In this document: positions 1 to 49,911 of the stretch, one piece after another
Layout of the letters: each line of letters begins with the position of its first letter
Position numbering within the stretch: the first letter of the stretch is position 1
Origin: Candidatus Kapaibacterium sp.
Lineage (GTDB): Bacteria > Bacteroidota > Ignavibacteria > Kapaibacteriales > HRBIN21
Assembly (NCBI GenBank): GCA_938084565.1
Contig: CALKEU010000014.1
Coordinates: forward strand, 1 to 49,911
Length of the DNA stretch: 49,911 nucleotides
Reading direction: 5' to 3'
The notes under the pieces: model-generated
The model's database searches: none
The model's input: only the letters and a program-made list of their open reading frames with translations
Told to the model about the DNA's origin: nothing
Translations under genes and position numbers: made by a program

Positions 1-2480
1 ATCGCCGTCGCAAAACTGGCCGACGTCGTCGGCGCATTCCCTATCAGACAGTTCCTCACCTCTACATGATGACCCCCACGACCTATGTAAAATACCGCCC
101 GCCTCCCCTGACTCACCGGCGCCTCTAACTCAAAACGCAACGACTTCTGCGGCCCACCATCAAAAATGATGTACCCGGAAAAGTTGGCGTACTGCGGCTC
201 TGGAAAGTCTCGTACGATGGCATACGGATTCCCGGGCTGGAGGCTTTGCTCCATGAGAATGCCAATACCCATACCGGATTTGAGCCGGATGGTGACGCTG
301 CCCCGCTGGAGTGCCCGCTGCCCCCAGGCGCGGAAGGTCACGGTATTCTGGGCATTGACACCGAGAATCTTGGAGCGCAAATCAATGGCCGGCGCGCTGA
401 CATTGACGTCTCCTACCTCATAGAAGGCATCCGTAAACTCAAACACGACCGGCCCACCAACCCCCCGCTGGTAGAGTGCATCGATGGCCTCTTGAATGGT
501 GTTGAAGTTGCGCGGACTTCCCGCAAAGAGCGTCCCAATCGTGTACGTGCCCGACAGCGGCCCCTGAACGCTGAAGAGCGCATGCGCTGTATCATTCGCC
601 CGTAGCGGATCCTGAGGATGGTAGATGATGACCGTAGCCCGATAGTCCCCTGTCGGAAGCGTCACTGGGTTAAAGGTGTACGGGACCTGATTCGGATAGG
701 TTGAAGGAAGATCTGGCACAGACGCTGACTGGCTGGCAACAATCTGCCCATCGGAAAGCCGCGTGATGATGAGCTGGACCGGCACATTGCTCATGTCGGT
801 CAGCCCATTGTTTTGAAAGACCCCAATCGGGCGGAAGGGCCGTCCACCATAGATAGTGCTCCCGCTCGAAGGATAGGCTACCGCCACAGCCGCGAGCTCA
901 ATATCGTACTGAATCCGAAAGATCCAGTCTGGACTACCTGCCCTCGGGACACAGTCATTGTACGACTGCTGGTCTTGAGCATTCAATAGCGTTCCGCAAA
1001 GCCGGATTTTGTAGTCACCGACCTGTAGTGTGTTGAACGGTTTGAAGCGAATTGTCACCGTCTGCCCTGTCTGGAGGCCCGGAGTGGAGGACCACACAAC
1101 AGTATCTCGGTAGACGACAGCGTTGTCACTGACACGGCGTATTTCAGCAATCGCCCGGAAAGCGGTGATCTCGTTCAGTCCAACATTCTTGAAGACCCCT
1201 TCCACGGGTGTATTCACCCCTTGCGGATACTGCGTATACGAAGGCGGTCGGTACGGTATTGGTAAGGTAATTGCCTCCGCCGCAAGGTCGTTATTGTATG
1301 CGACCACGAACTCCTTCTCCCAGATCGGCTCCTGCGTATAGCCTGTCGTCAAGTTCTGGTACGATGCCTGTAGACGGTATGTCCCTCCCAATGCATTGTT
1401 GGAGCCCAACGCCAAGGCTCCATTGGCGCCGGCATATGGTCCTTTAGCGCTCGTGATAGGTAGTGTGACCAAGCCCGTGCTCCCTGCGGTGATGTCCAGG
1501 ATTGTGTCATTCGGGTTTCCTCCATCAGTTGCAATGTAGACGGGCTGCGTACTGGGCAGCGGCCCGATGATCCGGTACGTCAATCGCAGCTGGTGACCTG
1601 TTGCCTGCCGAAAGCTCAGCGATGGGCGTGGCCGCTCTGGTGCAGAGCCATCGTAATTCCACGTTGCTCGCAGGATATCTCCCTGGTTGGGGAACGAAGC
1701 CTCAATGCCCAACAGCAGTGTCATCCGCATGTTCGGGCGATAGTCATACGGCCAAGCACTGCCGTTCGTATAATCGTACTCAGTGCCGGAGTTGCAGGAG
1801 GAATACCAGTAGTACAGTCCCAGCACAGTGTAGCGGGTATTCGTCTCGGACGGGGAGGCTTCCCAAATGTAGGTACTCCGCCAGAGTCCAACCCCTACGT
1901 AGTAATCCGGCCATGCGGTTGGGCAATCTTGCTGGCAGGGGTTAATGTACTCGATGATGACCACCAGATTCCCGCCCGTGTAGACATAGCCGGGATTCAG
2001 GTCGAATCCATCCCACTGCCCTCCGGGGATGGTACGGGTAAAGCCGGGGCCTTCGTAGACGAGCTGAATGTTCTGCAGGTTGGTGGGGGCTGACCCACTG
2101 ATGAGCTGTTGGAAGGTCGTTGCCGTGTACGGGAAATTGGGATAGGGGGAAATGGCCAGATATACCCGATACTGTTGTCCTCTGTTCGTAAACTGGCAGA
2201 GCGATCCTGTCCCATACCACGGATCCCCGTGGGCCTGGAACTCCAGACGGCTGATGAGACCAGGGACCCCTCCTGCTTGCTGAATGGCCCACCCTGAATA
2301 CAGGATCGCTGCACGCTGCTTGCGTGGGTAGACATAGTAGTTGCTGTAGCAGTACTGGCTGTAGGGGACGTAGTAAATAGAGTTGGGGCTATTCGGATTC
2401 CCAACGACAACTTGTAGCTGTGCCCATGCCGCAGAGATAGGGATAAGGGCTACGATGAGGGCGAAGAGATGACGTGTCAT
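1..2480 (-). CDS. Large secreted surface protein, 3' end outside window
   Basis: An open frame starts at ATG 2480 and runs without a stop off the left edge (826 codons seen). The start follows a strong Shine-Dalgarno run (AGGAGGAGG, about 2487-2495). Residues 1-21 form a signal peptide (basic start, hydrophobic core, AxA-Q cleavage site). Residues about 22-260 are aromatic- and Gly-rich and end in an RPNMRMT-type strand common in Bacteroidetes surface proteins. Two CARDB-like beta domains follow (about 392-500 and 525-633), each opening with a D-(I/L)-(E/A)-(L/A)-A motif and closing with a GDY(K/R) strand. From about residue 640 a GTYTIG...NFNTIQEAIDAL segment begins, typical of right-handed beta-helix regions. 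The protein is probably exported and surface-exposed, perhaps by the T9SS, but the C-terminus that would carry a sorting domain is not visible. Substrate or partner is unknown. Confidence 0.85.
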   Translation of the reverse strand, partial: MTRHLFALIVALIPISAAWAQLQVVVGNPNSPNSIYYVPYSQYCYSNYYVYPRKQRAAILYSGWAIQQAGGVPGLISRLEFQAHGDPWYGTGSLCQFTNRGQQYRVYLAISPYPNFPYTATTFQQLISGSAPTNLQNIQLVYEGPGFTRTIPGGQWDGFDLNPGYVYTGGNLVVIIEYINPCQQDCPTAWPDYYVGVGLWRSTYIWEASPSETNTRYTVLGLYYWYSSCNSGTEYDYTNGSAWPYDYRPNMRMTLLLGIEASFPNQGDILRATWNYDGSAPERPRPSLSFRQATGHQLRLTYRIIGPLPSTQPVYIATDGGNPNDTILDITAGSTGLVTLPITSAKGPYAGANGALALGSNNALGGTYRLQASYQNLTTGYTQEPIWEKEFVVAYNNDLAAEAITLPIPYRPPSYTQYPQGVNTPVEGVFKNVGLNEITAFRAIAEIRRVSDNAVVYRDTVVWSSTPGLQTGQTVTIRFKPFNTLQVGDYKIRLCGTLLNAQDQQSYNDCVPRAGSPDWIFRIQYDIELAAVAVAYPSSGSTIYGGRPFRPIGVFQNNGLTDMSNVPVQLIITRLSDGQIVASQSASVPDLPSTYPNQVPYTFNPVTLPTGDYRATVIIYHPQDPLRANDTAHALFSVQGPLSGTYTIGTLFAGSPRNFNTIQEAIDALYQRGVGGPVVFEFTDAFYEVGDVNVSAPAIDLRSKILGVNAQNTVTFRAWGQRALQRGSVTIRLKSGMGIGILMEQSLQPGNPYAIVRDFPEPQYANFSGYIIFDGGPQKSLRFELEAPVSQGRRAVFYIGRGGHHVEVRNCLIGNAPTTSASFATA

Positions 2481-2602
2481 TGCTCCTCCTCCTGCTGTAT
2501 GTTTACCATGCTCATAGTGTCCGTACACTCAGGCGCCATATCCAGTATACTGCTGCAATAGCGCGGCAGCTGGAGGTTAATATACACGATTTTCGTCAAA
2601 CA

Positions 2603-2619
2603 CCGAGCACAACGCTCGG
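2603..2619. repeat. Perfect inverted repeat in valS upstream region
   Basis: CCGAGC (2603-2608) and GCTCGG (2614-2619) are exact inverted arms around a 5-nt spacer. It lies between the divergent secreted-protein gene and valS, about 40 bp before the tandem promoter-like repeat. It could be an operator or a weak hairpin. There is no T-run, so it is not a terminator. Confidence 0.4.
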
Positions 2620-2650
2620 CTCTGTACCCGTCGGTCAGCTCACCGAGGGG

Positions 2651-2696
2651 GCATTTCCTATTTTTGCGGGCATTTCCTATTTTTGCGGGCATTTCC
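2651..2696 (+). repeat. Tandem 19-bp repeat (2 full copies plus 8 nt) upstream of valS
   Basis: The unit GCATTTCCTATTTTTGCGG occurs exactly at 2651-2669 and 2670-2688 and restarts at 2689-2696 (GCATTTCC). Each full copy contains TATTTTTG, a perfect match to the Bacteroidetes -7 consensus TAnnTTTG. Confidence 0.9.
2659..2685 (+). promoter_or_regulatory. Duplicated TAnnTTTG -7 boxes, candidate valS promoters
   Basis: TATTTTTG at 2659-2666 and again at 2678-2685 match TAnnTTTG. They would give starts near 2674 and 2693 and leaders of about 50-70 nt before the preferred valS ATG at 2746. No convincing -33 TTTG is seen at the expected distance from either box. Confidence 0.5.
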
Positions 2697-2745
2697 AGAG
2701 CTACATTGTGTCAGGTATGTCGTAGGGGTGCTAGCCGTTGCAAAT

Positions 2746-5469
2746 ATGCAGGCAGAGCATTTCCCATCAGCGTATACCACGTCAGTAGTAGAGAAGCGGT
2801 GGTACGGTGAATGGATCCAGCATGAGCTCTTCCGGGCCAACCCAGGCTCAGGACGCCCGCCGTACAGTATCCTCATGCCACCCCCGAACGTCACGGGAAT
2901 GCTGCATTTCGGACACGTTCTCAATCTCACGATCCAGGACATCTACATCCGGTGGCATCGGATGTTGGGCTACGAAGTCTGCTGGTTTCCGGGCATCGAT
3001 CATGCTGGCATTGCAACTCAGGTAAAGGTCGAGCAGGAGCTTGCCGCTGAGGGCTTGACACGCTACCAGCTTGGGCGGGAGCGCTTCCTGGAGCGCGTCT
3101 GGCAGTGGAAGGAGCGCTATGGCGGGCTCATCCTTGAGCAGATGCGCGCGATAGGTCTCTCCTGTGACTGGAGCCGGTTACTCTTCACGCTGGATGCGGG
3201 GGCCTCGACAGCGGTGCGGGAAGTTTTCATCCGTCTCTACGACGAGGGCCTGATCTACCGTGGCAAGCGTATCATCAACTGGTCTCCACGCCTGCAATCA
3301 GCCCTGTCGGACGAGGAGGTGATCTACCGTCCGGTGACGGAGGAGCTCTTCGTGCTACGTTACGAGCTGGCCGACGGCAGTGGCTTTGTCCCCGTGGCCA
3401 CGGTGCGCCCGGAGACCATCTTTGCCGATGTAGCCGTCGCTGTGCACCCGGAAGATGAGCGATATCGGGCGGTGAGGGGCAAGTACGTGCGGGTGCCGCT
3501 GACAGAGCGCCTGGTCCCTGTCATTGCCGATGAGGCTGTGGATCCAACCTTCGGGACTGGGGCGCTCAAAGTCACTCCTGCACACGATCCGCTAGACTTC
3601 GAGATCGGGCAGCGCCATGGACTGCCCTTGCTGGTGTGCCTGACACCGGAAGGGTACCTGACCGAGCTAGCCGGGCCTTTTGCTGGGCTGGAGCGGTTCG
3701 AGGCTCGGCAGCGCGTCGTTGAACAGCTCCAGGCTCAGGGCTTGCTCGAGCGCCGGGAACCATATACGCACAACGTTGGCTTCTCCGAACGCAGCGGAGA
3801 GCCCGTCGAGCCGTATATCAGCGACCAGTGGTTCGTCCGAATGCAGCCCCTGGCGGAACCAGCACTCCAGGCAGTCCTGGATGGGCGCATTCGCTTCCAC
3901 CCGGAATACTGGGTGAAGACCTACGAACACTGGATGCGGAACGTCCGCGACTGGTGTATCTCCCGGCAGCTCTGGTGGGGGCATCGCATTCCTGTCTACT
4001 ACGCTCCCGATGGGCGCTCGACAGCTGCCCGCTCGGCCGAGGAAGCGCGCCAGCGCCTCGGGCTCGACCCGGACACCCCCGTGGTACAAGACCCCGATGT
4101 CCTCGATACATGGTTTTCCTCCTGGCTGTGGCCTTTGACAACCATGGGGTGGCTCGCCGATGGAAAGAGCGAAGAGACGCCCGAACTCCGCCTGTTTCTG
4201 CCTACCAATCTGCTTGTCACCGCCCCGGAGATTCTCTTCTTCTGGGTTGCCCGCATGATTATGGCGACGCTGAAGTTTCGCGGCACAATCCCCTTCCGGG
4301 ACGTCTACTTTACGAGTGTCATCCGGGACAGTCGCGGGCGGAAGCTGTCCAAATCACTGGGGAACTCTCCCGACCCGCTCCCCCTCATCGCTAAGTACGG
4401 AGCCGATGCTGTGCGCTTCACGATGATTTATCTCTCCCCGCTCGGACAGGATGTGCGCATGCACGTCGACGAGCGCGCACAGGATATCCCCTCGATGGAA
4501 ATCGGGCGCAATTTCGCCAATAAGCTCTGGAATGCCGGCCGTCTCCTGTGGCTGAAGGTGCGCCAGTACGGTACGGCGGCCGAACCGCTCCCTGAGGAGT
4601 CTCTGACCCTGCCCGAACGCTGGATTCGGTCCCGATTTGCTGCCACCGTACAGGAGGCGGAAGCAGAGTTACGGCGCTACCATCTCAATGACTACGCTCG
4701 CCTCCTCTACGACTTCGTCTGGGGCGATTTTTGCGATTGGTACCTGGAAACGCTCAAAGTCCTCCTGCAGCGCTCGAGTGCGCAGGAGGCTGCTGCTCGA
4801 TGCCGCTTTGCGCTGGAACTCTACGACGGCATCCTCCGCTTGCTCCATCCGGTGATGCCCTTCGTCACAGAAGAGCTCTGGCATCTGCTCTGGGAGCGTC
4901 CTCAGGGGCAGTTCCTCTGCACTGCTGCAGCGGCATCAGCACCGCAGACATGGCGCTCGGCCGCCGACGAGGAGGCCTTTGCCATGCTGCAAGCCCTCAT
5001 CGGGGAGGCGCGCCGGCTGCGAGCCGTTCTCAACTTACCCGTGCAAGCCCGTCCACAAGTATTCATCCGGCCAGCCACAGTCGAGATACAACACTTGGTC
5101 GAGGCGCATCGGTGGCTGCTGGAGGCACTGATTCCCTGCCGAGTGGATGTGCTACCGGAGCAGCTGCCCCCACCCCCGCGTGCGCTGACTGGGGTGGTGC
5201 GCGGCACAGAGGTTGCGCTCGTCGTGGAAGCAGCATACGACCTGGTAGGTGAGCTGGAGCGCCTGCGCCGTGAAATCGAGCGTATCCAACGCCTCCTGGA
5301 GGCAACTCAAGCGAAACTCCGCACGGAAACCTTCCTCCAGCGCGCACCGCAGGAGGTCATCGACCGGGAGCGAGAGAAGGAGCAGAGCTTCCAGCAATCA
5401 CTGGCAAAGCTCCACGAACGTCTTGCGGCTCTTGAAGCCCTAACGTCTGCCGAGGGGACTAATGCGTGA
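2746..5469 (+). CDS. valS: Valyl-tRNA synthetase
   Basis: This cytoplasmic class Ia synthetase charges tRNA-Val with valine. The 907-residue product has the normal ValRS length and layout. The HIGH signature is HFGH (54-57), within a PPPNVTG segment. An editing domain follows, and the second signature is KLSKS (about 533-537). A tRNA-binding coiled-coil arm rich in Leu, Glu and Arg fills about the last 70 residues. The open frame extends upstream to a TTG at 2683, but that codon lies inside the tandem repeat and its residues do not resemble ValRS, so ATG 2746 is preferred. No strong ribosome site precedes it. The 3' end overlaps the thiolase start by 8 bp, implying co-transcription. Confidence 0.97.
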
Positions 5470-6664
5470 AGTCTTCATCGTCGAACCTCTCCGCACTCCA
5501 ATTGGCAAATACGGGGGAGCGCTCAGCACAGTACGCCCCGATGATATGGCTGCGCTTGTCGTGGCCGAGGTGGTGCGCCGGACCGGCATTCCGCCGGAGG
5601 CTGTCGACGAGGTCATCCTCGGCTGTGCCAATCAGGCTGGCGAGGACAATCGAAATATTGCCCGGATGGCACTGCTGCTGGCCGGGCTACCCTATTCGGT
5701 ACCCGGGGTGACGGTCAACCGGCTCTGTGCCTCTGGGCTGGAGGCGATCATTCAGGGGGCCCGAGCAATTCGACAAGGAGAAGCCGAGCTGGTCGTGGCT
5801 GGCGGGGTCGAATCGATGTCACGGGCTCCGTACGTTCTGCCCAAGCATGTGTCGGGCAAAGCGCCTTTTGGCAATCTGATTGCCTACGACACTGCGCTGG
5901 GCTGGCGCTTTCCCAACCCACGCCTGGAACGGCTCTTCCCGCTGGAGTCTATGGGAGAGACGGCTGAGAATCTCGCCGAGCGCTACCGCATTAGCCGCCA
6001 GGAACAGGATGCATATGCTCTCCGCTCACACCAGCGGGCCGTCGCAGCCCAGGACAGCTGCATCTTGGCTGAGGAAATTGTGGGTGTCCCCGTCGAGGTA
6101 CCGGGCAAAGGGACTAGAGTGGTCGACTGTGACGAAGGCCCACGGCGGGATACCTCCCTGGAGAAGCTGGCAGCTCTTCCGCCTGCCTTTCGCCCCGGTG
6201 GGACGGTCACGGCGGGGAATTCTTCCTCGCTCAACGACGGAGCTGCAGCAATGCTGCTGGCCAGCGAGGAGGCCGTACAGCGCTACGGATTGCGTCCTCT
6301 GGCACGCTATGTCAGCTCGGCAGCTGCTGGCGTGGATCCCCGCTATATGGGCATTGGACCAGTTCCGGCCACCCAGAAGGCCTTGCACCGAGCTGGTCTA
6401 CGGCTGGAGCAGATAGATCTTGTGGAGCTCAACGAGGCATTTGCTGCCCAAGTGCTCGCCTGCCTGCGTGAGCTACCCATCGACCCGGAGCGGCTCAATG
6501 TCCACGGCGGGGCTATTGCGCTCGGGCATCCTCTAGGGATGAGCGGAGCGCGTTTGGTCGGTACCCTGGCACGCTCCCTGCACCGATATGGGGCCCGCTA
6601 TGGGCTGGCCACGCTCTGTGTCGGGGTTGGACAAGGATTGGCGCTCATCCTCGAGCGGGTTTGA
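5462..6664 (+). CDS. Acetyl-CoA C-acyltransferase (thiolase; 3-oxoadipyl-CoA thiolase-like)
   Basis: This 400-residue thiolase should make or cleave a 3-oxoacyl-CoA with CoA. The nucleophile is Cys89 in NRLCASG. NEAFA, GHPLG (His356) and the C-terminal CVGVGQG (second catalytic Cys) are all present. The [12 protein letters not shown] segment near residue 60 is most typical of PcaF/PaaJ 3-oxoadipyl-CoA thiolases, but acetoacetyl-CoA thiolase remains possible, and no aromatic catabolism genes are nearby. The start overlaps the end of valS by 8 bp. Its last 132 bp overlap the 3' end of rnz on the other strand. Confidence 0.93.
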
Positions 6665-7576
6665 GTCCGTCAGAGTTTCCCACTGCAGTTCGCGGCCCAG
6701 CTCGGTTGCTGGGAAACACTGCCGCGCCTCGGCCAGAAGAGGCTCTGCCGTAGGGTAGCGCGTGCTGATGTGGGTGAGGAGGAGACGCCGAACACGAGCA
6801 AGTCTGGCAACGGTAGCAGCTTCCACAGCGGTGGCGTGGTAACTCTGGCGCGCCAGCTCAGCGTGTGCACTGGCAAAAGTGGCCTCGTGGATGAGGAGAT
6901 CGGCTCTATCGGCTAATTCGACAGCCTCCCAGCACGGCCGCGTATCGCCGCAGTAGACCAGCGTTGGCTGGGGCCGGGGGACGGACACTTGGTCCAACAA
7001 GAGGCGCTCGCCTGAAGGCAGCTGTACCCACCCCCGTTGCTTCAGTTCGCCGATGAGTTTGCCCGGACTGAGTCCGAGAGCAGCTAACCGCTCCGGATCA
7101 ATGGCAGGCAGCCGGCGCCGCTGGAGCCGGAAGCCAAAGCACGGGACGGAGTGCTGCAGGGGAGCGCAGCTCAGCTGCCAATGCTCCGCCCCCAGAAGTT
7201 CACCCCGGTAGCCGGGCTCGAGCTCCCGAATGTGGAGCTCAAAGGGCACTTGCACATCGACGAGCCGGAGTGTATGGGAGATGAGGTCTGCCAGCCCACG
7301 GGGCCCGATGAGACACAGCGGCGCTTGACGGCGGTCCGAGACCATGCTCGCCAGCAGCGGCGCCAGACCGAAGACATGGTCTCCATGCAAGTGCGTCAGC
7401 GCAATGAGGGCAATACGGCTGCGGGAGATGCCGGCGCGGATGAGCTGCCGCTGCGTGCCTTCCCCACAGTCGAAGAGAAAGACCGTGCCTTCGATCTGGA
7501 CCACCAGCGCTGCGGGAGAGCGCCGCAATGTAGGGGCCCCGCCTGCCGCCGTTCCGAGCAGACAGAAGCGGATCAT
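6533..7576 (-). CDS. rnz: Ribonuclease Z with C-terminal extension
   Basis: This tRNA 3'-end-processing nuclease of the metallo-beta-lactamase fold removes 3' trailers so that CCA can be added. The zinc motif THLHGDH lies at 61-67, and LLTHISTRY (substrate-side His) is near the C-terminus. Family members are usually 300-310 residues. This one is 347, and the extra polar tail of about 40 residues is encoded opposite the thiolase's last 132 bp. The ATG overlaps the rny stop (ATGA, 7573-7576), so the two are translationally coupled. The window's tRNA-Thr lacks an encoded CCA, which is the kind of substrate RNase Z processes. Confidence 0.95.
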
Positions 7577-9132
7577 CGGGCAACGGCTGTTTTGCGTACT
7601 TCGCGGATGACCGTGATTTTGATCTGCCCGGGATACTGCAGCTCGGCTTCAACCCGAGCTGCAAGCTGTCGTGCAAGTTCATCGGCCATCTGGTCATCGA
7701 TGCGCTCCGGTTCGACGATGACGCGGATCTCCCGCCCGGCCTGGATAGCATAGGTTTTGGCCACCCCATCGAAGCTCTTAGCCAGTGCCTCGAGCTGCTC
7801 TAGGCGGCGGATATAGGCCTCCAGGGTCTCACGGCGGGCACCCGGGCGAGCTCCACTCATGGCATCGGCAGCCTGAACCAGCACCGCAATCGGGCTCTCC
7901 ATGGGAATATCCTCATGGTGTGAGCCGACAGCGTTGCACACCACGGGGTGCTCGTTATAGCGCTTTGTCAGCTCGTAGCCTACCAACGCATGTGGAGCTT
8001 CGGCATTTTCGACGCACTTTCCGATATCGTGTAGCAGTCCGGCCCGTTTAGCCAGCTGCACATCCAGGCGGAGTTCGGCTGCCATAAGACCGGCCAGGCG
8101 TGCCACCTCCAGGGAATGGGCCAAGAGATTCTGCCCATAGCTAGAGCGGAAGCGCATCTTGCCGATGTAGTAGAGCAGCTTCGGATGGAGGTTGTGGAGC
8201 CCCAACTCTGCCGCTGCCTCCTGGCCAATACGGGGAAGGCTCTCTTCGAGCTCCTGCCGAGTCTTTTCGACCACTTCCTCGATGCGGGTCGGATGGATGC
8301 GCCCATCGGCAATCAGGCGCTCCAGCGCACGGCGGGCTACCTCACGGCGGAAGGGATCGAAGCAGGAGAGCACAACTGCCTCAGGTGTGTCATCGATGAT
8401 GAGATCCACGCCCGTGGCGGCCTCGAAGGCGCGAATATTGCGCCCTTCTCGCCCAATGATGCGGCCCTTCATCTCCTCGTTTGGCAGCTGCACAACCGTA
8501 ACGGTTGTCTCCACGGTGGTATCGGCTGCAATGCGCTGGAGGGTTTGGACGAGGATAGCGCGCGCTTCGCGCTCGGCCGTCAGGCGGGCTTCCTCGCGAA
8601 TGTGGCGGATGTACTGTGCTGCTTCATTGCGGGCCTCTGCAAGCAGCTGCTCCATCAGGAGCTGTTTCGCCTGATCACGGCTGATGCCGGAAAGCTGTTC
8701 GAGACGGCTGATCTGCTCTTGGACGAGCCGGTCAGCCTCGTGGAGGCGCTGCTGTAGCTGTTGCTGCTGCTGTGCTAATTCCTGCTCCAGGGTCTGGAAA
8801 TGGCGCTCTTTGCGCTGGATGAGTTCGAGCTTCTCCTGGATGGCCTCCTCTCGCGCTTTGAGCTGCCGTTCGAGCGTCTGAAGTCGATTTCGCTTCGCTG
8901 TAACTTCTGCCTCCAGTGCCTGGCGCTGCCGCTGCCACTCCTCTTTGAGCTCTAGGAGCTTTTCGCGCTTGAGCGTCTTAGCTTCGCGCTGGGCCTCCTC
9001 CAGAATATGCTGGGCCTGGCGTTCTGCCTCACGGACTCGAGTCGCGGCCAGCCGAGAGGCAACCGCATAGGCGAGACCAGAGCCAGCCAGGAGTCCGAGC
9101 AGGCTGGCCCCGAGAATCCACCACTCTGCCAT
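7573..9132 (-). CDS. rny: Ribonuclease Y
   Basis: This membrane-anchored endoribonuclease initiates mRNA decay. The 519-residue product has the standard order: an N-terminal membrane helix (about 4-28), a long charged coiled coil (about 30-190), a KH domain with GRIIGREGRNI (about 205-215), and an HD domain with LLHDIGK. The frame stays open to 9324, but that extension runs through a terminator and structured RNA and lacks RNase Y character. ATG 9132 gives the family's usual MAEWW-type start directly before the membrane helix. The gene follows zapA, separated by 281 bp of structured non-coding sequence, and is coupled to rnz downstream. Confidence 0.96.
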   Translation of the reverse strand: MAEWWILGASLLGLLAGSGLAYAVASRLAATRVREAERQAQHILEEAQREAKTLKREKLLELKEEWQRQRQALEAEVTAKRNRLQTLERQLKAREEAIQEKLELIQRKERHFQTLEQELAQQQQQLQQRLHEADRLVQEQISRLEQLSGISRDQAKQLLMEQLLAEARNEAAQYIRHIREEARLTAEREARAILVQTLQRIAADTTVETTVTVVQLPNEEMKGRIIGREGRNIRAFEAATGVDLIIDDTPEAVVLSCFDPFRREVARRALERLIADGRIHPTRIEEVVEKTRQELEESLPRIGQEAAAELGLHNLHPKLLYYIGKMRFRSSYGQNLLAHSLEVARLAGLMAAELRLDVQLAKRAGLLHDIGKCVENAEAPHALVGYELTKRYNEHPVVCNAVGSHHEDIPMESPIAVLVQAADAMSGARPGARRETLEAYIRRLEQLEALAKSFDGVAKTYAIQAGREIRVIVEPERIDDQMADELARQLAARVEAELQYPGQIKITVIREVRKTAVAR

Positions 9133-9164
9133 GGCTATAGATTGGCTCAGTGCAACATGTGCTC

Positions 9165-9345
9165 GAAACAAAAACGCCGCACCCGACCTCGGTGAGGGTT
9201 CGACCGGGAGCGGAACCGGCCCGTCCGTGGCACAGTGGGTGATTGCCTGCCTACTTCTGGCTTCCTCTGAGCCTGCAAGGGGCTTCCACCCGGCGGGTGG
9301 ACGAGGCCTGCCATCCATAGGCAACGGCTCTCTCCCTTAAGCGCT
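9165..9345 (-). ncRNA. Candidate structured RNA between zapA and rny (6S-like RNA or rny leader)
   Basis: The 281 bp between zapA and rny hold several pairings on the minus strand. GUUGCC (about 9320-9325) pairs with GGCAAU (about 9243-9248). Inside are the hairpin UCCACCC-GCC-GGGUGGA (about 9286-9302), the hairpin AGCC/GGCU, and UGGC/GCCA. The element ends in a good Rho-independent terminator (9166-9213). An RNA of about 180 nt fits 6S RNA, which is next to zapA in many bacteria, but the branched fold is not clearly a 6S rod, so identity is uncertain. The alternative is a cis-acting leader controlling rny. The 5' end is a guess. Confidence 0.45.
9166..9213 (-). terminator. Rho-independent terminator ahead of rny
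   Basis: On the minus strand CCGCTCCCG (9213-9205) pairs with CGGGTGCGG (9185-9177). This is nine positions with a single T-T mismatch. An inner CCTC/GAGG hairpin lies in the loop. The stem is followed by GTTTTTGTTT (9175-9166). The T-run ends 33 nt before the rny ATG, so the terminator separates rny from zapA and either ends a discrete RNA or attenuates rny. Confidence 0.7.
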
Positions 9346-9413
9346 TGTAGTTTGCCGTTCGCTCACCGGACACAGCCAAATCCCGAGCGGATGCGGCGCG
9401 TACAGAAGCTCTG

Positions 9414-9731
9414 TCAAAGAGCGATATCCGGACGTTGCCCGGAAACTCCGGGGGCAGCAAGGCAGGCTTCAATGTAGGAGAGCATACGCTCTATGCTGTC
9501 GCGCACATAGCGCGTATCGACATCGCTCTGGGTACGCAGCTCGTGGTATTGGTCCGCAAGATTCAGAGCGACCAGAATTGCCATCGTCGTTGTGGAGTGC
9601 TCAGAGACATGTGCCTGCAGTTGCTGCCACTGCCCATCGACTTCACGGGCAGAGCGCAGAATTTTCTCCTCATCCTCCCCGCGGAGGATATAGTCCCGTC
9701 CGGCTATCGTGACGCGCACCGAACGTGTCAT
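9414..9731 (-). CDS. zapA: Cell division protein ZapA
   Basis: ZapA is a small cytoplasmic protein that bundles FtsZ filaments at the division ring. The 105-residue product begins with a beta-rich segment (VRVTIAGRDYILRG) and continues with a long helix containing the family's MAILVALNLADQY core. ATG 9731 is chosen because it starts directly at the domain; the frame stays open to 9764. A TAATTTTG box lies just upstream (9762-9769). It sits between a long coiled-coil gene and rny, a synteny seen in other bacteria as zapA-rny. Confidence 0.88.
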   Translation of the reverse strand: MTRSVRVTIAGRDYILRGEDEEKILRSAREVDGQWQQLQAHVSEHSTTTMAILVALNLADQYHELRTQSDVDTRYVRDSIERMLSYIEACLAAPGVSGQRPDIAL

Positions 9732-9761
9732 TGTCCGCTCCCGGCTTGGACTGTTTCTGGG

Positions 9762-9769
9762 CAAAATTA
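9762..9769 (-). promoter_or_regulatory. TAnnTTTG -7 box upstream of zapA
   Basis: TAATTTTG on the minus strand starts exactly at the TAA stop of the preceding coiled-coil gene. With the 7-nt spacing seen at the tRNA gene, transcription would start near 9754 and give zapA a leader of about 23 nt. It could let zapA and the downstream RNA be expressed apart from pheT. Confidence 0.45.
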
Positions 9770-10672
9770 GGGCTTTTCGGCGGGCTGCACGGCAGCTGTG
9801 GCAATCAGTTGCTCAATGCGCTGCAGCAGAAGTCGCACCCGCTCGGTGAGTTCCCGCTGTAGGCTATCGGGCAACCAGGGCGAACGCTGCAGCTGCTGTC
9901 GCAAGCCTCCGACTTCCTGTTGTACGGTCTGCCGCAGCTGCTCCAGCTGATCGGCAATCTCGTCGAGCCGCCTGTAGCCTTCCAGCAGCCGGAGGGTGTG
10001 TCGCTGGAGGAGTTCAAGCTCCTGCCGCGTTTGCTCGGCGCGCTCGCGCGCACGCTGTAGCTCCTGGCGCAGGTGTTCGACCTCCTGCAGTGAAGGGTAT
10101 TGGGTAAGCTGCTGGTGAAGTTCTGCGTTGATACGCTGCAGTTCCTGCACCTGCACTTCGTAAGCTTGGAGCTGAAGCCGAAGCTCCTCGAGCGCTGCAG
10201 TATCCTGCGTGCGTTCGGATAACAGCTCTGCCGCTGCAAGGCGCTCGCGACATTGCTGGAGCTCTTTCTGAGAGCGGTGCAGCTCGTGGTTACGGCGGAC
10301 GAGCTCCTGTTGAGCCAGGCGAAATTCCTCTCGCAGATGCTCCAGCTCTGCCACCGCGGTGTCGAGGGCTGGCCGGAGCTGGGAAAGTTCGCTGCGAAGC
10401 TGCTCACACTGTTGTTCGGCCTCATGCACTCGCTGCCGGAGGAGCTCGCACTCCTGTTCACGCTCCTGCAGGCGGGCAGCTATGGCTTGTTCGCGTTCGC
10501 ACGCATTCTGGGCCTCCTGCTGCCATCGGTGAGCTTCCTCCCGCAGGCGCAGATTCTCCGCCCCCAGCTCTCGAGCCCGCTCCCCGAGTAGACGGAGCTT
10601 CTCCCACAAGCGTAAGAGCCCCGCTTGAAGTTCCGGCCGCGGCTGTGGTACTTCGGCTTCCGGTTCCATCAT
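9767..10672 (-). CDS. Long coiled-coil protein between pheT and zapA
   Basis: This 301-residue cytoplasmic protein is almost entirely Glu/Gln/Arg/Leu-rich heptads. From about residue 15 to 260 it reads as an uninterrupted coiled coil. There is no signal peptide, membrane helix or catalytic motif. The chosen ATG 10672 overlaps the pheT stop (ATGA). The frame is open much further upstream, but that part lies inside pheT in another frame. The position just before zapA suggests a ZapB-like structural partner of ZapA at the Z-ring. This is inference from context, because ZapB is far shorter (about 80 residues). Confidence 0.75.
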   Translation of the reverse strand: MMEPEAEVPQPRPELQAGLLRLWEKLRLLGERARELGAENLRLREEAHRWQQEAQNACEREQAIAARLQEREQECELLRQRVHEAEQQCEQLRSELSQLRPALDTAVAELEHLREEFRLAQQELVRRNHELHRSQKELQQCRERLAAAELLSERTQDTAALEELRLQLQAYEVQVQELQRINAELHQQLTQYPSLQEVEHLRQELQRARERAEQTRQELELLQRHTLRLLEGYRRLDEIADQLEQLRQTVQQEVGGLRQQLQRSPWLPDSLQRELTERVRLLLQRIEQLIATAAVQPAEKP

Positions 10673-13071
10673 GCACGCAGACGAGCACCCGTGTGGTGCT
10701 CCACTGTTGCAATTATGCGCTCCACAACCGGAGTGATGTCCTCCTCCTGCAACGTGCGCTGCCGCGAACGGAAGCGCAGCGCAAAAGCCAGACTCCGCTT
10801 CCCTTCCCCGAAGGAAGGTGAGCGGAAAACGTCGAACAGAACCACCTCCTCCAGCCACTCCCCGCCAGCCTGGCGAATGAGCTGGAGGAGCGTAGAGACC
10901 GGTACGGTCTCTTCCACGACAAAGGCCACATCGCGCCGAATTGCCGGATATGGCGGAACAGCCGCATAAGTCGGCGCCGACTGCTGGCACTCCTGGAGTG
11001 CTGCAACCTCCAGTACGGCCACAAAGGCCTCCTGCTCCACCTCCCATCCCTTGAGCCAGCTCGGGCGCAGCTGCCCCGCCCACCCAAGATAATGCCCACC
11101 ACTGTAGAACTGCACGGCTGCTGGCAGTACCGGATGGGGGCGCCCCTCCTCCCACGGCACCACAGCCACAGTAGGAATCCGTAAGCGCTCCAGGAGCTGT
11201 TCCACAACGCCCCGCAGATCGTAGAAATCCACCGCCCGCTGTGGAATCCCCCACTGCAATGGAGCCGCCATACCGCTCAGCAATATCCCAAGCTGCAGCC
11301 GCTCTCGATAATCCTCCAGCCGATTCCCGTCCCCCCCACCTCGATGAAACACCTTGCCCAGCTCGAAGATGCGGACCGTGCGCTCTCCAACCCGTACGTT
11401 GAAGGAGAGCACGCGTACGAGCGACGGCACCAACGTAGGCCGCAGCGTGGAATACTCCAGACCCAATGCATTGACCAATCGGATTGGATGCGGCTCCCAC
11501 GGGCAGACTGCCTCAGGATCGGTCAGAACGGGGGTAAAGACCTGCTGGAAGCCCCACTCGGTCAAGGCTGTAATCAAGAGTTCCCGAATCGCCGGGGGCG
11601 AGAGCTCCGGCGGAAGCGCTGGCACTTGAACCGGCAGCGCAACGGAGGCCGCCACCGGAATCCGATCGTACCCGTAAAGGCGCGCAACCTCCTCGATCAC
11701 GTCCACCTCCTCCCGGATATCGGAGCGAAACGAGGGAACTGCAAGCGTACAGCTGTGCTCGTCTGTAGCAAGTACGTCAAACCCCAAGCGAGTGACAACC
11801 GTATGCACCTGCTCCCGAGAGAGGGTAATTCCCAACACCTTCCCAATCCGCTCGTAGCGTACGGCGATCGAGCGCCTATGATTGGACTGCTGACCCACCA
11901 CGACGGGAGCTGTACCGATCTTGCCCCCGAGCTGATGCAGTATCTCTACGGCACGGGACAATGCTGACAGTACTCCACACGGATCAACCCCACGCTGAAA
12001 ACGGTATGCTGCTTCTGTCTCGAGCGCATGCCGCCGTGCCGTACGCCGAATCCGCACTGGGTGGAAGAGCGCCGATTCGATAAGGATCCGCTCCGTCTCC
12101 GGACCCACTTCGGATTCTGCGCCCCCGAGTACTCCTGCTAGGGCGAGCGGCTTTTCAGGATCGGCAATGAGTAGGTCTTCCGAGCACAGGGTGTAGGTAC
12201 GCCCATCCAACCCGTGGAAGCGCTCTCCTGGGCGTGCCCACCGCACATGGATCTGATGCTGGGCAATGGTTGCATAGTCGAAGGCATGCAGCGGTTGCCC
12301 CCGCTCCAGCATCACGTAGTTCATGACATCCACCGGCAGCATATGCGGTCGGATTCCTAAGCGCCAGAGGCGCACCTGCAGCCAGAGTGGGGAGCTCTCT
12401 GCCGACACATCGACCACGCAGCACGCATAGAGCGGACATCCCTCCGGCGCTGCCACCACGACCTCCACTGGAGCGGGCTCCCCCTCGAGAGGAGCTGGCG
12501 CCGGCAACTCCACCGATAGCCCCCCATAAGCTGCCAGTTCTCGGGCAATCCCGAGATGACTCAAACAATCACCCCGATTGGGAGTCACCGCAACCTCATA
12601 CACCACATCCTCCACCGGCGGAAGGTAGTCCGCTAGCGGCACTCCAACTGGAGCATCCGCCGGTAGAAGCCATATTTGGTCAGCCTCTTCTCCAAGCGCC
12701 AGCTCCCACCGACTGCACACCATGGCGTGAGAATCCTCCCCTTCAATGCTCCGAGGCTCCACCGGTCGCCCAAGCTGTGGAACCACTGCTCCCGGTAAGG
12801 CGACAACTACATGACCTCCTTCAGGCAGCACCGCCCCAGCCACAACCTGTACGCTCTCATCCCCAACAGCAATACGATAGACCCACAGCCCCTCTCTCCC
12901 CTTGTGTGGCCGACCCTCCCGAACCACCCCAACCACACACCCCCGATACTTCCCCCGCCAATCCTCTACAGCCTCCACCTCAAAGCCCAGATGGGTCAGA
13001 ACAGCAGCCACCTCTTCCTCTGTCCAGGGGAGAGCAACGAGCGTTCGAAGCCACTGATCTGATACCCGCAT
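10669..13071 (-). CDS. pheT: Phenylalanyl-tRNA synthetase beta subunit
   Basis: PheT is the large subunit of the alpha2-beta2 class II synthetase. It binds tRNA-Phe and edits Tyr-tRNA-Phe. The 800-residue product has the usual order: an N-terminal segment starting RVSDQWLRTLV, an EMAP/OB tRNA-binding domain (about 40-150), the B3/B4 region with TPNRGDCLSHLGIARE, the B5 domain, and a C-terminal anticodon-binding FDX-ACB fold. ATG 13071 matches the family start better than the upstream open frame. No pheS lies next to it, so the alpha subunit must be elsewhere. It heads a minus-strand unit with the coiled-coil gene, zapA, rny and rnz. TAAATTCG (13099-13106) is a 7/8 match to the -7 box. Confidence 0.97.
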   Translation of the reverse strand: MRVSDQWLRTLVALPWTEEEVAAVLTHLGFEVEAVEDWRGKYRGCVVGVVREGRPHKGREGLWVYRIAVGDESVQVVAGAVLPEGGHVVVALPGAVVPQLGRPVEPRSIEGEDSHAMVCSRWELALGEEADQIWLLPADAPVGVPLADYLPPVEDVVYEVAVTPNRGDCLSHLGIARELAAYGGLSVELPAPAPLEGEPAPVEVVVAAPEGCPLYACCVVDVSAESSPLWLQVRLWRLGIRPHMLPVDVMNYVMLERGQPLHAFDYATIAQHQIHVRWARPGERFHGLDGRTYTLCSEDLLIADPEKPLALAGVLGGAESEVGPETERILIESALFHPVRIRRTARRHALETEAAYRFQRGVDPCGVLSALSRAVEILHQLGGKIGTAPVVVGQQSNHRRSIAVRYERIGKVLGITLSREQVHTVVTRLGFDVLATDEHSCTLAVPSFRSDIREEVDVIEEVARLYGYDRIPVAASVALPVQVPALPPELSPPAIRELLITALTEWGFQQVFTPVLTDPEAVCPWEPHPIRLVNALGLEYSTLRPTLVPSLVRVLSFNVRVGERTVRIFELGKVFHRGGGDGNRLEDYRERLQLGILLSGMAAPLQWGIPQRAVDFYDLRGVVEQLLERLRIPTVAVVPWEEGRPHPVLPAAVQFYSGGHYLGWAGQLRPSWLKGWEVEQEAFVAVLEVAALQECQQSAPTYAAVPPYPAIRRDVAFVVEETVPVSTLLQLIRQAGGEWLEEVVLFDVFRSPSFGEGKRSLAFALRFRSRQRTLQEEDITPVVERIIATVEHHTGARLRA

Positions 13072-13187
13072 TGGGCTCCCACACAGCAAGACTGCAAGCG
13101 AATTTAGCAATTTTGTCCTCCCACGTGCACTGCCCTCGCCCTACGCTGCAGCTAACTCCTCAGCCCGATGCAAGCAAATACGAGAAA

Positions 13188-13205
13188 CATGCATAATTTT
13201 GCATG
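13188..13205. repeat. Perfect inverted repeat over the tRNA-Thr promoter
   Basis: CATGCA (13188-13193) and TGCATG (13200-13205) flank TAATTT. The whole palindrome overlaps the -7 box of the tRNA gene, so it could be an operator, or chance. Confidence 0.4.
13194..13201 (+). promoter_or_regulatory. TAnnTTTG -7 box of tRNA-Thr
   Basis: TAATTTTG ends exactly 7 nt before the first base of the mature tRNA (13209). This fits the -7 element/start-site geometry of Bacteroidetes sigma-A promoters and calibrates the other boxes in the window. No -33 TTTG is evident. Confidence 0.6.
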
Positions 13206-13208
13206 CGC

Positions 13209-13280
13209 GCCACCGTAGCTCAGTGGTAGAGCGGCTGATTTGTAATCAGCGGGTCGGGGGTTCGAATCCCTCCGGTGGCT
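13209..13280 (+). tRNA. tRNA-Thr (anticodon UGU)
   Basis: This is a complete cloverleaf. The acceptor stem is GCCACCG/CGGTGGC with discriminator U. The D arm is GCTC...GAGC. The anticodon stem GCTGA/TCAGC holds the loop TT-TGT-AA (anticodon 13241-13243). The T arm is GGGGG-TTCGAAT-CCCTC. It should read ACA codons. CCA is not encoded (CAT follows), so the 3' end must be made by RNase Z plus CCA addition. The next gene starts only 56 nt downstream and may be co-transcribed. Confidence 0.97.
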
Positions 13281-13336
13281 CATGTCAAGGGGACACCAAA
13301 GTCCTCGTGCGGTATCCGACACAAGGAGTTTTTCCC

Positions 13337-13585
13337 ATGGCACGCACCAAACCCTCCAAGGGTCCGAGGCGACCGCCTGTTTTGGCTGGTCCGAAACGGC
13401 TACTTGCAGTCACACTTGAGCAGAGCGACTACGCGGCACTCCAGCAGCTAGCCTCCAACCTGGGCATGGCTACCTCCACTTACGTGCGGATGCTCATCAA
13501 GCAGCAGATCAACCAGTTACGTCCCCAGGAGACCCCGAGTACAGCTTCCTCGAGTGGAGCGGTGAATCCCTCCCCGCATGCATGA
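13337..13585 (+). CDS. Small ribbon-helix-helix (Arc/CopG-like) protein
   Basis: This 82-residue protein has a basic, Pro-rich N-terminus. Residues about 22-60 read as a ribbon-helix-helix: a short strand (LLAVTLEQ), helix one (DYAALQQLASNLG) and helix two (STYVRMLIKQQI). The tail is Ser/Pro-rich. Such folds usually bind operators as dimers. ATG 13337 follows a good AAGGAG at 13323-13328. The frame also stays open across the tRNA, which is chance. It overlaps rlmI by 8 bp and follows tRNA-Thr on the same strand. No toxin partner is visible, so a solitary regulator is more likely than an antitoxin. Its target is unknown. Confidence 0.75.
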   Translation: MARTKPSKGPRRPPVLAGPKRLLAVTLEQSDYAALQQLASNLGMATSTYVRMLIKQQINQLRPQETPSTASSSGAVNPSPHA

Positions 13586-14753
13586 GGTACGTTTGCGTGC
13601 TGGGCACGAGGCACGCGTCCGGAGCGGACACCTCTGGATTTTTAGCAACGAATTGCAGCAGGTACCTCCTTTGCCACCGGGCAGTCTCGTACGAGTTCTG
13701 ACCGCTGCGGGAGACAGCGTCGGGATTGGACTCTACAATCCACACAGCCTCATCTGTGTCCGTCTCTTGGGCATTGACGGCGATGTTACCACACTAGGGC
13801 TTGATTTCTTCGTCGAACGGCTCAGCCGAGCCCTGCAATTACGGCAGCAGCTCTGTCGCGGAGAGGCCATGTACCGCCTCGTGCACGGGGAAGCTGATCT
13901 TCTACCGGGCTTGGTCGTGGATCGCTATGGCGAGTATCTGGCCCTGCAGACGCTCTCGGTGGGCATGGACCAGCGTCTTCCTACCATTGTCGAAGCTCTC
14001 CGCATGGTACTTCCTGAGGTACAGGGAATCGTCGAGAAGAACCTCTCCCGCCTCCGGGAGCTTGAGCAGCTGCCGCAGCAGCAGAGAGTGCTCTATGGCC
14101 ACATCCCCGAGCGCTTCGTCCTCGAAGAGTTCGGCCTCCGCATAGAGATCCGGCTGCTCGAGGGGCAGAAAACGGGAGCCTATCTCGATCAGCGCTACCA
14201 CCGATTGCTGACAGGACGTCTGGCCACAGGTCTGCGCGTCCTGGACTGCTTTACCTACCACGGTGGATTCGCCCTCCATGCTGCTGCCCAGGGAGCAGGC
14301 GAAGTGCTCGGTATTGATAGCTCCGGCAGTGCCCTGGAGGTTGCTCGACGTAATGCAGAGCTTAACGCGCTGCAGCACGTCCGCTTCCACGAAGCGGATG
14401 TCTTCAGCTTCTTACGCGAGCAGGTTGCCAGCGGAGCACAGTGGGATATGGTCATTCTCGATCCCCCTGCCTTCGCCAAAAGTCGACGCCACGTCCCCTC
14501 GGCCAAGCAGGGGTACAGCGAACTGAACCGCCTGGCGCTCCTCCTCTTACCGCCCGGAGGCTTTTTAGTCACGAGCAGCTGCTCTCACCATGTCTTTGAG
14601 GCCGTCTTTCTCGAACTCATCTTCACCGAAGCCGCTCGCCTCGGACGCCGTCTCCGGATGCTCTACCGAGGGACTCAACCCCCCGACCACCCCATCTTAC
14701 TGAGTATGCCGGAGACGCAGTACCTGAAGTTCTTCATCTTCCAGGTGCTCTGA
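13578..14753 (+). CDS. rlmI: RlmI-type 23S rRNA (cytosine-C5) methyltransferase
   Basis: This SAM-dependent methyltransferase is expected to methylate a cytosine in 23S rRNA. Of its 391 residues, the N-terminus is a PUA-like RNA-binding domain (about 1-80, including SGHLWIFSNEL). A central segment follows, then a Rossmann methyltransferase with VLDCFTYHGGFALHAA (SAM motif I, about 215-230) and the motif IV signature DPPAFAKS (about 295-302). The length matches E. coli RlmI (396). Other members of the family (COG1092) may act on different bases, so the exact site is inferred. It starts inside the preceding ribbon-helix-helix gene. Confidence 0.88.
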   Translation: MHEVRLRAGHEARVRSGHLWIFSNELQQVPPLPPGSLVRVLTAAGDSVGIGLYNPHSLICVRLLGIDGDVTTLGLDFFVERLSRALQLRQQLCRGEAMYRLVHGEADLLPGLVVDRYGEYLALQTLSVGMDQRLPTIVEALRMVLPEVQGIVEKNLSRLRELEQLPQQQRVLYGHIPERFVLEEFGLRIEIRLLEGQKTGAYLDQRYHRLLTGRLATGLRVLDCFTYHGGFALHAAAQGAGEVLGIDSSGSALEVARRNAELNALQHVRFHEADVFSFLREQVASGAQWDMVILDPPAFAKSRRHVPSAKQGYSELNRLALLLLPPGGFLVTSSCSHHVFEAVFLELIFTEAARLGRRLRMLYRGTQPPDHPILLSMPETQYLKFFIFQVL

Positions 14754-14824
14754 ATCCCGTCGGCGGGGCTCTGAAATGGCATGATTTTTTCACAAGCATC
14801 TGCTGCGTCCAGACAGCAGCTTCT

Positions 14825-15892
14825 ATGCGCGTCCGCACCTACAGGGCTCCGAGTATGCACGAGGCACTCCGCTCGATGCGGCGGGAGTTGGGCGAAAGCG
14901 CCATTATTCTCTCCACGCATACCCTCCGTCTGGACGACGGCACCGAACTGGTGGAGCTCCACGCCGTCCCCGAGCAGGAGATGACCTCTCTGCCACCCTC
15001 TGCCGATGGAAATCCATGGGCAGAGAGCTCGTGGGTTTCTGACCTCCGGAGGGAACTCCTCACTCTGCGGCAGCAGCTCAATATGCTCGAAGCCCTTTTA
15101 CGTTTCAACACAAGTCCCGATCCCCTTTGGCAGCGACTCTATACAGCCCTACGTGCTGAAGGGTTCACCGATGAGTTCCTTCTACGACGTCTGCCGCCAA
15201 CACAGCCAGTCTCCTCCTGGAAAGAGCTACTCTTGCGGGCTCGGCAGCACCTGACGAACCACATTCGCACGGCCGATCCCCCGCTGCCGAGCACGGGACC
15301 GCTCCGTCTCCTCGTCCTTGGAGCACCTGGTTCGGGCAAGACTTCAACCCTGCTCAAGCTGCTCCTGATGTACAAACTGCTGCACCATCTGCCATGCTTC
15401 TTGATTAGCACTGAAGCTCACAGGCTGGGGGCACTTGAACAGCTCCAGCTGTTCTCCTCCATTGCCGATATTCCTCTGGCGGAGGCCTATACTGTACAGG
15501 AGCTCCGCCACCATTTGGCGGCCCATCCTCCATCGCCCATGGTTGTGGGAATTGAGTTGCCTGGCGGGAACCCCTTCCGAGCTGAGATCCGCCAGCAGTG
15601 GCAGCGCTACGTAGATATCGTACGCCCAGAGGCTCTCTACGGTGTCCTCAGTGCAACGGATGCGCTCCCTCTCCTCCGACGCCTGCTCCAGCTGTGGCAC
15701 GATCTTGGCGTGACAGGCCTCATCCTAACTAAGCTCGATCTAGCTCCCAGCGTAGCCCCAGTCGTTGAAGCACTCGAGCACTCAGAGCTGCCAGTCATCT
15801 ACTTCTGCACCGGTCCACGAATTCCGGAGGATATCGAACCTGCACGCAGTCAGGCACTAGCGTATCGTATCGGCACAGTGGAGGAACCATGA
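14825..15892 (+). CDS. flhF: Flagellar SRP-like GTPase FlhF (diverged)
   Basis: FlhF is an SRP-family GTPase that sets flagellar position and number at the pole. This 355-residue protein has the typical N-terminus (MRVRTYRAPSMHEALRSMRRELGESAIILST), a helical N domain and a G domain. G1 is GAPGSGKTS (166-174). HRLGALEQLQLF (199-210) matches FlhF's RIGAxEQL segment. G4 is TKLD (302-305), and RIPEDIEPA closes the domain. G2 lacks the usual DTYR and reads STEAHR. The DTAGR of G3 is replaced by ELPGG (244-248). GTP hydrolysis may therefore be impaired. It opens a tightly overlapping operon and overlaps flhG by 4 bp. Confidence 0.85.
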   Translation: MRVRTYRAPSMHEALRSMRRELGESAIILSTHTLRLDDGTELVELHAVPEQEMTSLPPSADGNPWAESSWVSDLRRELLTLRQQLNMLEALLRFNTSPDPLWQRLYTALRAEGFTDEFLLRRLPPTQPVSSWKELLLRARQHLTNHIRTADPPLPSTGPLRLLVLGAPGSGKTSTLLKLLLMYKLLHHLPCFLISTEAHRLGALEQLQLFSSIADIPLAEAYTVQELRHHLAAHPPSPMVVGIELPGGNPFRAEIRQQWQRYVDIVRPEALYGVLSATDALPLLRRLLQLWHDLGVTGLILTKLDLAPSVAPVVEALEHSELPVIYFCTGPRIPEDIEPARSQALAYRIGTVEEP

Positions 15893-16677
15893 GCAAGGAG
15901 TCCACCCGCATTGTGGCCCTCTGTAGTGGGCGCCCGGGGTTAGGAAAGAGCACCACAGCAGCCAATCTGGCTGCTGCTGCCGCTCGAGAGGGTATCCTCT
16001 GCCTCCTCTGGGATGCCCAGCTGAATTCCCCGCGTCTGCACCTCCACTATGGCCTGAATCCCGTTGCCACGGCCTCAGATGCTTACCTTGGAAGCGCTCG
16101 CATCGAGACCATCCCCATACGGCTCCGTCCACATCTGTGGCTTTTACCAGAGCGCACACTCAACGGCGATGCTGAAGCACAGCTGACAGGAGCTTTTCCT
16201 GCCCTGCTACAGGAACTCATCCACCATCGACGTCCGGAGCTCATCCTCATTAACCTCCCACCCGGATGGTCGGGGCTGGCTGCTACGGTCTGCCAAAGAG
16301 CAGATCTGTGTTGCCTCGTCATGGGCGAGGATATTGGCTCCATTCTGGACACCTACGCCTTCCTGAAAGCCCTCTTGGCAAGTTCCCGTAAGCCCCCCCG
16401 CCTTGGGCTGATCGTCACGGGGATTGTCGAGGTCACGGAAGCTTGTGTGCTCGCAGACAAGCTCAACGCTGCTACAGCCCGATTCCTCGGCCAGCGGATA
16501 CCACTGCTCGGGGCCATCCCGTATGAGCCTCGGCATCGGACGGCGCTCTTGCAGCAGCAGCCCTTCCTGGAAGCCTTCCCCGAAACAGAGGCCGCTCTCC
16601 TCTACCGCAGGCTTCTGCACCGATGTGTCGTAACACACCAGGCAGATCATGCCGGGAAAATCGCGCAGGAGTGGTGA
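15889..16677 (+). CDS. flhG: Flagellar number regulator FlhG (MinD-like ATPase, diverged)
   Basis: FlhG is a ParA/MinD-family ATPase that restrains flagellar number and activates the FlhF GTPase. This 262-residue product has the fold, with the P-loop at about 13-22 (GRPGLGKSTT) followed by AANLAAAAAR, a D in LLWDAQ, and a C-terminal amphipathic region. The signature lysine of the deviant Walker A (KGGxGK) is Arg here. The Walker B Asp is Asn (LINLPPGWSG). Both changes touch residues tied to dimerisation or hydrolysis. It overlaps flhF by ATGA and the next small gene by 29 bp. Confidence 0.85.
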   Translation: MSKESTRIVALCSGRPGLGKSTTAANLAAAAAREGILCLLWDAQLNSPRLHLHYGLNPVATASDAYLGSARIETIPIRLRPHLWLLPERTLNGDAEAQLTGAFPALLQELIHHRRPELILINLPPGWSGLAATVCQRADLCCLVMGEDIGSILDTYAFLKALLASSRKPPRLGLIVTGIVEVTEACVLADKLNAATARFLGQRIPLLGAIPYEPRHRTALLQQQPFLEAFPETEAALLYRRLLHRCVVTHQADHAGKIAQEW

Positions 16678-16933
16678 AACCGTCAGCTTTGTCTTCTCCG
16701 TCAGCCTATTGGCTGGGTGCGTTGCAGTGATTATCTTTGCTCTACAACCGGAGCTGGCGACCGAAGCTGTCCTATTGCGAGCCTTTATTGTCTTTGTGGC
16801 CGCTGCCACAGCAACGACTTTCTTCCTAGTGCTGTGGCGTCCAGGACGGAGGGGAGCGGGAAGCCAAGTGCTGGAGGGTCCGTCCAGTCGAGGTGCCCAT
16901 GAGGAGCCACCGCAGATACCAACTCAGCGCTGA
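16649..16933 (+). CDS. Small two-helix membrane protein in flagellar operon
   Basis: This 94-residue protein has two predicted membrane helices (about 12-32 and 43-63) and a polar, Gly/Pro-rich cytoplasmic tail. No family is recognised. It starts inside the end of flhG (29-bp overlap) and ends inside the start of fliA (35-bp overlap), so its translation is bound to both neighbours. A similar unnamed small membrane gene sits between flhG and fliA in some other bacteria, which supports a real gene. Confidence 0.65.
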   Translation: MPGKSRRSGETVSFVFSVSLLAGCVAVIIFALQPELATEAVLLRAFIVFVAAATATTFFLVLWRPGRRGAGSQVLEGPSSRGAHEEPPQIPTQR

Positions 16934-17702
16934 AGAGCTCCCCCAGGTATGGCAACGCTACTGGGAACGGCGCGCCGACGAGGATCGCCAGCGCCTCATC
17001 CTCCACTACCTCTGGTTAGTCCGCTACGTCATCCACTCCCTCTCCCTTCCCGAGCACAGCTCGCTGAGCCAAGAGGACTTGGAGCACGTCGGCGTGCTCG
17101 GACTCAATGAAGCCATTGAGCGCTTCAACCCCAGCCGGGGCACGAAGTTCGAAACCTACGCTCTGGTACGCATCCGCGGAGCAATTCTGGACGAGCTCCG
17201 CAAGCTGGACTGGCTCAGCCGCAGTGCCCGCCGCAAGGTCCAAGCATACCAACAAGCCGCCGACGCACTCCAGCAGACCCTTGGGCATGAAGCTTCCGCG
17301 GAAGCCATCCGCCAGTGGCTCGGGGTCCCACCGGAGATCTACCGCTCGTATCTACGGGCCGTGGAAGCAGCTCAAGCTTCGTTCTCCTTCTATGATCCCC
17401 CAGCTGCTCCACCGACAACCGAGGAGGAGGAACCGGCCAACCCCCTGGAAGAGCTGGCCGATCCTCATGCAGCCGACCCGGCCGAGAAACTGTCACGACA
17501 GCAGCTCCTTCAGGCCGTGATGGATTATCTTGAACGGCTCCCTGAACGAAAGCGCCTGGTCATCGTGCTCTACTACTACGAAGGGCTGACCTTCCGCGAA
17601 ATCGGACAATTGCTCAACCTCACCGAAAGCCGAGTCTGCCAAATCCATGCCAAGGTACTGGAAGAGCTCCGTATCCATCTCCGCGCTCACCACCATGGTT
17701 GA
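16899..17702 (+). CDS. fliA: RNA polymerase sigma factor FliA (sigma-28)
   Basis: FliA is the sigma factor for late flagellar and chemotaxis genes. The 267-residue product has region 2 with LILHYLWLVRYV and the FETYALVRIRGAILDELR segment typical of FliA/WhiG, a region 3, an acidic linker of about 25 residues (about 165-190), and region 4 with the helix-turn-helix LTFREIGQLLNLTESRVCQIHAKVL. ATG 16899 is preferred; GTG 16893 in the same frame is an alternative. No FlgM anti-sigma gene and no flagellar structural gene is in the window. It overlaps the HDOD gene by 8 bp. Confidence 0.92.
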   Translation: MRSHRRYQLSAEELPQVWQRYWERRADEDRQRLILHYLWLVRYVIHSLSLPEHSSLSQEDLEHVGVLGLNEAIERFNPSRGTKFETYALVRIRGAILDELRKLDWLSRSARRKVQAYQQAADALQQTLGHEASAEAIRQWLGVPPEIYRSYLRAVEAAQASFSFYDPPAAPPTTEEEEPANPLEELADPHAADPAEKLSRQQLLQAVMDYLERLPERKRLVIVLYYYEGLTFREIGQLLNLTESRVCQIHAKVLEELRIHLRAHHHG

Positions 17703-18615
17703 CAACCCACTCGCCCACCGTCTCGGGCACATTGAGCAGCTCCCTACCATACCACCGCTTGTTGCCGAGAGCCTCCGCCTGCTTGGAGAGCCGAACGCTA
17801 GTGCCACACAGATTGCCCAGTTCATTGAGCGCGATCAGGCCTTGACGGCACGGTTGCTACGCGTGGCAAACTCTCCTCTCTACGGTTTTCCACGGCGTAT
17901 TAGCACAGTGCGCTTAGCTATCTCGCTTCTGGGCAATGAGGCTGTGCGCCAAATCCTTGTAGCTGCCGCGCTCTATGATCTGGTCACGGTCAAATCCGGT
18001 GTCCAGTGGGAACGTGAGCTCTTCTGGCATTACTGTCTCTACTGCGCCGTGGCGGCTCGCTCCTTTGCCCGGCGCGTAGGCTATCGCCGGGCTGGGGAAG
18101 CCTTCACTGCCGCACTCCTCCACGATCTCGGTGTCCTGCTCATGGCAGCCTACCTCCCGGCCGAATATACTGCCGTGGTACGCCACCAACAATACTCGGG
18201 CTGCTCGCGTCTTGAGGCCGAACAGCTCGTCATCGGTACCACACATGCCCAGCTCGGTGCATGGCTTGCCGAGCAGTGGAATCTGCCCCCGAGTTTGGTA
18301 GCAGCTCTTGCCTACCACCACACGGCCGATCCGCCACCTGTGACCGAGCAGAGTGGCCATGGTGTGCCGCCCCCACTCAACCAGCTCGCACAGCCGCTCA
18401 CCGCCCTGGTAGCTACAGCTGAGTATCTGGCCCATTGGAAAGGGCTGCGGCGATGGTCTGCCGAAGAGACCCTCCAATCCCCACTCTATCTGCCCGATCC
18501 CTTGTGGCAGCTGTATTTGGCATGCGAGCTGATAGAACCTACAGGCGAGCCCACCTCAACCCTAGATGCAGAGGTAGAGGCGGCGTACCATTGCCTGGCT
18601 GAGGCACTGTGGTAG
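17695..18615 (+). CDS. HDOD domain signalling protein
   Basis: This 306-residue protein consists mostly of an HDOD domain, a non-catalytic relative of HD phosphohydrolases that scaffolds signalling proteins. Recognisable pieces are LPTIPPLV near residue 16, the core IERDQALTARLLRVANSPLYGF (about 43-64), and LLHDLGVLLMA near 142-152. ATG 17695 lies in the end of fliA (8-bp overlap). HDOD proteins next to fliA and histidine kinases often take part in motility or biofilm control, but no partner is proven here. The histidine kinase follows after 6 bp. Confidence 0.9.
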   Translation: MVDNPLAHRLGHIEQLPTIPPLVAESLRLLGEPNASATQIAQFIERDQALTARLLRVANSPLYGFPRRISTVRLAISLLGNEAVRQILVAAALYDLVTVKSGVQWERELFWHYCLYCAVAARSFARRVGYRRAGEAFTAALLHDLGVLLMAAYLPAEYTAVVRHQQYSGCSRLEAEQLVIGTTHAQLGAWLAEQWNLPPSLVAALAYHHTADPPPVTEQSGHGVPPPLNQLAQPLTALVATAEYLAHWKGLRRWSAEETLQSPLYLPDPLWQLYLACELIEPTGEPTSTLDAEVEAAYHCLAEALW

Positions 18616-18621
18616 AAACCG

Positions 18622-19944
18622 ATGGCCCCAGAGCCCCCATCCTGGGAAGAGCTCCGAGAGCAGGAGCAGCGATACGTGCACCTGCTGGAACTCCGCTGTG
18701 AGCTCCTGCAGCGGGAGGTTGAGTACCTCCGACAGCAACTGACGCAGTACCTGGCCGGCTCCCCACGCCGCGATCTCTCCGACATCCGCCAGCTCTTGAC
18801 AATCTCTGAGCCGGAGGAACTCCTGGAGCGGGCACGCCTTCTCCTCCAGCAGTGGACACAGGCTACCGATACGTATGCCATCCGCCTTGCCCCCGATGGA
18901 GCTCTCCAGGTTTATCCGGCAACCTACACAGAGCACGCCCGCACGCTCACCGAAGAGGGTGTCCTCGACTGGCTTACCGAACACGGTAGCCCTACTCTCC
19001 TGCCAGACCTCTTCGGCGGTGCAGAAGCCACAGGCACACTCCTGTTGCTCCCCCTAGGAGAGTCGGGTCAACGGCTGGGGGCCCTTGTCGCCCTCAAGGT
19101 CCCCGCAACTCTGCCATTGGCGGAACTCCGCGAGCAGCTCCAGTACATGGGCATCCTCCTCGGAGTCCTGCTCGACAATGCTGAGAGCTCTCGCACAGCT
19201 ACCCTCCTGCATGAGCGCCTCCAGCACCTGCAGCGTACACTCCAACAGACCGAAACGGTTGCAACGCTAGGCAAAATAACCAGCATCCTCATCCACGAAC
19301 TCAGCAACCCTCTACAAGCTCTCCTCTCCTACGCAGAGCTCATCGAAGCCGGAGTCGGTGATACCCGCAGCCATGCTTACTCCCTCCGGCGCGAACTGCT
19401 CCGCTTAAACCAACTGCTCAACGAGCTGCGCCATATGATTCGCCGTCCCGATGCCGTGCTGGAGCAACATCCCGTTGATGTTGCTGCCGTTATCGAACGG
19501 ACCTTGCAGCTGCTGAACGTACAGTTTCAACGCGATCGAATCACGGTTCGCTGCGAGCAGGAGGCTCCAGCAACATGCATTCTCGGCCATGCTGGCCAGC
19601 TCGAGCAGCTTTTCGTCAATCTGTTTCTGAATGCCCGCGATGCCATGCCTGGAGGGGGGCTCCTCCACATCCGCCTCCGCACGGAAGGGAAGGAACTTGT
19701 CATCGAGTGCCAGGACTCCGGCATTGGTATGCCAGCGGAGCTGCTCGAGCGTGTCTTTGAGCCTTTCTTCACCACGAAAGCCCATGGCTCCGGACTCGGA
19801 CTCACGATATGCCGCGACATCGTGGAACGCCACGGCGGCACGCTGGCTCTCTCTTCGCAGCCTGGAGCTGGAACGACAGTGATCCTGCGCTTCCCGCTGT
19901 TGCAGGATGTCCCACCAGAGACCACCTCTTCCTCATGCGGATAG
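18622..19944 (+). CDS. Cytoplasmic sensor histidine kinase (GAF-like sensor)
   Basis: This 440-residue kinase has no membrane helices. Residues 1-45 form a short coiled coil. About 60-190 read as a GAF-like sensory domain. The H-box is ILIHELSNPLQALLSY with His225. The ATPase domain has the N-box NLFLNARDAMPGGG, the G1 box DSGIGMP and the G2 box HGSGLGL. The layout resembles NtrB/FlrB-type kinases that control flagellar genes, but no response regulator is encoded nearby. It follows the HDOD gene by 6 bp and overlaps the next gene by 10 bp. Confidence 0.92.
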   Translation: MAPEPPSWEELREQEQRYVHLLELRCELLQREVEYLRQQLTQYLAGSPRRDLSDIRQLLTISEPEELLERARLLLQQWTQATDTYAIRLAPDGALQVYPATYTEHARTLTEEGVLDWLTEHGSPTLLPDLFGGAEATGTLLLLPLGESGQRLGALVALKVPATLPLAELREQLQYMGILLGVLLDNAESSRTATLLHERLQHLQRTLQQTETVATLGKITSILIHELSNPLQALLSYAELIEAGVGDTRSHAYSLRRELLRLNQLLNELRHMIRRPDAVLEQHPVDVAAVIERTLQLLNVQFQRDRITVRCEQEAPATCILGHAGQLEQLFVNLFLNARDAMPGGGLLHIRLRTEGKELVIECQDSGIGMPAELLERVFEPFFTTKAHGSGLGLTICRDIVERHGGTLALSSQPGAGTTVILRFPLLQDVPPETTSSSCG

Positions 19945-21371
19945 GATCCCTTGCGAGCATCGTTTGGTGTATGCTCTCCATCGGCCTCTCGGCCACAACA
20001 CTGGAGCAGATCCAGCGCGACGAGCGCGGCCGCATTCTGCTTTTCTGCTCTGCTCAGCCCTTGAGCTGGCGCTCAGAGCTATCGGCCGACAAACGGCGCA
20101 TTCTCCTCATGTTTCCGGGGCTGAGGCCATCTGCTGAGCTCCGCCCCCGAATGTGGAGCGATGGGCTCGTGCGCGAGGTCTACCCGAAGCGGAGCGGTGA
20201 TAGCTTGCAGCTCTACGTAACGCTGGCTGCTCCCAGCGGGTATAGCACCCTCTGGCTCCCTTACAGCCGCTGCCTCCTGCTGACTCTTTTCTCCTGGGAG
20301 GAGCTTCCACCCGAGGAAGAGCTCTACCATAGTGCCCTCCTGGCACTGGAGTTGCGCTCAGAGAGTGTGGCTGAGAGCTTGCTCACACAAGCAGCCGACC
20401 GGGGTTCTGCCGATGCGGCCGCTGTGTTGGCTGGCCACTCACTCGCTGCAGGCAAGCCGCTTACTGCCTTGCGATGGCTGCGACAAGCATGGGAGCGGAG
20501 CACACTTCCAGAACCATATGGCATTGCTGCCCATCTGGCCGCCCTGAGTGGGCAGATCACCCTCTCTCACCAGCTGGCCGAGCACTTCCGTGCCCTCACA
20601 GGTCGCCCGCTCCCCCCACCGCCTCCCGTGCCGATCGACAGCTCTGCAGCCCTCACGGAAGCTTTCCTCCTTGCCCCGCTCGAATTCAGCCCCACCCCAT
20701 CCGACAGCGTCCTTGTGGCGAGTAAAGCACCGCCCGACACTCTTTCTCCACCCCCTCCACCGGCGACTGGAAGCGTCCCTGACTGGCTCCTGCTCTGGAG
20801 CCCACTCTTCTTCACCATTATAGCCCTCTTCGCCATCAGCTCCATCCTCCGCACTCTGCTACGGGTCCTTCGCAAACCCTCGCCATCTTCGGTCTCGGCC
20901 TCTCCCACCGCCTTCCCTGGCTATGTCCGAGAAGCATTGCAACACTATCGCGCCGCCGAAGATCGGGCACGCACAACCTCTACCGAGCAAACCGATGCGG
21001 TACCATCGGTTCCGAATCCGCACGAGACCTCGACCATGGTACCCCCTCCCGTTCATGCTCAGCCGCCTGAAGAGAGAGAGCTCAGCACACCGACACCGGA
21101 ATTAGCACAGCTGTGGCGGCAACGCCTCCGGCAGCGTTCGGCATACCTTCAGCAACGGCTCTCCCACTTAGGGGAAACCCTGCCAGCTACCCCCGAGGCA
21201 CGACAGCGTCTAGCCCGCCGCCTCCGCATCCCGTCGGAAAGTCTCGAACTGCGCTACCGTCTCCACTCCGTGGATCCAGAGCGCCTGTTTGCCCGTTTCC
21301 GCCGCACCCCAGAACCTCCGTCATTCGTCTCTGCTGCCGGTACAGAGTCCCACTCATCGGTGCAGGGATGA
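19935..21371 (+). CDS. Membrane-anchored protein with AMIN-like N-domain and repeats
   Basis: This 478-residue protein has an N-terminal signal/anchor (about 1-20), then about 100 residues of short strands resembling an AMIN-type beta domain (RILLMFPG, LQLYVTL). An Ala/Leu-rich helical stretch with Sel1/TPR flavour follows (about 130-215), then a Pro/Ser-rich linker. A strong membrane helix lies at about 282-310, followed by a basic cytoplasmic tail of about 165 residues. The family is not recognised. AMIN-like domains bind peptidoglycan or secretin-type envelope machines, so an envelope-spanning adaptor is plausible. It overlaps the kinase by 10 bp and the sorting-domain gene by 4 bp. Confidence 0.7.
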   Translation: MRIGSLASIVWCMLSIGLSATTLEQIQRDERGRILLFCSAQPLSWRSELSADKRRILLMFPGLRPSAELRPRMWSDGLVREVYPKRSGDSLQLYVTLAAPSGYSTLWLPYSRCLLLTLFSWEELPPEEELYHSALLALELRSESVAESLLTQAADRGSADAAAVLAGHSLAAGKPLTALRWLRQAWERSTLPEPYGIAAHLAALSGQITLSHQLAEHFRALTGRPLPPPPPVPIDSSAALTEAFLLAPLEFSPTPSDSVLVASKAPPDTLSPPPPPATGSVPDWLLLWSPLFFTIIALFAISSILRTLLRVLRKPSPSSVSASPTAFPGYVREALQHYRAAEDRARTTSTEQTDAVPSVPNPHETSTMVPPPVHAQPPEERELSTPTPELAQLWRQRLRQRSAYLQQRLSHLGETLPATPEARQRLARRLRIPSESLELRYRLHSVDPERLFARFRRTPEPPSFVSAAGTESHSSVQG

Positions 21372-21772
21372 AGTACGCAGTACTCGTGGGTAGCATCGCT
21401 ATCGTGCTCGCCTTCCCGGTGCAGGCCCGCTGGGCCGCTCCGACCAAAGCAGAGGGCACCCCTTCCATATCGTCGCAGGGGGAACGCCGCGCCGTGGCGG
21501 ATTCTCTCCCACGGGAAAATCGCATCCAGTCAATCCGGGAAACTGCCGATGGCCATGTCGTCACTGTCGAACTCGCCGTGGAGCAGAACCGCCTCGATAT
21601 TGGGGTTTACAACCTCCTGGGCAAGCGAGTCGTAACGGTCTACCAAGGGAAGGCTGCTGCCGGGATTCGCGAGTATCCCATACCGACCGGCGGTCTCCCT
21701 AACGGCATTTACATCTGCCTCGTCCAAGGGGATGGCTTTCGACTGGCACAGAAGTTTGTGCTGTCGCGCTAA
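21368..21772 (+). CDS. Mini secreted protein made of signal peptide plus T9SS sorting domain
   Basis: This 134-residue protein has a signal peptide (1-20, ending in VQA), a polar linker of about 30 residues, and then about 80 residues that match a type A T9SS C-terminal sorting domain. The key pieces are VTVEL, the strand IGVYNLLGKRV, the turn GGLPNGIYICLV, and a basic Lys-Phe-Val end (QKFVLSR). No cargo domain is present. T9SS sorting domains route proteins through the outer membrane. A stand-alone one may be a signal or adaptor rather than an enzyme. The start overlaps the previous stop (ATGA), and the 3' end overlaps the PorV-like gene by 41 bp. Confidence 0.85.
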   Translation: MKYAVLVGSIAIVLAFPVQARWAAPTKAEGTPSISSQGERRAVADSLPRENRIQSIRETADGHVVTVELAVEQNRLDIGVYNLLGKRVVTVYQGKAAAGIREYPIPTGGLPNGIYICLVQGDGFRLAQKFVLSR

Positions 21773-22793
21773 GCTGGGGTGTGCGGGGATCCTCCTTCTG
21801 GGCAGCACTCTAGCCCTCCGAGCACAAGCCGTCAGCGAAGGGGTCGCTGCTGCCTATCTCCTGCGTCCGGTAGGGGCTCGCTCGCTCGGGCTAGCAGGGT
21901 CATACACCGCTGTGGCTAACGAACCAATGGGGATCTTTGCCAATGCTGCTGCCGGCGCGTGGCTGCCCCCGCAACCGACGGTATCGCTAGCAGTGTCTCT
22001 GCTCGGTCTTGGACGTACTTACACCAGTGCCGCATATGCCCAAGCCGTGGGCAAAGGTCTTGGCATCGGTGTAGGGATACAGAGCTTCTCCGCAGGGAGC
22101 TTCATCGCTCGAAACTGGTACGGGGAGGCGCTCGGGAACTACACACCATACGAGCTTGCTGCAACTCTAGCCGGGAGCTTCCGCTGGGAGTTCTTCAGTG
22201 TTGGCATGGCGGCAAAGTACCTCTGGAGCGGTGTGGCCGGTGCAGGGCTGACTGCTCAGGGAATTGCTGCCGATGTTGGGACTCTCTTCCACGTGGCCGA
22301 TCTCTTGTCGGTCGGGGCCTCTCTGCGCAATCTCGGAGGCTTTCTGCAGTGGGCCCACCATCGAGATCGCCTTCCTGTGAGTATGGCGATCGGGATTGCC
22401 ACCGAGCTCGGTCTGGCACCACCTGTCCAACGCGGACGCCTACCGGTAACGGGCCAAGAGTATCTCGTGCGCCTTCCCTCTCCGCACTACGTACTACTGG
22501 CGGCGGAACTGCAGTATGTGCAGGATGCCCCTCGGCCGAGCGTTTCTGTAGCCGTCGAGGTGGCACCCTTTCCGGGTGTAGCCCTCCGCGGTGGGGCGAT
22601 CCTCTTCGGCAACGAGCTCGGGCGTGCCCGCTGGCTTCCCAGACAGCGACTCGGTGGCGGGATCGCCATCCAGCTGCCCGAAGCCCTCGATGCACCGTTC
22701 CACCTCCAGCTCGATTACGCCCTCACGTACGAATACGCTAGCCCTTCACGGCTGGCGCATACGATAGGTGTGACGACGCAGCTAGCGCGATGA
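21732..22793 (+). CDS. PorV/PorQ-family outer-membrane beta-barrel protein
   Basis: This 353-residue protein has a signal sequence (hydrophobic core about 15-30, ending in AQA) and an N-terminus like PorV/PorQ barrels: GARSLGLAGSYTAVANEP followed by FANAAAG. A series of amphipathic Gly/aromatic strands follows, including the family's FFSVGMAAKYLWSG and LSVGASLRNLG segments. PorV shuttles T9SS cargo by its sorting domain to the attachment complex; other members are uncharacterised. ATG 21732 gives a 41-bp overlap with the mini sorting-domain gene. TTG 21756 is a possible alternative. The pairing with a sorting-domain protein supports a secretion role. Confidence 0.82.
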   Translation: MAFDWHRSLCCRAKLGCAGILLLGSTLALRAQAVSEGVAAAYLLRPVGARSLGLAGSYTAVANEPMGIFANAAAGAWLPPQPTVSLAVSLLGLGRTYTSAAYAQAVGKGLGIGVGIQSFSAGSFIARNWYGEALGNYTPYELAATLAGSFRWEFFSVGMAAKYLWSGVAGAGLTAQGIAADVGTLFHVADLLSVGASLRNLGGFLQWAHHRDRLPVSMAIGIATELGLAPPVQRGRLPVTGQEYLVRLPSPHYVLLAAELQYVQDAPRPSVSVAVEVAPFPGVALRGGAILFGNELGRARWLPRQRLGGGIAIQLPEALDAPFHLQLDYALTYEYASPSRLAHTIGVTTQLAR

Positions 22794-23944
22794 ACTACCG
22801 CGGCTTTGCAACTCGTGCCATTCACGTCGGGCAAGAGCCCGATCCTACCACCGGAGCGGTAATTCCCCCGCTCTATCTGAGCTCCACTTACGCCCAGGAG
22901 GCGCCCGGGAAACACCGTGGCTTTGAGTACTCTCGCACCAACAACCCCACCCGGCAAGCCTGGGAGCGCAATATTGCCGCACTCGAGGAGGGAACCGACG
23001 CCATCGCCTTCGCAAGCGGTATGGCAGCCATCGATGCTCTCGTCCGCCTCCTCCGGCCGGGCGATCATATCCTTGCCTCAGCCGATCTCTACGGTGGGAC
23101 AGTGCGTTTGTTCGAACGCGTGTGGTCAACCTTTCAGATCAGCGTCACGTACGTCGACACTCGCCAGCCTGAGGCCGTCGACGCTGCGTTCCAGCCGCAG
23201 ACACGCATGCTCTACATTGAAACCCCCACCAATCCGCTCCTCCAACTGGCCGACATTGCCACGATGGCCGAGCTTGCACACCGGCATGGGGCCTGGCTCG
23301 TGGTGGATAATACCTTTGCCACCCCTTACGCCCAACAACCGCTGACACTCGGGGCCGATTTCGTGGTACACTCAACGACCAAGTACCTGGCAGGCCATTC
23401 CGATGTGGTTGGCGGGGCCGTTGTGATCCGAGATCCCGATCTTGGAGCCCGACTCCGCTTCCTGCAGAATGCTGCCGGAGCAGTTCCAAGCCCCTTCGAG
23501 TGTTGGCTCTGCCTGCGCTCGGTCAAGACGCTCGCCCTACGGATGCAACAGCACGAGCGCAATGCCCTGGCTATTGCAGAGCTGTGTGCAGCTCATCCGG
23601 CCGTTCGGGCAGTTCATTACCCTGGGTTGCCGACGCACCCGCAGCATGGGCTTGCACGGCGCCAGATGCGCAACTTCACCGGGATGCTCTCGCTCGAGCT
23701 GGGAACAGCCGAACGGGCTCATCGATTTCTCCGCCATCTTCGGCTCTTCACCCTTGCCGAATCACTCGGGGGCGTGGAATCCCTGGCCTCCCACCCGGCT
23801 ACGATGACCCATGCGAGCCTCGATCCCGAATGGCGCCGCCGCGTTGGCATCACAGACGGCCTGGTGCGCCTCAGCTGCGGTATCGAAGATACAGAGGACC
23901 TCCTCACCGATGTTGCTTCGGCTCTGGAGGCCCTCGAGAGATGA
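22790..23944 (+). CDS. Cystathionine gamma-synthase/lyase family PLP enzyme
   Basis: This 384-residue cytoplasmic transsulfuration enzyme is of the Cys/Met-metabolism PLP family. Visible hallmarks are YSRTNNPT (phosphate-binding Tyr/Arg), FASGMAAI, the DNTFATP segment with the cofactor Asp, and the PLP lysine in HSTTKYLAGHSD (about 200). The SLGGVESL motif near the C-terminus is also typical. Sequence alone does not decide between cystathionine gamma-synthase, cystathionine gamma-lyase and methionine gamma-lyase. It overlaps the PorV-like gene by ATGA, an unexpected partner. Its stop lies only 9 bp from the convergent yidC stop. Confidence 0.93.
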   Translation: MNYRGFATRAIHVGQEPDPTTGAVIPPLYLSSTYAQEAPGKHRGFEYSRTNNPTRQAWERNIAALEEGTDAIAFASGMAAIDALVRLLRPGDHILASADLYGGTVRLFERVWSTFQISVTYVDTRQPEAVDAAFQPQTRMLYIETPTNPLLQLADIATMAELAHRHGAWLVVDNTFATPYAQQPLTLGADFVVHSTTKYLAGHSDVVGGAVVIRDPDLGARLRFLQNAAGAVPSPFECWLCLRSVKTLALRMQQHERNALAIAELCAAHPAVRAVHYPGLPTHPQHGLARRQMRNFTGMLSLELGTAERAHRFLRHLRLFTLAESLGGVESLASHPATMTHASLDPEWRRRVGITDGLVRLSCGIEDTEDLLTDVASALEALER

Positions 23945-23953
23945 GGCCGCCTC

Positions 23954-25768
23954 CTACCGCCGTTTCTTCTTCCGTGCCTTGGCCGGCTTGGGCTGCTCGA
24001 GCTTGAGACGACGCGCCAGACTCGGCGGCAGCCGCTCTGCCTGCTCCTCAGCGAGGGCTTGTGCCTCACGGAGCCGCCGCATCAGCCAGCCTTCCCGCTT
24101 CGGTTGCCGGCGAAGCTCCTCGAGCGTCAGCTTCTGCTTGCGCCACCGCGTCAGATAGAGCTGATGCCCGATGCTGAGCAAGTTGAAGGTGAAGTAGTAC
24201 AAATTCAGCCCCGCCGGGAAAGCTGAAAAGAGAAGGGTCAGCAGCACTGGAAAGACGTACACCATCCACCGCTGTCGCGGATCGGTCAGGCTGAGACGCT
24301 GCTGGAGGAAGAGCGCCAGCCCCATCAGCAACGCTAATCCGGATACGTAGTTGAAACCCAGCAGCGGAATACGGAAGGGGAAGACCACGAGCCGATCCGG
24401 CACCGAAAGGTCAGTAATCCACAACACGAACGGGGTCTGCCGCAATTCGATGGAGTAGTTCAAAACCGCCCAGAGAGCATAGAGGATGGGCAGCTGGAGG
24501 AGGAGCGGCAGACACCCACTCATGGGATTGACACCATACTCCTGGTAGAGCCGGAAGAGCTCCCGCTGCTGTGCCTGGAGATCATCCTTGTAACGGTCGC
24601 GAATCTTCTGCAGTTCCGGAGCAAGTAGCTGCATGCGCTGTGCCGACCGCAGCTGCGGGACAATAAGCGGATGCAGCAGCAGCTTCATGAGTACGGCGAA
24701 CACAATGATGGCAAAGCCATAGTTCGGAATCAGCCAGTGGATCGCCTTGAACAAGGGCAGCATAAAATACTCGCCAATCGGGCGTACCAACCAGCGCAGC
24801 CCGAATTCGACCATACCGGTCAATCCGTAGGGCTTGACGATATCGTAAGCCAGGGGCCCCCCGTAGACCTGGAAGAAGTGCGTCTCACCGCTCTGACGGT
24901 ACGGCAGCCGAAGGGTGAGCTCGTAGCGCTCTACCACCCCATTATTGGGCGCATGGAAGCGTTGCCCACGGGCGAAGGCAGTTAGTTCGGCCGGCCGCGG
25001 CACTGGAAGCAGTGCCACAGCAAAGTACTTCACCTTGAGCCCTATCCAGTCAATGCGGCCAGTAGCCTGCCGCTCAACCGTTCGGTCAAACTCACTCGCA
25101 TCGAGCACCTCCAAATCCCCGGCCAAGGAGATGTAGGCAGCAGCACTGTGCGATTCATCCACGCTGTTGTATTCCTGGTACTTCAGCCCCCCAGACCAAG
25201 AGAGCTCATAGCGCCGCTGCACGCCGATACCTTCCGGGTGTATAACCCGGACGCCTACCCCGATGTCGTAGCGCTCACCGTAGAAGACATACCAGCGCTC
25301 GATAAGACGCAAGGAATCAAGCGCAACCCACGCTCGAATGACGAGCGAATCTTGCCCATGCACTCGATAAATCGTATCCGTAGCCACGGCAAAGGTGAAG
25401 GGGAGCCGCCGTGTATCTACTCTCCGCCCCTCAGCATCGTAGTAAGCCAGCCACAACTCCCGCTCTCCTTGAGGAATGAGCTGCACAGGCCTTCCCTGCC
25501 AATCCTTGTACTGGCGCAGCTCCCACCGCGTCAGCGTTCCCCCGTACGAACTGAGCCGAAGGCGGAGCAGTTCGGTCTCTACCTCTATCCAACGCTCGGG
25601 AGCCACTGCCTCGGGCTCCAGCTGCTGCCGAAGCGGCACGACGGAAGCCTTTTGCTCAGCGGTATCGGCCGGACGCGGCATCGGAGCATAGTGAATCGAT
25701 GTGTACAGCATCCACAGCGTCGTCAAGAGTGCAATCAGCACAATGCCGATCAGCGTTCGCCTGTCCAT
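23954..25768 (-). CDS. yidC: Membrane protein insertase YidC
   Basis: YidC inserts and folds inner-membrane proteins, alone or with SecYEG. The 604-residue product has the Gram-negative layout: an N-terminal membrane helix (about 5-22), a large periplasmic beta-sandwich (to about 340), then the conserved five-helix core with YGFAIIVFAVLMKLLLHPL and NPMSGCLPLLLQLPILYALW. The C-terminal tail is strongly basic, ending in KARKKKRR, and may contact the ribosome. It lies downstream of yidD, rnpA and rpmH in the usual order. It converges on the transsulfuration gene with a 9-bp gap and no room for a separate terminator. Confidence 0.97.
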   Translation of the reverse strand: MDRRTLIGIVLIALLTTLWMLYTSIHYAPMPRPADTAEQKASVVPLRQQLEPEAVAPERWIEVETELLRLRLSSYGGTLTRWELRQYKDWQGRPVQLIPQGERELWLAYYDAEGRRVDTRRLPFTFAVATDTIYRVHGQDSLVIRAWVALDSLRLIERWYVFYGERYDIGVGVRVIHPEGIGVQRRYELSWSGGLKYQEYNSVDESHSAAAYISLAGDLEVLDASEFDRTVERQATGRIDWIGLKVKYFAVALLPVPRPAELTAFARGQRFHAPNNGVVERYELTLRLPYRQSGETHFFQVYGGPLAYDIVKPYGLTGMVEFGLRWLVRPIGEYFMLPLFKAIHWLIPNYGFAIIVFAVLMKLLLHPLIVPQLRSAQRMQLLAPELQKIRDRYKDDLQAQQRELFRLYQEYGVNPMSGCLPLLLQLPILYALWAVLNYSIELRQTPFVLWITDLSVPDRLVVFPFRIPLLGFNYVSGLALLMGLALFLQQRLSLTDPRQRWMVYVFPVLLTLLFSAFPAGLNLYYFTFNLLSIGHQLYLTRWRKQKLTLEELRRQPKREGWLMRRLREAQALAEEQAERLPPSLARRLKLEQPKPAKARKKKRR

Positions 25769-25780
25769 TGCCCATCCCTC

Positions 25781-25999
25781 CTATGGGACTGGATCGACTC
25801 CGCCGGGATGCCACGGATGGCAGCGTACAAGGCGGCGTACAGCTAACCAGCCACCGCGCCAGAGACCGTAACGTTCCAGCGCTTCTGCAGCATATTGTGA
25901 ACAGCTCGGGTAGAAGCGGCAAGCGCCCGGCACCCACGGTGAGAGCCACCGATGGTACAAGCGCACTACCACAGCCAGAAGCCGACCTGCTATCGACAT
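25781..25999 (-). CDS. yidD: Membrane protein insertion efficiency factor YidD
   Basis: This 72-residue protein is recognised by [15 protein letters not shown] (about 29-43) and the closing [13 protein letters not shown]. YidD is a small membrane-associated protein that assists YidC-dependent insertion. ATG 25999 overlaps the end of rnpA by 10 bp. The frame is open to 26092, but that part lies within rnpA. yidC follows after 12 bp. Confidence 0.93.
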
Positions 26000-26367
26000 C
26001 TCTCCCAAGCTTGCCACATCAGTTGCCGCAGCTGCGGCAACACATCCCACAGCCGGAGCTGCTTCACTGAGAGCTGTCCCGAACTCCGCCACACAACCGC
26101 AAGGGCAGTAAAAGGGGGGGGACCTTCGGCCGAGAACTCTCGAAGCGTTATCCGCAAGGCTTCGCGCAAGAGTCGTCGCAAACGGCTGCGCACCACCGCC
26201 TGCCGCTCTCGCCGCCGAGGGACGCTGACAACGTACCCCAGGCTTTCCCCTTCCTCCCCCGCCCGGCAGAGAGCAACCACGGCAAGCATCTCATTGGCAA
26301 AGCGTTGACCATACGTCCACAGCCGCTGAATCTCTCTCCGGCGCTTGAGCGGATGCAGCACTACCAC
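25990..26367 (-). CDS. rnpA: Ribonuclease P protein component
   Basis: RnpA is the small basic protein that binds RNase P RNA and helps trim tRNA 5' leaders. The 125-residue product has the typical [17 protein letters not shown] start and a conserved basic core with [13 protein letters not shown] (about 61-73, the RNR motif region). The likely start is GTG 26367, giving a 7-bp overlap with rpmH. GTG 26361 is an alternative. The RNA partner (rnpB) is not in this window. Confidence 0.93.
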
Positions 26368-26516
26368 TTCTTACGCTCATCGCTAACCGTCAGCCGATAC
26401 CGTCCCTTCGCCCGGCGGCGGGCCAGAACCCTCCGCCCTCCTTTCGTCTTCATCCGAGCCCGGAATCCATGCTTGCGCAGACGCTTGACCCGACTGGGCT
26501 GATACGTCAACCGCAT
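26361..26516 (-). CDS. rpmH: 50S ribosomal protein L34
   Basis: This 51-residue, extremely basic ribosomal protein has the L34 signature: an RLTYQPS start, RKHGFRARM (15-23) and [14 protein letters not shown] (27-40). It ends with an extra VSDERKKW tail. It overlaps rnpA by 7 bp in the classic rpmH-rnpA-yidD-yidC order. dnaA is not upstream. Instead a cytochrome oxidase operon is, and I see no DnaA-box cluster, so the replication origin is probably not here. A TAnnTTTG box lies 40 nt upstream. Confidence 0.97.
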
Positions 26517-26556
26517 CCCCTGTGCTCTGACTGCTCGTGAGACAGCAAAAGCAGTA

Positions 26557-26564
26557 CAAAATTA
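26557..26564 (-). promoter_or_regulatory. TAnnTTTG -7 box upstream of rpmH
   Basis: TAATTTTG on the minus strand ends 40 nt before the rpmH ATG. This implies a start near 26550 and a leader of about 33 nt. It lies between the last gene of the oxidase operon and rpmH, so it would serve the rpmH-rnpA-yidD-yidC unit. Confidence 0.5.
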
Positions 26565-26593
26565 GCACTCTCCTCCCACCGGCCCGTGGTGCT

Positions 26594-26908
26594 CTAGCCT
26601 CCCTGATTACAGCCACCGCCCCCGATCGGCAACCCCACGCGCTGCTCTCGCCTGGAGACTCCGCCCACCGAGCGATATCGGCGACGCCAGGCACGCCAGA
26701 GCACCACCACAAGGCAGAGCCCCAGCACGTAGGGCGCAAGCAAAAGCACCAGAATGCCTGACCGCAGCACCTCTGCAAAGACTGGGTTCCCCGTCTCTAC
26801 CGCCGACCGGCACAGCGCACATTGCGCCGCAGCCGGTACAACCCCACCGAGCAGCCCAACCAACACACCCCACCACACCCTATCGCCGCATGAGGACCGC
26901 CAACCCAT
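26594..26908 (-). CDS. Small exported CxxC membrane protein at end of oxidase operon
   Basis: This 104-residue protein has a hydrophobic signal (about 11-28, ending AAA-Q) followed by QCALCRSAVETG with a CxxC pair (30-33). A membrane helix lies at about 50-70 (ILVLLLAPYVLGLCLVVVLW), then a short basic tail. Similar small exported Cys proteins accompany oxidase genes in other FCB bacteria, but I know no assigned function. The CxxC could bind copper or act in redox maturation (inference). ATG 26908 overlaps the subunit IV gene by 29 bp. GTG 26878 would remove the overlap. Confidence 0.65.
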   Translation of the reverse strand: MGWRSSCGDRVWWGVLVGLLGGVVPAAAQCALCRSAVETGNPVFAEVLRSGILVLLLAPYVLGLCLVVVLWRAWRRRYRSVGGVSRREQRVGLPIGGGGCNQGG

Positions 26909-27203
26909 CCGGCACTACCCCCACAGCGAGCGCTACCAGCAGTATCAAAGGCGCTAAAATTGCATAAACGAGCGCTAAACGCTCAAAGCGCAAATGCATG
27001 AAGAAGGCCACAATGAGCCCCGCTTTCATCAAAGCCAGCACGGTTAGCAGCACGGCTTTCAACCAGCCCCCAACGTGAGCAATATCGACAAAATAGGCCA
27101 GCGCACTCAACACAAACAGCCATCCCCACACGATCAAGTATGTCCGAATTGGAGCATGGACAGCGCCGACCTGCTCACCGTGCACATGGGTCCCTTCCGC
27201 CAT
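26880..27203 (-). CDS. coxD: Cytochrome c oxidase subunit IV (bacterial type)
   Basis: This 107-residue protein has three membrane helices (about 20-40, 48-66 and 75-97), as in the small bacterial CoxD/CyoD-like family. The LKAVLLTVLALMKAGLIVAFFMHLRFE stretch carries the family's conserved K and FMH(L) residues. It probably stabilises the CuB region of subunit I. It lies 9 bp after the coxC stop, within the oxidase operon. Confidence 0.88.
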   Translation of the reverse strand: MAEGTHVHGEQVGAVHAPIRTYLIVWGWLFVLSALAYFVDIAHVGGWLKAVLLTVLALMKAGLIVAFFMHLRFERLALVYAILAPLILLVALAVGVVPDGLAVLMRR

Positions 27204-27212
27204 TGCTGCTCC

Positions 27213-27875
27213 TCAGAACAGGTAGAACATCGTGAAGATAAAGACCCAGACGAGGTCCACAAAATGCCAGTACAATCCAGCTATTTCCACATTGGCATAC
27301 GAACCACGCCGATCGTAAACCCCTCGGGCAACCTGTCGCGCAATGACGCCGAGATAGACAACTCCGCTGAGGACATGCAGCCCATGAAAGCCCGTCAGAG
27401 TGAAGAAGTAGGCTCCAAACTGCGGGGGACCAAACGGATTCCACCACGGGCGAACACCGTAATCGACAATCAAGTGCGTCCACTCATAGACCTGACAACC
27501 CACGAAAGTCAACCCGAGGAACATCGTCAGCATGAGATACCGAATCGTCTCTCGCTTCTTCCGCTCGTATGCATTTGCCACCGCAAGTGCCATCGTCCCG
27601 CTGCTGCTGACCAGGATAAACGTCATGATGGCAATCAGCAGCAGAGGGATCTCCGCTCCTGCAATGTGCAGGGCAAAGACTTTCCCCGTGTCAACCCACG
27701 TGCCGATGCTCGTTCTCGTTGTCGCATAGCTTACTAAGAAGCTCCCGAAGATGAAGGCATCCGAGAGGACAAAAATCCACATCATCAGCTTTTGCCAGCT
27801 GACCCCGAACGGCGAGACCCCTCCGCCCCAGCTAACGGCTTGCTCTACGGGGTGCGCTGTCGTCTCTGTCGCCAT
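27213..27875 (-). CDS. coxC: Cytochrome c oxidase subunit III
   Basis: This 220-residue inner-membrane subunit of the heme-copper oxidase has about six helices. Recognisable segments are WIFVLSDAFIFGSFL (about 30-44), GFHGLHVLSGVVYL (about 171-184) and the closing GLYWHFVDLVWVFIF. ATG 27875 follows a strong GGAGG ribosome site (about 27882-27886). The frame is open further upstream, but that part overlaps the neighbouring gene in another frame. It is the second of two subunit-III-like genes in the operon. Confidence 0.92.
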   Translation of the reverse strand: MATETTAHPVEQAVSWGGGVSPFGVSWQKLMMWIFVLSDAFIFGSFLVSYATTRTSIGTWVDTGKVFALHIAGAEIPLLLIAIMTFILVSSSGTMALAVANAYERKKRETIRYLMLTMFLGLTFVGCQVYEWTHLIVDYGVRPWWNPFGPPQFGAYFFTLTGFHGLHVLSGVVYLGVIARQVARGVYDRRGSYANVEIAGLYWHFVDLVWVFIFTMFYLF

Positions 27876-27898
27876 TGTCTTTCCTCCCTGTTCCACCA

Positions 27899-28525
27899 TC
27901 ACCGCAGTTGGAGAATTGCCAGGAGAGCAAACCATACGAGCGTAAGAAAATGCCAGTACGTCGCTACCGGCCCGAGCCATCGACGCACGACCGCTCCCCG
28001 CCGCCGGTTGATCCATAAAGCAGAGAGTGCAACAATACCGCCGAGCACGTGCACACCGTGGGCTGCCGTTAAGACGTAGAAGAAGGCGGCCGCTGAAGAG
28101 CTCGTCAGTAGGATCCCCTGCTGTATCAGCTCATACCATGCCCCGAGCTGCCCTAAAAGGAAGAGGAGGCCACAGCCGACCGCACCCCCGAAGAGGCGTA
28201 GACTCGATGGCTGGAACATACCCTGCCGGCCAACATGCCACTGCGCAAGACCCAACACGAGGCTGCTCAGGAGCAACACAGCTGTGTTCCCCCATACTAT
28301 GGGCGGGAACCTCAGTGTCTGACCGTCGAGTCCTATCCGCACAATGGCAGCGCTCGAAAGTGCTGCAAACAACATACCGACACCGACTATGAGCAGCCAA
28401 ACAAACAGCTGCGCCGTCGGCATCAATGGGCCGCCTCCCTCCGCGCCTCTCCCCCCTCCATCACCACGGAATCTCCCTCCATCGATCCCCCGAATCTCCT
28501 TCGGGATAACAACCGTTGCGCGCAT
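27899..28525 (-). CDS. Second subunit-III-like heme-copper oxidase protein
   Basis: This 208-residue membrane protein has an N-terminal polar segment of about 34 residues and five or six helices. The subunit III features FFYVLTAAHGVHVLGGIVAL (about 140-160) and YWHFLTLVWFALL are present. It is clearly related to coxC but diverged. It lies between coxA (3-bp gap) and the more canonical coxC (23-bp gap). The two may both be structural, or one may act in assembly. The start at 28525 is chosen for the tight spacing after coxA. Confidence 0.85.
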   Translation of the reverse strand: MRATVVIPKEIRGIDGGRFRGDGGGRGAEGGGPLMPTAQLFVWLLIVGVGMLFAALSSAAIVRIGLDGQTLRFPPIVWGNTAVLLLSSLVLGLAQWHVGRQGMFQPSSLRLFGGAVGCGLLFLLGQLGAWYELIQQGILLTSSSAAAFFYVLTAAHGVHVLGGIVALSALWINRRRGAVVRRWLGPVATYWHFLTLVWFALLAILQLR

Positions 28526-28528
28526 GGC

Positions 28529-30370
28529 TTACCCTCCATTCCGATGCGCTTCCCCATTGCCGGACAGCTCTGGAGCAGCTACCGCCGCTCTCCGGTGCTC
28601 CCCAGTCGGCTCCTGCTCCAGAGGGACGGTCTGCGGGATGAAGTCCTGCGAAGCCCCAGGCACACTGTAATCGTACGCCCACCGATACACTACCGGCATA
28701 TGCTCCCCCCAATTGCCATGTGGCGGAGGAGATGGCGCTTGCCACTCAAGGGTATTCGCCTGCCAGGGGTTTGCTTCCGCCCGCTTCCCGCGCCAGAGGC
28801 TCCACACAAGGTTGTACAGAAAGAGAAGCTGCGCTGCTCCCGTGATAAAAGCCGAAATCGTGATGAAGAGCTGAATAGCCTGTGTATCGGGAGCAAGGTA
28901 CTGTAGGAGACCAAAGCCGTAGTAGCGCCGCGGCATCCCCATGAAGCCTAGGTAATGCATAGGGAAGAAGATCCCGTACATCCCCAGAAAGGTTAGCCAG
29001 AAGTGCAGCTTCCCCAGACGTTCCGACATCAAACGCCCAAACATCTTCGGGAACCAGTAGTAAACTCCTGCAAAGACCCCGAAGACGGCACTGGTAGCCA
29101 TCACAATGTGGAAGTGGGCAACAACGAAGTACGTATCGTGGAGCTGAATATCAATGGTCGGGTTCCCCAAGAAGATTCCCGTCAGGCCTCCAGTGACGAA
29201 AGTCGACACAAACCCAATGGCAAACAACATCGGCGTGGGAAAGCGCAGCTTCCCGCGCCAGAGTGTCCCCAGCCAATTGAATGTCTTGACCGCCGAAGGT
29301 ACAGCAATGATGAGTGTCGTCAGCGTAAAGGCAGCGCTCAACCAGATATTCATCCCGCTGACGAACATATGGTGTCCCCAGACGATAAAGCTCAGGAAGC
29401 CTATGGCAATGATAGAGTAGACCATGGCCCGATAAGCAAATATCGGCTTACGGGCGTTGTTCGCAATGATCTCCGAGACGATGCCCATCGGGGGCAGAAT
29501 CAGGATGTAGACTTCTGGATGCCCCAAGAACCAAAACAGATGCTGCCACAACAGGGGATTACCTCCCTCACGCGCCAGATGCTGGCCACCGACCACAATG
29601 TGGTCCAGATAGAAGCTCGTACCCAAATGGCGATCGAGCAAGAGCAGCACAGCTCCAGCAAAGAGGGCCGGAAACGCCAGCAGCCCGATAATAGCTGCAA
29701 CAAACAGCGCCCACACCGTCAAAGGAAGTCGCATCATGGACATCCCTTGGGTGCGGAGATTCAGCACCGTGGTAATGTAATTCAAGCCCCCCATGACGGA
29801 AGAGACAATGAATACCGCCATTGCAATCAACCACAGCGTCTGTCCTAGCCCTGAGCCCGGAACGGCTGCTGCAACAGCACTGAGGGGTGGATAGGCCGTC
29901 CACCCTGCCGCGGCTGCTCCACCCGTCACGAACAGAGACGCCAACATGATGAGGCAGGAGAGCAAGAATACCCAGTAGCTGAGCATGTTCACGAAGGGAA
30001 AGGCCATATCGCGGGCACCGCACTGCAGCGGAATGAGCAAATTCCCAAAGCCTCCCAGTAGAATCGCCGTCAGGAAGAAGAAGACCATCAACGTGCCGTG
30101 CATCGTCATCATTGCCAAATAGGCATCAGGACGGAGCACTCCTCCCTCAAAGAGACCGGGAAAAATCTTTGCGGCAATTGGTATAGACTCTCCTGGCCAG
30201 GTCAGGGGCATCCTCATCAGCCAAGACATCACTAGTCCAATGATGCCCATAAGCCCGGCCGTGATCATGTACTGTATGGCAATCACCTTGTGGTCCATGC
30301 TGAAGATATAGCGTCGCCAGAAGCTTGTCGGCTCCTGATGGACAGTAGCTGCCGTCGGCTGGGTTGCCAT
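28529..30370 (-). CDS. coxA: Cytochrome c oxidase subunit I
   Basis: CoxA is the catalytic subunit of an aa3-type oxidase that reduces O2 to water and pumps protons. The 613-residue product has about 12 helices. The low-spin heme His is in MMTMHGT. The CuB/D-channel motif is WFLGHPEVYILILPP, with the gating Glu and the cross-linked Tyr. GHHMFVSGM holds two CuB His, and VAHFHIVM holds the heme ligands. These mark an A-type oxidase with an intact D-channel Glu. The C-terminus is an extended soluble tail. ATG 30370 lies 14 bp after coxB. Confidence 0.97.
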   Translation of the reverse strand: MATQPTAATVHQEPTSFWRRYIFSMDHKVIAIQYMITAGLMGIIGLVMSWLMRMPLTWPGESIPIAAKIFPGLFEGGVLRPDAYLAMMTMHGTLMVFFFLTAILLGGFGNLLIPLQCGARDMAFPFVNMLSYWVFLLSCLIMLASLFVTGGAAAAGWTAYPPLSAVAAAVPGSGLGQTLWLIAMAVFIVSSVMGGLNYITTVLNLRTQGMSMMRLPLTVWALFVAAIIGLLAFPALFAGAVLLLLDRHLGTSFYLDHIVVGGQHLAREGGNPLLWQHLFWFLGHPEVYILILPPMGIVSEIIANNARKPIFAYRAMVYSIIAIGFLSFIVWGHHMFVSGMNIWLSAAFTLTTLIIAVPSAVKTFNWLGTLWRGKLRFPTPMLFAIGFVSTFVTGGLTGIFLGNPTIDIQLHDTYFVVAHFHIVMATSAVFGVFAGVYYWFPKMFGRLMSERLGKLHFWLTFLGMYGIFFPMHYLGFMGMPRRYYGFGLLQYLAPDTQAIQLFITISAFITGAAQLLFLYNLVWSLWRGKRAEANPWQANTLEWQAPSPPPHGNWGEHMPVVYRWAYDYSVPGASQDFIPQTVPLEQEPTGEHRRAAVAAPELSGNGEAHRNGG

Positions 30371-30384
30371 CGATATACTCTCTC

Positions 30385-31212
30385 TCAGTGCGACAGACCC
30401 ACCATTGTTGAAAAGGTCGGCTGCTGCGCCAGCCATGCTTCGAAGGCCGCATTGGATTCCACCACCATCTGCCCACGCATGATGTAGTGACCTTGGCCAC
30501 AGAGCTCAGCGCAGGGAATATCGTACGTGCCCGTTTGCGTGGGGATAAACCAAAATCGTGTCGTCATACCCGGAACCGCATCCTGCTTGACGCGCAGCGC
30601 GGGCACGAAGAAGCTGTGCAGCACATCCTTCGAGTTGATGTAGGCAACTACCGGACGGTTGAGGGGCACATGCAATTCGGTGGTGATAATGTCATCGTGA
30701 GAGGCTGGATCCTCTGGATCGAGGCCGAAAGGATTCTCCTCACTGATAAACCGTGGGTGGAAGCGCCCGAGCGTGCCATCAGCCCCGGGGTATTGGAAGC
30801 GCCATGCAAATTGTTCCCCAATAACGCGTACCGGCATAGCCTCCGCTGGAGGGCTGCTGTGAATACGGAACCATGCCCTCGTTCCTACCGCAATGAGGCT
30901 TGTCAACGTCAATGCCGGAACCAGGGTGTAGACTACCTCCAGCGGCCGATTCTCCAAGTAGAAGTATGCCTGCTGCTGCGGGGAGCGCGCGCGATAGCGC
31001 CATACGAAGTATGCCAGCAGCAGGTGTACGAGGATGAAGACGATGCCGGTCACCACAAGCGTGACTGTAAACAGAGCGTCAATCGTAGCACCGTGAATCG
31101 ATGCTACCGGCGGAAGCCACCACCATTGATCTCCTATGGTGACTACTCCAATGCCCACCAGCACAAGTACCGCAACCGCAAAGAGCACTCCATGAACACT
31201 TCCCGCCTGCAT
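30385..31212 (-). CDS. coxB: Cytochrome c oxidase subunit II
   Basis: CoxB is the CuA electron-entry subunit, facing the periplasm. Of its 275 residues, two N-terminal membrane helices span about 8-28 and 45-70 and precede a cupredoxin domain. CuA ligands are visible: VLHSFFVPALR (first His) and CAELCGQGHYIM (Cys, Cys, His, Met). No C-terminal heme c (CxxCH) is fused, so it is not a caa3-type subunit. It is first in the oxidase operon, preceded by a TAnnTTTG box about 100 nt upstream. Confidence 0.96.
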   Translation of the reverse strand: MQAGSVHGVLFAVAVLVLVGIGVVTIGDQWWWLPPVASIHGATIDALFTVTLVVTGIVFILVHLLLAYFVWRYRARSPQQQAYFYLENRPLEVVYTLVPALTLTSLIAVGTRAWFRIHSSPPAEAMPVRVIGEQFAWRFQYPGADGTLGRFHPRFISEENPFGLDPEDPASHDDIITTELHVPLNRPVVAYINSKDVLHSFFVPALRVKQDAVPGMTTRFWFIPTQTGTYDIPCAELCGQGHYIMRGQMVVESNAAFEAWLAQQPTFSTMVGLSH

Positions 31213-31313
31213 AGCCTATCCCGGCTGTCCGACTTCAGCAGCAAAAATAGCGCTTGCTTTCCAACTCTCTGATGAACATCACTCCTCAAAGTGAGGGTCA
31301 ATAGCGCACGGCG

Positions 31314-31321
31314 CAAATATA
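31314..31321 (-). promoter_or_regulatory. TAnnTTTG -7 box of the cytochrome oxidase operon
   Basis: TATATTTG on the minus strand lies just downstream of the MFS stop (31324) and 101 nt before the coxB ATG. This gives a leader of about 95 nt. The leader holds no obvious hairpin-plus-T-run. Confidence 0.5.
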
Positions 31322-31323
31322 AA

Positions 31324-32637
31324 TTAGGAATCCGAACCAATCTCCCGATCTCGTCTCCGCTCTAGCCTGTGGAGGCCGAAGAGCAGAACCCCTCCGAGAG
31401 CAAAAAGGAGTGCAATTGCGCCTATTGCCCATCGGTAGCTCCCACTCCACTGGAGCACAGCTCCAAAGAGAAACGGACCAAGCCAGCTACTGCCGCGATC
31501 GGCCAGCTCGTAGAAGCTGAAGTACTCCGCCGCACGACCCTTCGGAATATACTGGGAAAAGAGCGAGCGACTCAGCGCTTGCGTTCCTCCCAGAACAAGG
31601 GCAATCGCCAGAGCAACGAGGCGGAATTCCTGTGCCGTTTGAAGCCCAATGCTGCTATAAGCCAACACGCCGATCCATACAAGCAAGCTCCACAGCAGCA
31701 CGCGCAGAGCCCCCCAGCGTTGCGCAAGCCAACCAAAGACCAAAGCACCGACAAAGGCCACAAATTGAACCAGCAGGAGCGTACTGGTAATTGTCTCAAT
31801 GGGCAATTGCAGTTCCTGGCTTGCAAACTGCCCGGCCAAAGCAATCACCGTCTGCACACCGTCATTGTAGAAGAAGTAGGCCGCTAAGAAGAGCAGAGCA
31901 GCCCCCTGCAAGGAACGGAGGGTCTGCTGTAGCTGTTTCCACCAGTTCATCTCCTCGGTTTTAGCCGGCGCTGTCTGGCCGTCGCTGGAGGGCAGACCGA
32001 AAGCAGGAATAAGCGTAAAGCCTGCCCACCAAATCCCAGCCGATGCAAGGCAGAAGCGTACGGCGTGTTCTATCCCTATCCCCCACCGCTCCGCCACGCT
32101 TACAAACACCAGATTCAGACCCAAGAGGAATCCCCCACCTAAATAGCCAATGGCCCAGCCACGGGCAGAGACCTGATCTCGCTCATGCGGCGCAGCCAAC
32201 TCCGGCAGAAATGCATTATACATGACCACCGATGCCCCGAAACACACATTGGCCACCACAAAGAGGATACCCCCAAGCCCGTAGCGCTCTCCCTCCACCC
32301 AGTAGAGTCCCACGGTTGCCAACGCTCCAGCGTAGGCGAAGAGCACCATGAGTGGTTTCTTCCACTTCCGGGCATCAGCCAGGGCACCACAGAGTGGCAG
32401 TACTATCAATTGGAGTAGCACCGACAGAGAGACCAGAAACGGGTAGTATGCATCTGCACTCACCAGCATGCCTAGGACTGCTACGCCCCCGCTTCCTTCT
32501 GCTGCTCGATGGGCCACCTGCGTCAAGTACGGTCCCAGAAACACGGTTACGACAGTGGTAGGGAAGGCAGAATTTGCCCAATCGTACATATACCATGCCC
32601 AGCGTGCTCGGCGAAGAGCAATCCCCTGCAGCATCAT
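31324..32637 (-). CDS. MFS transporter, UMF1/Atg22-like family
   Basis: This 437-residue integral membrane protein has about 12 helices. The N-terminal AWYMYDWANSAFPTTVVTV is the hallmark of UMF1 (Atg22-like) major-facilitator proteins, whose substrates in bacteria are unknown. A central polar loop (about 220-240) separates the two halves, and the C-terminus is basic. The ATG overlaps the stop of the upstream ABC permease gene (ATGA), so the two are co-expressed. Confidence 0.88.
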   Translation of the reverse strand: MMLQGIALRRARWAWYMYDWANSAFPTTVVTVFLGPYLTQVAHRAAEGSGGVAVLGMLVSADAYYPFLVSLSVLLQLIVLPLCGALADARKWKKPLMVLFAYAGALATVGLYWVEGERYGLGGILFVVANVCFGASVVMYNAFLPELAAPHERDQVSARGWAIGYLGGGFLLGLNLVFVSVAERWGIGIEHAVRFCLASAGIWWAGFTLIPAFGLPSSDGQTAPAKTEEMNWWKQLQQTLRSLQGAALLFLAAYFFYNDGVQTVIALAGQFASQELQLPIETITSTLLLVQFVAFVGALVFGWLAQRWGALRVLLWSLLVWIGVLAYSSIGLQTAQEFRLVALAIALVLGGTQALSRSLFSQYIPKGRAAEYFSFYELADRGSSWLGPFLFGAVLQWSGSYRWAIGAIALLFALGGVLLFGLHRLERRRDREIGSDS

Positions 32638-33872
32638 TCATATCGGAGAGCCTCGACAGGATTGAGGCTAGCTGCCCTCCAAGCCGGATACGTTCCCCAA
32701 AGTATCCCCGTAGCCAGGCAGATCCCAAGGCTGAGCATCCCCCATCCCCACGGCACCGCAGCCTGCACTCCGATGAGGCTGCCCATCCCCCACCCGGCCA
32801 GTACGCCCAGACAGATACCCACCAGACCACCGAGCAGGCTCAGAACGAGTGCCTCAGCGAGAAACTGCCCCAAAATCCACCGCCGGCGTGCCCCGAGCGC
32901 TTTACGAATCCCGATCTCGCGGGTGCGCTCACGCACTGCAACGAGCATAATGTTCATAATGCCCACCCCTGCAGCTAACAGCGCTATCACCCCCGTACCA
33001 ACTCCAAAGAAGCCGATGTAACGCGTCAGCCCGGCAAACTGGGTCCGAATGCTCTCATTGGTCTCCACCTCGAAATCATTGGGCTGCCACGGTTTCAATC
33101 CCCGAATACGGCGAAAGGCCCCAATGGCCTCCTGCATCGTCTCGAAGAGGGCCCTTCGGCTAGGCGCTGTAAGAAAGAGAGCAAGCGAACTCCGCTCTTC
33201 TGACGCCATGGAACGCACAAAGAAGGTGATCGGCACGACGACAAAATTGTCCTGACTCTGCCCGAAAATGCTCCCACGGGGCTTAGCAACCCCGACCACT
33301 TCAAAGCGGTGGGAGCCAATCCGCACATATTGCCCCAGGGGAGAAGCTTTCCCGAAGAGCTCCGCTGCCACATCGGCACCCACGACAGCCACCGGACGAT
33401 TCAGGAGGAGATCGTGTTCGACAATTGGGCGTCCCTGCGCTAGCTCAATGCGAAAGACAGAGAAGAAGGCTTCATCTACCCCGGCAACACTCACATCGGG
33501 ATCAGTCGAGCGATTCCCCCACTGTACCCGGACACTCTGCGGGCGCACACCGTAGAGGCACACCCAGGTGGCCAGATGCGCCAGAGCTCGCTTCAGCTGG
33601 AGCCCCTGCGCGTAGGTGATGGGAGGTCGTTGCAGATAGCGGCGTCGCTGGTCTCCATGAAGCACGAGAGGAGGCATGCGGGTGATGATGATGGTGTTCT
33701 CCCCCATCCGCTCGAGGCGCTCGAAGACAGTGAGATTGAGCGAATCAGTAGCTGTCCCCGCCACCACAATGGCAAAGACCCCAACGGCAACGCTCCCGGC
33801 TGTCAGGCTCGAGCGTAATCGGTACGCCCGTAAGCTCTCAGTAGCCCCGCTGAGGATTTCCCACCACAGCAT
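32634..33872 (-). CDS. MacB-type ABC transporter permease (FtsX domain)
   Basis: This 412-residue protein has one N-terminal membrane helix (about 22-43), a periplasmic MacB-like core domain, and three C-terminal helices with the FtsX signature VGIMNIMLVAVRERTREIGIRKALGA (about 296-321). It ends PVEALRYE, as in this family. MacB-type permeases power envelope processes mechanically, and export is not certain. No ATP-binding subunit is encoded in it or next to it, so it must borrow one from elsewhere. ATG 33872 is chosen at the conserved WWEIL start. The frame opens slightly earlier. Confidence 0.9.
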   Translation of the reverse strand: MLWWEILSGATESLRAYRLRSSLTAGSVAVGVFAIVVAGTATDSLNLTVFERLERMGENTIIITRMPPLVLHGDQRRRYLQRPPITYAQGLQLKRALAHLATWVCLYGVRPQSVRVQWGNRSTDPDVSVAGVDEAFFSVFRIELAQGRPIVEHDLLLNRPVAVVGADVAAELFGKASPLGQYVRIGSHRFEVVGVAKPRGSIFGQSQDNFVVVPITFFVRSMASEERSSLALFLTAPSRRALFETMQEAIGAFRRIRGLKPWQPNDFEVETNESIRTQFAGLTRYIGFFGVGTGVIALLAAGVGIMNIMLVAVRERTREIGIRKALGARRRWILGQFLAEALVLSLLGGLVGICLGVLAGWGMGSLIGVQAAVPWGWGMLSLGICLATGILWGTYPAWRAASLNPVEALRYE

Positions 33873-34009
33873 TGCTTTTGATCCCACACTGGAGCTGACG
33901 ACGTCCACCCATGGCCCGACAGTGTGCCATGGAGGAGTTGCTCCAACAGGTGCCCGAAGTCTCGTATTTTTCGGCGGCAGAGCATGTTGCCTCTATGCGG
34001 TGATCCACC

Positions 34010-34204
34010 ATGGCTCACGTGCTGACCCTTGGGGGTGTCCTTGCTGCTGCAATCTGCCTGCTCATCGGCGCCCTCGGGCGTCTGCTGGGGACACATCTGT
34101 GGCTGACTAATCCAACATGGCATGAGCTTGCCCAGACGTGCCTCCTCTTCGCCATTGCCTGGGGCGTCTACCAGCTCCGTGGCTCAGGACCGCAGCAGCG
34201 CTGA
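34010..34204 (+). CDS. Small two-helix membrane protein
   Basis: This 64-residue ORF codes for two hydrophobic helices (about 6-28 and 40-57) with a Trp/Thr/Asn-containing turn and a polar end. No family is recognised. It begins 7 nt after a 30-codon ORF (33911-34003) that may be a leader peptide or chance. TATTTTTC (33965-33972) is a 7/8 match to the -7 box. secG follows on the same strand, behind its own promoter-like box. Confidence 0.5.
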   Translation: MAHVLTLGGVLAAAICLLIGALGRLLGTHLWLTNPTWHELAQTCLLFAIAWGVYQLRGSGPQQR

Positions 34205-34231
34205 ACTGGCCTCTGCAGGCAGGAGTTTCGG

Positions 34232-34239
34232 TATTTTTG
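34232..34239 (+). promoter_or_regulatory. TAnnTTTG -7 box upstream of secG
   Basis: TATTTTTG is a perfect match and lies 32 nt before the secG ATG. A start near 34247 would leave a leader of about 25 nt. Confidence 0.5.
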
Positions 34240-34271
34240 TGCGGTGAGTCCAGAAGCCCTGAGCCTATCCG

Positions 34272-34619
34272 ATGTTTACGGCAACTGTGCTGCTTATGGT
34301 CGTGCTGTCAATCCTGCTCATTTTGGCTGTCCTCATTCAACCCGGGCGGGGGGAGTTGAGCTCCAGTTTTGGCGGGCTTGGCGGGCAGTTCGGCAGCCTC
34401 TTCGGTATGCGGCGCACGATGGATTTCCTGACGAAGCTGACCATCGGCCTTGGGGCAGCGCTTATGCTGCTTTCGATTGTGGCGAACAAATTCTTCCTCG
34501 GAGCAGCGGAGGGGACACGAGAGCCCGTAACCGTTGGGGCTCCTGTGCCGCTCCCGCAATCCCTTCCCACGCCGCCCCCTCAAGCACCTCCGCCAGGTTC
34601 ACCACCGGGAACGCCATGA
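34272..34619 (+). CDS. secG: Preprotein translocase subunit SecG
   Basis: SecG is the small accessory subunit of the SecYEG channel. The 115-residue product has two membrane helices (about 4-22 and 52-71). Between them is the conserved ILIQPG-type turn (VLIQPGRGELSSSFGG) leading to a GMRRTMDFLTK segment. The Pro-rich tail (about 85-115) is longer than in E. coli SecG. The DUF2459 gene starts 1 bp after its stop. Confidence 0.93.
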   Translation: MFTATVLLMVVLSILLILAVLIQPGRGELSSSFGGLGGQFGSLFGMRRTMDFLTKLTIGLGAALMLLSIVANKFFLGAAEGTREPVTVGAPVPLPQSLPTPPPQAPPPGSPPGTP

Positions 34620-34620
34620 C

Positions 34621-35331
34621 ATGTCTCAGTGGTCCTGGGGGCTCCTGTATGCGGGAGTGACCGTTGCAGCTCTGCTCCCGATACTGACCCCACGGGACCG
34701 CGGTCGCCCCCACGCCGAGGAGGTGATCCTTTACCTCGTCCGGGAACGATGGCACACCGGTATCCTCCTTCCCTCCGAGCTAGCCGCCCGCTGTATCCCA
34801 GAGGTTGCCCATCTACCCCCGACTCCATGGGTAGACATCGGGTGGGGAGAGGCTGACTTCTATCAAACCCCCGGCTTTGAGCTCGGGCGAGCCCTCAAAG
34901 CTATCCTGCGATGGAACGAAAGCGTAGTGCGCCTTGCTGCCGTTCCGGCCGATCTCCAACGCTACTACGGGCGCACAGCCTGGCTACTCCCCCTCTGCCT
35001 CGACAGTACAGCCGCTGAGCGACTCTGCACCTTTATCCGCCATACGTTTCGGCGCGACAGTGCTGGAAAAGCCTCCCTCAGCAGCGTGCAGGCCGGCGGA
35101 TGGGTGCACTTCTACAAGGCTCGCTACACCTACTGGGGCCTGCAGACATGCAACACCTGGGTTGCTCGGGCGCTCAACGAAGCCGGTATCCGCCTGCCAT
35201 GGCAGGGCATCGTCATCGCAGAACAGCTCTTCGCCGCTGTGCAGCCGTACCGATGTCAAGCCAAGGAGACGCTAAACGCTTTCACCCAGCCCCCAGCGCT
35301 ACGCCAATCCCCCTTGCCTGCGGCACCCTAG
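34621..35331 (+). CDS. DUF2459 family protein
   Basis: This 236-residue protein has an N-terminal membrane or signal helix (about 5-20). The DUF2459 core follows: YLVRERWHTGILLP (about 37-50) with the conserved WHTG, VDIGWGEADFYQTP (about 68-81), and TYWGLQTCNTWVARAL (about 175-190) with conserved Asn-Thr-Trp. The His and Cys positions recall NlpC/P60-like papain folds, so a hydrolase is conceivable (inference). Biological role unknown. ATG 34621 is 1 bp after secG. Confidence 0.8.
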   Translation: MSQWSWGLLYAGVTVAALLPILTPRDRGRPHAEEVILYLVRERWHTGILLPSELAARCIPEVAHLPPTPWVDIGWGEADFYQTPGFELGRALKAILRWNESVVRLAAVPADLQRYYGRTAWLLPLCLDSTAAERLCTFIRHTFRRDSAGKASLSSVQAGGWVHFYKARYTYWGLQTCNTWVARALNEAGIRLPWQGIVIAEQLFAAVQPYRCQAKETLNAFTQPPALRQSPLPAAP

Positions 35332-35398
35332 AGCTCCCTACTTGAGTTCTGCCGCAAAATGCCGATACGCGTTCAGAGATCACGCTGCTAGGGACCTC
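35331..35398. repeat. Imperfect inverted repeat before the GT2-TPR gene
   Basis: GAGCTCCCTA (35331-35340) and TAGGGACCTC (35389-35398) match 9 of 10 as inverted arms. The right arm ends 2 nt before the ATG, so pairing in the mRNA could mask ribosome binding. Confidence 0.35.
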
Positions 35399-35400
35399 CC

Positions 35401-37638
35401 ATGGGACTGAGCGTCTGCCTCATTGTGCGGAATGAAGCGCACTTTCTTGCCCCATGCATTGAGTCGGTGCGAGCCGTTGCCGATGAAATCATCGTTGTCG
35501 ACACAGGTTCCACAGATGGTACCCCGGAGCTGGCCCGGCGCTTAGGATGCCAGGTACTGTCGTTTCCTTGGAATGACGACTTCGCTGCTGCCCGCAACTA
35601 TGCTCTGGAGCACGCCCGGAAGGAATGGATTCTCAGCATCGATGCCGACGAACGTCTCCGCACGCCCGAGCTGCTCCGGCAGACCATTGCTACCGCTTCG
35701 CCCGAGGTAGGGGGGTTTCTCGTCTACTGCCATTCCCCGGCAGGATCAGAGGGGGTAACCTCCATGCTTGTCCTCCGCCTCTTCCGCCGTCATGAGAAAA
35801 TTCGCTTCCGAGGCCGTATCCACGAGCAGGTAACGGTTGCCGAAGCCGGGTATCGCATCGAGCCCTCCGGCATCGTGCTATGGCATGAAGGCTACGCCCA
35901 AGGCAGAGACGTACTGCAGGCAAAGCACGAACGCAATCGGCGGCTGTTAGAGCTTGCACTGCACGAAGACCCCAACAATCCCTACCTGTGGCTCCAGTAT
36001 GCCCGTTCCATGCTCGTGCTCGGGCAGCCAGCCGATGCTGTAGAGGCTTTGGAGAGAGCGCTCCAGATGTGTCCGGCCGATTCCCCGCTGCGCTCCAACA
36101 TCCACTACTGGTATACCCAGGCCGCCCTCCTTCTGAATCGCCCCGCGGTAGCCCTCCAGCATGCCCTCACTGTTTTACGGGACCATCCGCATCAGACACT
36201 GGCTCTCCGCGCAGCTGCTGAGGCATATGCACAGCTCCACCAGTGGCACCATGCCGCCGCAATGTATGAACGGCTCCGGGCCGCCATCGCACAGCAGACC
36301 GTCTCTGATGGATTGCTCGGGATGATCCTGCATATCTGCCCGGCAGAATTGGCCTTCCGGCTAGGGAGCTGCTACATCATGCTTGGCCGATGGGACGAAG
36401 CAGAGACGCTCCTCCGGGAGGGCATCGAACAGGATCCTGCTCATGAGCGGTGCACCGTAGCGCTCGCCCACCTCCTCATCACCCGAGGTCGCCTACAGGA
36501 GGCCAAGCGTCTGATCCGGCGCCTGCAGCACCGCGGTATTGCCCCACACGTGGTGGCAGAGATACACCAACATTACCAGCAACGCCAGCGCGCTCTCCAC
36601 CGCTCCCGGCCGCTGCTGTCGCTCAGCATGATCGTGCGCAACGAGGCGGAACGCCTCCCAGCGTGTCTGGAGTCGGTTCGTGACGTGGTCGATGAAATCG
36701 TCATCGTAGACACTGGCTCAGACGATGCCACCCCAGACATAGCCCGCCGCTACGGGGCACAAGTCTATTCCTTCGCCTGGAGAGAGGATTTCGCCGCTGC
36801 CCGCAATGAAGCACTGCGCCACTGCACCGGGGAGTGGATCCTCTACCTAGACGCCGATGAGCGGCTCCATCCTGAGTCGGCCGCCATCGTCCGAGATTTC
36901 CTGCTCGATCTGCCCGATTCCGTCGGCGGAGTTATCTGCACCATCGAAAGCCCACACCGTCGAGATGATGGCAGCTGTGAGCTCCACCGCGGGGTCTATG
37001 CCCGCATCTTCCGCAACTATGGCTACCCGACGATTGCCTTCCGCGGCCGGATCCACGAGCAGATCAGCCCCGCAATCCTGGCCCTAGGGAAACAGTTGGT
37101 GAGCTCACCCCTGCGCATTCTCCATGACGGCTACGACCAACCCCAGGAAATCCTCCACTGGAAAGTTCGCCGCAACTACCAGCTCCTCATCCGGCACGTT
37201 CAGGAAGAGCCTCTCGATGCGTATGGCTGGTTCCAGCTAGGGCAGACACTGGCTCGCATGGGTGTGCTCCGAGAGGCTGAAGCAGCACTCCGATTTGCCC
37301 TCCAACTGGGGACGCTCGCCAAGGGGCTTGCTGCTTCGGCTGCGGTACTCCTGGCACAGCTGTGCTTGCGTTCTGGGCGTTTCGTCGACGCACTGACATG
37401 GGCCGAACACGCACTGCACTTGATTCCGCACCACAGCCATGCTCTCCTCCTCAAAGCCCAGGCTCTCCGGTTACTCGGCCGCTATGCCGAAGCAGCCGAA
37501 CTTCTAGCCTTCCTAGAGCAGATACCCGACGGGGAGGGCTACTTCCCAACCGATACGGCCGTCTACATTGCCATACCTCGGGAAGCTCTCGAGCGGGAAT
37601 GGGCTCTGCTGACCTCTTCGACAACTGCTGCCAGATGA
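35401..37638 (+). CDS. Tandem GT2 glycosyltransferase with TPR blocks (GT2-TPR-GT2-TPR)
   Basis: This 745-residue cytoplasmic protein is built from two similar halves. Half one starts SVCLIVRNEAHFL with VVDTGSTDGT, the DFAAARN(Y)AL segment and the metal motif DADERL (about 81-86), then TPR-like helices (about 190-395). Half two (from about 404) repeats it: SMIVRNEAERL, VDTGSDDAT, DFAAARNEAL, DADERL, then more TPRs (about 595-740). Both halves keep the DxD-type motif, so both may be active. Such GT2-TPR proteins glycosylate proteins or lipids from sugar nucleotides. Acceptor unknown. Its last 76 bp overlap the convergent DUF354 gene. Confidence 0.92.
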   Translation: MGLSVCLIVRNEAHFLAPCIESVRAVADEIIVVDTGSTDGTPELARRLGCQVLSFPWNDDFAAARNYALEHARKEWILSIDADERLRTPELLRQTIATASPEVGGFLVYCHSPAGSEGVTSMLVLRLFRRHEKIRFRGRIHEQVTVAEAGYRIEPSGIVLWHEGYAQGRDVLQAKHERNRRLLELALHEDPNNPYLWLQYARSMLVLGQPADAVEALERALQMCPADSPLRSNIHYWYTQAALLLNRPAVALQHALTVLRDHPHQTLALRAAAEAYAQLHQWHHAAAMYERLRAAIAQQTVSDGLLGMILHICPAELAFRLGSCYIMLGRWDEAETLLREGIEQDPAHERCTVALAHLLITRGRLQEAKRLIRRLQHRGIAPHVVAEIHQHYQQRQRALHRSRPLLSLSMIVRNEAERLPACLESVRDVVDEIVIVDTGSDDATPDIARRYGAQVYSFAWREDFAAARNEALRHCTGEWILYLDADERLHPESAAIVRDFLLDLPDSVGGVICTIESPHRRDDGSCELHRGVYARIFRNYGYPTIAFRGRIHEQISPAILALGKQLVSSPLRILHDGYDQPQEILHWKVRRNYQLLIRHVQEEPLDAYGWFQLGQTLARMGVLREAEAALRFALQLGTLAKGLAASAAVLLAQLCLRSGRFVDALTWAEHALHLIPHHSHALLLKAQALRLLGRYAEAAELLAFLEQIPDGEGYFPTDTAVYIAIPREALEREWALLTSSTTAAR

Positions 37639-38633
37639 GCAGCTAACCCCGTATCGGGATAGCGCCAGTGCGGAGTCCGGTGACAGCGCCCGAAGCGCAG
37701 CTGAGCAATCTCTGCTACCGTGTGCAGGATGCGCAATCGCCCTGTTTCCACAAGCCAGCGATCCACCGCCGCCGTGGGCCCAGCAAAGACGGAGTAGGTC
37801 GGCGTTCCGAGGAGGGCAGCCTCGCGATTCATCGTCCCTCCACCAGAAATTACCGCATCGGCCCAGTACAGAAGTTGTAAGCCTGGGAGCACACGGTCGG
37901 GTATCCAGACATTGCCGATAGCATTGGCCTGGCAGAAATCCTCCACCCACTTCCGATCCTCCCGGCTGCGTGGTAGCAGTACGCCGATGAGTGCTTTTTC
38001 CTGCTGGAGCCGACGGAGCGCAGCCTCAAAGAGCTGCTGCGTTCGCACAGTCCGGTAGTTAGCCGTCAGGCTCGGTGGACGCAAGACAACCAGACATGTT
38101 CCGTCATCAATGCCCAACTGTGCCCGGAAGTTGGGCTCGGGGACGAAATCGGGCAAGTAGACCTCCTCCTTCAGGCCCGGGTACCCTTGCAGCCGCTGCT
38201 CGGGGAAGCCTGCTCGGAGGGCTGCCTGGCGAGCAACCTCGGGCACGAGAATGCGCGTGGCTGCCCACCGGAAGATCCAGCGCTCGGTCCACTCGTAGTC
38301 AAGGCACACTACAGCTGGAATATGCAGCGCTGCTGCTGCTAGTACCTGCGCCCGGGATCCATGGCTGAGGGCAACTGCCGGCTGTGGACGACGCATCCTC
38401 TGCCACAGCTGCACAACCCGGCTCCCCAATGCCCAGAGCTTCCCTGCAAGGCCCTTTCCGCCGTAGTGACCGACAGGCTGAACCAGAAGGCCGCACAGTT
38501 TGGCCAATTCCAGGGTCTGAGCATAAGGCCGTGCAGTCACGACAACCTCATGCCCCCGCTGCCGGAGCTCCCGGATGATTGGAGCCATAAAAGGCACATG
38601 CGGGGAGTTGTCTACATCAACCCAGACGAGCAT
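37563..38633 (-). CDS. DUF354 family glycosyltransferase-like protein
   Basis: This 356-residue protein starts MLVWVDVDNSPHVPFM, the hallmark of DUF354 proteins. The fold resembles GT-B enzymes such as UDP-GlcNAc 2-epimerase and LpxB. Other pieces are SHGSRAQVLAAA (about 90-101), a DYEWTE segment, and AVISGGGTMNREAALLGTPTYSVF (about 280-303), where the GGG and Glu would bind the sugar nucleotide. Family members lie in polysaccharide loci. It overlaps the upstream toroid gene by 17 bp and its 3' end overlaps the GT2-TPR gene by 76 bp. Confidence 0.85.
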   Translation of the reverse strand: MLVWVDVDNSPHVPFMAPIIRELRQRGHEVVVTARPYAQTLELAKLCGLLVQPVGHYGGKGLAGKLWALGSRVVQLWQRMRRPQPAVALSHGSRAQVLAAAALHIPAVVCLDYEWTERWIFRWAATRILVPEVARQAALRAGFPEQRLQGYPGLKEEVYLPDFVPEPNFRAQLGIDDGTCLVVLRPPSLTANYRTVRTQQLFEAALRRLQQEKALIGVLLPRSREDRKWVEDFCQANAIGNVWIPDRVLPGLQLLYWADAVISGGGTMNREAALLGTPTYSVFAGPTAAVDRWLVETGRLRILHTVAEIAQLRFGRCHRTPHWRYPDTGLAAHLAAVVEEVSRAHSRSRASRGMAM

Positions 38634-39795
38634 ACGTCTCTGCCCCGGCTTGATAGCAGAAAAGTTCAGCCAGCGCTGCAAACATCCACGCCACCGACCA
38701 GCGCATGAAGACTGTGCGCTCTGTCCAGAGACGATGCCGCCGATAGGCAAAGGCCCCATCCGGGCGCTGGAGGTGCTCGACCGCCCATCGGGCAACTGCG
38801 GCCGCCGTCTCTACCTGGCCGAAACGGCAGAGCGTCCGGATAGCCTGAGCACAGACGGAGGCATCAATTGGGTAGGTCCGCGTCGCACTCATCCGCGGTA
38901 GTGCCTCAGCGGTAAAGAGATGGCGCCGGTAATAGCGCCATCCTCGCGCAAGCGGTTCCTCGAGCGTACTCTCCCCGGTGTGGAGCCGATAGGCATGGAG
39001 GCACTCCAAGACATAGCCCGTGTGGAGATGGTCGACCCACCGGCGTGGGTCACCGCCGACAGCATAGGGGAAGGCTCCATCGGCGCGCTGATGGGAGAGA
39101 GCAAAGCGAACGCTGCGGGAAGCAGCGTGGCGAAAGGCCTCCTGACCGCTCAGAGCGAAGGCCTGAGCACAGAGGCGCGCCCCCATCAGAGTTGCATTGA
39201 GGACTTGCTGAGCATCCCAGGGCGAATATGCCCAGCAGAGCATCTGCCCATCGTCGTAGCTCCGTGGGAAGCGCTCGAGCAGCTCAGCTGCGGCGCGCAA
39301 GCACAGCTTTCGCGCCTGTTCCTCCTCCAACACGGCTGCCGCTCGGAAGAGCCCCGTGGTGACAATACCCGTTGCCACCACCGTCGGCGCCAGAGCGGGC
39401 AGGGACATGCGGCGGGCCTCCCACGGGAAATCGTACCCCCAGGCTGCCTGCCAGCCAGGGCTACGGAGACGCTCGAGCTCAGCGATACACCACCGGACAC
39501 GAGCTTCCCACTCCGGACGCTGCTCAGGGAAGAGCACCCAGGCAGCAACGTAGCCTTCCAGGGCCAAACCGAGAGTCACCGGATTCCGCCCCGGCCGGAT
39601 CCCTAACAGGGGACGGAGATTGAGCGGAGAGCGGAGCACGAGCTGCTGCCCGAGTCGACGCGCCAGACGGCATGAGCTCAGCGGCCACACGCGCCAGAGC
39701 GGCGCACGCAGGGCATCGTATGGATCGTAGCCCTGGTAGTCGGCCTCCTCCATGTACCGACGGCAGCGCTCCCACGCCAAACGCAGCTCCTCCAT
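38617..39795 (-). CDS. Exopolysaccharide-locus alpha/alpha-toroid protein
   Basis: This 392-residue soluble protein of repeated helical hairpins belongs to a family found in capsule/exopolysaccharide loci. Databases often label it delta-aminolevulinic acid dehydratase, wrongly. Recognisable features are SPLNLRPLLGI (about 56-66), AAWGYDFPWEARR (about 116-128), NATLMGARL, the ADGAFPYAVG repeat, and WVDHLHTGYVLECL. The toroid resembles polysaccharide lyase/epimerase scaffolds. Activity is unknown. A TAnnTTTG box ends 7 nt before the ATG, so the mRNA may be leaderless. DUF354 follows with a 17-bp overlap. Confidence 0.78.
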   Translation of the reverse strand: MEELRLAWERCRRYMEEADYQGYDPYDALRAPLWRVWPLSSCRLARRLGQQLVLRSPLNLRPLLGIRPGRNPVTLGLALEGYVAAWVLFPEQRPEWEARVRWCIAELERLRSPGWQAAWGYDFPWEARRMSLPALAPTVVATGIVTTGLFRAAAVLEEEQARKLCLRAAAELLERFPRSYDDGQMLCWAYSPWDAQQVLNATLMGARLCAQAFALSGQEAFRHAASRSVRFALSHQRADGAFPYAVGGDPRRWVDHLHTGYVLECLHAYRLHTGESTLEEPLARGWRYYRRHLFTAEALPRMSATRTYPIDASVCAQAIRTLCRFGQVETAAAVARWAVEHLQRPDGAFAYRRHRLWTERTVFMRWSVAWMFAALAELFCYQAGAETYARLG

Positions 39796-39802
39796 GGCAG
39801 CG

Positions 39803-39810
39803 CAAACTTA
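39803..39810 (-). promoter_or_regulatory. TAnnTTTG -7 box directly before an ATG (leaderless candidate)
   Basis: TAAGTTTG on the minus strand is followed by 7 nt and then ATG 39795. This is the same spacing as between the tRNA-Thr box and the tRNA 5' end, so transcription would begin at or within 1 nt of the start codon. Confidence 0.5.
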
Positions 39811-39903
39811 CGCTCTCCCCGAGCAGCTGTAACGCCTACACACCTTCACGGGTTATTGACCACGGACGTCAGGACAGCAAGTCCCACAAACGAGCGCACA
39901 AGA

Positions 39904-40596
39904 ATGAATGGCTCCCGCAAGCAGCTCATCGGCGTGTTTGTCGGAACGGTTCTGGTTGCTCTCCTACTCAGCATTGGTGCGTGCCAAAAGAGCGAGCAGC
40001 TGACAGCCCCCGAGCCAACCCTCATTCCAGAAATTCCCCAGCCAGAAGCTGTTGCAAGCATCGTCACAGGTGGAACCCTCACGGAGGACTTTGCCCTCCA
40101 GCCCCCACGGAGTGATGATCGGCGGGCACCCTTTGCCATTTGGCACTGCCTGAAGCTCGACTCGGCACAACGCATTGCCGTCTTGGCCTGCCTGAAGACC
40201 TACCGCGACAGCGTCATAGCCATCCTCAAGACGCTCCGGGCCTCCGAACAGCCGTACCGAGATCAGGCACGCCAGATGCGGCGCGCCGTGCTCGACTCCC
40301 TCAGGCAGGGTCTCCTGGACCGACAGACTGCATGGCAGCGCTTACGGGAAATTGCCCAATGGCTACGCGAGCAGCTAGCCAACAACCCTGTCCGCCAATG
40401 GGCACTGCAAGAACTGGTCCGCTGGAAGAATGCCCTCTGTGAATGTGTTGCTGCCGTCCTCACCCCCGAGCAACAAGAGATCTGGCAGTGCTGGTGCTCA
40501 GGCGGGACAGATTGCTGCCCCGGCAAGAAGGATCCAGGAGGCAAGGAGGGAGATCACGACGGCCGCTATCCCCCCGTGGGGCCACGCCGTCCGTGA
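39904..40596 (+). CDS. Spy/CpxP-like Cys-rich lipoprotein
   Basis: This 230-residue protein has a lipoprotein signal: basic N-terminus, hydrophobic core, lipobox LSIGAC with acylated Cys about 27. The mature part has a short Pro-rich linker, then helices with two Spy-type LTxxQ-like motifs (LDSAQR near 85 and LTPEQQEIW near 190). It ends with a Cys-rich cluster (CWCSGGTDCC) and a basic-Pro tail. Spy/CpxP proteins are periplasmic chaperones or metal/stress sensors. The Cys cluster suggests metal binding (inference). Its 3' end faces a histidine kinase gene 18 bp away. Confidence 0.7.
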   Translation: MNGSRKQLIGVFVGTVLVALLLSIGACQKSEQLTAPEPTLIPEIPQPEAVASIVTGGTLTEDFALQPPRSDDRRAPFAIWHCLKLDSAQRIAVLACLKTYRDSVIAILKTLRASEQPYRDQARQMRRAVLDSLRQGLLDRQTAWQRLREIAQWLREQLANNPVRQWALQELVRWKNALCECVAAVLTPEQQEIWQCWCSGGTDCCPGKKDPGGKEGDHDGRYPPVGPRRP

Positions 40597-40614
40597 GCAT
40601 TCCCATACTAACTG

Positions 40615-41868
40615 CTATGGCAGGGAGCCCTCCCGCAGCGTGCGGCGAGGGTTCTCTGCTAATGGCACCTCCAGGATGAACACGGTTCTGCTGCCGGGGA
40701 TGCTCTCCTTGAGATAGAGGCGGCCACCGTGGTACTGCTCTACAATGCGCTGGGCAAGAGTTAGCCCCAGTCCCCATCCCCGGCGCTTCGTCGTGAAGCC
40801 GGGCTCGAAGATACGGCGCTGCATCCCCGATGGGATCCCTCGACCATTGTCACAAATCTCCAGGCGAGCTACAGCTCCAGCGGCCGTGAGCCGAAGGCGT
40901 ATCCGCCCAGGCGGGCGCTCGATTGCTTCTACCGCATTTTTGAGCAAATTCTCCACAGCCCACGCAAAGAGCTCTCGGTTGAGCACGGCCACCACGGCCG
41001 GATCGAGCTCCTGTTCGATGAGAATGCGTTTGCTCCGTGGCAAGCGGCGTTGCAGATAGGCAACCACCTCTTCGATGAGTGGAGCCACTGGCTCGGGAGC
41101 CAGTTGGGGTTGGGCCCCAATCTGGGAGAAGCGGATGGCTACACTCTGTAACCGTTCAATGTCGCGCCCCAGCTCGTGCAGGATCTCCTGCAGCTCCAGG
41201 CCTGCAGAGCGCTGCCGCAGCAGTTCTAACCAGCCTAGAAGGCTCGATAGCGGAGTCCCTAACTGATGGGCAGCTTCCTTGGCCATGGCTACCCACAGAC
41301 GGCTCTCTTCGGCTTGCCGCAGGAGCCCGAGCGACCACCATCCGACAAGGAGTAGCGCCGCTACAAGTAGGGCCTGTACGTACGGAATCCATCGAATCCA
41401 CCGCACAAGCTCGGAGGTAGAGTAGTAGATCCGCGCCAACTCTACCCCTCGGGCATCCACGACCGGTACGGGCGGGAACTCCTGGGCCATCTTCTGTATC
41501 CAACGCCGCACGTACTGCCGCTGCTCCTCGGCCGACCACGTGCTATCGAGCCCTAAGTTGAGCGTATTCTGCACGTACGGATAGAGCGGCTCACCTTGCG
41601 GATCAGTCACTGCAACGGGGAAGGCAATCGTGGGCACGATGTAATCCAGCAGGACGAAGAGAAAGGGATCGGTCTCCCGCATGGGGTCAGCAAAGATGCG
41701 GAGCATCTCGGCATAGAAGTGCACACTCTGGCGCTCTCGCAGAACAATTTCTCGAATGACCGCCTGCATGACGATAAAGCTCACCACCACAATGCTCGCT
41801 CCGAGGAGCCCCACGAGGGTATAGATGTGCCACCGTCGCACGACGTAGCGCACAGCTAATCGTCTCAT
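40615..41868 (-). CDS. Membrane sensor histidine kinase
   Basis: This 417-residue kinase has membrane helices at about 16-38 and 163-182 that enclose a periplasmic sensor region of about 120 residues. The H-box is AKEAAHQLGTPLSSLLGW with His201. The N-box is ENLLKNAVEAI, the G1 box DNGRGIP and the G2 box GWGLGLTL. No response regulator is adjacent. It is last in the long minus-strand unit and starts by ATGA overlap with the preceding hypothetical gene. The convergent Spy-like lipoprotein could be functionally linked, as CpxP is to CpxA, but that is speculation. Confidence 0.93.
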   Translation of the reverse strand: MRRLAVRYVVRRWHIYTLVGLLGASIVVVSFIVMQAVIREIVLRERQSVHFYAEMLRIFADPMRETDPFLFVLLDYIVPTIAFPVAVTDPQGEPLYPYVQNTLNLGLDSTWSAEEQRQYVRRWIQKMAQEFPPVPVVDARGVELARIYYSTSELVRWIRWIPYVQALLVAALLLVGWWSLGLLRQAEESRLWVAMAKEAAHQLGTPLSSLLGWLELLRQRSAGLELQEILHELGRDIERLQSVAIRFSQIGAQPQLAPEPVAPLIEEVVAYLQRRLPRSKRILIEQELDPAVVAVLNRELFAWAVENLLKNAVEAIERPPGRIRLRLTAAGAVARLEICDNGRGIPSGMQRRIFEPGFTTKRRGWGLGLTLAQRIVEQYHGGRLYLKESIPGSRTVFILEVPLAENPRRTLREGSLP

Positions 41869-42269
41869 GGGAGAACGAGCTCAGCCAGAGGCATGACTTC
41901 ATCGGCTTCAACATACCCGCGGACCCGCGGCGGCTCCAGGAGCAGTACGAAGCTCTGCCGCCGTCTCCCAAGGCAGAGTGTGCAGCGACACCGATTCACC
42001 CCCTTTGGCAGATGGCAGTTGTAGACCACCGCTGCCGGTGTATTGCCAGGCGTGCCACTCTCCATGAGCGGCAAAGGCCCCCGGAGATCTATCTGCAGCT
42101 CTACCACGGTGTCAGACACAGCGACCACGGAGAAGTGGGCACGCAGAATGTGAGGAAGCTGCAGAGAGGCACGGCTTTCGAGCCGAAGATGGAGCTGGAT
42201 TCCTTCCCCCACAGAATCCATACAGCTGACATGGAGCCGGTAAGGCGGCAGCTTACCGAGAAAGGACAT
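41865..42269 (-). CDS. Hypothetical beta-rich protein between hisS and a kinase
   Basis: This 134-residue protein (137 if ATG 42278 is used) shows no recognised family. The N-terminal 80 residues alternate hydrophobic strands (YRLHVSCM, IQLHLRLES, HFSVVAVSDTVVELQIDL). A Cys pair in CRCTLC (about 101-106) and another Cys at about 92 could bind metal. There is no signal peptide. It starts inside the hisS end and couples by ATGA to the kinase gene. It may be a cytoplasmic partner of that kinase, but only context says so. Confidence 0.6.
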   Translation of the reverse strand: MSFLGKLPPYRLHVSCMDSVGEGIQLHLRLESRASLQLPHILRAHFSVVAVSDTVVELQIDLRGPLPLMESGTPGNTPAAVVYNCHLPKGVNRCRCTLCLGRRRQSFVLLLEPPRVRGYVEADEVMPLAELVLP

Positions 42270-43503
42270 GGCGCACATGAGCTGAGAGCTCAGGCAGTGG
42301 ACACTCCCACTGCGTTCCATCCGACAGGAGGCGGAGGACAACAGAGCCGCGCTCCCATTCAGCCTGGCCGACGATGGCAACCACCGGGACGCCTAGTCGA
42401 TGTGCCTCGCGCAGCTGTGCTTTGAGCGAACGCCGCTGGAGGTCAACGACAGCACGATAGCCCGCCGCACGGAGCTGCATGACGACCTGCTGTGCTCTCT
42501 CCACTTCCCCGGCAACAGCAACGTAGATCTGCGCCACCGGCTCGACCGGCTGCGGTGGCATCAGAAGGAGTAATCGCTCTACCCCAAAGGCAAAACCAAC
42601 CGCCGGTACTGAAGGCCCCCCGAAACTTTCCACCAGCATATCGTAACGCCCACCGCCCCCAAAGGCATTCTGCGCCCCCAGCTGAGGGCTAACGAACTCG
42701 AAGACGGTGTGGGTGTAATAGTCCAACCCCCGTACTAAGCGCTGGTTCACCCGTACGGGGATACCCGCTGCCTGCACAGCATCGCAGACACGCTCAAAGT
42801 GCTCACGGCTAGCCGTCCCGAGATAGTCCCACAGGACCGGTGCCTGCTCGATGAAGGGCTGATCCTCGGGGTGTTTGGAATCGAGAATACGTAGGGGATT
42901 CCGCTCCAGTCGCTGCTGACTTTCAGCAGAGAGAGCCGAGCGCACATGGCCGAAGAACTCTCTCAAGGCTTGCTGATACCGCCGCCGCTCTTCCGGGGTC
43001 CCGAGCGTATTCAGCTGGAGCTCGTACGCCGTAATACCTAGCTCCTGCACGATAGCTGCTGCGAGCAGGATAATTTCGACATCGCTCTCCGGATAGGGAG
43101 AGCCGAAGCATTCTGCACCATACTGGTGGAACTGTCGGTAGCGCCCTTTCTGGGGGCGCTCGTAGCGGAAAGCTGGCCCATAGTACCACAGGCGCCACAG
43201 AGAGCGGCGGTGGAAGAGCCCGTGCTGCACTAACGCACGCACAACACCGGCTGTTAACTCCGGCCGTAGCGCAAGCTGTTCTCCCCCGCGGTCGGTAAAC
43301 TGGTACATTTCCTTGCGCACGATATCGCTGTCCGGGCCCACGCTGCGCAGGTAGAGCTGGGCATACTCTACCACGGGAGTTCGGATCTCCTCGTAGCCGA
43401 AGCGTGCCGACACCGCACGGAAGACCGCCTCTAGGCGCTGCCACTGTGGCAGCTGTTCGGGCAGGACATCATGCATGCCCCGCACTGCTTGGAACTGGCT
43501 CAT
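42253..43503 (-). CDS. hisS: Histidyl-tRNA synthetase
   Basis: This class II synthetase charges tRNA-His. The 416-residue product has the family start VRGMHDVLPEQ, motif 2 LRPELTAGVVRAL (about 78-90) with YGPAFRYERPQKGRYRQFHQ region features, the HisA box LVRGLDYYTHTVFEF (about 257-271), motif 3 AVGFAFGVERLLLL, and a C-terminal anticodon-binding domain. It overlaps ptsN by ATGA. Confidence 0.97.
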   Translation of the reverse strand: MSQFQAVRGMHDVLPEQLPQWQRLEAVFRAVSARFGYEEIRTPVVEYAQLYLRSVGPDSDIVRKEMYQFTDRGGEQLALRPELTAGVVRALVQHGLFHRRSLWRLWYYGPAFRYERPQKGRYRQFHQYGAECFGSPYPESDVEIILLAAAIVQELGITAYELQLNTLGTPEERRRYQQALREFFGHVRSALSAESQQRLERNPLRILDSKHPEDQPFIEQAPVLWDYLGTASREHFERVCDAVQAAGIPVRVNQRLVRGLDYYTHTVFEFVSPQLGAQNAFGGGGRYDMLVESFGGPSVPAVGFAFGVERLLLLMPPQPVEPVAQIYVAVAGEVERAQQVVMQLRAAGYRAVVDLQRRSLKAQLREAHRLGVPVVAIVGQAEWERGSVVLRLLSDGTQWECPLPELSAHVRHVLSR

Positions 43504-43970
43504 AGTGCCTCGTAGAGTTCCTCGGCCTGTTCGAATAGTTCGAGCACCTGCTGCGGGGTCTGCGCCTGTACAACACTTGCTCGGAAACTTGCATTCGACA
43601 GGAGGCGGGAAATCCGGCTCAGCAGCCGCAGGTGAGTTCCGACATTATCCTCGCGCCCGACCAGCAGAAAGACAATCTCCACCGGCCGCTCATCCGGAGC
43701 ATCCATCAGCATAGGGGGGTCCAGCGTCGCCAGCGCTGCCACCGGTGCCAGTACAGCAGTCGTTTTGCTATGGGGCAATGCTACTCCACCTCCGATGCAG
43801 GTTGTCATGCGCTGTTCACGCTCGAAGATCGAGCGGTGCACCTCTTCCAGATCCCGTACCAGGCCCGTGGAGGGTAATGTCGCAATGAGGTGTTCGAGTA
43901 CATCCTGCTTGGAGCGAGCCCGCAGGCGGAGGAGAATTGTGCCTTCGTAGAGCAAGGCCGCAAGGCGCAT
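43500..43970 (-). CDS. ptsN: PTS IIA-Ntr family protein
   Basis: This 156-residue EIIA-type domain has the phospho-acceptor His in GGGVALPHSKT (about 62-72), preceded by the FEREQRMTTCIG segment. PtsN-type proteins are phosphorylated by a PTS chain and regulate metabolism, potassium uptake and envelope stress. No other PTS gene is in the window. ATG 43970 is preferred because the domain begins there. ATG 44006 in frame would add 12 residues. It lies between the GDP-mannose enzyme gene and hisS (ATGA). Confidence 0.88.
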   Translation of the reverse strand: MRLAALLYEGTILLRLRARSKQDVLEHLIATLPSTGLVRDLEEVHRSIFEREQRMTTCIGGGVALPHSKTTAVLAPVAALATLDPPMLMDAPDERPVEIVFLLVGREDNVGTHLRLLSRISRLLSNASFRASVVQAQTPQQVLELFEQAEELYEAL

Positions 43971-44022
43971 CCTGACCCCGTCTTCCGTACGCTGTTCCGG
44001 CGCCATAGACGGCTGAACGGCG

Positions 44023-46512
44023 TCACTGTTGCCATTGCTGCACCCGTTCGACGTACTCCTCGGCCAGGGCCTGTGCCTGCTCAGCTGTTGCGGCCTCGGC
44101 CAGCACTACCATTGCGGCAGCCTGCCGATCGGGAAAGATCAAGACAGAGCTATCCTCCCAGATGAGCTTCACACCATCGATGAGCACACGCTCCTCAGCA
44201 CGAGAATCCTCCAGCGCACGGCGCAGGACACTCCCCTTGCGCTCCCACGGGCAAGGAACCACGCGCTCGCACTGGTACCGCCGTGGCAGACGAGCATCGA
44301 GCTCGCTCAACTCCCAATTGGTCAAGGCCAGCATCTCTAGCAGCTTCGCCGCCGAGAACATCCCATCCGCAGCGAAGAGGTACTCCGGGAAGATGAAATC
44401 CCCACGTGTGCCTCCGACAAAGCGCACGGCGCGGTCACGGGTTGCCTCCATCAGGGCTGAGTGCGAATTCCGTACCCGACGAATCTGCACATTGTGAGCG
44501 GCTGCAATCTGCTCTACCTCTGCACTGGCTGCCACTGGTACGGCAATCACATAGGGTTCCTCCGAGCGATGGGTCTCCAGAAACAGCGCCAAAACCAACG
44601 TCAGCAGCCGGGCGGAGCTATACCACATGCCGGAGCGATCCATGACAGCTATCCGCTCAGCACCGAAATCGATACGCAACCCCAGATCGCATCCGAACGA
44701 GCGCAGCGCCTCTGCAATGAGAGCATCCCCTATGGGAGGAGTTCTCCCCAGGGCATCGACGTAGTTGTTGACAGCAAAGGCCTGGCAGCCCAGAATGCCC
44801 AGTATCTGTGGGAAGAGCGTCGCCGCCAGCCCACAGGAGTAGTCCACCAATAAGCGGAACGAACGCTGGCGGATTGCCTCCTGCTGGAGCGATTGCAAGA
44901 ATTGCCGAATGTATCCTTCGGCAGAGCGTTCAGCAAAGGAGAGGCTGCCTACCTGGTGGGGAGCCACCCGGCGGAAGTCCTCCCCGTAGAAGATGCGTTC
45001 GACTGCCTTGGCGAAGGCCGAGGAAATGTCGTGCCCTTCAGCATTGAAGACCACAAGCTCGGTCTGTTCTGAGACCCGTGGGGAACGCCGGACATGGACC
45101 CCACCGGCATAGCGCAAGGTGCGCAGCTCCTGCCGTGTCTGCGGCACAGAGGCCACCTGCAGATCCACCACATTGACGCCAGCCGACATCAGCCCGGCGG
45201 CCAATGCTCGGGCAACCATCCGCGAGCTCTGCGCTGCATCCCGGCTCACAGCCACCGAGGTCCCCAGACCAAAGGCATTCCCTAAGGCCACCCCGAATCG
45301 AGCAGCAAACTCCGGGGTAATCTCCGTATTGGAAGCCCCAGCCACCTTCGCATTCAGGAACAGCCCCTGCGCCCAGCGCTCTTCGTGCACGAGGCTATAT
45401 GTTACCACAGCCTTTGGCTCGACAACCTTGCCCGGCCACAGCTTCACTTCGGCCGAAATGAGCGCCCCGGCCCCAATGCGGCATTCCTCCCCGACAATTG
45501 CTCCATCTTCGATGCTGGCCTGCTCCCCAATTGTGGTGCCACTGGCAATCACGGCCCCAGAGATAACCGCCCCTGCTTCGACTGTGACCCGTTCCCAGAG
45601 GATGCTTCTCGTCAGGCGAGCCCCAGGCCCGATGAGGCAATCGCTCCCTATGATGCAGTCCACCACTTCAGCCCCCGGAGCAATAAGGGTGCGATCGCCG
45701 ATGAGGACACGCCCCCGCACGGACGCCTGCTGAGCAATCTGCACCCCAGCCCCCAACCACTGCTCACCCTGCACATGTCGGTGGGGCAGTTCGAGCGACA
45801 GTCTCCCGGCTGTCCAATCACGGTGGACATCCACATACTCCCGCACGGTGCCAATATCACGCCAGTACCCTGCGCCAATGTAGCCATAGAGGGGCAAGCC
45901 CCGCTGGAGCATCTGCGGAAAGAGCTCCTTGCCGAAATCCATCTCCTGCTTGTACGGGATGAGCTCGAGCACCGCCGGCTCCAGAATGTAGATGCCCGTG
46001 TTGACCGTGTCGGAGAAGAGTTCGCCCCAGCTCGGCTTCTCGAGGAAGCGTACGATACGGCCGCTCTCATCCGTCAGCACAATCCCGTACGGCAGCGGAT
46101 TTGGGACACGGGTCAGGAGCAGCGTCGCCATGGCACCGCGCTCCCGGTGAAATGCAAACGCTGACGTCAAATCCGCTGTCGTCATGACATCAGCGCTTAT
46201 GACGACAAAGGGTTCATTCCGCAGGAGCTCAGCTGCATTCCGCACACTCCCAGCCGTACCGTAATCTGCCTCCGCCTGGACGTAGCGCAGCTGTAGTCCC
46301 CACGCACTCCCATCGCCGAAGTAGTTGCGAATGCGTTCCCCTTGGTGGTACAGTAGGCACACGCACTCCCGTATGCCGTGCCGGGAGAGCAATTGCAGCA
46401 CATGCTCCATGATGGGATAGCCGAGCACCGGTACCATGGGCTTCGGACGGCGCAGTGTGAGCGGGCGCAACCGCGTCCCGAACCCTCCAGCCATAATTAC
46501 CGCCTGACGCAT
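44023..46512 (-). CDS. Mannose-1-phosphate guanylyltransferase fused to degenerate phosphomannomutase domain
   Basis: This 829-residue protein has three parts. The N-terminal nucleotidyltransferase (1-230) carries GGFGTRLRPLTLRRPKP. A left-handed beta-helix of hexapeptide repeats follows (about 250-370), then a PGM/PMM-type region (about 385-829). The first part should make GDP-mannose or a related nucleotide sugar. In the mutase part, the TASHNP loop reads RRSPRV (about 476, Ser kept but neighbours lost) and the metal loop DGDADR reads DFGAER (about 613). Mutase activity is therefore doubtful. Such degenerate fusions occur in other phyla, including cyanobacteria. It sits in an envelope-biogenesis operon. 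Confidence 0.88.
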   Translation of the reverse strand: MRQAVIMAGGFGTRLRPLTLRRPKPMVPVLGYPIMEHVLQLLSRHGIRECVCLLYHQGERIRNYFGDGSAWGLQLRYVQAEADYGTAGSVRNAAELLRNEPFVVISADVMTTADLTSAFAFHRERGAMATLLLTRVPNPLPYGIVLTDESGRIVRFLEKPSWGELFSDTVNTGIYILEPAVLELIPYKQEMDFGKELFPQMLQRGLPLYGYIGAGYWRDIGTVREYVDVHRDWTAGRLSLELPHRHVQGEQWLGAGVQIAQQASVRGRVLIGDRTLIAPGAEVVDCIIGSDCLIGPGARLTRSILWERVTVEAGAVISGAVIASGTTIGEQASIEDGAIVGEECRIGAGALISAEVKLWPGKVVEPKAVVTYSLVHEERWAQGLFLNAKVAGASNTEITPEFAARFGVALGNAFGLGTSVAVSRDAAQSSRMVARALAAGLMSAGVNVVDLQVASVPQTRQELRTLRYAGGVHVRRSPRVSEQTELVVFNAEGHDISSAFAKAVERIFYGEDFRRVAPHQVGSLSFAERSAEGYIRQFLQSLQQEAIRQRSFRLLVDYSCGLAATLFPQILGILGCQAFAVNNYVDALGRTPPIGDALIAEALRSFGCDLGLRIDFGAERIAVMDRSGMWYSSARLLTLVLALFLETHRSEEPYVIAVPVAASAEVEQIAAAHNVQIRRVRNSHSALMEATRDRAVRFVGGTRGDFIFPEYLFAADGMFSAAKLLEMLALTNWELSELDARLPRRYQCERVVPCPWERKGSVLRRALEDSRAEERVLIDGVKLIWEDSSVLIFPDRQAAAMVVLAEAATAEQAQALAEEYVERVQQWQQ

Positions 46513-46569
46513 TGCCTGCCGCAGAACAGCTGTGGTAGACCATGTGGGAATTTAGGCGATTTCCGCCAC

Positions 46570-46875
46570 CTATTCCCCATCCTGCCCGGCCAGTATGCGG
46601 TGAGCGCGTTCCCGATAGAGCGCCGGCACGAGGAGCTTGACGACGGCCAACGCCCCCACAGTCAACATCCGCGTTGAATCCCGCTGCGAGAGCACATGAG
46701 CTGGAATCCCGTGGCTCCTCAGCCGCCCACAGAGGAGCTCTGCTTCCCATTCCGTGCTGAGCTCCCGGACAACCTCCCAGGGCTCCAAAGATATCGTGTT
46801 CCCACACAGGGTGCACCGCGCTGGCAGCTCGTCTAGCGGCGCACCGCAGTATGGACATATTAACACCTCCTCCAT
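46570..46875 (-). CDS. DUF2007-like small protein with N-terminal zinc ribbon
   Basis: This 101-residue cytoplasmic protein begins with two CPYC/CTLC pairs (8-11 and 21-24), a zinc-ribbon pattern. A ferredoxin-like segment then matches DUF2007 (putative signal-transducing) proteins: the ELSTEWEAELLCGRLRSHGIPAHVL stretch (about 38-62) is the family core. Function is unknown. The start overlaps the lptF end by 16 bp. A 57-bp gap without clear signals follows, before the nucleotidyltransferase gene. Confidence 0.8.
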   Translation of the reverse strand: MEEVLICPYCGAPLDELPARCTLCGNTISLEPWEVVRELSTEWEAELLCGRLRSHGIPAHVLSQRDSTRMLTVGALAVVKLLVPALYRERAHRILAGQDGE

Positions 46876-48179
46876 CGCTGCCAGAATCTGTGGTACCCGG
46901 CGCCGTAGTGCAGCTGCAGCATGCTCGTCAGGGCTAATACCGCAATCACCCCGTTGCCCCACCACATGCCGAGCATGGGGCTGATGTAGCCCCGATCGGC
47001 CAATTTCTCGCCGCCAATGAGCGCGGCCCAGTAGAAGATGTAAAAACCCAGGCTCACCAGAGCGCTGGTACCGAAGTTTCCCCCGCGGGTCAGAATGCCC
47101 AATGGTGCCCCAGCCAGGGCGAAGAGAAAACAGGCAGCCGCAATGGCGTACTTCTTGTGAATCTCCACCCGATGCTGGCGCTCGCGTTGGGCTGCCCCAG
47201 CGTAGTCGGCCGCCAGAGTTTCCAGTGAGCTCCGCAGTGCAAGGAGGCGCTGCCGAATGCGCTCGGCCGAACCCCCATTGGCGGGCCTCGGCTCGGGGGA
47301 GAAGAGCTCGCGCCAATGTGGCTGCAGAATCTGCTCACTCTGCTGCGCAAGCCACTGCTGCTGCCGACGAGCTTCGTCCGCCACGGCTGCAAGCTGGGCA
47401 ATTGACATCTCTCGCTCACCTCGCGCAAAGAGGCGAGCATCGGACCGGACGAAGGCGTAATCCTTGGCCGGAATACGCAACCAGAGCCGACGGAAGCGGA
47501 TCCAGCGCTCCTCCCCCTGGCCTCGGCGAGGCAGCTGATGGAGCTCACCCGAGAAGAGTTCCAGCACAAACTCGGTCAATCCGGTACTCAAGCGCAACCG
47601 GGCTGTATCGGCCGACACAACGCTCAACCAGCCCAGCCGACTCATGTCGTAGAGCGTCACCCCTAAGAGCAATCGACCGCTCGTGTCACGGGAGCGCACC
47701 AGAATGGTGTATCCCTCCAGCTGTGTGCTGAAGCGCCCTGGCTCAAAGAGCAGTGCCGGCCGCTTCCGCTGGATATCGGCCAGCATGACCTTGGCTTGAT
47801 GGTTTGCCTCTGGCAGTATACGATCGCTAAACCAGACAAGCCCTCCGCTCAAGAGCAGTGAAGCTAGCAGGACGGAGCGAGTCATCTGCCACGCGCTCAG
47901 CCCGCTCGCTTTGAAAATGGTCACCTCATGCTCGGCCGCCAGCGACCCAAAGGTATAGACTGTGCTAAACAGTGCCCCCATGGGCACAGCCAGCACGAGC
48001 ATCCATGGCAGGTTCAACCCCAGCAGCTGCACGATAACACCGAACTCCAACCCCTTTCCGAGTAGCTGCTCGCCGTAGCGCATCAGGAACTGCATCAGGA
48101 ACAGAAATGTGACAACCGAGCTGCCGAAGAGGAAGGGCGCTACGTGGAGCCGGAGGATGTAGCGGTCAAGAATCCCCAT
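46860..48179 (-). CDS. LPS export permease LptF/LptG family
   Basis: This 439-residue YjgP/YjgQ-type permease starts MGILDRYILRLHVAPFLFG, as in the family. It has three N-terminal helices, including the PWMLVLAVPMGALFSTVYTFG segment, a large periplasmic jellyroll domain, and three C-terminal helices with KKYAIAAACFLFALAGAPLGI. LptF and LptG pull lipopolysaccharide from the inner membrane together with the LptB ATPase. Only one copy is in the window, so whether this is LptF or LptG is not certain. It confirms an LPS-type outer membrane. ATG 48179 overlaps the TPR gene by 14 bp. Confidence 0.9.
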   Translation of the reverse strand: MGILDRYILRLHVAPFLFGSSVVTFLFLMQFLMRYGEQLLGKGLEFGVIVQLLGLNLPWMLVLAVPMGALFSTVYTFGSLAAEHEVTIFKASGLSAWQMTRSVLLASLLLSGGLVWFSDRILPEANHQAKVMLADIQRKRPALLFEPGRFSTQLEGYTILVRSRDTSGRLLLGVTLYDMSRLGWLSVVSADTARLRLSTGLTEFVLELFSGELHQLPRRGQGEERWIRFRRLWLRIPAKDYAFVRSDARLFARGEREMSIAQLAAVADEARRQQQWLAQQSEQILQPHWRELFSPEPRPANGGSAERIRQRLLALRSSLETLAADYAGAAQRERQHRVEIHKKYAIAAACFLFALAGAPLGILTRGGNFGTSALVSLGFYIFYWAALIGGEKLADRGYISPMLGMWWGNGVIAVLALTSMLQLHYGAGYHRFWQRWRRC

Positions 48180-48945
48180 GCTGGAGCTTCTCCCGCAGGC
48201 GTGCCTGCGCTGCTTCGTACTGGGCTCGGCGTTCGGGATGCCGTCCGGCAAGCTCTTCATAGATACGGAGAGCAAGCTCGTAGGCACCCTGCTGCTCGTA
48301 GATTCGGGCCATCGTCTCCGTTGCCACCAGAGGGGGCATAGGAGGTTCCTCGGCAGGGGGTGCTTCCTCTTCAGGTACTGGAATACGAGCCCGCTCCAGA
48401 CGCTGAGCCAGCTCTTCCAGGGGTGTCAGCGCCTCTTCCGGCTGCCCCAATTCCGCCTGCCGTAATGCATGCTCGAGCTCTGCTGGAAAGGGGGGTGGGG
48501 GAGGCAGGTACGCCGCAACCTCCATCGGCTCCGGACGCAGCGGAGCAAACTCCAAGCCGGGAATCAAGCGGACGAGCGAACTGCGGATGTGCACCGTCGC
48601 CTCTCCAACCCCTTCGATGAGCCGCAGTGGGATATCCCGGTGCGGTCGTGCCTCGGGATGGGACTCCTCCGGCTCGGCTGCTGCACCGACTGTTTCTGCC
48701 TCAAGAGTATGGAGGAGGTGCTGCAATCCACGATGGCGAGGGAATCGGCGGCAGGCCTGCCGCACAATGTCGAGAGCTGCCGCCCGGCGTTGCAGCGCGC
48801 AGTAGAGCTCCGCCAAGAGGCTATAGGCCGTGGGATACTGCGGGTATGAGCGCACAAGCTCCTCGGCCATTGGTAAGACCTCTTCGGCTCGCCCATGGCT
48901 GAGAGCTTCTCGCAGCTCATGTACTCGACGCTGCACCTGCATCAC
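48166..48945 (-). CDS. TPR-repeat protein
   Basis: This 259-residue protein has helical TPR-like repeats at both ends: ALSHGRAEEVLPMAEELVRSYPQYPTAYSLLAELY near 13-48, and ATETMARIYEQQGAYELALRIYEELAGRHPERR near 206-240. A Pro/Glu-rich linker with PPPPPFPAELEHAL joins them. There is no signal peptide, so it is probably a cytoplasmic adaptor. It couples to the prenyl synthase gene by ATGA and overlaps lptF by 14 bp. No specific partner can be named. Confidence 0.82.
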   Translation of the reverse strand: MMQVQRRVHELREALSHGRAEEVLPMAEELVRSYPQYPTAYSLLAELYCALQRRAAALDIVRQACRRFPRHRGLQHLLHTLEAETVGAAAEPEESHPEARPHRDIPLRLIEGVGEATVHIRSSLVRLIPGLEFAPLRPEPMEVAAYLPPPPPFPAELEHALRQAELGQPEEALTPLEELAQRLERARIPVPEEEAPPAEEPPMPPLVATETMARIYEQQGAYELALRIYEELAGRHPERRAQYEAAQARLREKLQHGDS

Positions 48946-49911
48946 CGCAACCGTTCGACAGCAAAGCGAGCCAAGTCCTCCAGCGCCTTGCGAGCCGGCG
49001 AGACCGGCAGGGCCTGTAACTGCTCCTGCGCTTGCTGAGCAAAGAAATGCGCACGCTCAAGTGTATACTCGATTCCACCGGAGCGTAGAATTTGCTCGGC
49101 CAATGCAGCTAGTCGCCGTCGAGAGCGGGCCGCCCTCTTCCAGTGGTGCAGAAAACTCCGGCGCTCAAGCCACGACATTCGCTGCAACGCCACAAGGAGC
49201 GGAAAGGTTAATTTCCGCTCTCGGATATCCTGCCACGCTGGCTTGCCTAACAGGCTCTGTTGTCCGACGTAGTCGAGCACATCATCCCGGAGCTGGAAGG
49301 CTATTCCTACGTACTCCCCGTAAGTCCGGAGCCGTTCCCTGAGCTCCCTCTCAGCACCGGCGCTGACAGCCCCAATCTCACAGCAGGCGGCAAAGAGCGC
49401 CGCTGTCTTTCCACGGATGATCTCCAAGTACGCCTCTTCGTCCAGCTTCACCTTGCGGTTGAGCTGCACATGCTGTAACTCCGCCATACTCATCCGCCGC
49501 ACCGCACTCGCTGTGATGCGGAGGAACTCATACTCATCCTGCTCCACAGCTAAGAGAAGTCCCCGTGCCAGGAGGTAATCGCCTACGAGCACAGCCACCG
49601 TATTCCCCCAGAGGGCATTCACCGATGGCATTCCCCGCCGTTCCGAGGCCTCATCGACCACGTCATCGTGCAGTAAGGTAGCCGCATGCAGAAGTTCCAC
49701 CAGCGCCGCTCCAAGGAAGGTGCTCTCCGACACCTCCCGGCAGGCTGCAGCACTTAAGAACACCAATGCCGGGCGCACTCGCTTCCCCTTCTGACGCAGC
49801 ACATACCACAGCACGAGATTCAGCAATGGCACCGAAGTGCGCACAGTCCGACGAATGTAACGCTCGAAGGTCTCAAGTTGCTGTGCCACTGGCTCTATTA
49901 CTGCCTCCAAC
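48942..49911 (-). CDS. Polyprenyl diphosphate synthase, 5' end at window edge
   Basis: This trans-isoprenyl diphosphate synthase elongates allylic diphosphates with IPP, and probably makes the quinone side chain. At least 322 residues are visible. Motifs are GKRVRPALV (IPP-binding, about 42-50), the first Asp-rich motif LLHDDVVDEA (about 80-89), the GDYLLARGL segment, RGKTAALF, and the second Asp-rich motif QLRDDVLDY (about 206-214). The last codon before the edge is a TTG in frame that could be the start; an upstream ATG may lie outside. Chain length is not decidable by eye, but long-chain (octaprenyl/solanesyl type) is likely. It leads the minus-strand unit ending in the kinase. Confidence 0.92.
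   Translation of the reverse strand, partial: LEAVIEPVAQQLETFERYIRRTVRTSVPLLNLVLWYVLRQKGKRVRPALVFLSAAACREVSESTFLGAALVELLHAATLLHDDVVDEASERRGMPSVNALWGNTVAVLVGDYLLARGLLLAVEQDEYEFLRITASAVRRMSMAELQHVQLNRKVKLDEEAYLEIIRGKTAALFAACCEIGAVSAGAERELRERLRTYGEYVGIAFQLRDDVLDYVGQQSLLGKPAWQDIRERKLTFPLLVALQRMSWLERRSFLHHWKRAARSRRRLAALAEQILRSGGIEYTLERAHFFAQQAQEQLQALPVSPARKALEDLARFAVERLR

Follow-up and report, generated by a model that had tools for sequence, protein, structure and literature searches.

Two envelope protein families that co-occur with flagella in an flhF-flhG-fliA gene string of Candidatus Kapaibacterium

Two proteins encoded in one gene string with flhF, flhG and fliA, namely a predicted trans-envelope protein (g7) and a predicted outer-membrane barrel of the PorV family (g9), have matches in flagellated relatives and in no others, a pattern that suggests new flagellum parts. 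The string lies in a window of 49,911 nucleotides, the whole stretch of DNA that was analysed, from a Candidatus Kapaibacterium genome (contig CALKEU010000014.1). Genome comparison gives good support to an envelope module linked to flagella. Outside the proteobacteria, little is known of the way in which polar flagella are anchored in the envelope and pass through it. Here, two families are tied to flagella both by co-occurrence across an order and by natural deletion scars: g7, which has no Pfam match in this genome, and g9, which has been named only as a relative of a secretion-system protein. By their presence counts and the scars in one genome (G109), g7 and g9 look dedicated to the flagellum, whereas the neighbouring g8 and g10 do not.

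The gene string and its order in relatives

All ten plus-strand open reading frames (ORFs) from flhF to g10 are present in the ORF list of the window (Table 1), and they open with an SRP-type GTPase, a MinD-type ATPase and a sigma-28 factor in the order of an flhF-flhG-fliA regulatory operon. FlhG is of the MinD/ParA type, with no model above the NCBIfam cut-off. The genome also holds flagellar structural genes (FlhA, FlgH and five Flg_bb_rod matches). A preliminary description of the window had named these genes and reported ten overlapping plus-strand genes with a sole gap of 6 bp; the names hold in Pfam and NCBIfam profile matches, and the ORFs and junctions were confirmed. Overlaps measure 4 bp (flhF/flhG), 29 bp (flhG/g3), 41 bp from GTG 16893 or 35 bp from ATG 16899 (g3/fliA), 8 bp from ATG 17695 or 56 bp from the longest ORF (fliA/HDOD gene), 10 bp (kinase/g7), 4 bp within ATGA (g7/g8), 41 bp from ATG 21732 or 17 bp from TTG 21756 (g8/g9) and 4 bp (g9/g10), the gap being between the HDOD and kinase genes. 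The alternative start codons are our own reading of the ORF list. The string begins 71 bp behind an RlmI-type methyltransferase gene and ends at a convergent yidC.

Table 1. Genes of the string, with positions in the window
Gene	Position	Strand	Assignment	Basis
g1 flhF	14825..15892	+	SRP-type GTPase, flagellum placement	SRP54 2e-17; TIGR03499 6e-25, below cut-off; orthologues first in string in relatives
g2 flhG	15889..16677	+	MinD/ParA-type ATPase, number control	CbiA 1.3e-8, ParA 3e-8; after flhF in most loci read
g3	16649..16933	+	small membrane protein, 94 aa	no family above cut-off; kept in genus
g4 fliA	16893..17702	+	sigma-28 type sigma factor	TIGR02479 213.6 bits, cut-off 189.6
g5	17695..18615 (ATG 17695; longest ORF from 17647)	+	HDOD protein	HDOD 1e-60; same position in class relatives
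g6	18622..19944	+	soluble histidine kinase	HATPase_c 1.3e-27; AtoS 3e-51, below cut-off; nearest models AtoS/ZraS
g7	19935..21371	+	flagellum-linked envelope protein	presence/absence across order; predicted model
g8	21368..21772	+	mini sorting-domain protein, 134 aa	TIGR04183 28.1, cut-off 23; not flagellum-linked
g9	21732..22793	+	PorV/FadL-fold outer-membrane barrel, predicted	own clade; flagellum-linked
g10	22790..23944	+	cystathionine gamma-synthase/lyase type enzyme	PRK07811 6e-158

The overlaps had been taken as evidence of translational coupling, a reading that we do not retain. Elsewhere in the window, 13 of 24 same-strand neighbour pairs overlap as well and 16 of the 24 pairs are no more than 20 bp apart, in a count from a single rough gene call that used the longest starts and so overstates overlap. 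Since overlap is common in this genome, it is weak evidence of special coupling. As to a promoter between the kinase gene and g8, a scan for sigma-70-type promoters gave four sites against 1.7 expected, with plus-strand sites only at 14425 and 18142, and 14753-23944 contained no match to an approximate sigma-28 consensus; neither scan decides anything. Rfam returned tRNA only.

Gene order in relatives, which had been put forward as a check, is kept beyond the genus: flhF and g9 share one string, on the same strand within 12 kb, in 24 of the 72 genomes that carry g9, spread over four families (f1, f3, f8 and f10). The order is beyond chance, recurring across families. Loci labelled L151-L173 and those named by genome lie partly on the same contigs (e.g., L153/G110 and L151/G023) and were not summed. 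Among class relatives, flhF-flhG-fliA-HDOD-kinase is found in 17 of 20 loci, with the kinase in the same position, and in 13 of 20 loci a small protein follows that precedes an flgF-like gene. At one of these loci (L197), flgF/G-type genes, flgA, flgH and flgI come next. In these 20 loci, which lie outside the order, flhF never has a g9-type or PorV-family match as its neighbour, so the barrel does not belong to the older core. A search of the phylum with g9 (395 genomes) gave only weaker, mostly partial matches outside the order. The best of these (1.6e-37) is in a genome of family f16 (G241), where a g8-like gene adjoins the g9-like gene and a g7-like gene comes after flhF. A scan of named genomes with FlhF found no relative.

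The position of g3 is taken by larger membrane proteins (131-249 aa) in six loci of other families, and of the loci compared only those of the window's genus have the RlmI-type gene and g10 in line with the string. The transsulfuration gene g10 does not look flagellum-dedicated and is probably a housekeeping passenger; in family f2, which is non-flagellated, three loci have a homologue of its enzyme next to g8.

Co-occurrence with flagella and a natural deletion

Across 123 genomes of the order, 79 count as flagellated by a match to FlhA (PF00771), FlhF or FlgH, where FlhF matches were kept down to 8e-38 and those of about 1e-33 and weaker were taken as FtsY/Ffh. A g9 match at 1e-30 occurs in 72 of the 79 flagellated genomes and in none of the other 44, with one copy each (a split g9 in G036 was counted once). 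The counts for g7 are the same (72 of 79 versus 0 of 44). By FlhA alone, 71 of the 72 g9 genomes are positive, and the exception (G013) has FlhF and FlgH. Among the seven flagellated genomes without a g9 match, two (G003 and G005) reach a contig end inside the string. Fisher's test gives p = 2e-26, a value that ignores relatedness among the genomes. The non-flagellated genomes are scattered (23 in f2, nine in f7, seven in f9 and five in f3), and group membership points to about six to eight losses of flagella. FlgH is present in 73 of the 79 flagellated genomes, and the idea that g9 replaces an absent L ring was therefore rejected.

One genome without FlhA (G109) bears two deletion scars relative to its genus mates. 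The stretch from flhF to g7 and the inside of g9 are gone, and g8 is spared. What remains is the stretch upstream of flhF, now fused to the last part of g7 at its 3' end, then g8, which is intact and has a dN/dS of 0.23, and two end pieces of g9.

The proteins g7 and g9

The g7 protein comprises a signal peptide, a predicted AMIN-like beta domain (aa 22-119), TPR helices (aa 126-246), a membrane helix (aa 283-313) and a cytoplasmic tail. Its predicted model (pLDDT 72.5) has seven helices in the TPR region, and a profile search supports the TPR. The AMIN-like assignment is a prediction from the modelled fold: the Pfam AMIN profile matches one of 18 g7 members, at 0.016. In structure comparison, AmiC reaches Z 8.3 and TPR proteins reach Z up to 9.7, in a range (Z near 8) that the tool warns is common; the VIA-align matches are mostly TPR proteins, without a single relative that stands out. 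PHROGs gave nothing for g7-g9.

The tail of g7 takes the slot of the FipA/SwrB-like small protein of class relatives. At L197, this small protein matches DUF2802 (FipA) at 1.6e-5, below the cut-off, and the g7 tails align to the small-protein set with a probability of 85, though one of 100 column shuffles exceeded the real alignment (99.7). No DUF2802 (PF10975) or DUF6115 row was obtained in one search with g7 proteins or, in another with 18 members, among the 25 of 66 families listed, and the putative link between g7 and FipA is weak. FipA acts on FlhF via DUF2802, and reports of it are confined to genomes with FlhF/FlhG (PMC11620751). The arrangement resembles that of the flhF-flhG-fliA operons of polar flagellates, as the same genes come first and, in class relatives, a membrane protein whose tail resembles FipA comes next; unlike FipA, g7 lacks a DUF2802 match and adds a periplasmic AMIN-like domain and TPRs, both predicted.

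Two other identities for g7 were considered, and the first was rejected. With the polar landmarks HubP/FimV, it shares a single membrane pass, an envelope domain outside and a partnership with FlhF systems that is putative for g7, but these carry a periplasmic LysM domain and a cytoplasmic TPR domain, whereas the TPRs of g7 precede the membrane helix and no LysM row was found in one search with g7 proteins or, in another, among the 25 of 66 families listed. FliO with an AMIN domain is described as having a cytoplasmic beta-sheet core after its membrane segment (PMC12403147); the g7 tail is modelled as helices, though with low to middling confidence, and g7 is probably not a FliO.

The barrel g9 scores 86.3 bits with NF033709 (PorV/PorQ family), just below the cut-off of 90, and its orthologues at L101 (G014) and L151 score above it (118.5 and 105.7). 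The predicted structure (pLDDT 85.4) has the PorV/FadL barrel fold, with Z 32.0 to 8gl6_F and 31.8 to 6h3i_F (rmsd 4.2 over 286 aligned residues with 18% identity to the PorV structure), and FadL scores as high (Z 31.1). By sequence profile, PorV is the only notable PDB match (2.2e-7). The preliminary description's name for g9, a PorV-like barrel, holds, but the T9SS core has a different PorV. With NF033710 (T9SS-core PorV, cut-off 250), g9 obtains 26.2 bits and its orthologues 50.8 and 43.7, while other genes score 249.5 (G000), 262.8 (G014), 260.4 (G015) and 236 (G109). Similarly, NF033711 (PorQ, cut-off 220) gives 62.9 bits for g9 and 165.8 for another gene of the same genome (L188). A separate gene thus holds the core role, also in non-flagellated genomes. 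In a tree, g9 forms a single clade (branch 100/100) apart from 17 paralogues that include the recognisable T9SS PorV; the underlying family search gave 21 places, three of them g9, and the tree took 17 of the other 18, omitting the partial L194. Hence, g9 has the barrel fold in common with the T9SS shuttle (Flavobacterium PorV, 6h3i/8gl6), but it falls in a clade separate from the T9SS PorV of the same genomes and tracks flagella rather than T9SS.

Proposed role and competing explanations

We lean slightly towards an account in which a flagellar control-and-placement operon has been extended, in this order, by an envelope module. FlhF and FlhG would set the place and number of flagella and FliA would serve the late genes, with the HDOD protein and the soluble kinase completing the core string. 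The g7 protein would be a membrane-spanning anchor that ties FlhF-directed placement to the envelope: its cytoplasmic tail may receive FlhF and its cargo, and its membrane helix would lead to periplasmic TPRs and the predicted AMIN-like domain, which might bind peptidoglycan or a motor ring. As a barrel of the PorV shuttle family, g9 may have been recruited as the outer-membrane partner of the g7 site, for example by marking or opening the spot where the rod and L ring cross; direct contact between g7 and g9 is a guess. The sorting-domain protein g8 would stand in the string but serve the general T9SS. A stronger version is a tentative idea that we rate as possible and hold with less confidence: in Kapabacteria, the flagellum would have g9 as an obligate component in the outer membrane, and g7, whose FipA-like tail faces inwards and whose AMIN-TPR part faces outwards, would connect it to FlhF placement in an envelope-spanning assembly site. 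Literature searches for a link of the kind proposed in the main account found none. If that account is right, a single envelope site brings flagella together with the PorV family, and g7 makes it possible to test what FlhF recognises in bacteria related to Bacteroidota.

One competing possibility, which we regard as rather doubtful, is that g7, instead of being a placement anchor, serves in the periplasm as a motor scaffold of the PflA-spoke type and holds stators, with g9 linking this disk to the outer membrane. PflA is described as a periplasmic AMIN-like domain followed by TPRs, the order predicted for g7, and TPR proteins near flagellar genes are described as widespread (PMC11870540). The top Foldseek match of g7 is also a Campylobacter motor scaffold (9hmf_K, 3.2e-4), with an entry for the N-terminal domain of PflA (9leq_A, 0.11) and PilQ B2 further down the list. 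Yet the overall fit to 9hmf_K is poor (rmsd 26.8, TM 0.16), and g7 has a membrane helix, a long cytoplasmic tail and few TPRs, whereas PflA is wholly periplasmic with 16-17 TPRs (PMC12222027 and PMC11870540); moreover, the neighbours of g7 are placement genes. For g9, a role as a dedicated T9SS shuttle for g8 or other type A cargo, forming a surface coat on the flagellated cell or its pole, is unlikely in our view; the flagellar link would then reflect shared control. The g8 protein consists of a signal peptide, a linker and a C-terminal type A sorting domain (above the cut-off for TIGR04183; 23.4, under 27, for Pfam PF18962), and it adjoins g9 in 64 of the 66 genomes counted (64 of 67 with G113, which was left out of the list and has its g8 match on a different contig). 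Two genomes, one of f8 and one of f10, have as g8 a protein of about 525 residues with the same domain at its end. There are precedents: PorV can bind the sorting domain of the small PorA (PMC7712824), and in Flavobacterium type B cargo is often linked to its own PorP/SprF-like shuttles, while all type A cargo is recognised by PorV (PMC12618676). Such specialised pairs also place a sorting-domain gene beside a barrel gene, but in g8 and g9 the sorting domain is of type A and the barrel of the PorV family, and the two genes lie within a flagellar operon and are separable. Indeed, g8 has matches at 1e-9 in 107 of the 123 genomes, including 39 of the 44 non-flagellated ones without g9 (in G037, the match at 7.5e-10 may represent a different sorting-domain protein, whereas all others in this group are 2e-19 or better). 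Conversely, g9 occurs without a g8 match at this threshold in five of 72 genomes (G009, G018, G025, G030 and G095), but next to g9 in G018 there is a larger, diverged protein whose end resembles a sorting domain. An exclusive g8-g9 pair was rejected on these counts.

That g9 and g7 were lost merely through sitting beside flhF, making co-loss a by-product of linkage, appears improbable. Proximity is real in part, since g9 lies near flhF in 24 genomes and g7 in 27, but seven genomes carry g9 on the contig of flhF and far away from it, loci of f4, f5, f6 and f9 have g9 with no flhF nearby, and G109 lost g9 by a deletion of its own while g8 was kept between the scars. Where g9 is unlinked from flhF, we infer its flagellar role from co-occurrence only. 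The preferred envelope module retains part of the shared role first proposed for the string; a single programme for flagella and T9SS or gliding is very improbable. It was suggested by the presence of a sorting-domain gene and a PorV-family gene, but none of the ten genes is a T9SS core gene by Pfam and NCBIfam cut-offs and g8 is not flagellum-linked. The T9SS core gene sprA, which in this genome lies on another contig (C5), occurs with or without flagella, in 119 of the 123 genomes of the order and in 42 of the 44 non-flagellated ones.

Gene order in the window and its relatives

All ten plus-strand genes that the preliminary description had joined into one overlapping string of flagellar control, sensor and T9SS-type parts are present at the places claimed among the ORFs of the window: flhF (g1), flhG (g2), a small membrane protein gene (g3), fliA (g4), an HDOD gene (g5), a soluble histidine kinase gene (g6), and genes for an envelope protein (g7), a mini T9SS sorting-domain protein (g8), a PorV-family barrel (g9) and an enzyme of the cystathionine gamma-synthase/lyase type (g10). 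With the chosen starts, their junctions comprise overlaps of 4, 29, 41, 8, 10, 4, 41 and 4 bp and a single gap of 6 bp. Overlap is common in the window: when genes are called roughly, each from its longest start, 13 of the 24 same-strand pairs that lie outside the string show it. The genome comprises 16 contigs and 1.87 Mb, and the window is its contig C14. In other families, larger membrane proteins stand at the place of g3, all unnamed like g3 itself; the one in L103 shows a weak likeness to the membrane region of g7.

Coordinates of the features discussed
Feature	Locus	Positions
Ten-gene string (plus strand)	window	14825-23944
g3	window	16649-16933
Two deletion scars around an intact g8 in G109	L087	6177-6993
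Small membrane protein of a class relative	L197	11625-12092
Long protein at the g8 place	L046	15431-17011
Long protein at the g8 place	L053	11342-12916
Long protein at the g8 place	L098	7831-9258
Long protein at the g8 place	L166	8480-9703

Conservation of the order in relatives holds as well, since g1-g2-g4-g5-g6-g7-g8-g9 is found again in families f3, f8 and f10. Within the genus, the line from the RlmI-type gene before flhF (g0) to g10 recurs in G001, G002 (where the kinase match is absent) and G004, and a contig end cuts the string in G003 and G005. The fliA, kinase, g7 and g9 matches of G004 (L039) are each split over two frames, which may reflect sequencing error or decay. Only the loci of the genus, among those compared, have the RlmI-type gene and g10 in the string. 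Beyond the genus, variants lacking HDOD, or HDOD and kinase, occur (L107, L108, L117). Among the 72 genomes in which g9 was matched, flhF and g9 share a strand and lie at most 12 kb apart in 24, are far apart on the same contig in seven, and sit on different contigs in 39, in some cases because the assemblies are broken; the remaining two (G046, G075) have no FlhF match. One record that carries the string, L153 (JAGXRP010000033.1), has a Desulfobulbaceae label that looks wrong.

Across a phylum sample of 395 genomes, g9 scores outside the order stay below those of the order. In family f16, a g7-like gene directly follows flhF in all four genomes looked at, and g8-like and g9-like genes adjoin each other in G241. 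The flhF of three f16 loci (L213, L219, L220) matches its profile from about position 70 only and is followed at once by the g7-like gene; that of L218 likewise matches from about position 70, but a contig end cuts this locus.

Co-occurrence with flagella and a natural deletion

Profile searches covered 123 genomes of the order, with thresholds of 1e-30 (g9), 1e-15 (g7) and 1e-9 (g8). A match to FlhA, FlhF or FlgH defined 79 genomes as flagellated and the other 44 as non-flagellated. Matches were found in 72 genomes for g9 (one per genome, one being split in two), 72 for g7 (split in two genomes), 78 for FlhA, 73 for FlgH, 107 for g8 and 119 for the T9SS core gene sprA. Both g9 and g7 occur in 72/79 flagellated versus 0/44 non-flagellated genomes; g8 is found in 39 and sprA in 42 of the latter 44. 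Judged from these matches, g7 and g9 are confined to flagellated genomes within this order. The seven flagellated genomes unmatched at the respective thresholds are G003, G005, G085, G094, G096, G097 and G118 for g9, and G003, G005, G041, G085, G097, G102 and G118 for g7, with a weaker g7 match present in G041. Non-flagellated genomes belong to f2 (23), f7 (9), f9 (7) and f3 (5, with a completeness of 84-98%), and counting by group membership suggests about six to eight separate losses. The Fisher p of the co-occurrence (2e-26) is uncorrected for relatedness among the genomes. At 1e-20, weak g9-profile matches appear in five f2 and two f7 genomes; as these genomes keep other PorV-family members, we attribute the matches to such genes.

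One genome, G109, has no FlhA match in the profile search. The full string is carried by G110 and G111, which belong to the same genus. Flanking genes common to G109 and G110 have 77-100% protein identity. Compared with L114 of G110, the stretch before flhF in G109 is joined directly to the 3' end of g7, with alignments of 72 and 146 bases at 90-92% identity. An intact g8 follows, and then remnants of g9, of whose 1068 bases in G110 only 16-82 and 978-1064 are represented, the middle being gone; the identities of these remnants are 75% and 79% to G110 and 85% and 88% to G111. The remnants on both sides of an intact g8 therefore indicate two deletions that flank and spare it. The dN/dS between G109 and G110 is 0.23 for g8 and 0.04 for rpe, and between the flagellated G110 and G111 it is 0.27 for g8 and 0.07 for g9. 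Hence, g8 (0.23 versus 0.27) is not visibly relaxed by flagellum loss. The scars around g8 provide a ready natural experiment in a genome without FlhA.

The barrel g9 and the envelope protein g7

g9 scores just below the cut-off of the NCBIfam PorV/PorQ family. It was rejected as T9SS PorV (26.2 bits, cut-off 250) and as PorQ (62.9 bits, cut-off 220); two g9 orthologues reach 50.8 and 43.7 bits on the same T9SS PorV model. Its predicted model (23 sequences, pLDDT 85.4) is as good a match to FadL (Z 31.1) as to the PorV found in the T9SS translocon (Z 32.0); PorV is the sole notable match of its sequence profile in the PDB (2.2e-7). Five genomes searched hold three to six PorV-family members each. 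In a tree of 49 rows, the 32 g9 rows split from 17 paralogues of flagellated and non-flagellated genomes with a branch support of 100/100, although long branches meet at the g9 branch according to a tool warning. T9SS PorV is recognisable among the paralogues in the window's genome (249.5 bits), G014 (262.8), the non-flagellated G015 (260.4) and G109 (236).

The g7 protein of the window has no Pfam match. In its predicted model (18 sequences, pLDDT 72.5), a beta domain and TPR helices are followed by a single membrane helix and by a tail modelled as helical with low to middling confidence. At the top of the Foldseek list are a Campylobacter motor scaffold, at 3.2e-4 but with a poor overall fit, and the B2 domain of PilQ, which is of the AMIN type; VIA-align lists TPR proteins with Z scores of up to 9.7, and AmiC with Z 8.3. 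Among 20 loci (11 families) of class relatives outside the order, 17 have the flhF-flhG-fliA-HDOD-kinase core; at 1e-3, the stretch contains no g9-type or PorV-family match in any of the 20. Thirteen of the loci, from flagellated relatives, have a FipA/SwrB-like small membrane protein after the kinase and ahead of a flgF-like gene. In L197 it is followed by two genes for rod proteins and by flgA, flgH and flgI, an arrangement that L203, L210 and L212 resemble by eye. The L197 protein has two DUF2802-type stretches and matches DUF2802 (1.6e-5) and DUF6115 (6e-4), which we take to be the SwrB family. Among the 13 proteins, DUF6115 matches six and DUF2802 three at E up to 1. Such proteins are easily missed because they fall below Pfam cut-offs, as both L197 matches do. 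The g7 tails align with the tails of these proteins at a probability of 85.1 (E 6e-6, counting a single comparison), against 0.1-0.3 for tails of six other families and, in 100 column shuffles, at most 0.5 except for one at 99.7. From this alignment and the place of the class proteins, we infer that g7 occupies the position of a FipA-like protein and may have gained a periplasmic part.

Comparison of the genomes establishes the conserved order, the flagellum-only g7 and g9 in the order and the deletion scars; the g7 and g9 folds are predictions. The tail of g7 would meet FlhF and its outer part peptidoglycan or the motor, with g9 as a putative outer-membrane partner. Published work on the parts deals with FipA and FlhF (PMC11620751), PflA and its AMIN-like domain (PMC11870540, PMC12222027), an AMIN domain in FliO (PMC12403147), PorV with a small sorting-domain protein (PMC7712824), cargo-specific shuttles (PMC12618676) and Ca. 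Thermonerobacter, whose flagellar genes are present but not in one cluster (PMC6338057). Among the titles and abstract openings listed, few of them from subscription papers, none ties a PorV-family protein to a flagellar operon. The kinds of part are already known; within the literature searched, their combination and a barrel dedicated to flagella are new.

The sorting-domain protein g8

In three loci (L081-L083) of the non-flagellated family f2, g8 adjoins a g10 homologue, a cystathionine gamma-synthase gene, without a g9 match in between; in the window, the two are separated by g9. Cysteine C82 of the g8 sorting domain (aligned window row, alignment A2) is invariant in 10/10 g8 rows. Four loci carry a protein of 400-525 residues at the g8 place, with a repeat-like, propeller-looking sequence followed by a sorting-domain-like end, and the g8 of the window may be a shrunken form of it.

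Follow-up and report, generated by a model that had tools for sequence, protein, structure and literature searches.

What can a sorting domain do in a protein that carries no cargo? The question is raised by C0 (positions 21368..21772, + strand), an open reading frame of 134 aa in the 49,911-nucleotide stretch of DNA analysed here (the window), which is contig C14 of a 1.87-Mb genome of Candidatus Kapaibacterium sp. Type A sorting domains of the type 9 secretion system (T9SS) are regarded as labels, which are removed from most cargoes and are all served by one shuttle, PorV. A sequence-only reading of the window had described C0 as a stand-alone sorting domain encoded near a PorV-like barrel and a histidine kinase, and had considered for it a secretion-state signal comparable to PorA, a plug or an adaptor. 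The explanation favoured here, with a probability of about 0.5, is that C0 represents a conserved T9SS surface component that docks via its sorting domain on PorV-family barrels, the co-encoded barrel C1 being its holder in flagellates.

The C0 product and the T9SS of its genome

According to its translation, C0 is composed of a signal-peptide-like stretch, MKYAVLVGSIAIVLAFPVQA, recognised by eye, followed by a linker of about 24 residues and by the domain. The putative signal peptide covers approximately residues 1-20, ending in ...AFPVQA (21368..21427), and forms a helix over residues 3-14 in the structural model. The variable linker (residues 21-44, 21428..21499) is modelled with low confidence. 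The domain starts with a segment, D[ST]xx[RK]xx[RK]I (residues 45-53, 21500..21526), that is near-invariant in an alignment of 46 orthologues, D45 being kept in 45/46 of them and R/K52 in 41/46; it is possible that this segment serves as a PorU-type site or as a docking motif. All these features, and those of C0 described below, lie on the + strand. TIGR04183, the model that defines type A, matches residues 70-131 of C0 with 28.1 bits, above its cut-off of 23 bits, and the stand-alone sorting domain with signal peptide and short linker described earlier is real. The same model is matched by 46/46 orthologues at E<=0.01. PF18962 gives 23.4 bits, under the Pfam cut-off of 27, and a PDB sequence search with the C0 profile returned no useful match.

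Modelled on its own, C0 yields the beta-sandwich that the sequence-only reading had anticipated. The AlphaFold2 prediction, based on the 46-sequence alignment, has a mean pLDDT of 83.9, with values mostly of 94-98 over the strands, and consists of seven strands within residues 52-132 (21521..21769). Its structural neighbours in VIA include the CTD of mirolase (Z 9.2), PorU (9.0) and PorZ (8.7). Since other Ig-like domains match the model as well as, or better than, T9SS domains do, the assignment of C0 was made by sequence profile and not by fold.

In P. gingivalis, T9SS export is known to require two elements of the domain, a glycine-containing beta3-beta4 loop and a lysine-containing C-terminal strand (PMC11285876). 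In C0, the beta3-beta4 loop carries the motif NLLGKRV (residues 82-88, 21611..21631), of which N82, L84, G85 and K86 are identical in 46/46 orthologues. K129 (21752..21754), in the C-terminal motif of the last strand, is identical in the same 46/46 and corresponds to the conserved lysine of motif C-t (PMC11285876). The invariance of both export motifs makes it probable that the T9SS carries C0 across the outer membrane. The domain also contains a single cysteine, residue 117 (21716-21718, in the sequence YIC of strand 6), which is kept in 32/46 orthologues and is unexpected for a surface domain.

The genome holds 26 TIGR04183 matches, among which C0 is the shortest (a 233-aa open frame, 134 aa from its ATG), the other 25 lying in open frames of 297-2219 aa. 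Its T9SS set includes PorU followed by PorV, a PorQ-like barrel, a PorU2-like protein followed by another barrel, and a PorZ-like propeller. The true PorV (contig C7, C7:42380) reaches 250.9 bits with the equivalog model NF033710, the best PorQ-like barrel (contig C2, C2:184425) reaches 173 bits against the NF033711 cut-off of 220, and PF21544, the PorZ beta-propeller, is matched on contig C11 (C11:34768). A Pfam profile search of C0 gave no propeller match, and a role of C0 as a substitute for PorZ was rejected on the grounds that the genome has a separate PorZ-like gene. Two further loci combine a large gene with a PorV-family barrel. In L188:18-5591 (contig C7, ~113-118.6 kb), the PorU2-like protein of 1652 aa precedes the barrel, the profile match being in two pieces. 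In L186:3023-7916 (contig C15), a 1271-aa gene without an NCBIfam match is overlapped at its end by a barrel gene that scores 177 bits, the two possibly forming a further partner-barrel pair.

Conservation of C0 within its order

Relatives of C0 are found in 54/61 Kapabacteriales genomes, a conservation that excludes a chance feature. The named relatives are mostly Kapabacteria, or records under looser names for that group (Ignavibacteria, Bacteroidota, Chlorobiota). With gene starts set by a simple rule, and in genomes that are mostly draft assemblies, the orthologues have lengths mostly of 134-214 aa (134-140 within the genus of the window and 147-214 in the named records). Across 118 genomes of the phylum, the C0 family profile attains E 1e-24 or better only within the order; matches outside it, at 3e-14 or weaker and in frames of at least 214 aa, were rejected as cargo domains merely grazed by the profile. 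A record titled Bradyrhizobiaceae bacterium mag.10 (L127, JAGFIZ010000067.1) contains a typical mini sorting-domain gene of the type found in family f2 and is very probably mislabelled. In f2 itself (L085, L089, L113-L115), the mini-domain gene adjoins one for a protein of ~1460 aa that ends in a sorting-domain-like tail, and it often lies beside a PLP-enzyme gene of the kind located downstream of C1 in the window.

Within the mature protein, linker and domain are not equally conserved. Among the 46 orthologues, the domain has a mean pairwise identity of 41%, the linker one of 15%. Nei-Gojobori dN/dS values within the genus, which are rough because synonymous sites are saturated, are lowest in the domain (0.06-0.15), against 0.24-0.31 in the linker and 0.17-0.31 in the barrel C1. 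Over its last 85 residues, C0 shares 82% identity with its counterpart in the genus mate G001, the third highest value of 18 sorting-domain proteins compared; the others share 35-86%, most of them no more than 65%, and in most of them the tag is less conserved than the body. The much stronger conservation of the C0 domain over its linker, together with the low dN/dS of the domain, argues that selection acts on the tag itself.

This pattern bears on the possibility that C0 is a small but ordinary T9SS cargo, in which the linker would be the passenger, PorU would cut at D45, and a tail of 25-80 residues would be released or attached to surface polysaccharide. The near-invariant D45-[ST]46 pair is situated 89-98 residues before the C-terminus in the 46 orthologues, at about the right distance for such a cut, and the genome has PorU. 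The 112-aa CTD protein Fjoh_0547 resembles C0 in its near-minimal size, and we know of no pairing of it with a barrel. It offers a Flavobacterium precedent for so small a CTD protein, reported to be secreted without SprA or PorV (PMC7712824). However, the stretch that would be the passenger varies in length and is conserved least of all parts of C0, while the tag that would be discarded is the most conserved; in the genus pair, most other sorting-domain proteins display the opposite. Moreover, the PorU cleavage consensus is [TEDN]|[GAS] (PMC10202324); D|S, which fits it, occurs in 14/46 members, whereas 31/46 have D|T, which departs from it. An ordinary cargo is thus unlikely, and a surface component that would keep its domain is preferred.

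Another alternative is suggested by a form of ~500 aa that occupies the C0 locus in families f5, f8, f10 and parts of f7, and whose N-terminal part looks propeller-like by eye and has no Pfam match. C0 might then be the truncated remnant of a longer propeller-plus-sorting-domain protein, a possibility that the sequence-only reading had named as evidence against its own proposal. In the tree of the barrel C1, the long forms constitute one group (93/92) inside the short ones, deeper forks being weak, and this nesting indicates that the short form is probably ancestral here. In the C0 tree, which was built from few columns and includes one stray cargo sequence at the end of a long branch, the short forms of f7 are sister to a long one, which makes a later truncation within that family plausible. 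A remnant is also at odds with a dN/dS of C0 well below 1 and with the retention of an own signal peptide and of the short form across families. Given the 54/61 relatives, the dN/dS values and the barrel tree, this explanation fails for the present lineage and is very improbable; as judged from the comparison of sequences, C0 is a conserved gene of its own, without cargo, and not a gene fragment. Unlike C0, a sorting domain in the genus mate (L192, G001:C14:1210-1434), located in a 127-aa frame with the usual PNP start and no evident signal peptide, may be a true gene remnant.

The barrel C1 and the flagellar regulatory block

C1 (21732..22793, + strand), whose start overlaps C0 by 41 nt, encodes an outer-membrane barrel of the PorV/PorQ family. 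The subfamily model NF033709 gives 86.3 bits, narrowly under its cut-off of 90, and is matched by all 31 C1 orthologues at E<=0.01. C1 is the equivalog of neither PorV (NF033710, 26.2 bits vs a cut-off of 250) nor PorQ (NF033711, 62.9 bits vs 220). Its AlphaFold2 model (pLDDT 88) has VIA Z-scores of 32.1 and 31.5 to PorV (8gl6_F: Z 32) and of ~30 to FadL; the predicted fold is that of a FadL/PorV-type barrel, PorV and FadL being inseparable by fold alone. C0 and C1 are adjacent, on the same strand and in the same order in 32/32 genomes in which both were matched, so that the proximity of a sorting-domain gene and a PorV-like barrel noticed in the window holds throughout. Nearly all of their junctions fall within -71 to +17 nt, with -4 and 0 as frequent values, and in G050, where the block is broken, the two genes remain together as a unit ~30 kb from the rest. 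From this arrangement, C0 and C1 are taken to be translationally coupled.

A minimal domain with a coupled barrel, together with the finding that PorV binds isolated CTDs (PMC7712824), would also suit a plug or maturation ligand that sits in a PorV-family barrel until the real cargo or another partner comes. Nevertheless, ~20 genomes possess C0 without a co-encoded barrel, and a plug is accordingly rather improbable. Since C0 persists in these genomes, C1 cannot be its sole partner. A strict dependency of C0 on C1 was rejected, since f2, most of f7 and part of f9 have kept C0 and lack C1.

Upstream of C0, the stop codon of C2 (19935..21371, + strand) overlaps the C0 start (ATGA). The family alignment points to a protein that has a signal peptide and periplasmic TPR-like repeats and that crosses the membrane once, ending in a cytosolic tail, its topology and start being deduced from sequence; profile searches produced only weak TPR matches and no named domain, and the N-terminal part may be AMIN-like. 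C2 is preceded, all on the + strand, by a histidine kinase with HisKA and HATPase_c (18622..19944; PF02518, 96.9 bits), apparently soluble, as its sequence has no obvious membrane segment; by an HDOD-domain protein (17647..18615; PF08668, 205 bits); and by three genes assigned by context, which encode a FliA-type sigma factor (16893..17702; Sigma70_r2/r3/r4), an FlhG-like MinD/ParA ATPase (15889..16677; PF01656/PF10609) and an FlhF-like SRP-type GTPase (14825..15892; PF00448, 63.9 bits). The kinase noted earlier is thus near C0 but is not its immediate neighbour: C2, a membrane protein of ~478 aa, lies between them, and the kinase forms part of an FlhF-FlhG-FliA-HDOD block.

This context is relevant to the proposal that C0 is a PorA-type secretion-state signal acting through the nearby kinase. 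In several families, C0 has a kinase and a sigma factor in its vicinity, and PorA, itself a small CTD protein, is known to bind PorV and to act on PorXY-SigP from upstream (PMC7712824). PorA (PGN_0123) is like C0 in being small and in having a type A sorting domain and a PorV-family partner, which for C0 is presumed. On the other hand, PorA has 246 aa, a FimH-like N-terminal domain and a signalling role (PMC7712824), whereas C0 is devoid of a FimH-like domain and has only ~24 linker residues between its signal peptide and D45. In addition, the kinase is apparently soluble and belongs to the flagellar regulatory block, a block that f2, most of f7 and part of f9 lack while retaining C0. The idea of a PorA-like signal to a two-component system therefore loses most of its ground and is improbable.

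The distribution of C1 and C2 follows that of flagella. C1 is present in 37/61 genomes of the order, and the C2 profile finds the same 37, even where C2 and C1 are unlinked. FlhA is found in 38/61 genomes and agrees with C1 and C2 in 58/61; the exceptions are G003 and G005, where the contig stops before C2, and G013, which has C1 and C2 and no FlhA match. That G003 and G005 truly lack C0, C1 and C2 was rejected, since the apparent gap is explained by contig ends. FlhA, C1 and C2 are jointly missing from f2, from most of f7 and from one genus of f9, which, provided that the families are sound, amounts to three or more separate changes; C0 is retained in these groups. Fisher tests against FlhA, uncorrected for relatedness, give p values of 3e-13 for C1 and for C2 vs 0.24 for C0; as the genomes are related, the correlation rests on ~3-4 independent changes and not on 61 points. 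The match of C1 and C2 with FlhA, and the retention of C0 without it, imply that the barrel and C2 are flagellum-linked and that the role of C0 is wider. In ~20 genomes C0 is present away from both C1 and the flagellar regulatory block, and is hence independent of them. One flagellate, G030 (L106, L244), has C1 and C2 and no detectable C0, and constitutes a natural knock-out of the mini-domain gene. A literature search found no work linking a PorV-family barrel to flagella, and only a passing mention of the T9SS in Kapabacteria.

A proposed surface component held by a barrel

According to the favoured explanation, C0 would be exported by Sec and would cross the outer membrane through the T9SS by means of its type A sorting domain. 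It would then stay on the surface uncleaved, its domain docked on a PorV/PorQ-family barrel in the manner of the uncleaved domains of PorU and PorZ. In flagellates, C1 would be the likely holder, produced in step with C0 via translational coupling; where C1 is missing, PorV or PorQ would have to hold C0. The absence of C0 from G030, despite its C1 and C2, counts against this explanation, as do the 14/46 members whose D|S would suit PorU cleavage and, for the flagellar link, G013 with its missing FlhA match.

A close parallel to the arrangement proposed for C0 is the attachment complex of P. gingivalis, where a PorV-family barrel holds a surface protein whose type A domain is left uncleaved. 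There, PorQ anchors PorZ and PorV anchors PorU (PMC5562754), each protein being held by its barrel (PMC10202324). One Kapabacteria lineage shows a PorZ-like trait, with its propeller-like part before the domain at the C0 locus. Unlike PorZ and PorU, C0 has neither a propeller nor a protease domain, and the genome has its own PorU, PorV, PorQ-like barrel and PorZ-like protein elsewhere; C1, in turn, differs from the PorV and PorQ of the complex in not being the equivalog of either. A second parallel is provided by the type B CTD substrates of Flavobacterium, whose genes are coupled to those of dedicated barrels, as C0 is to C1. For type B domains, cognate barrels have been described and their stoichiometric production has been argued, while the only shuttle described for type A domains is the common PorV (PMC12618676). 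Type B pairs involve PorP/SprF barrels, whereas C0-C1 combines type A with the PorV/PorQ family.

In flagellates, the C0-C1 pair and the inner-membrane protein C2 probably serve a flagellum-linked surface or envelope structure, and we would propose only with low confidence that they act in the placement of the flagellum or in its passage through the envelope. A more elaborate arrangement, in which C0, C1, C2 and the soluble kinase form an envelope-spanning chain tying the T9SS to the flagellum, is doubtful; if it existed, flagellum assembly or placement would depend on, or sense, type 9 secretion. That C1 and C2 track the presence of flagella connects a T9SS protein family with flagella in an unexpected way. 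More generally, a label-only gene with order-wide conservation and a coupled PorV-family barrel of its own suggests that type A domains may also have dedicated partners and can be structural.
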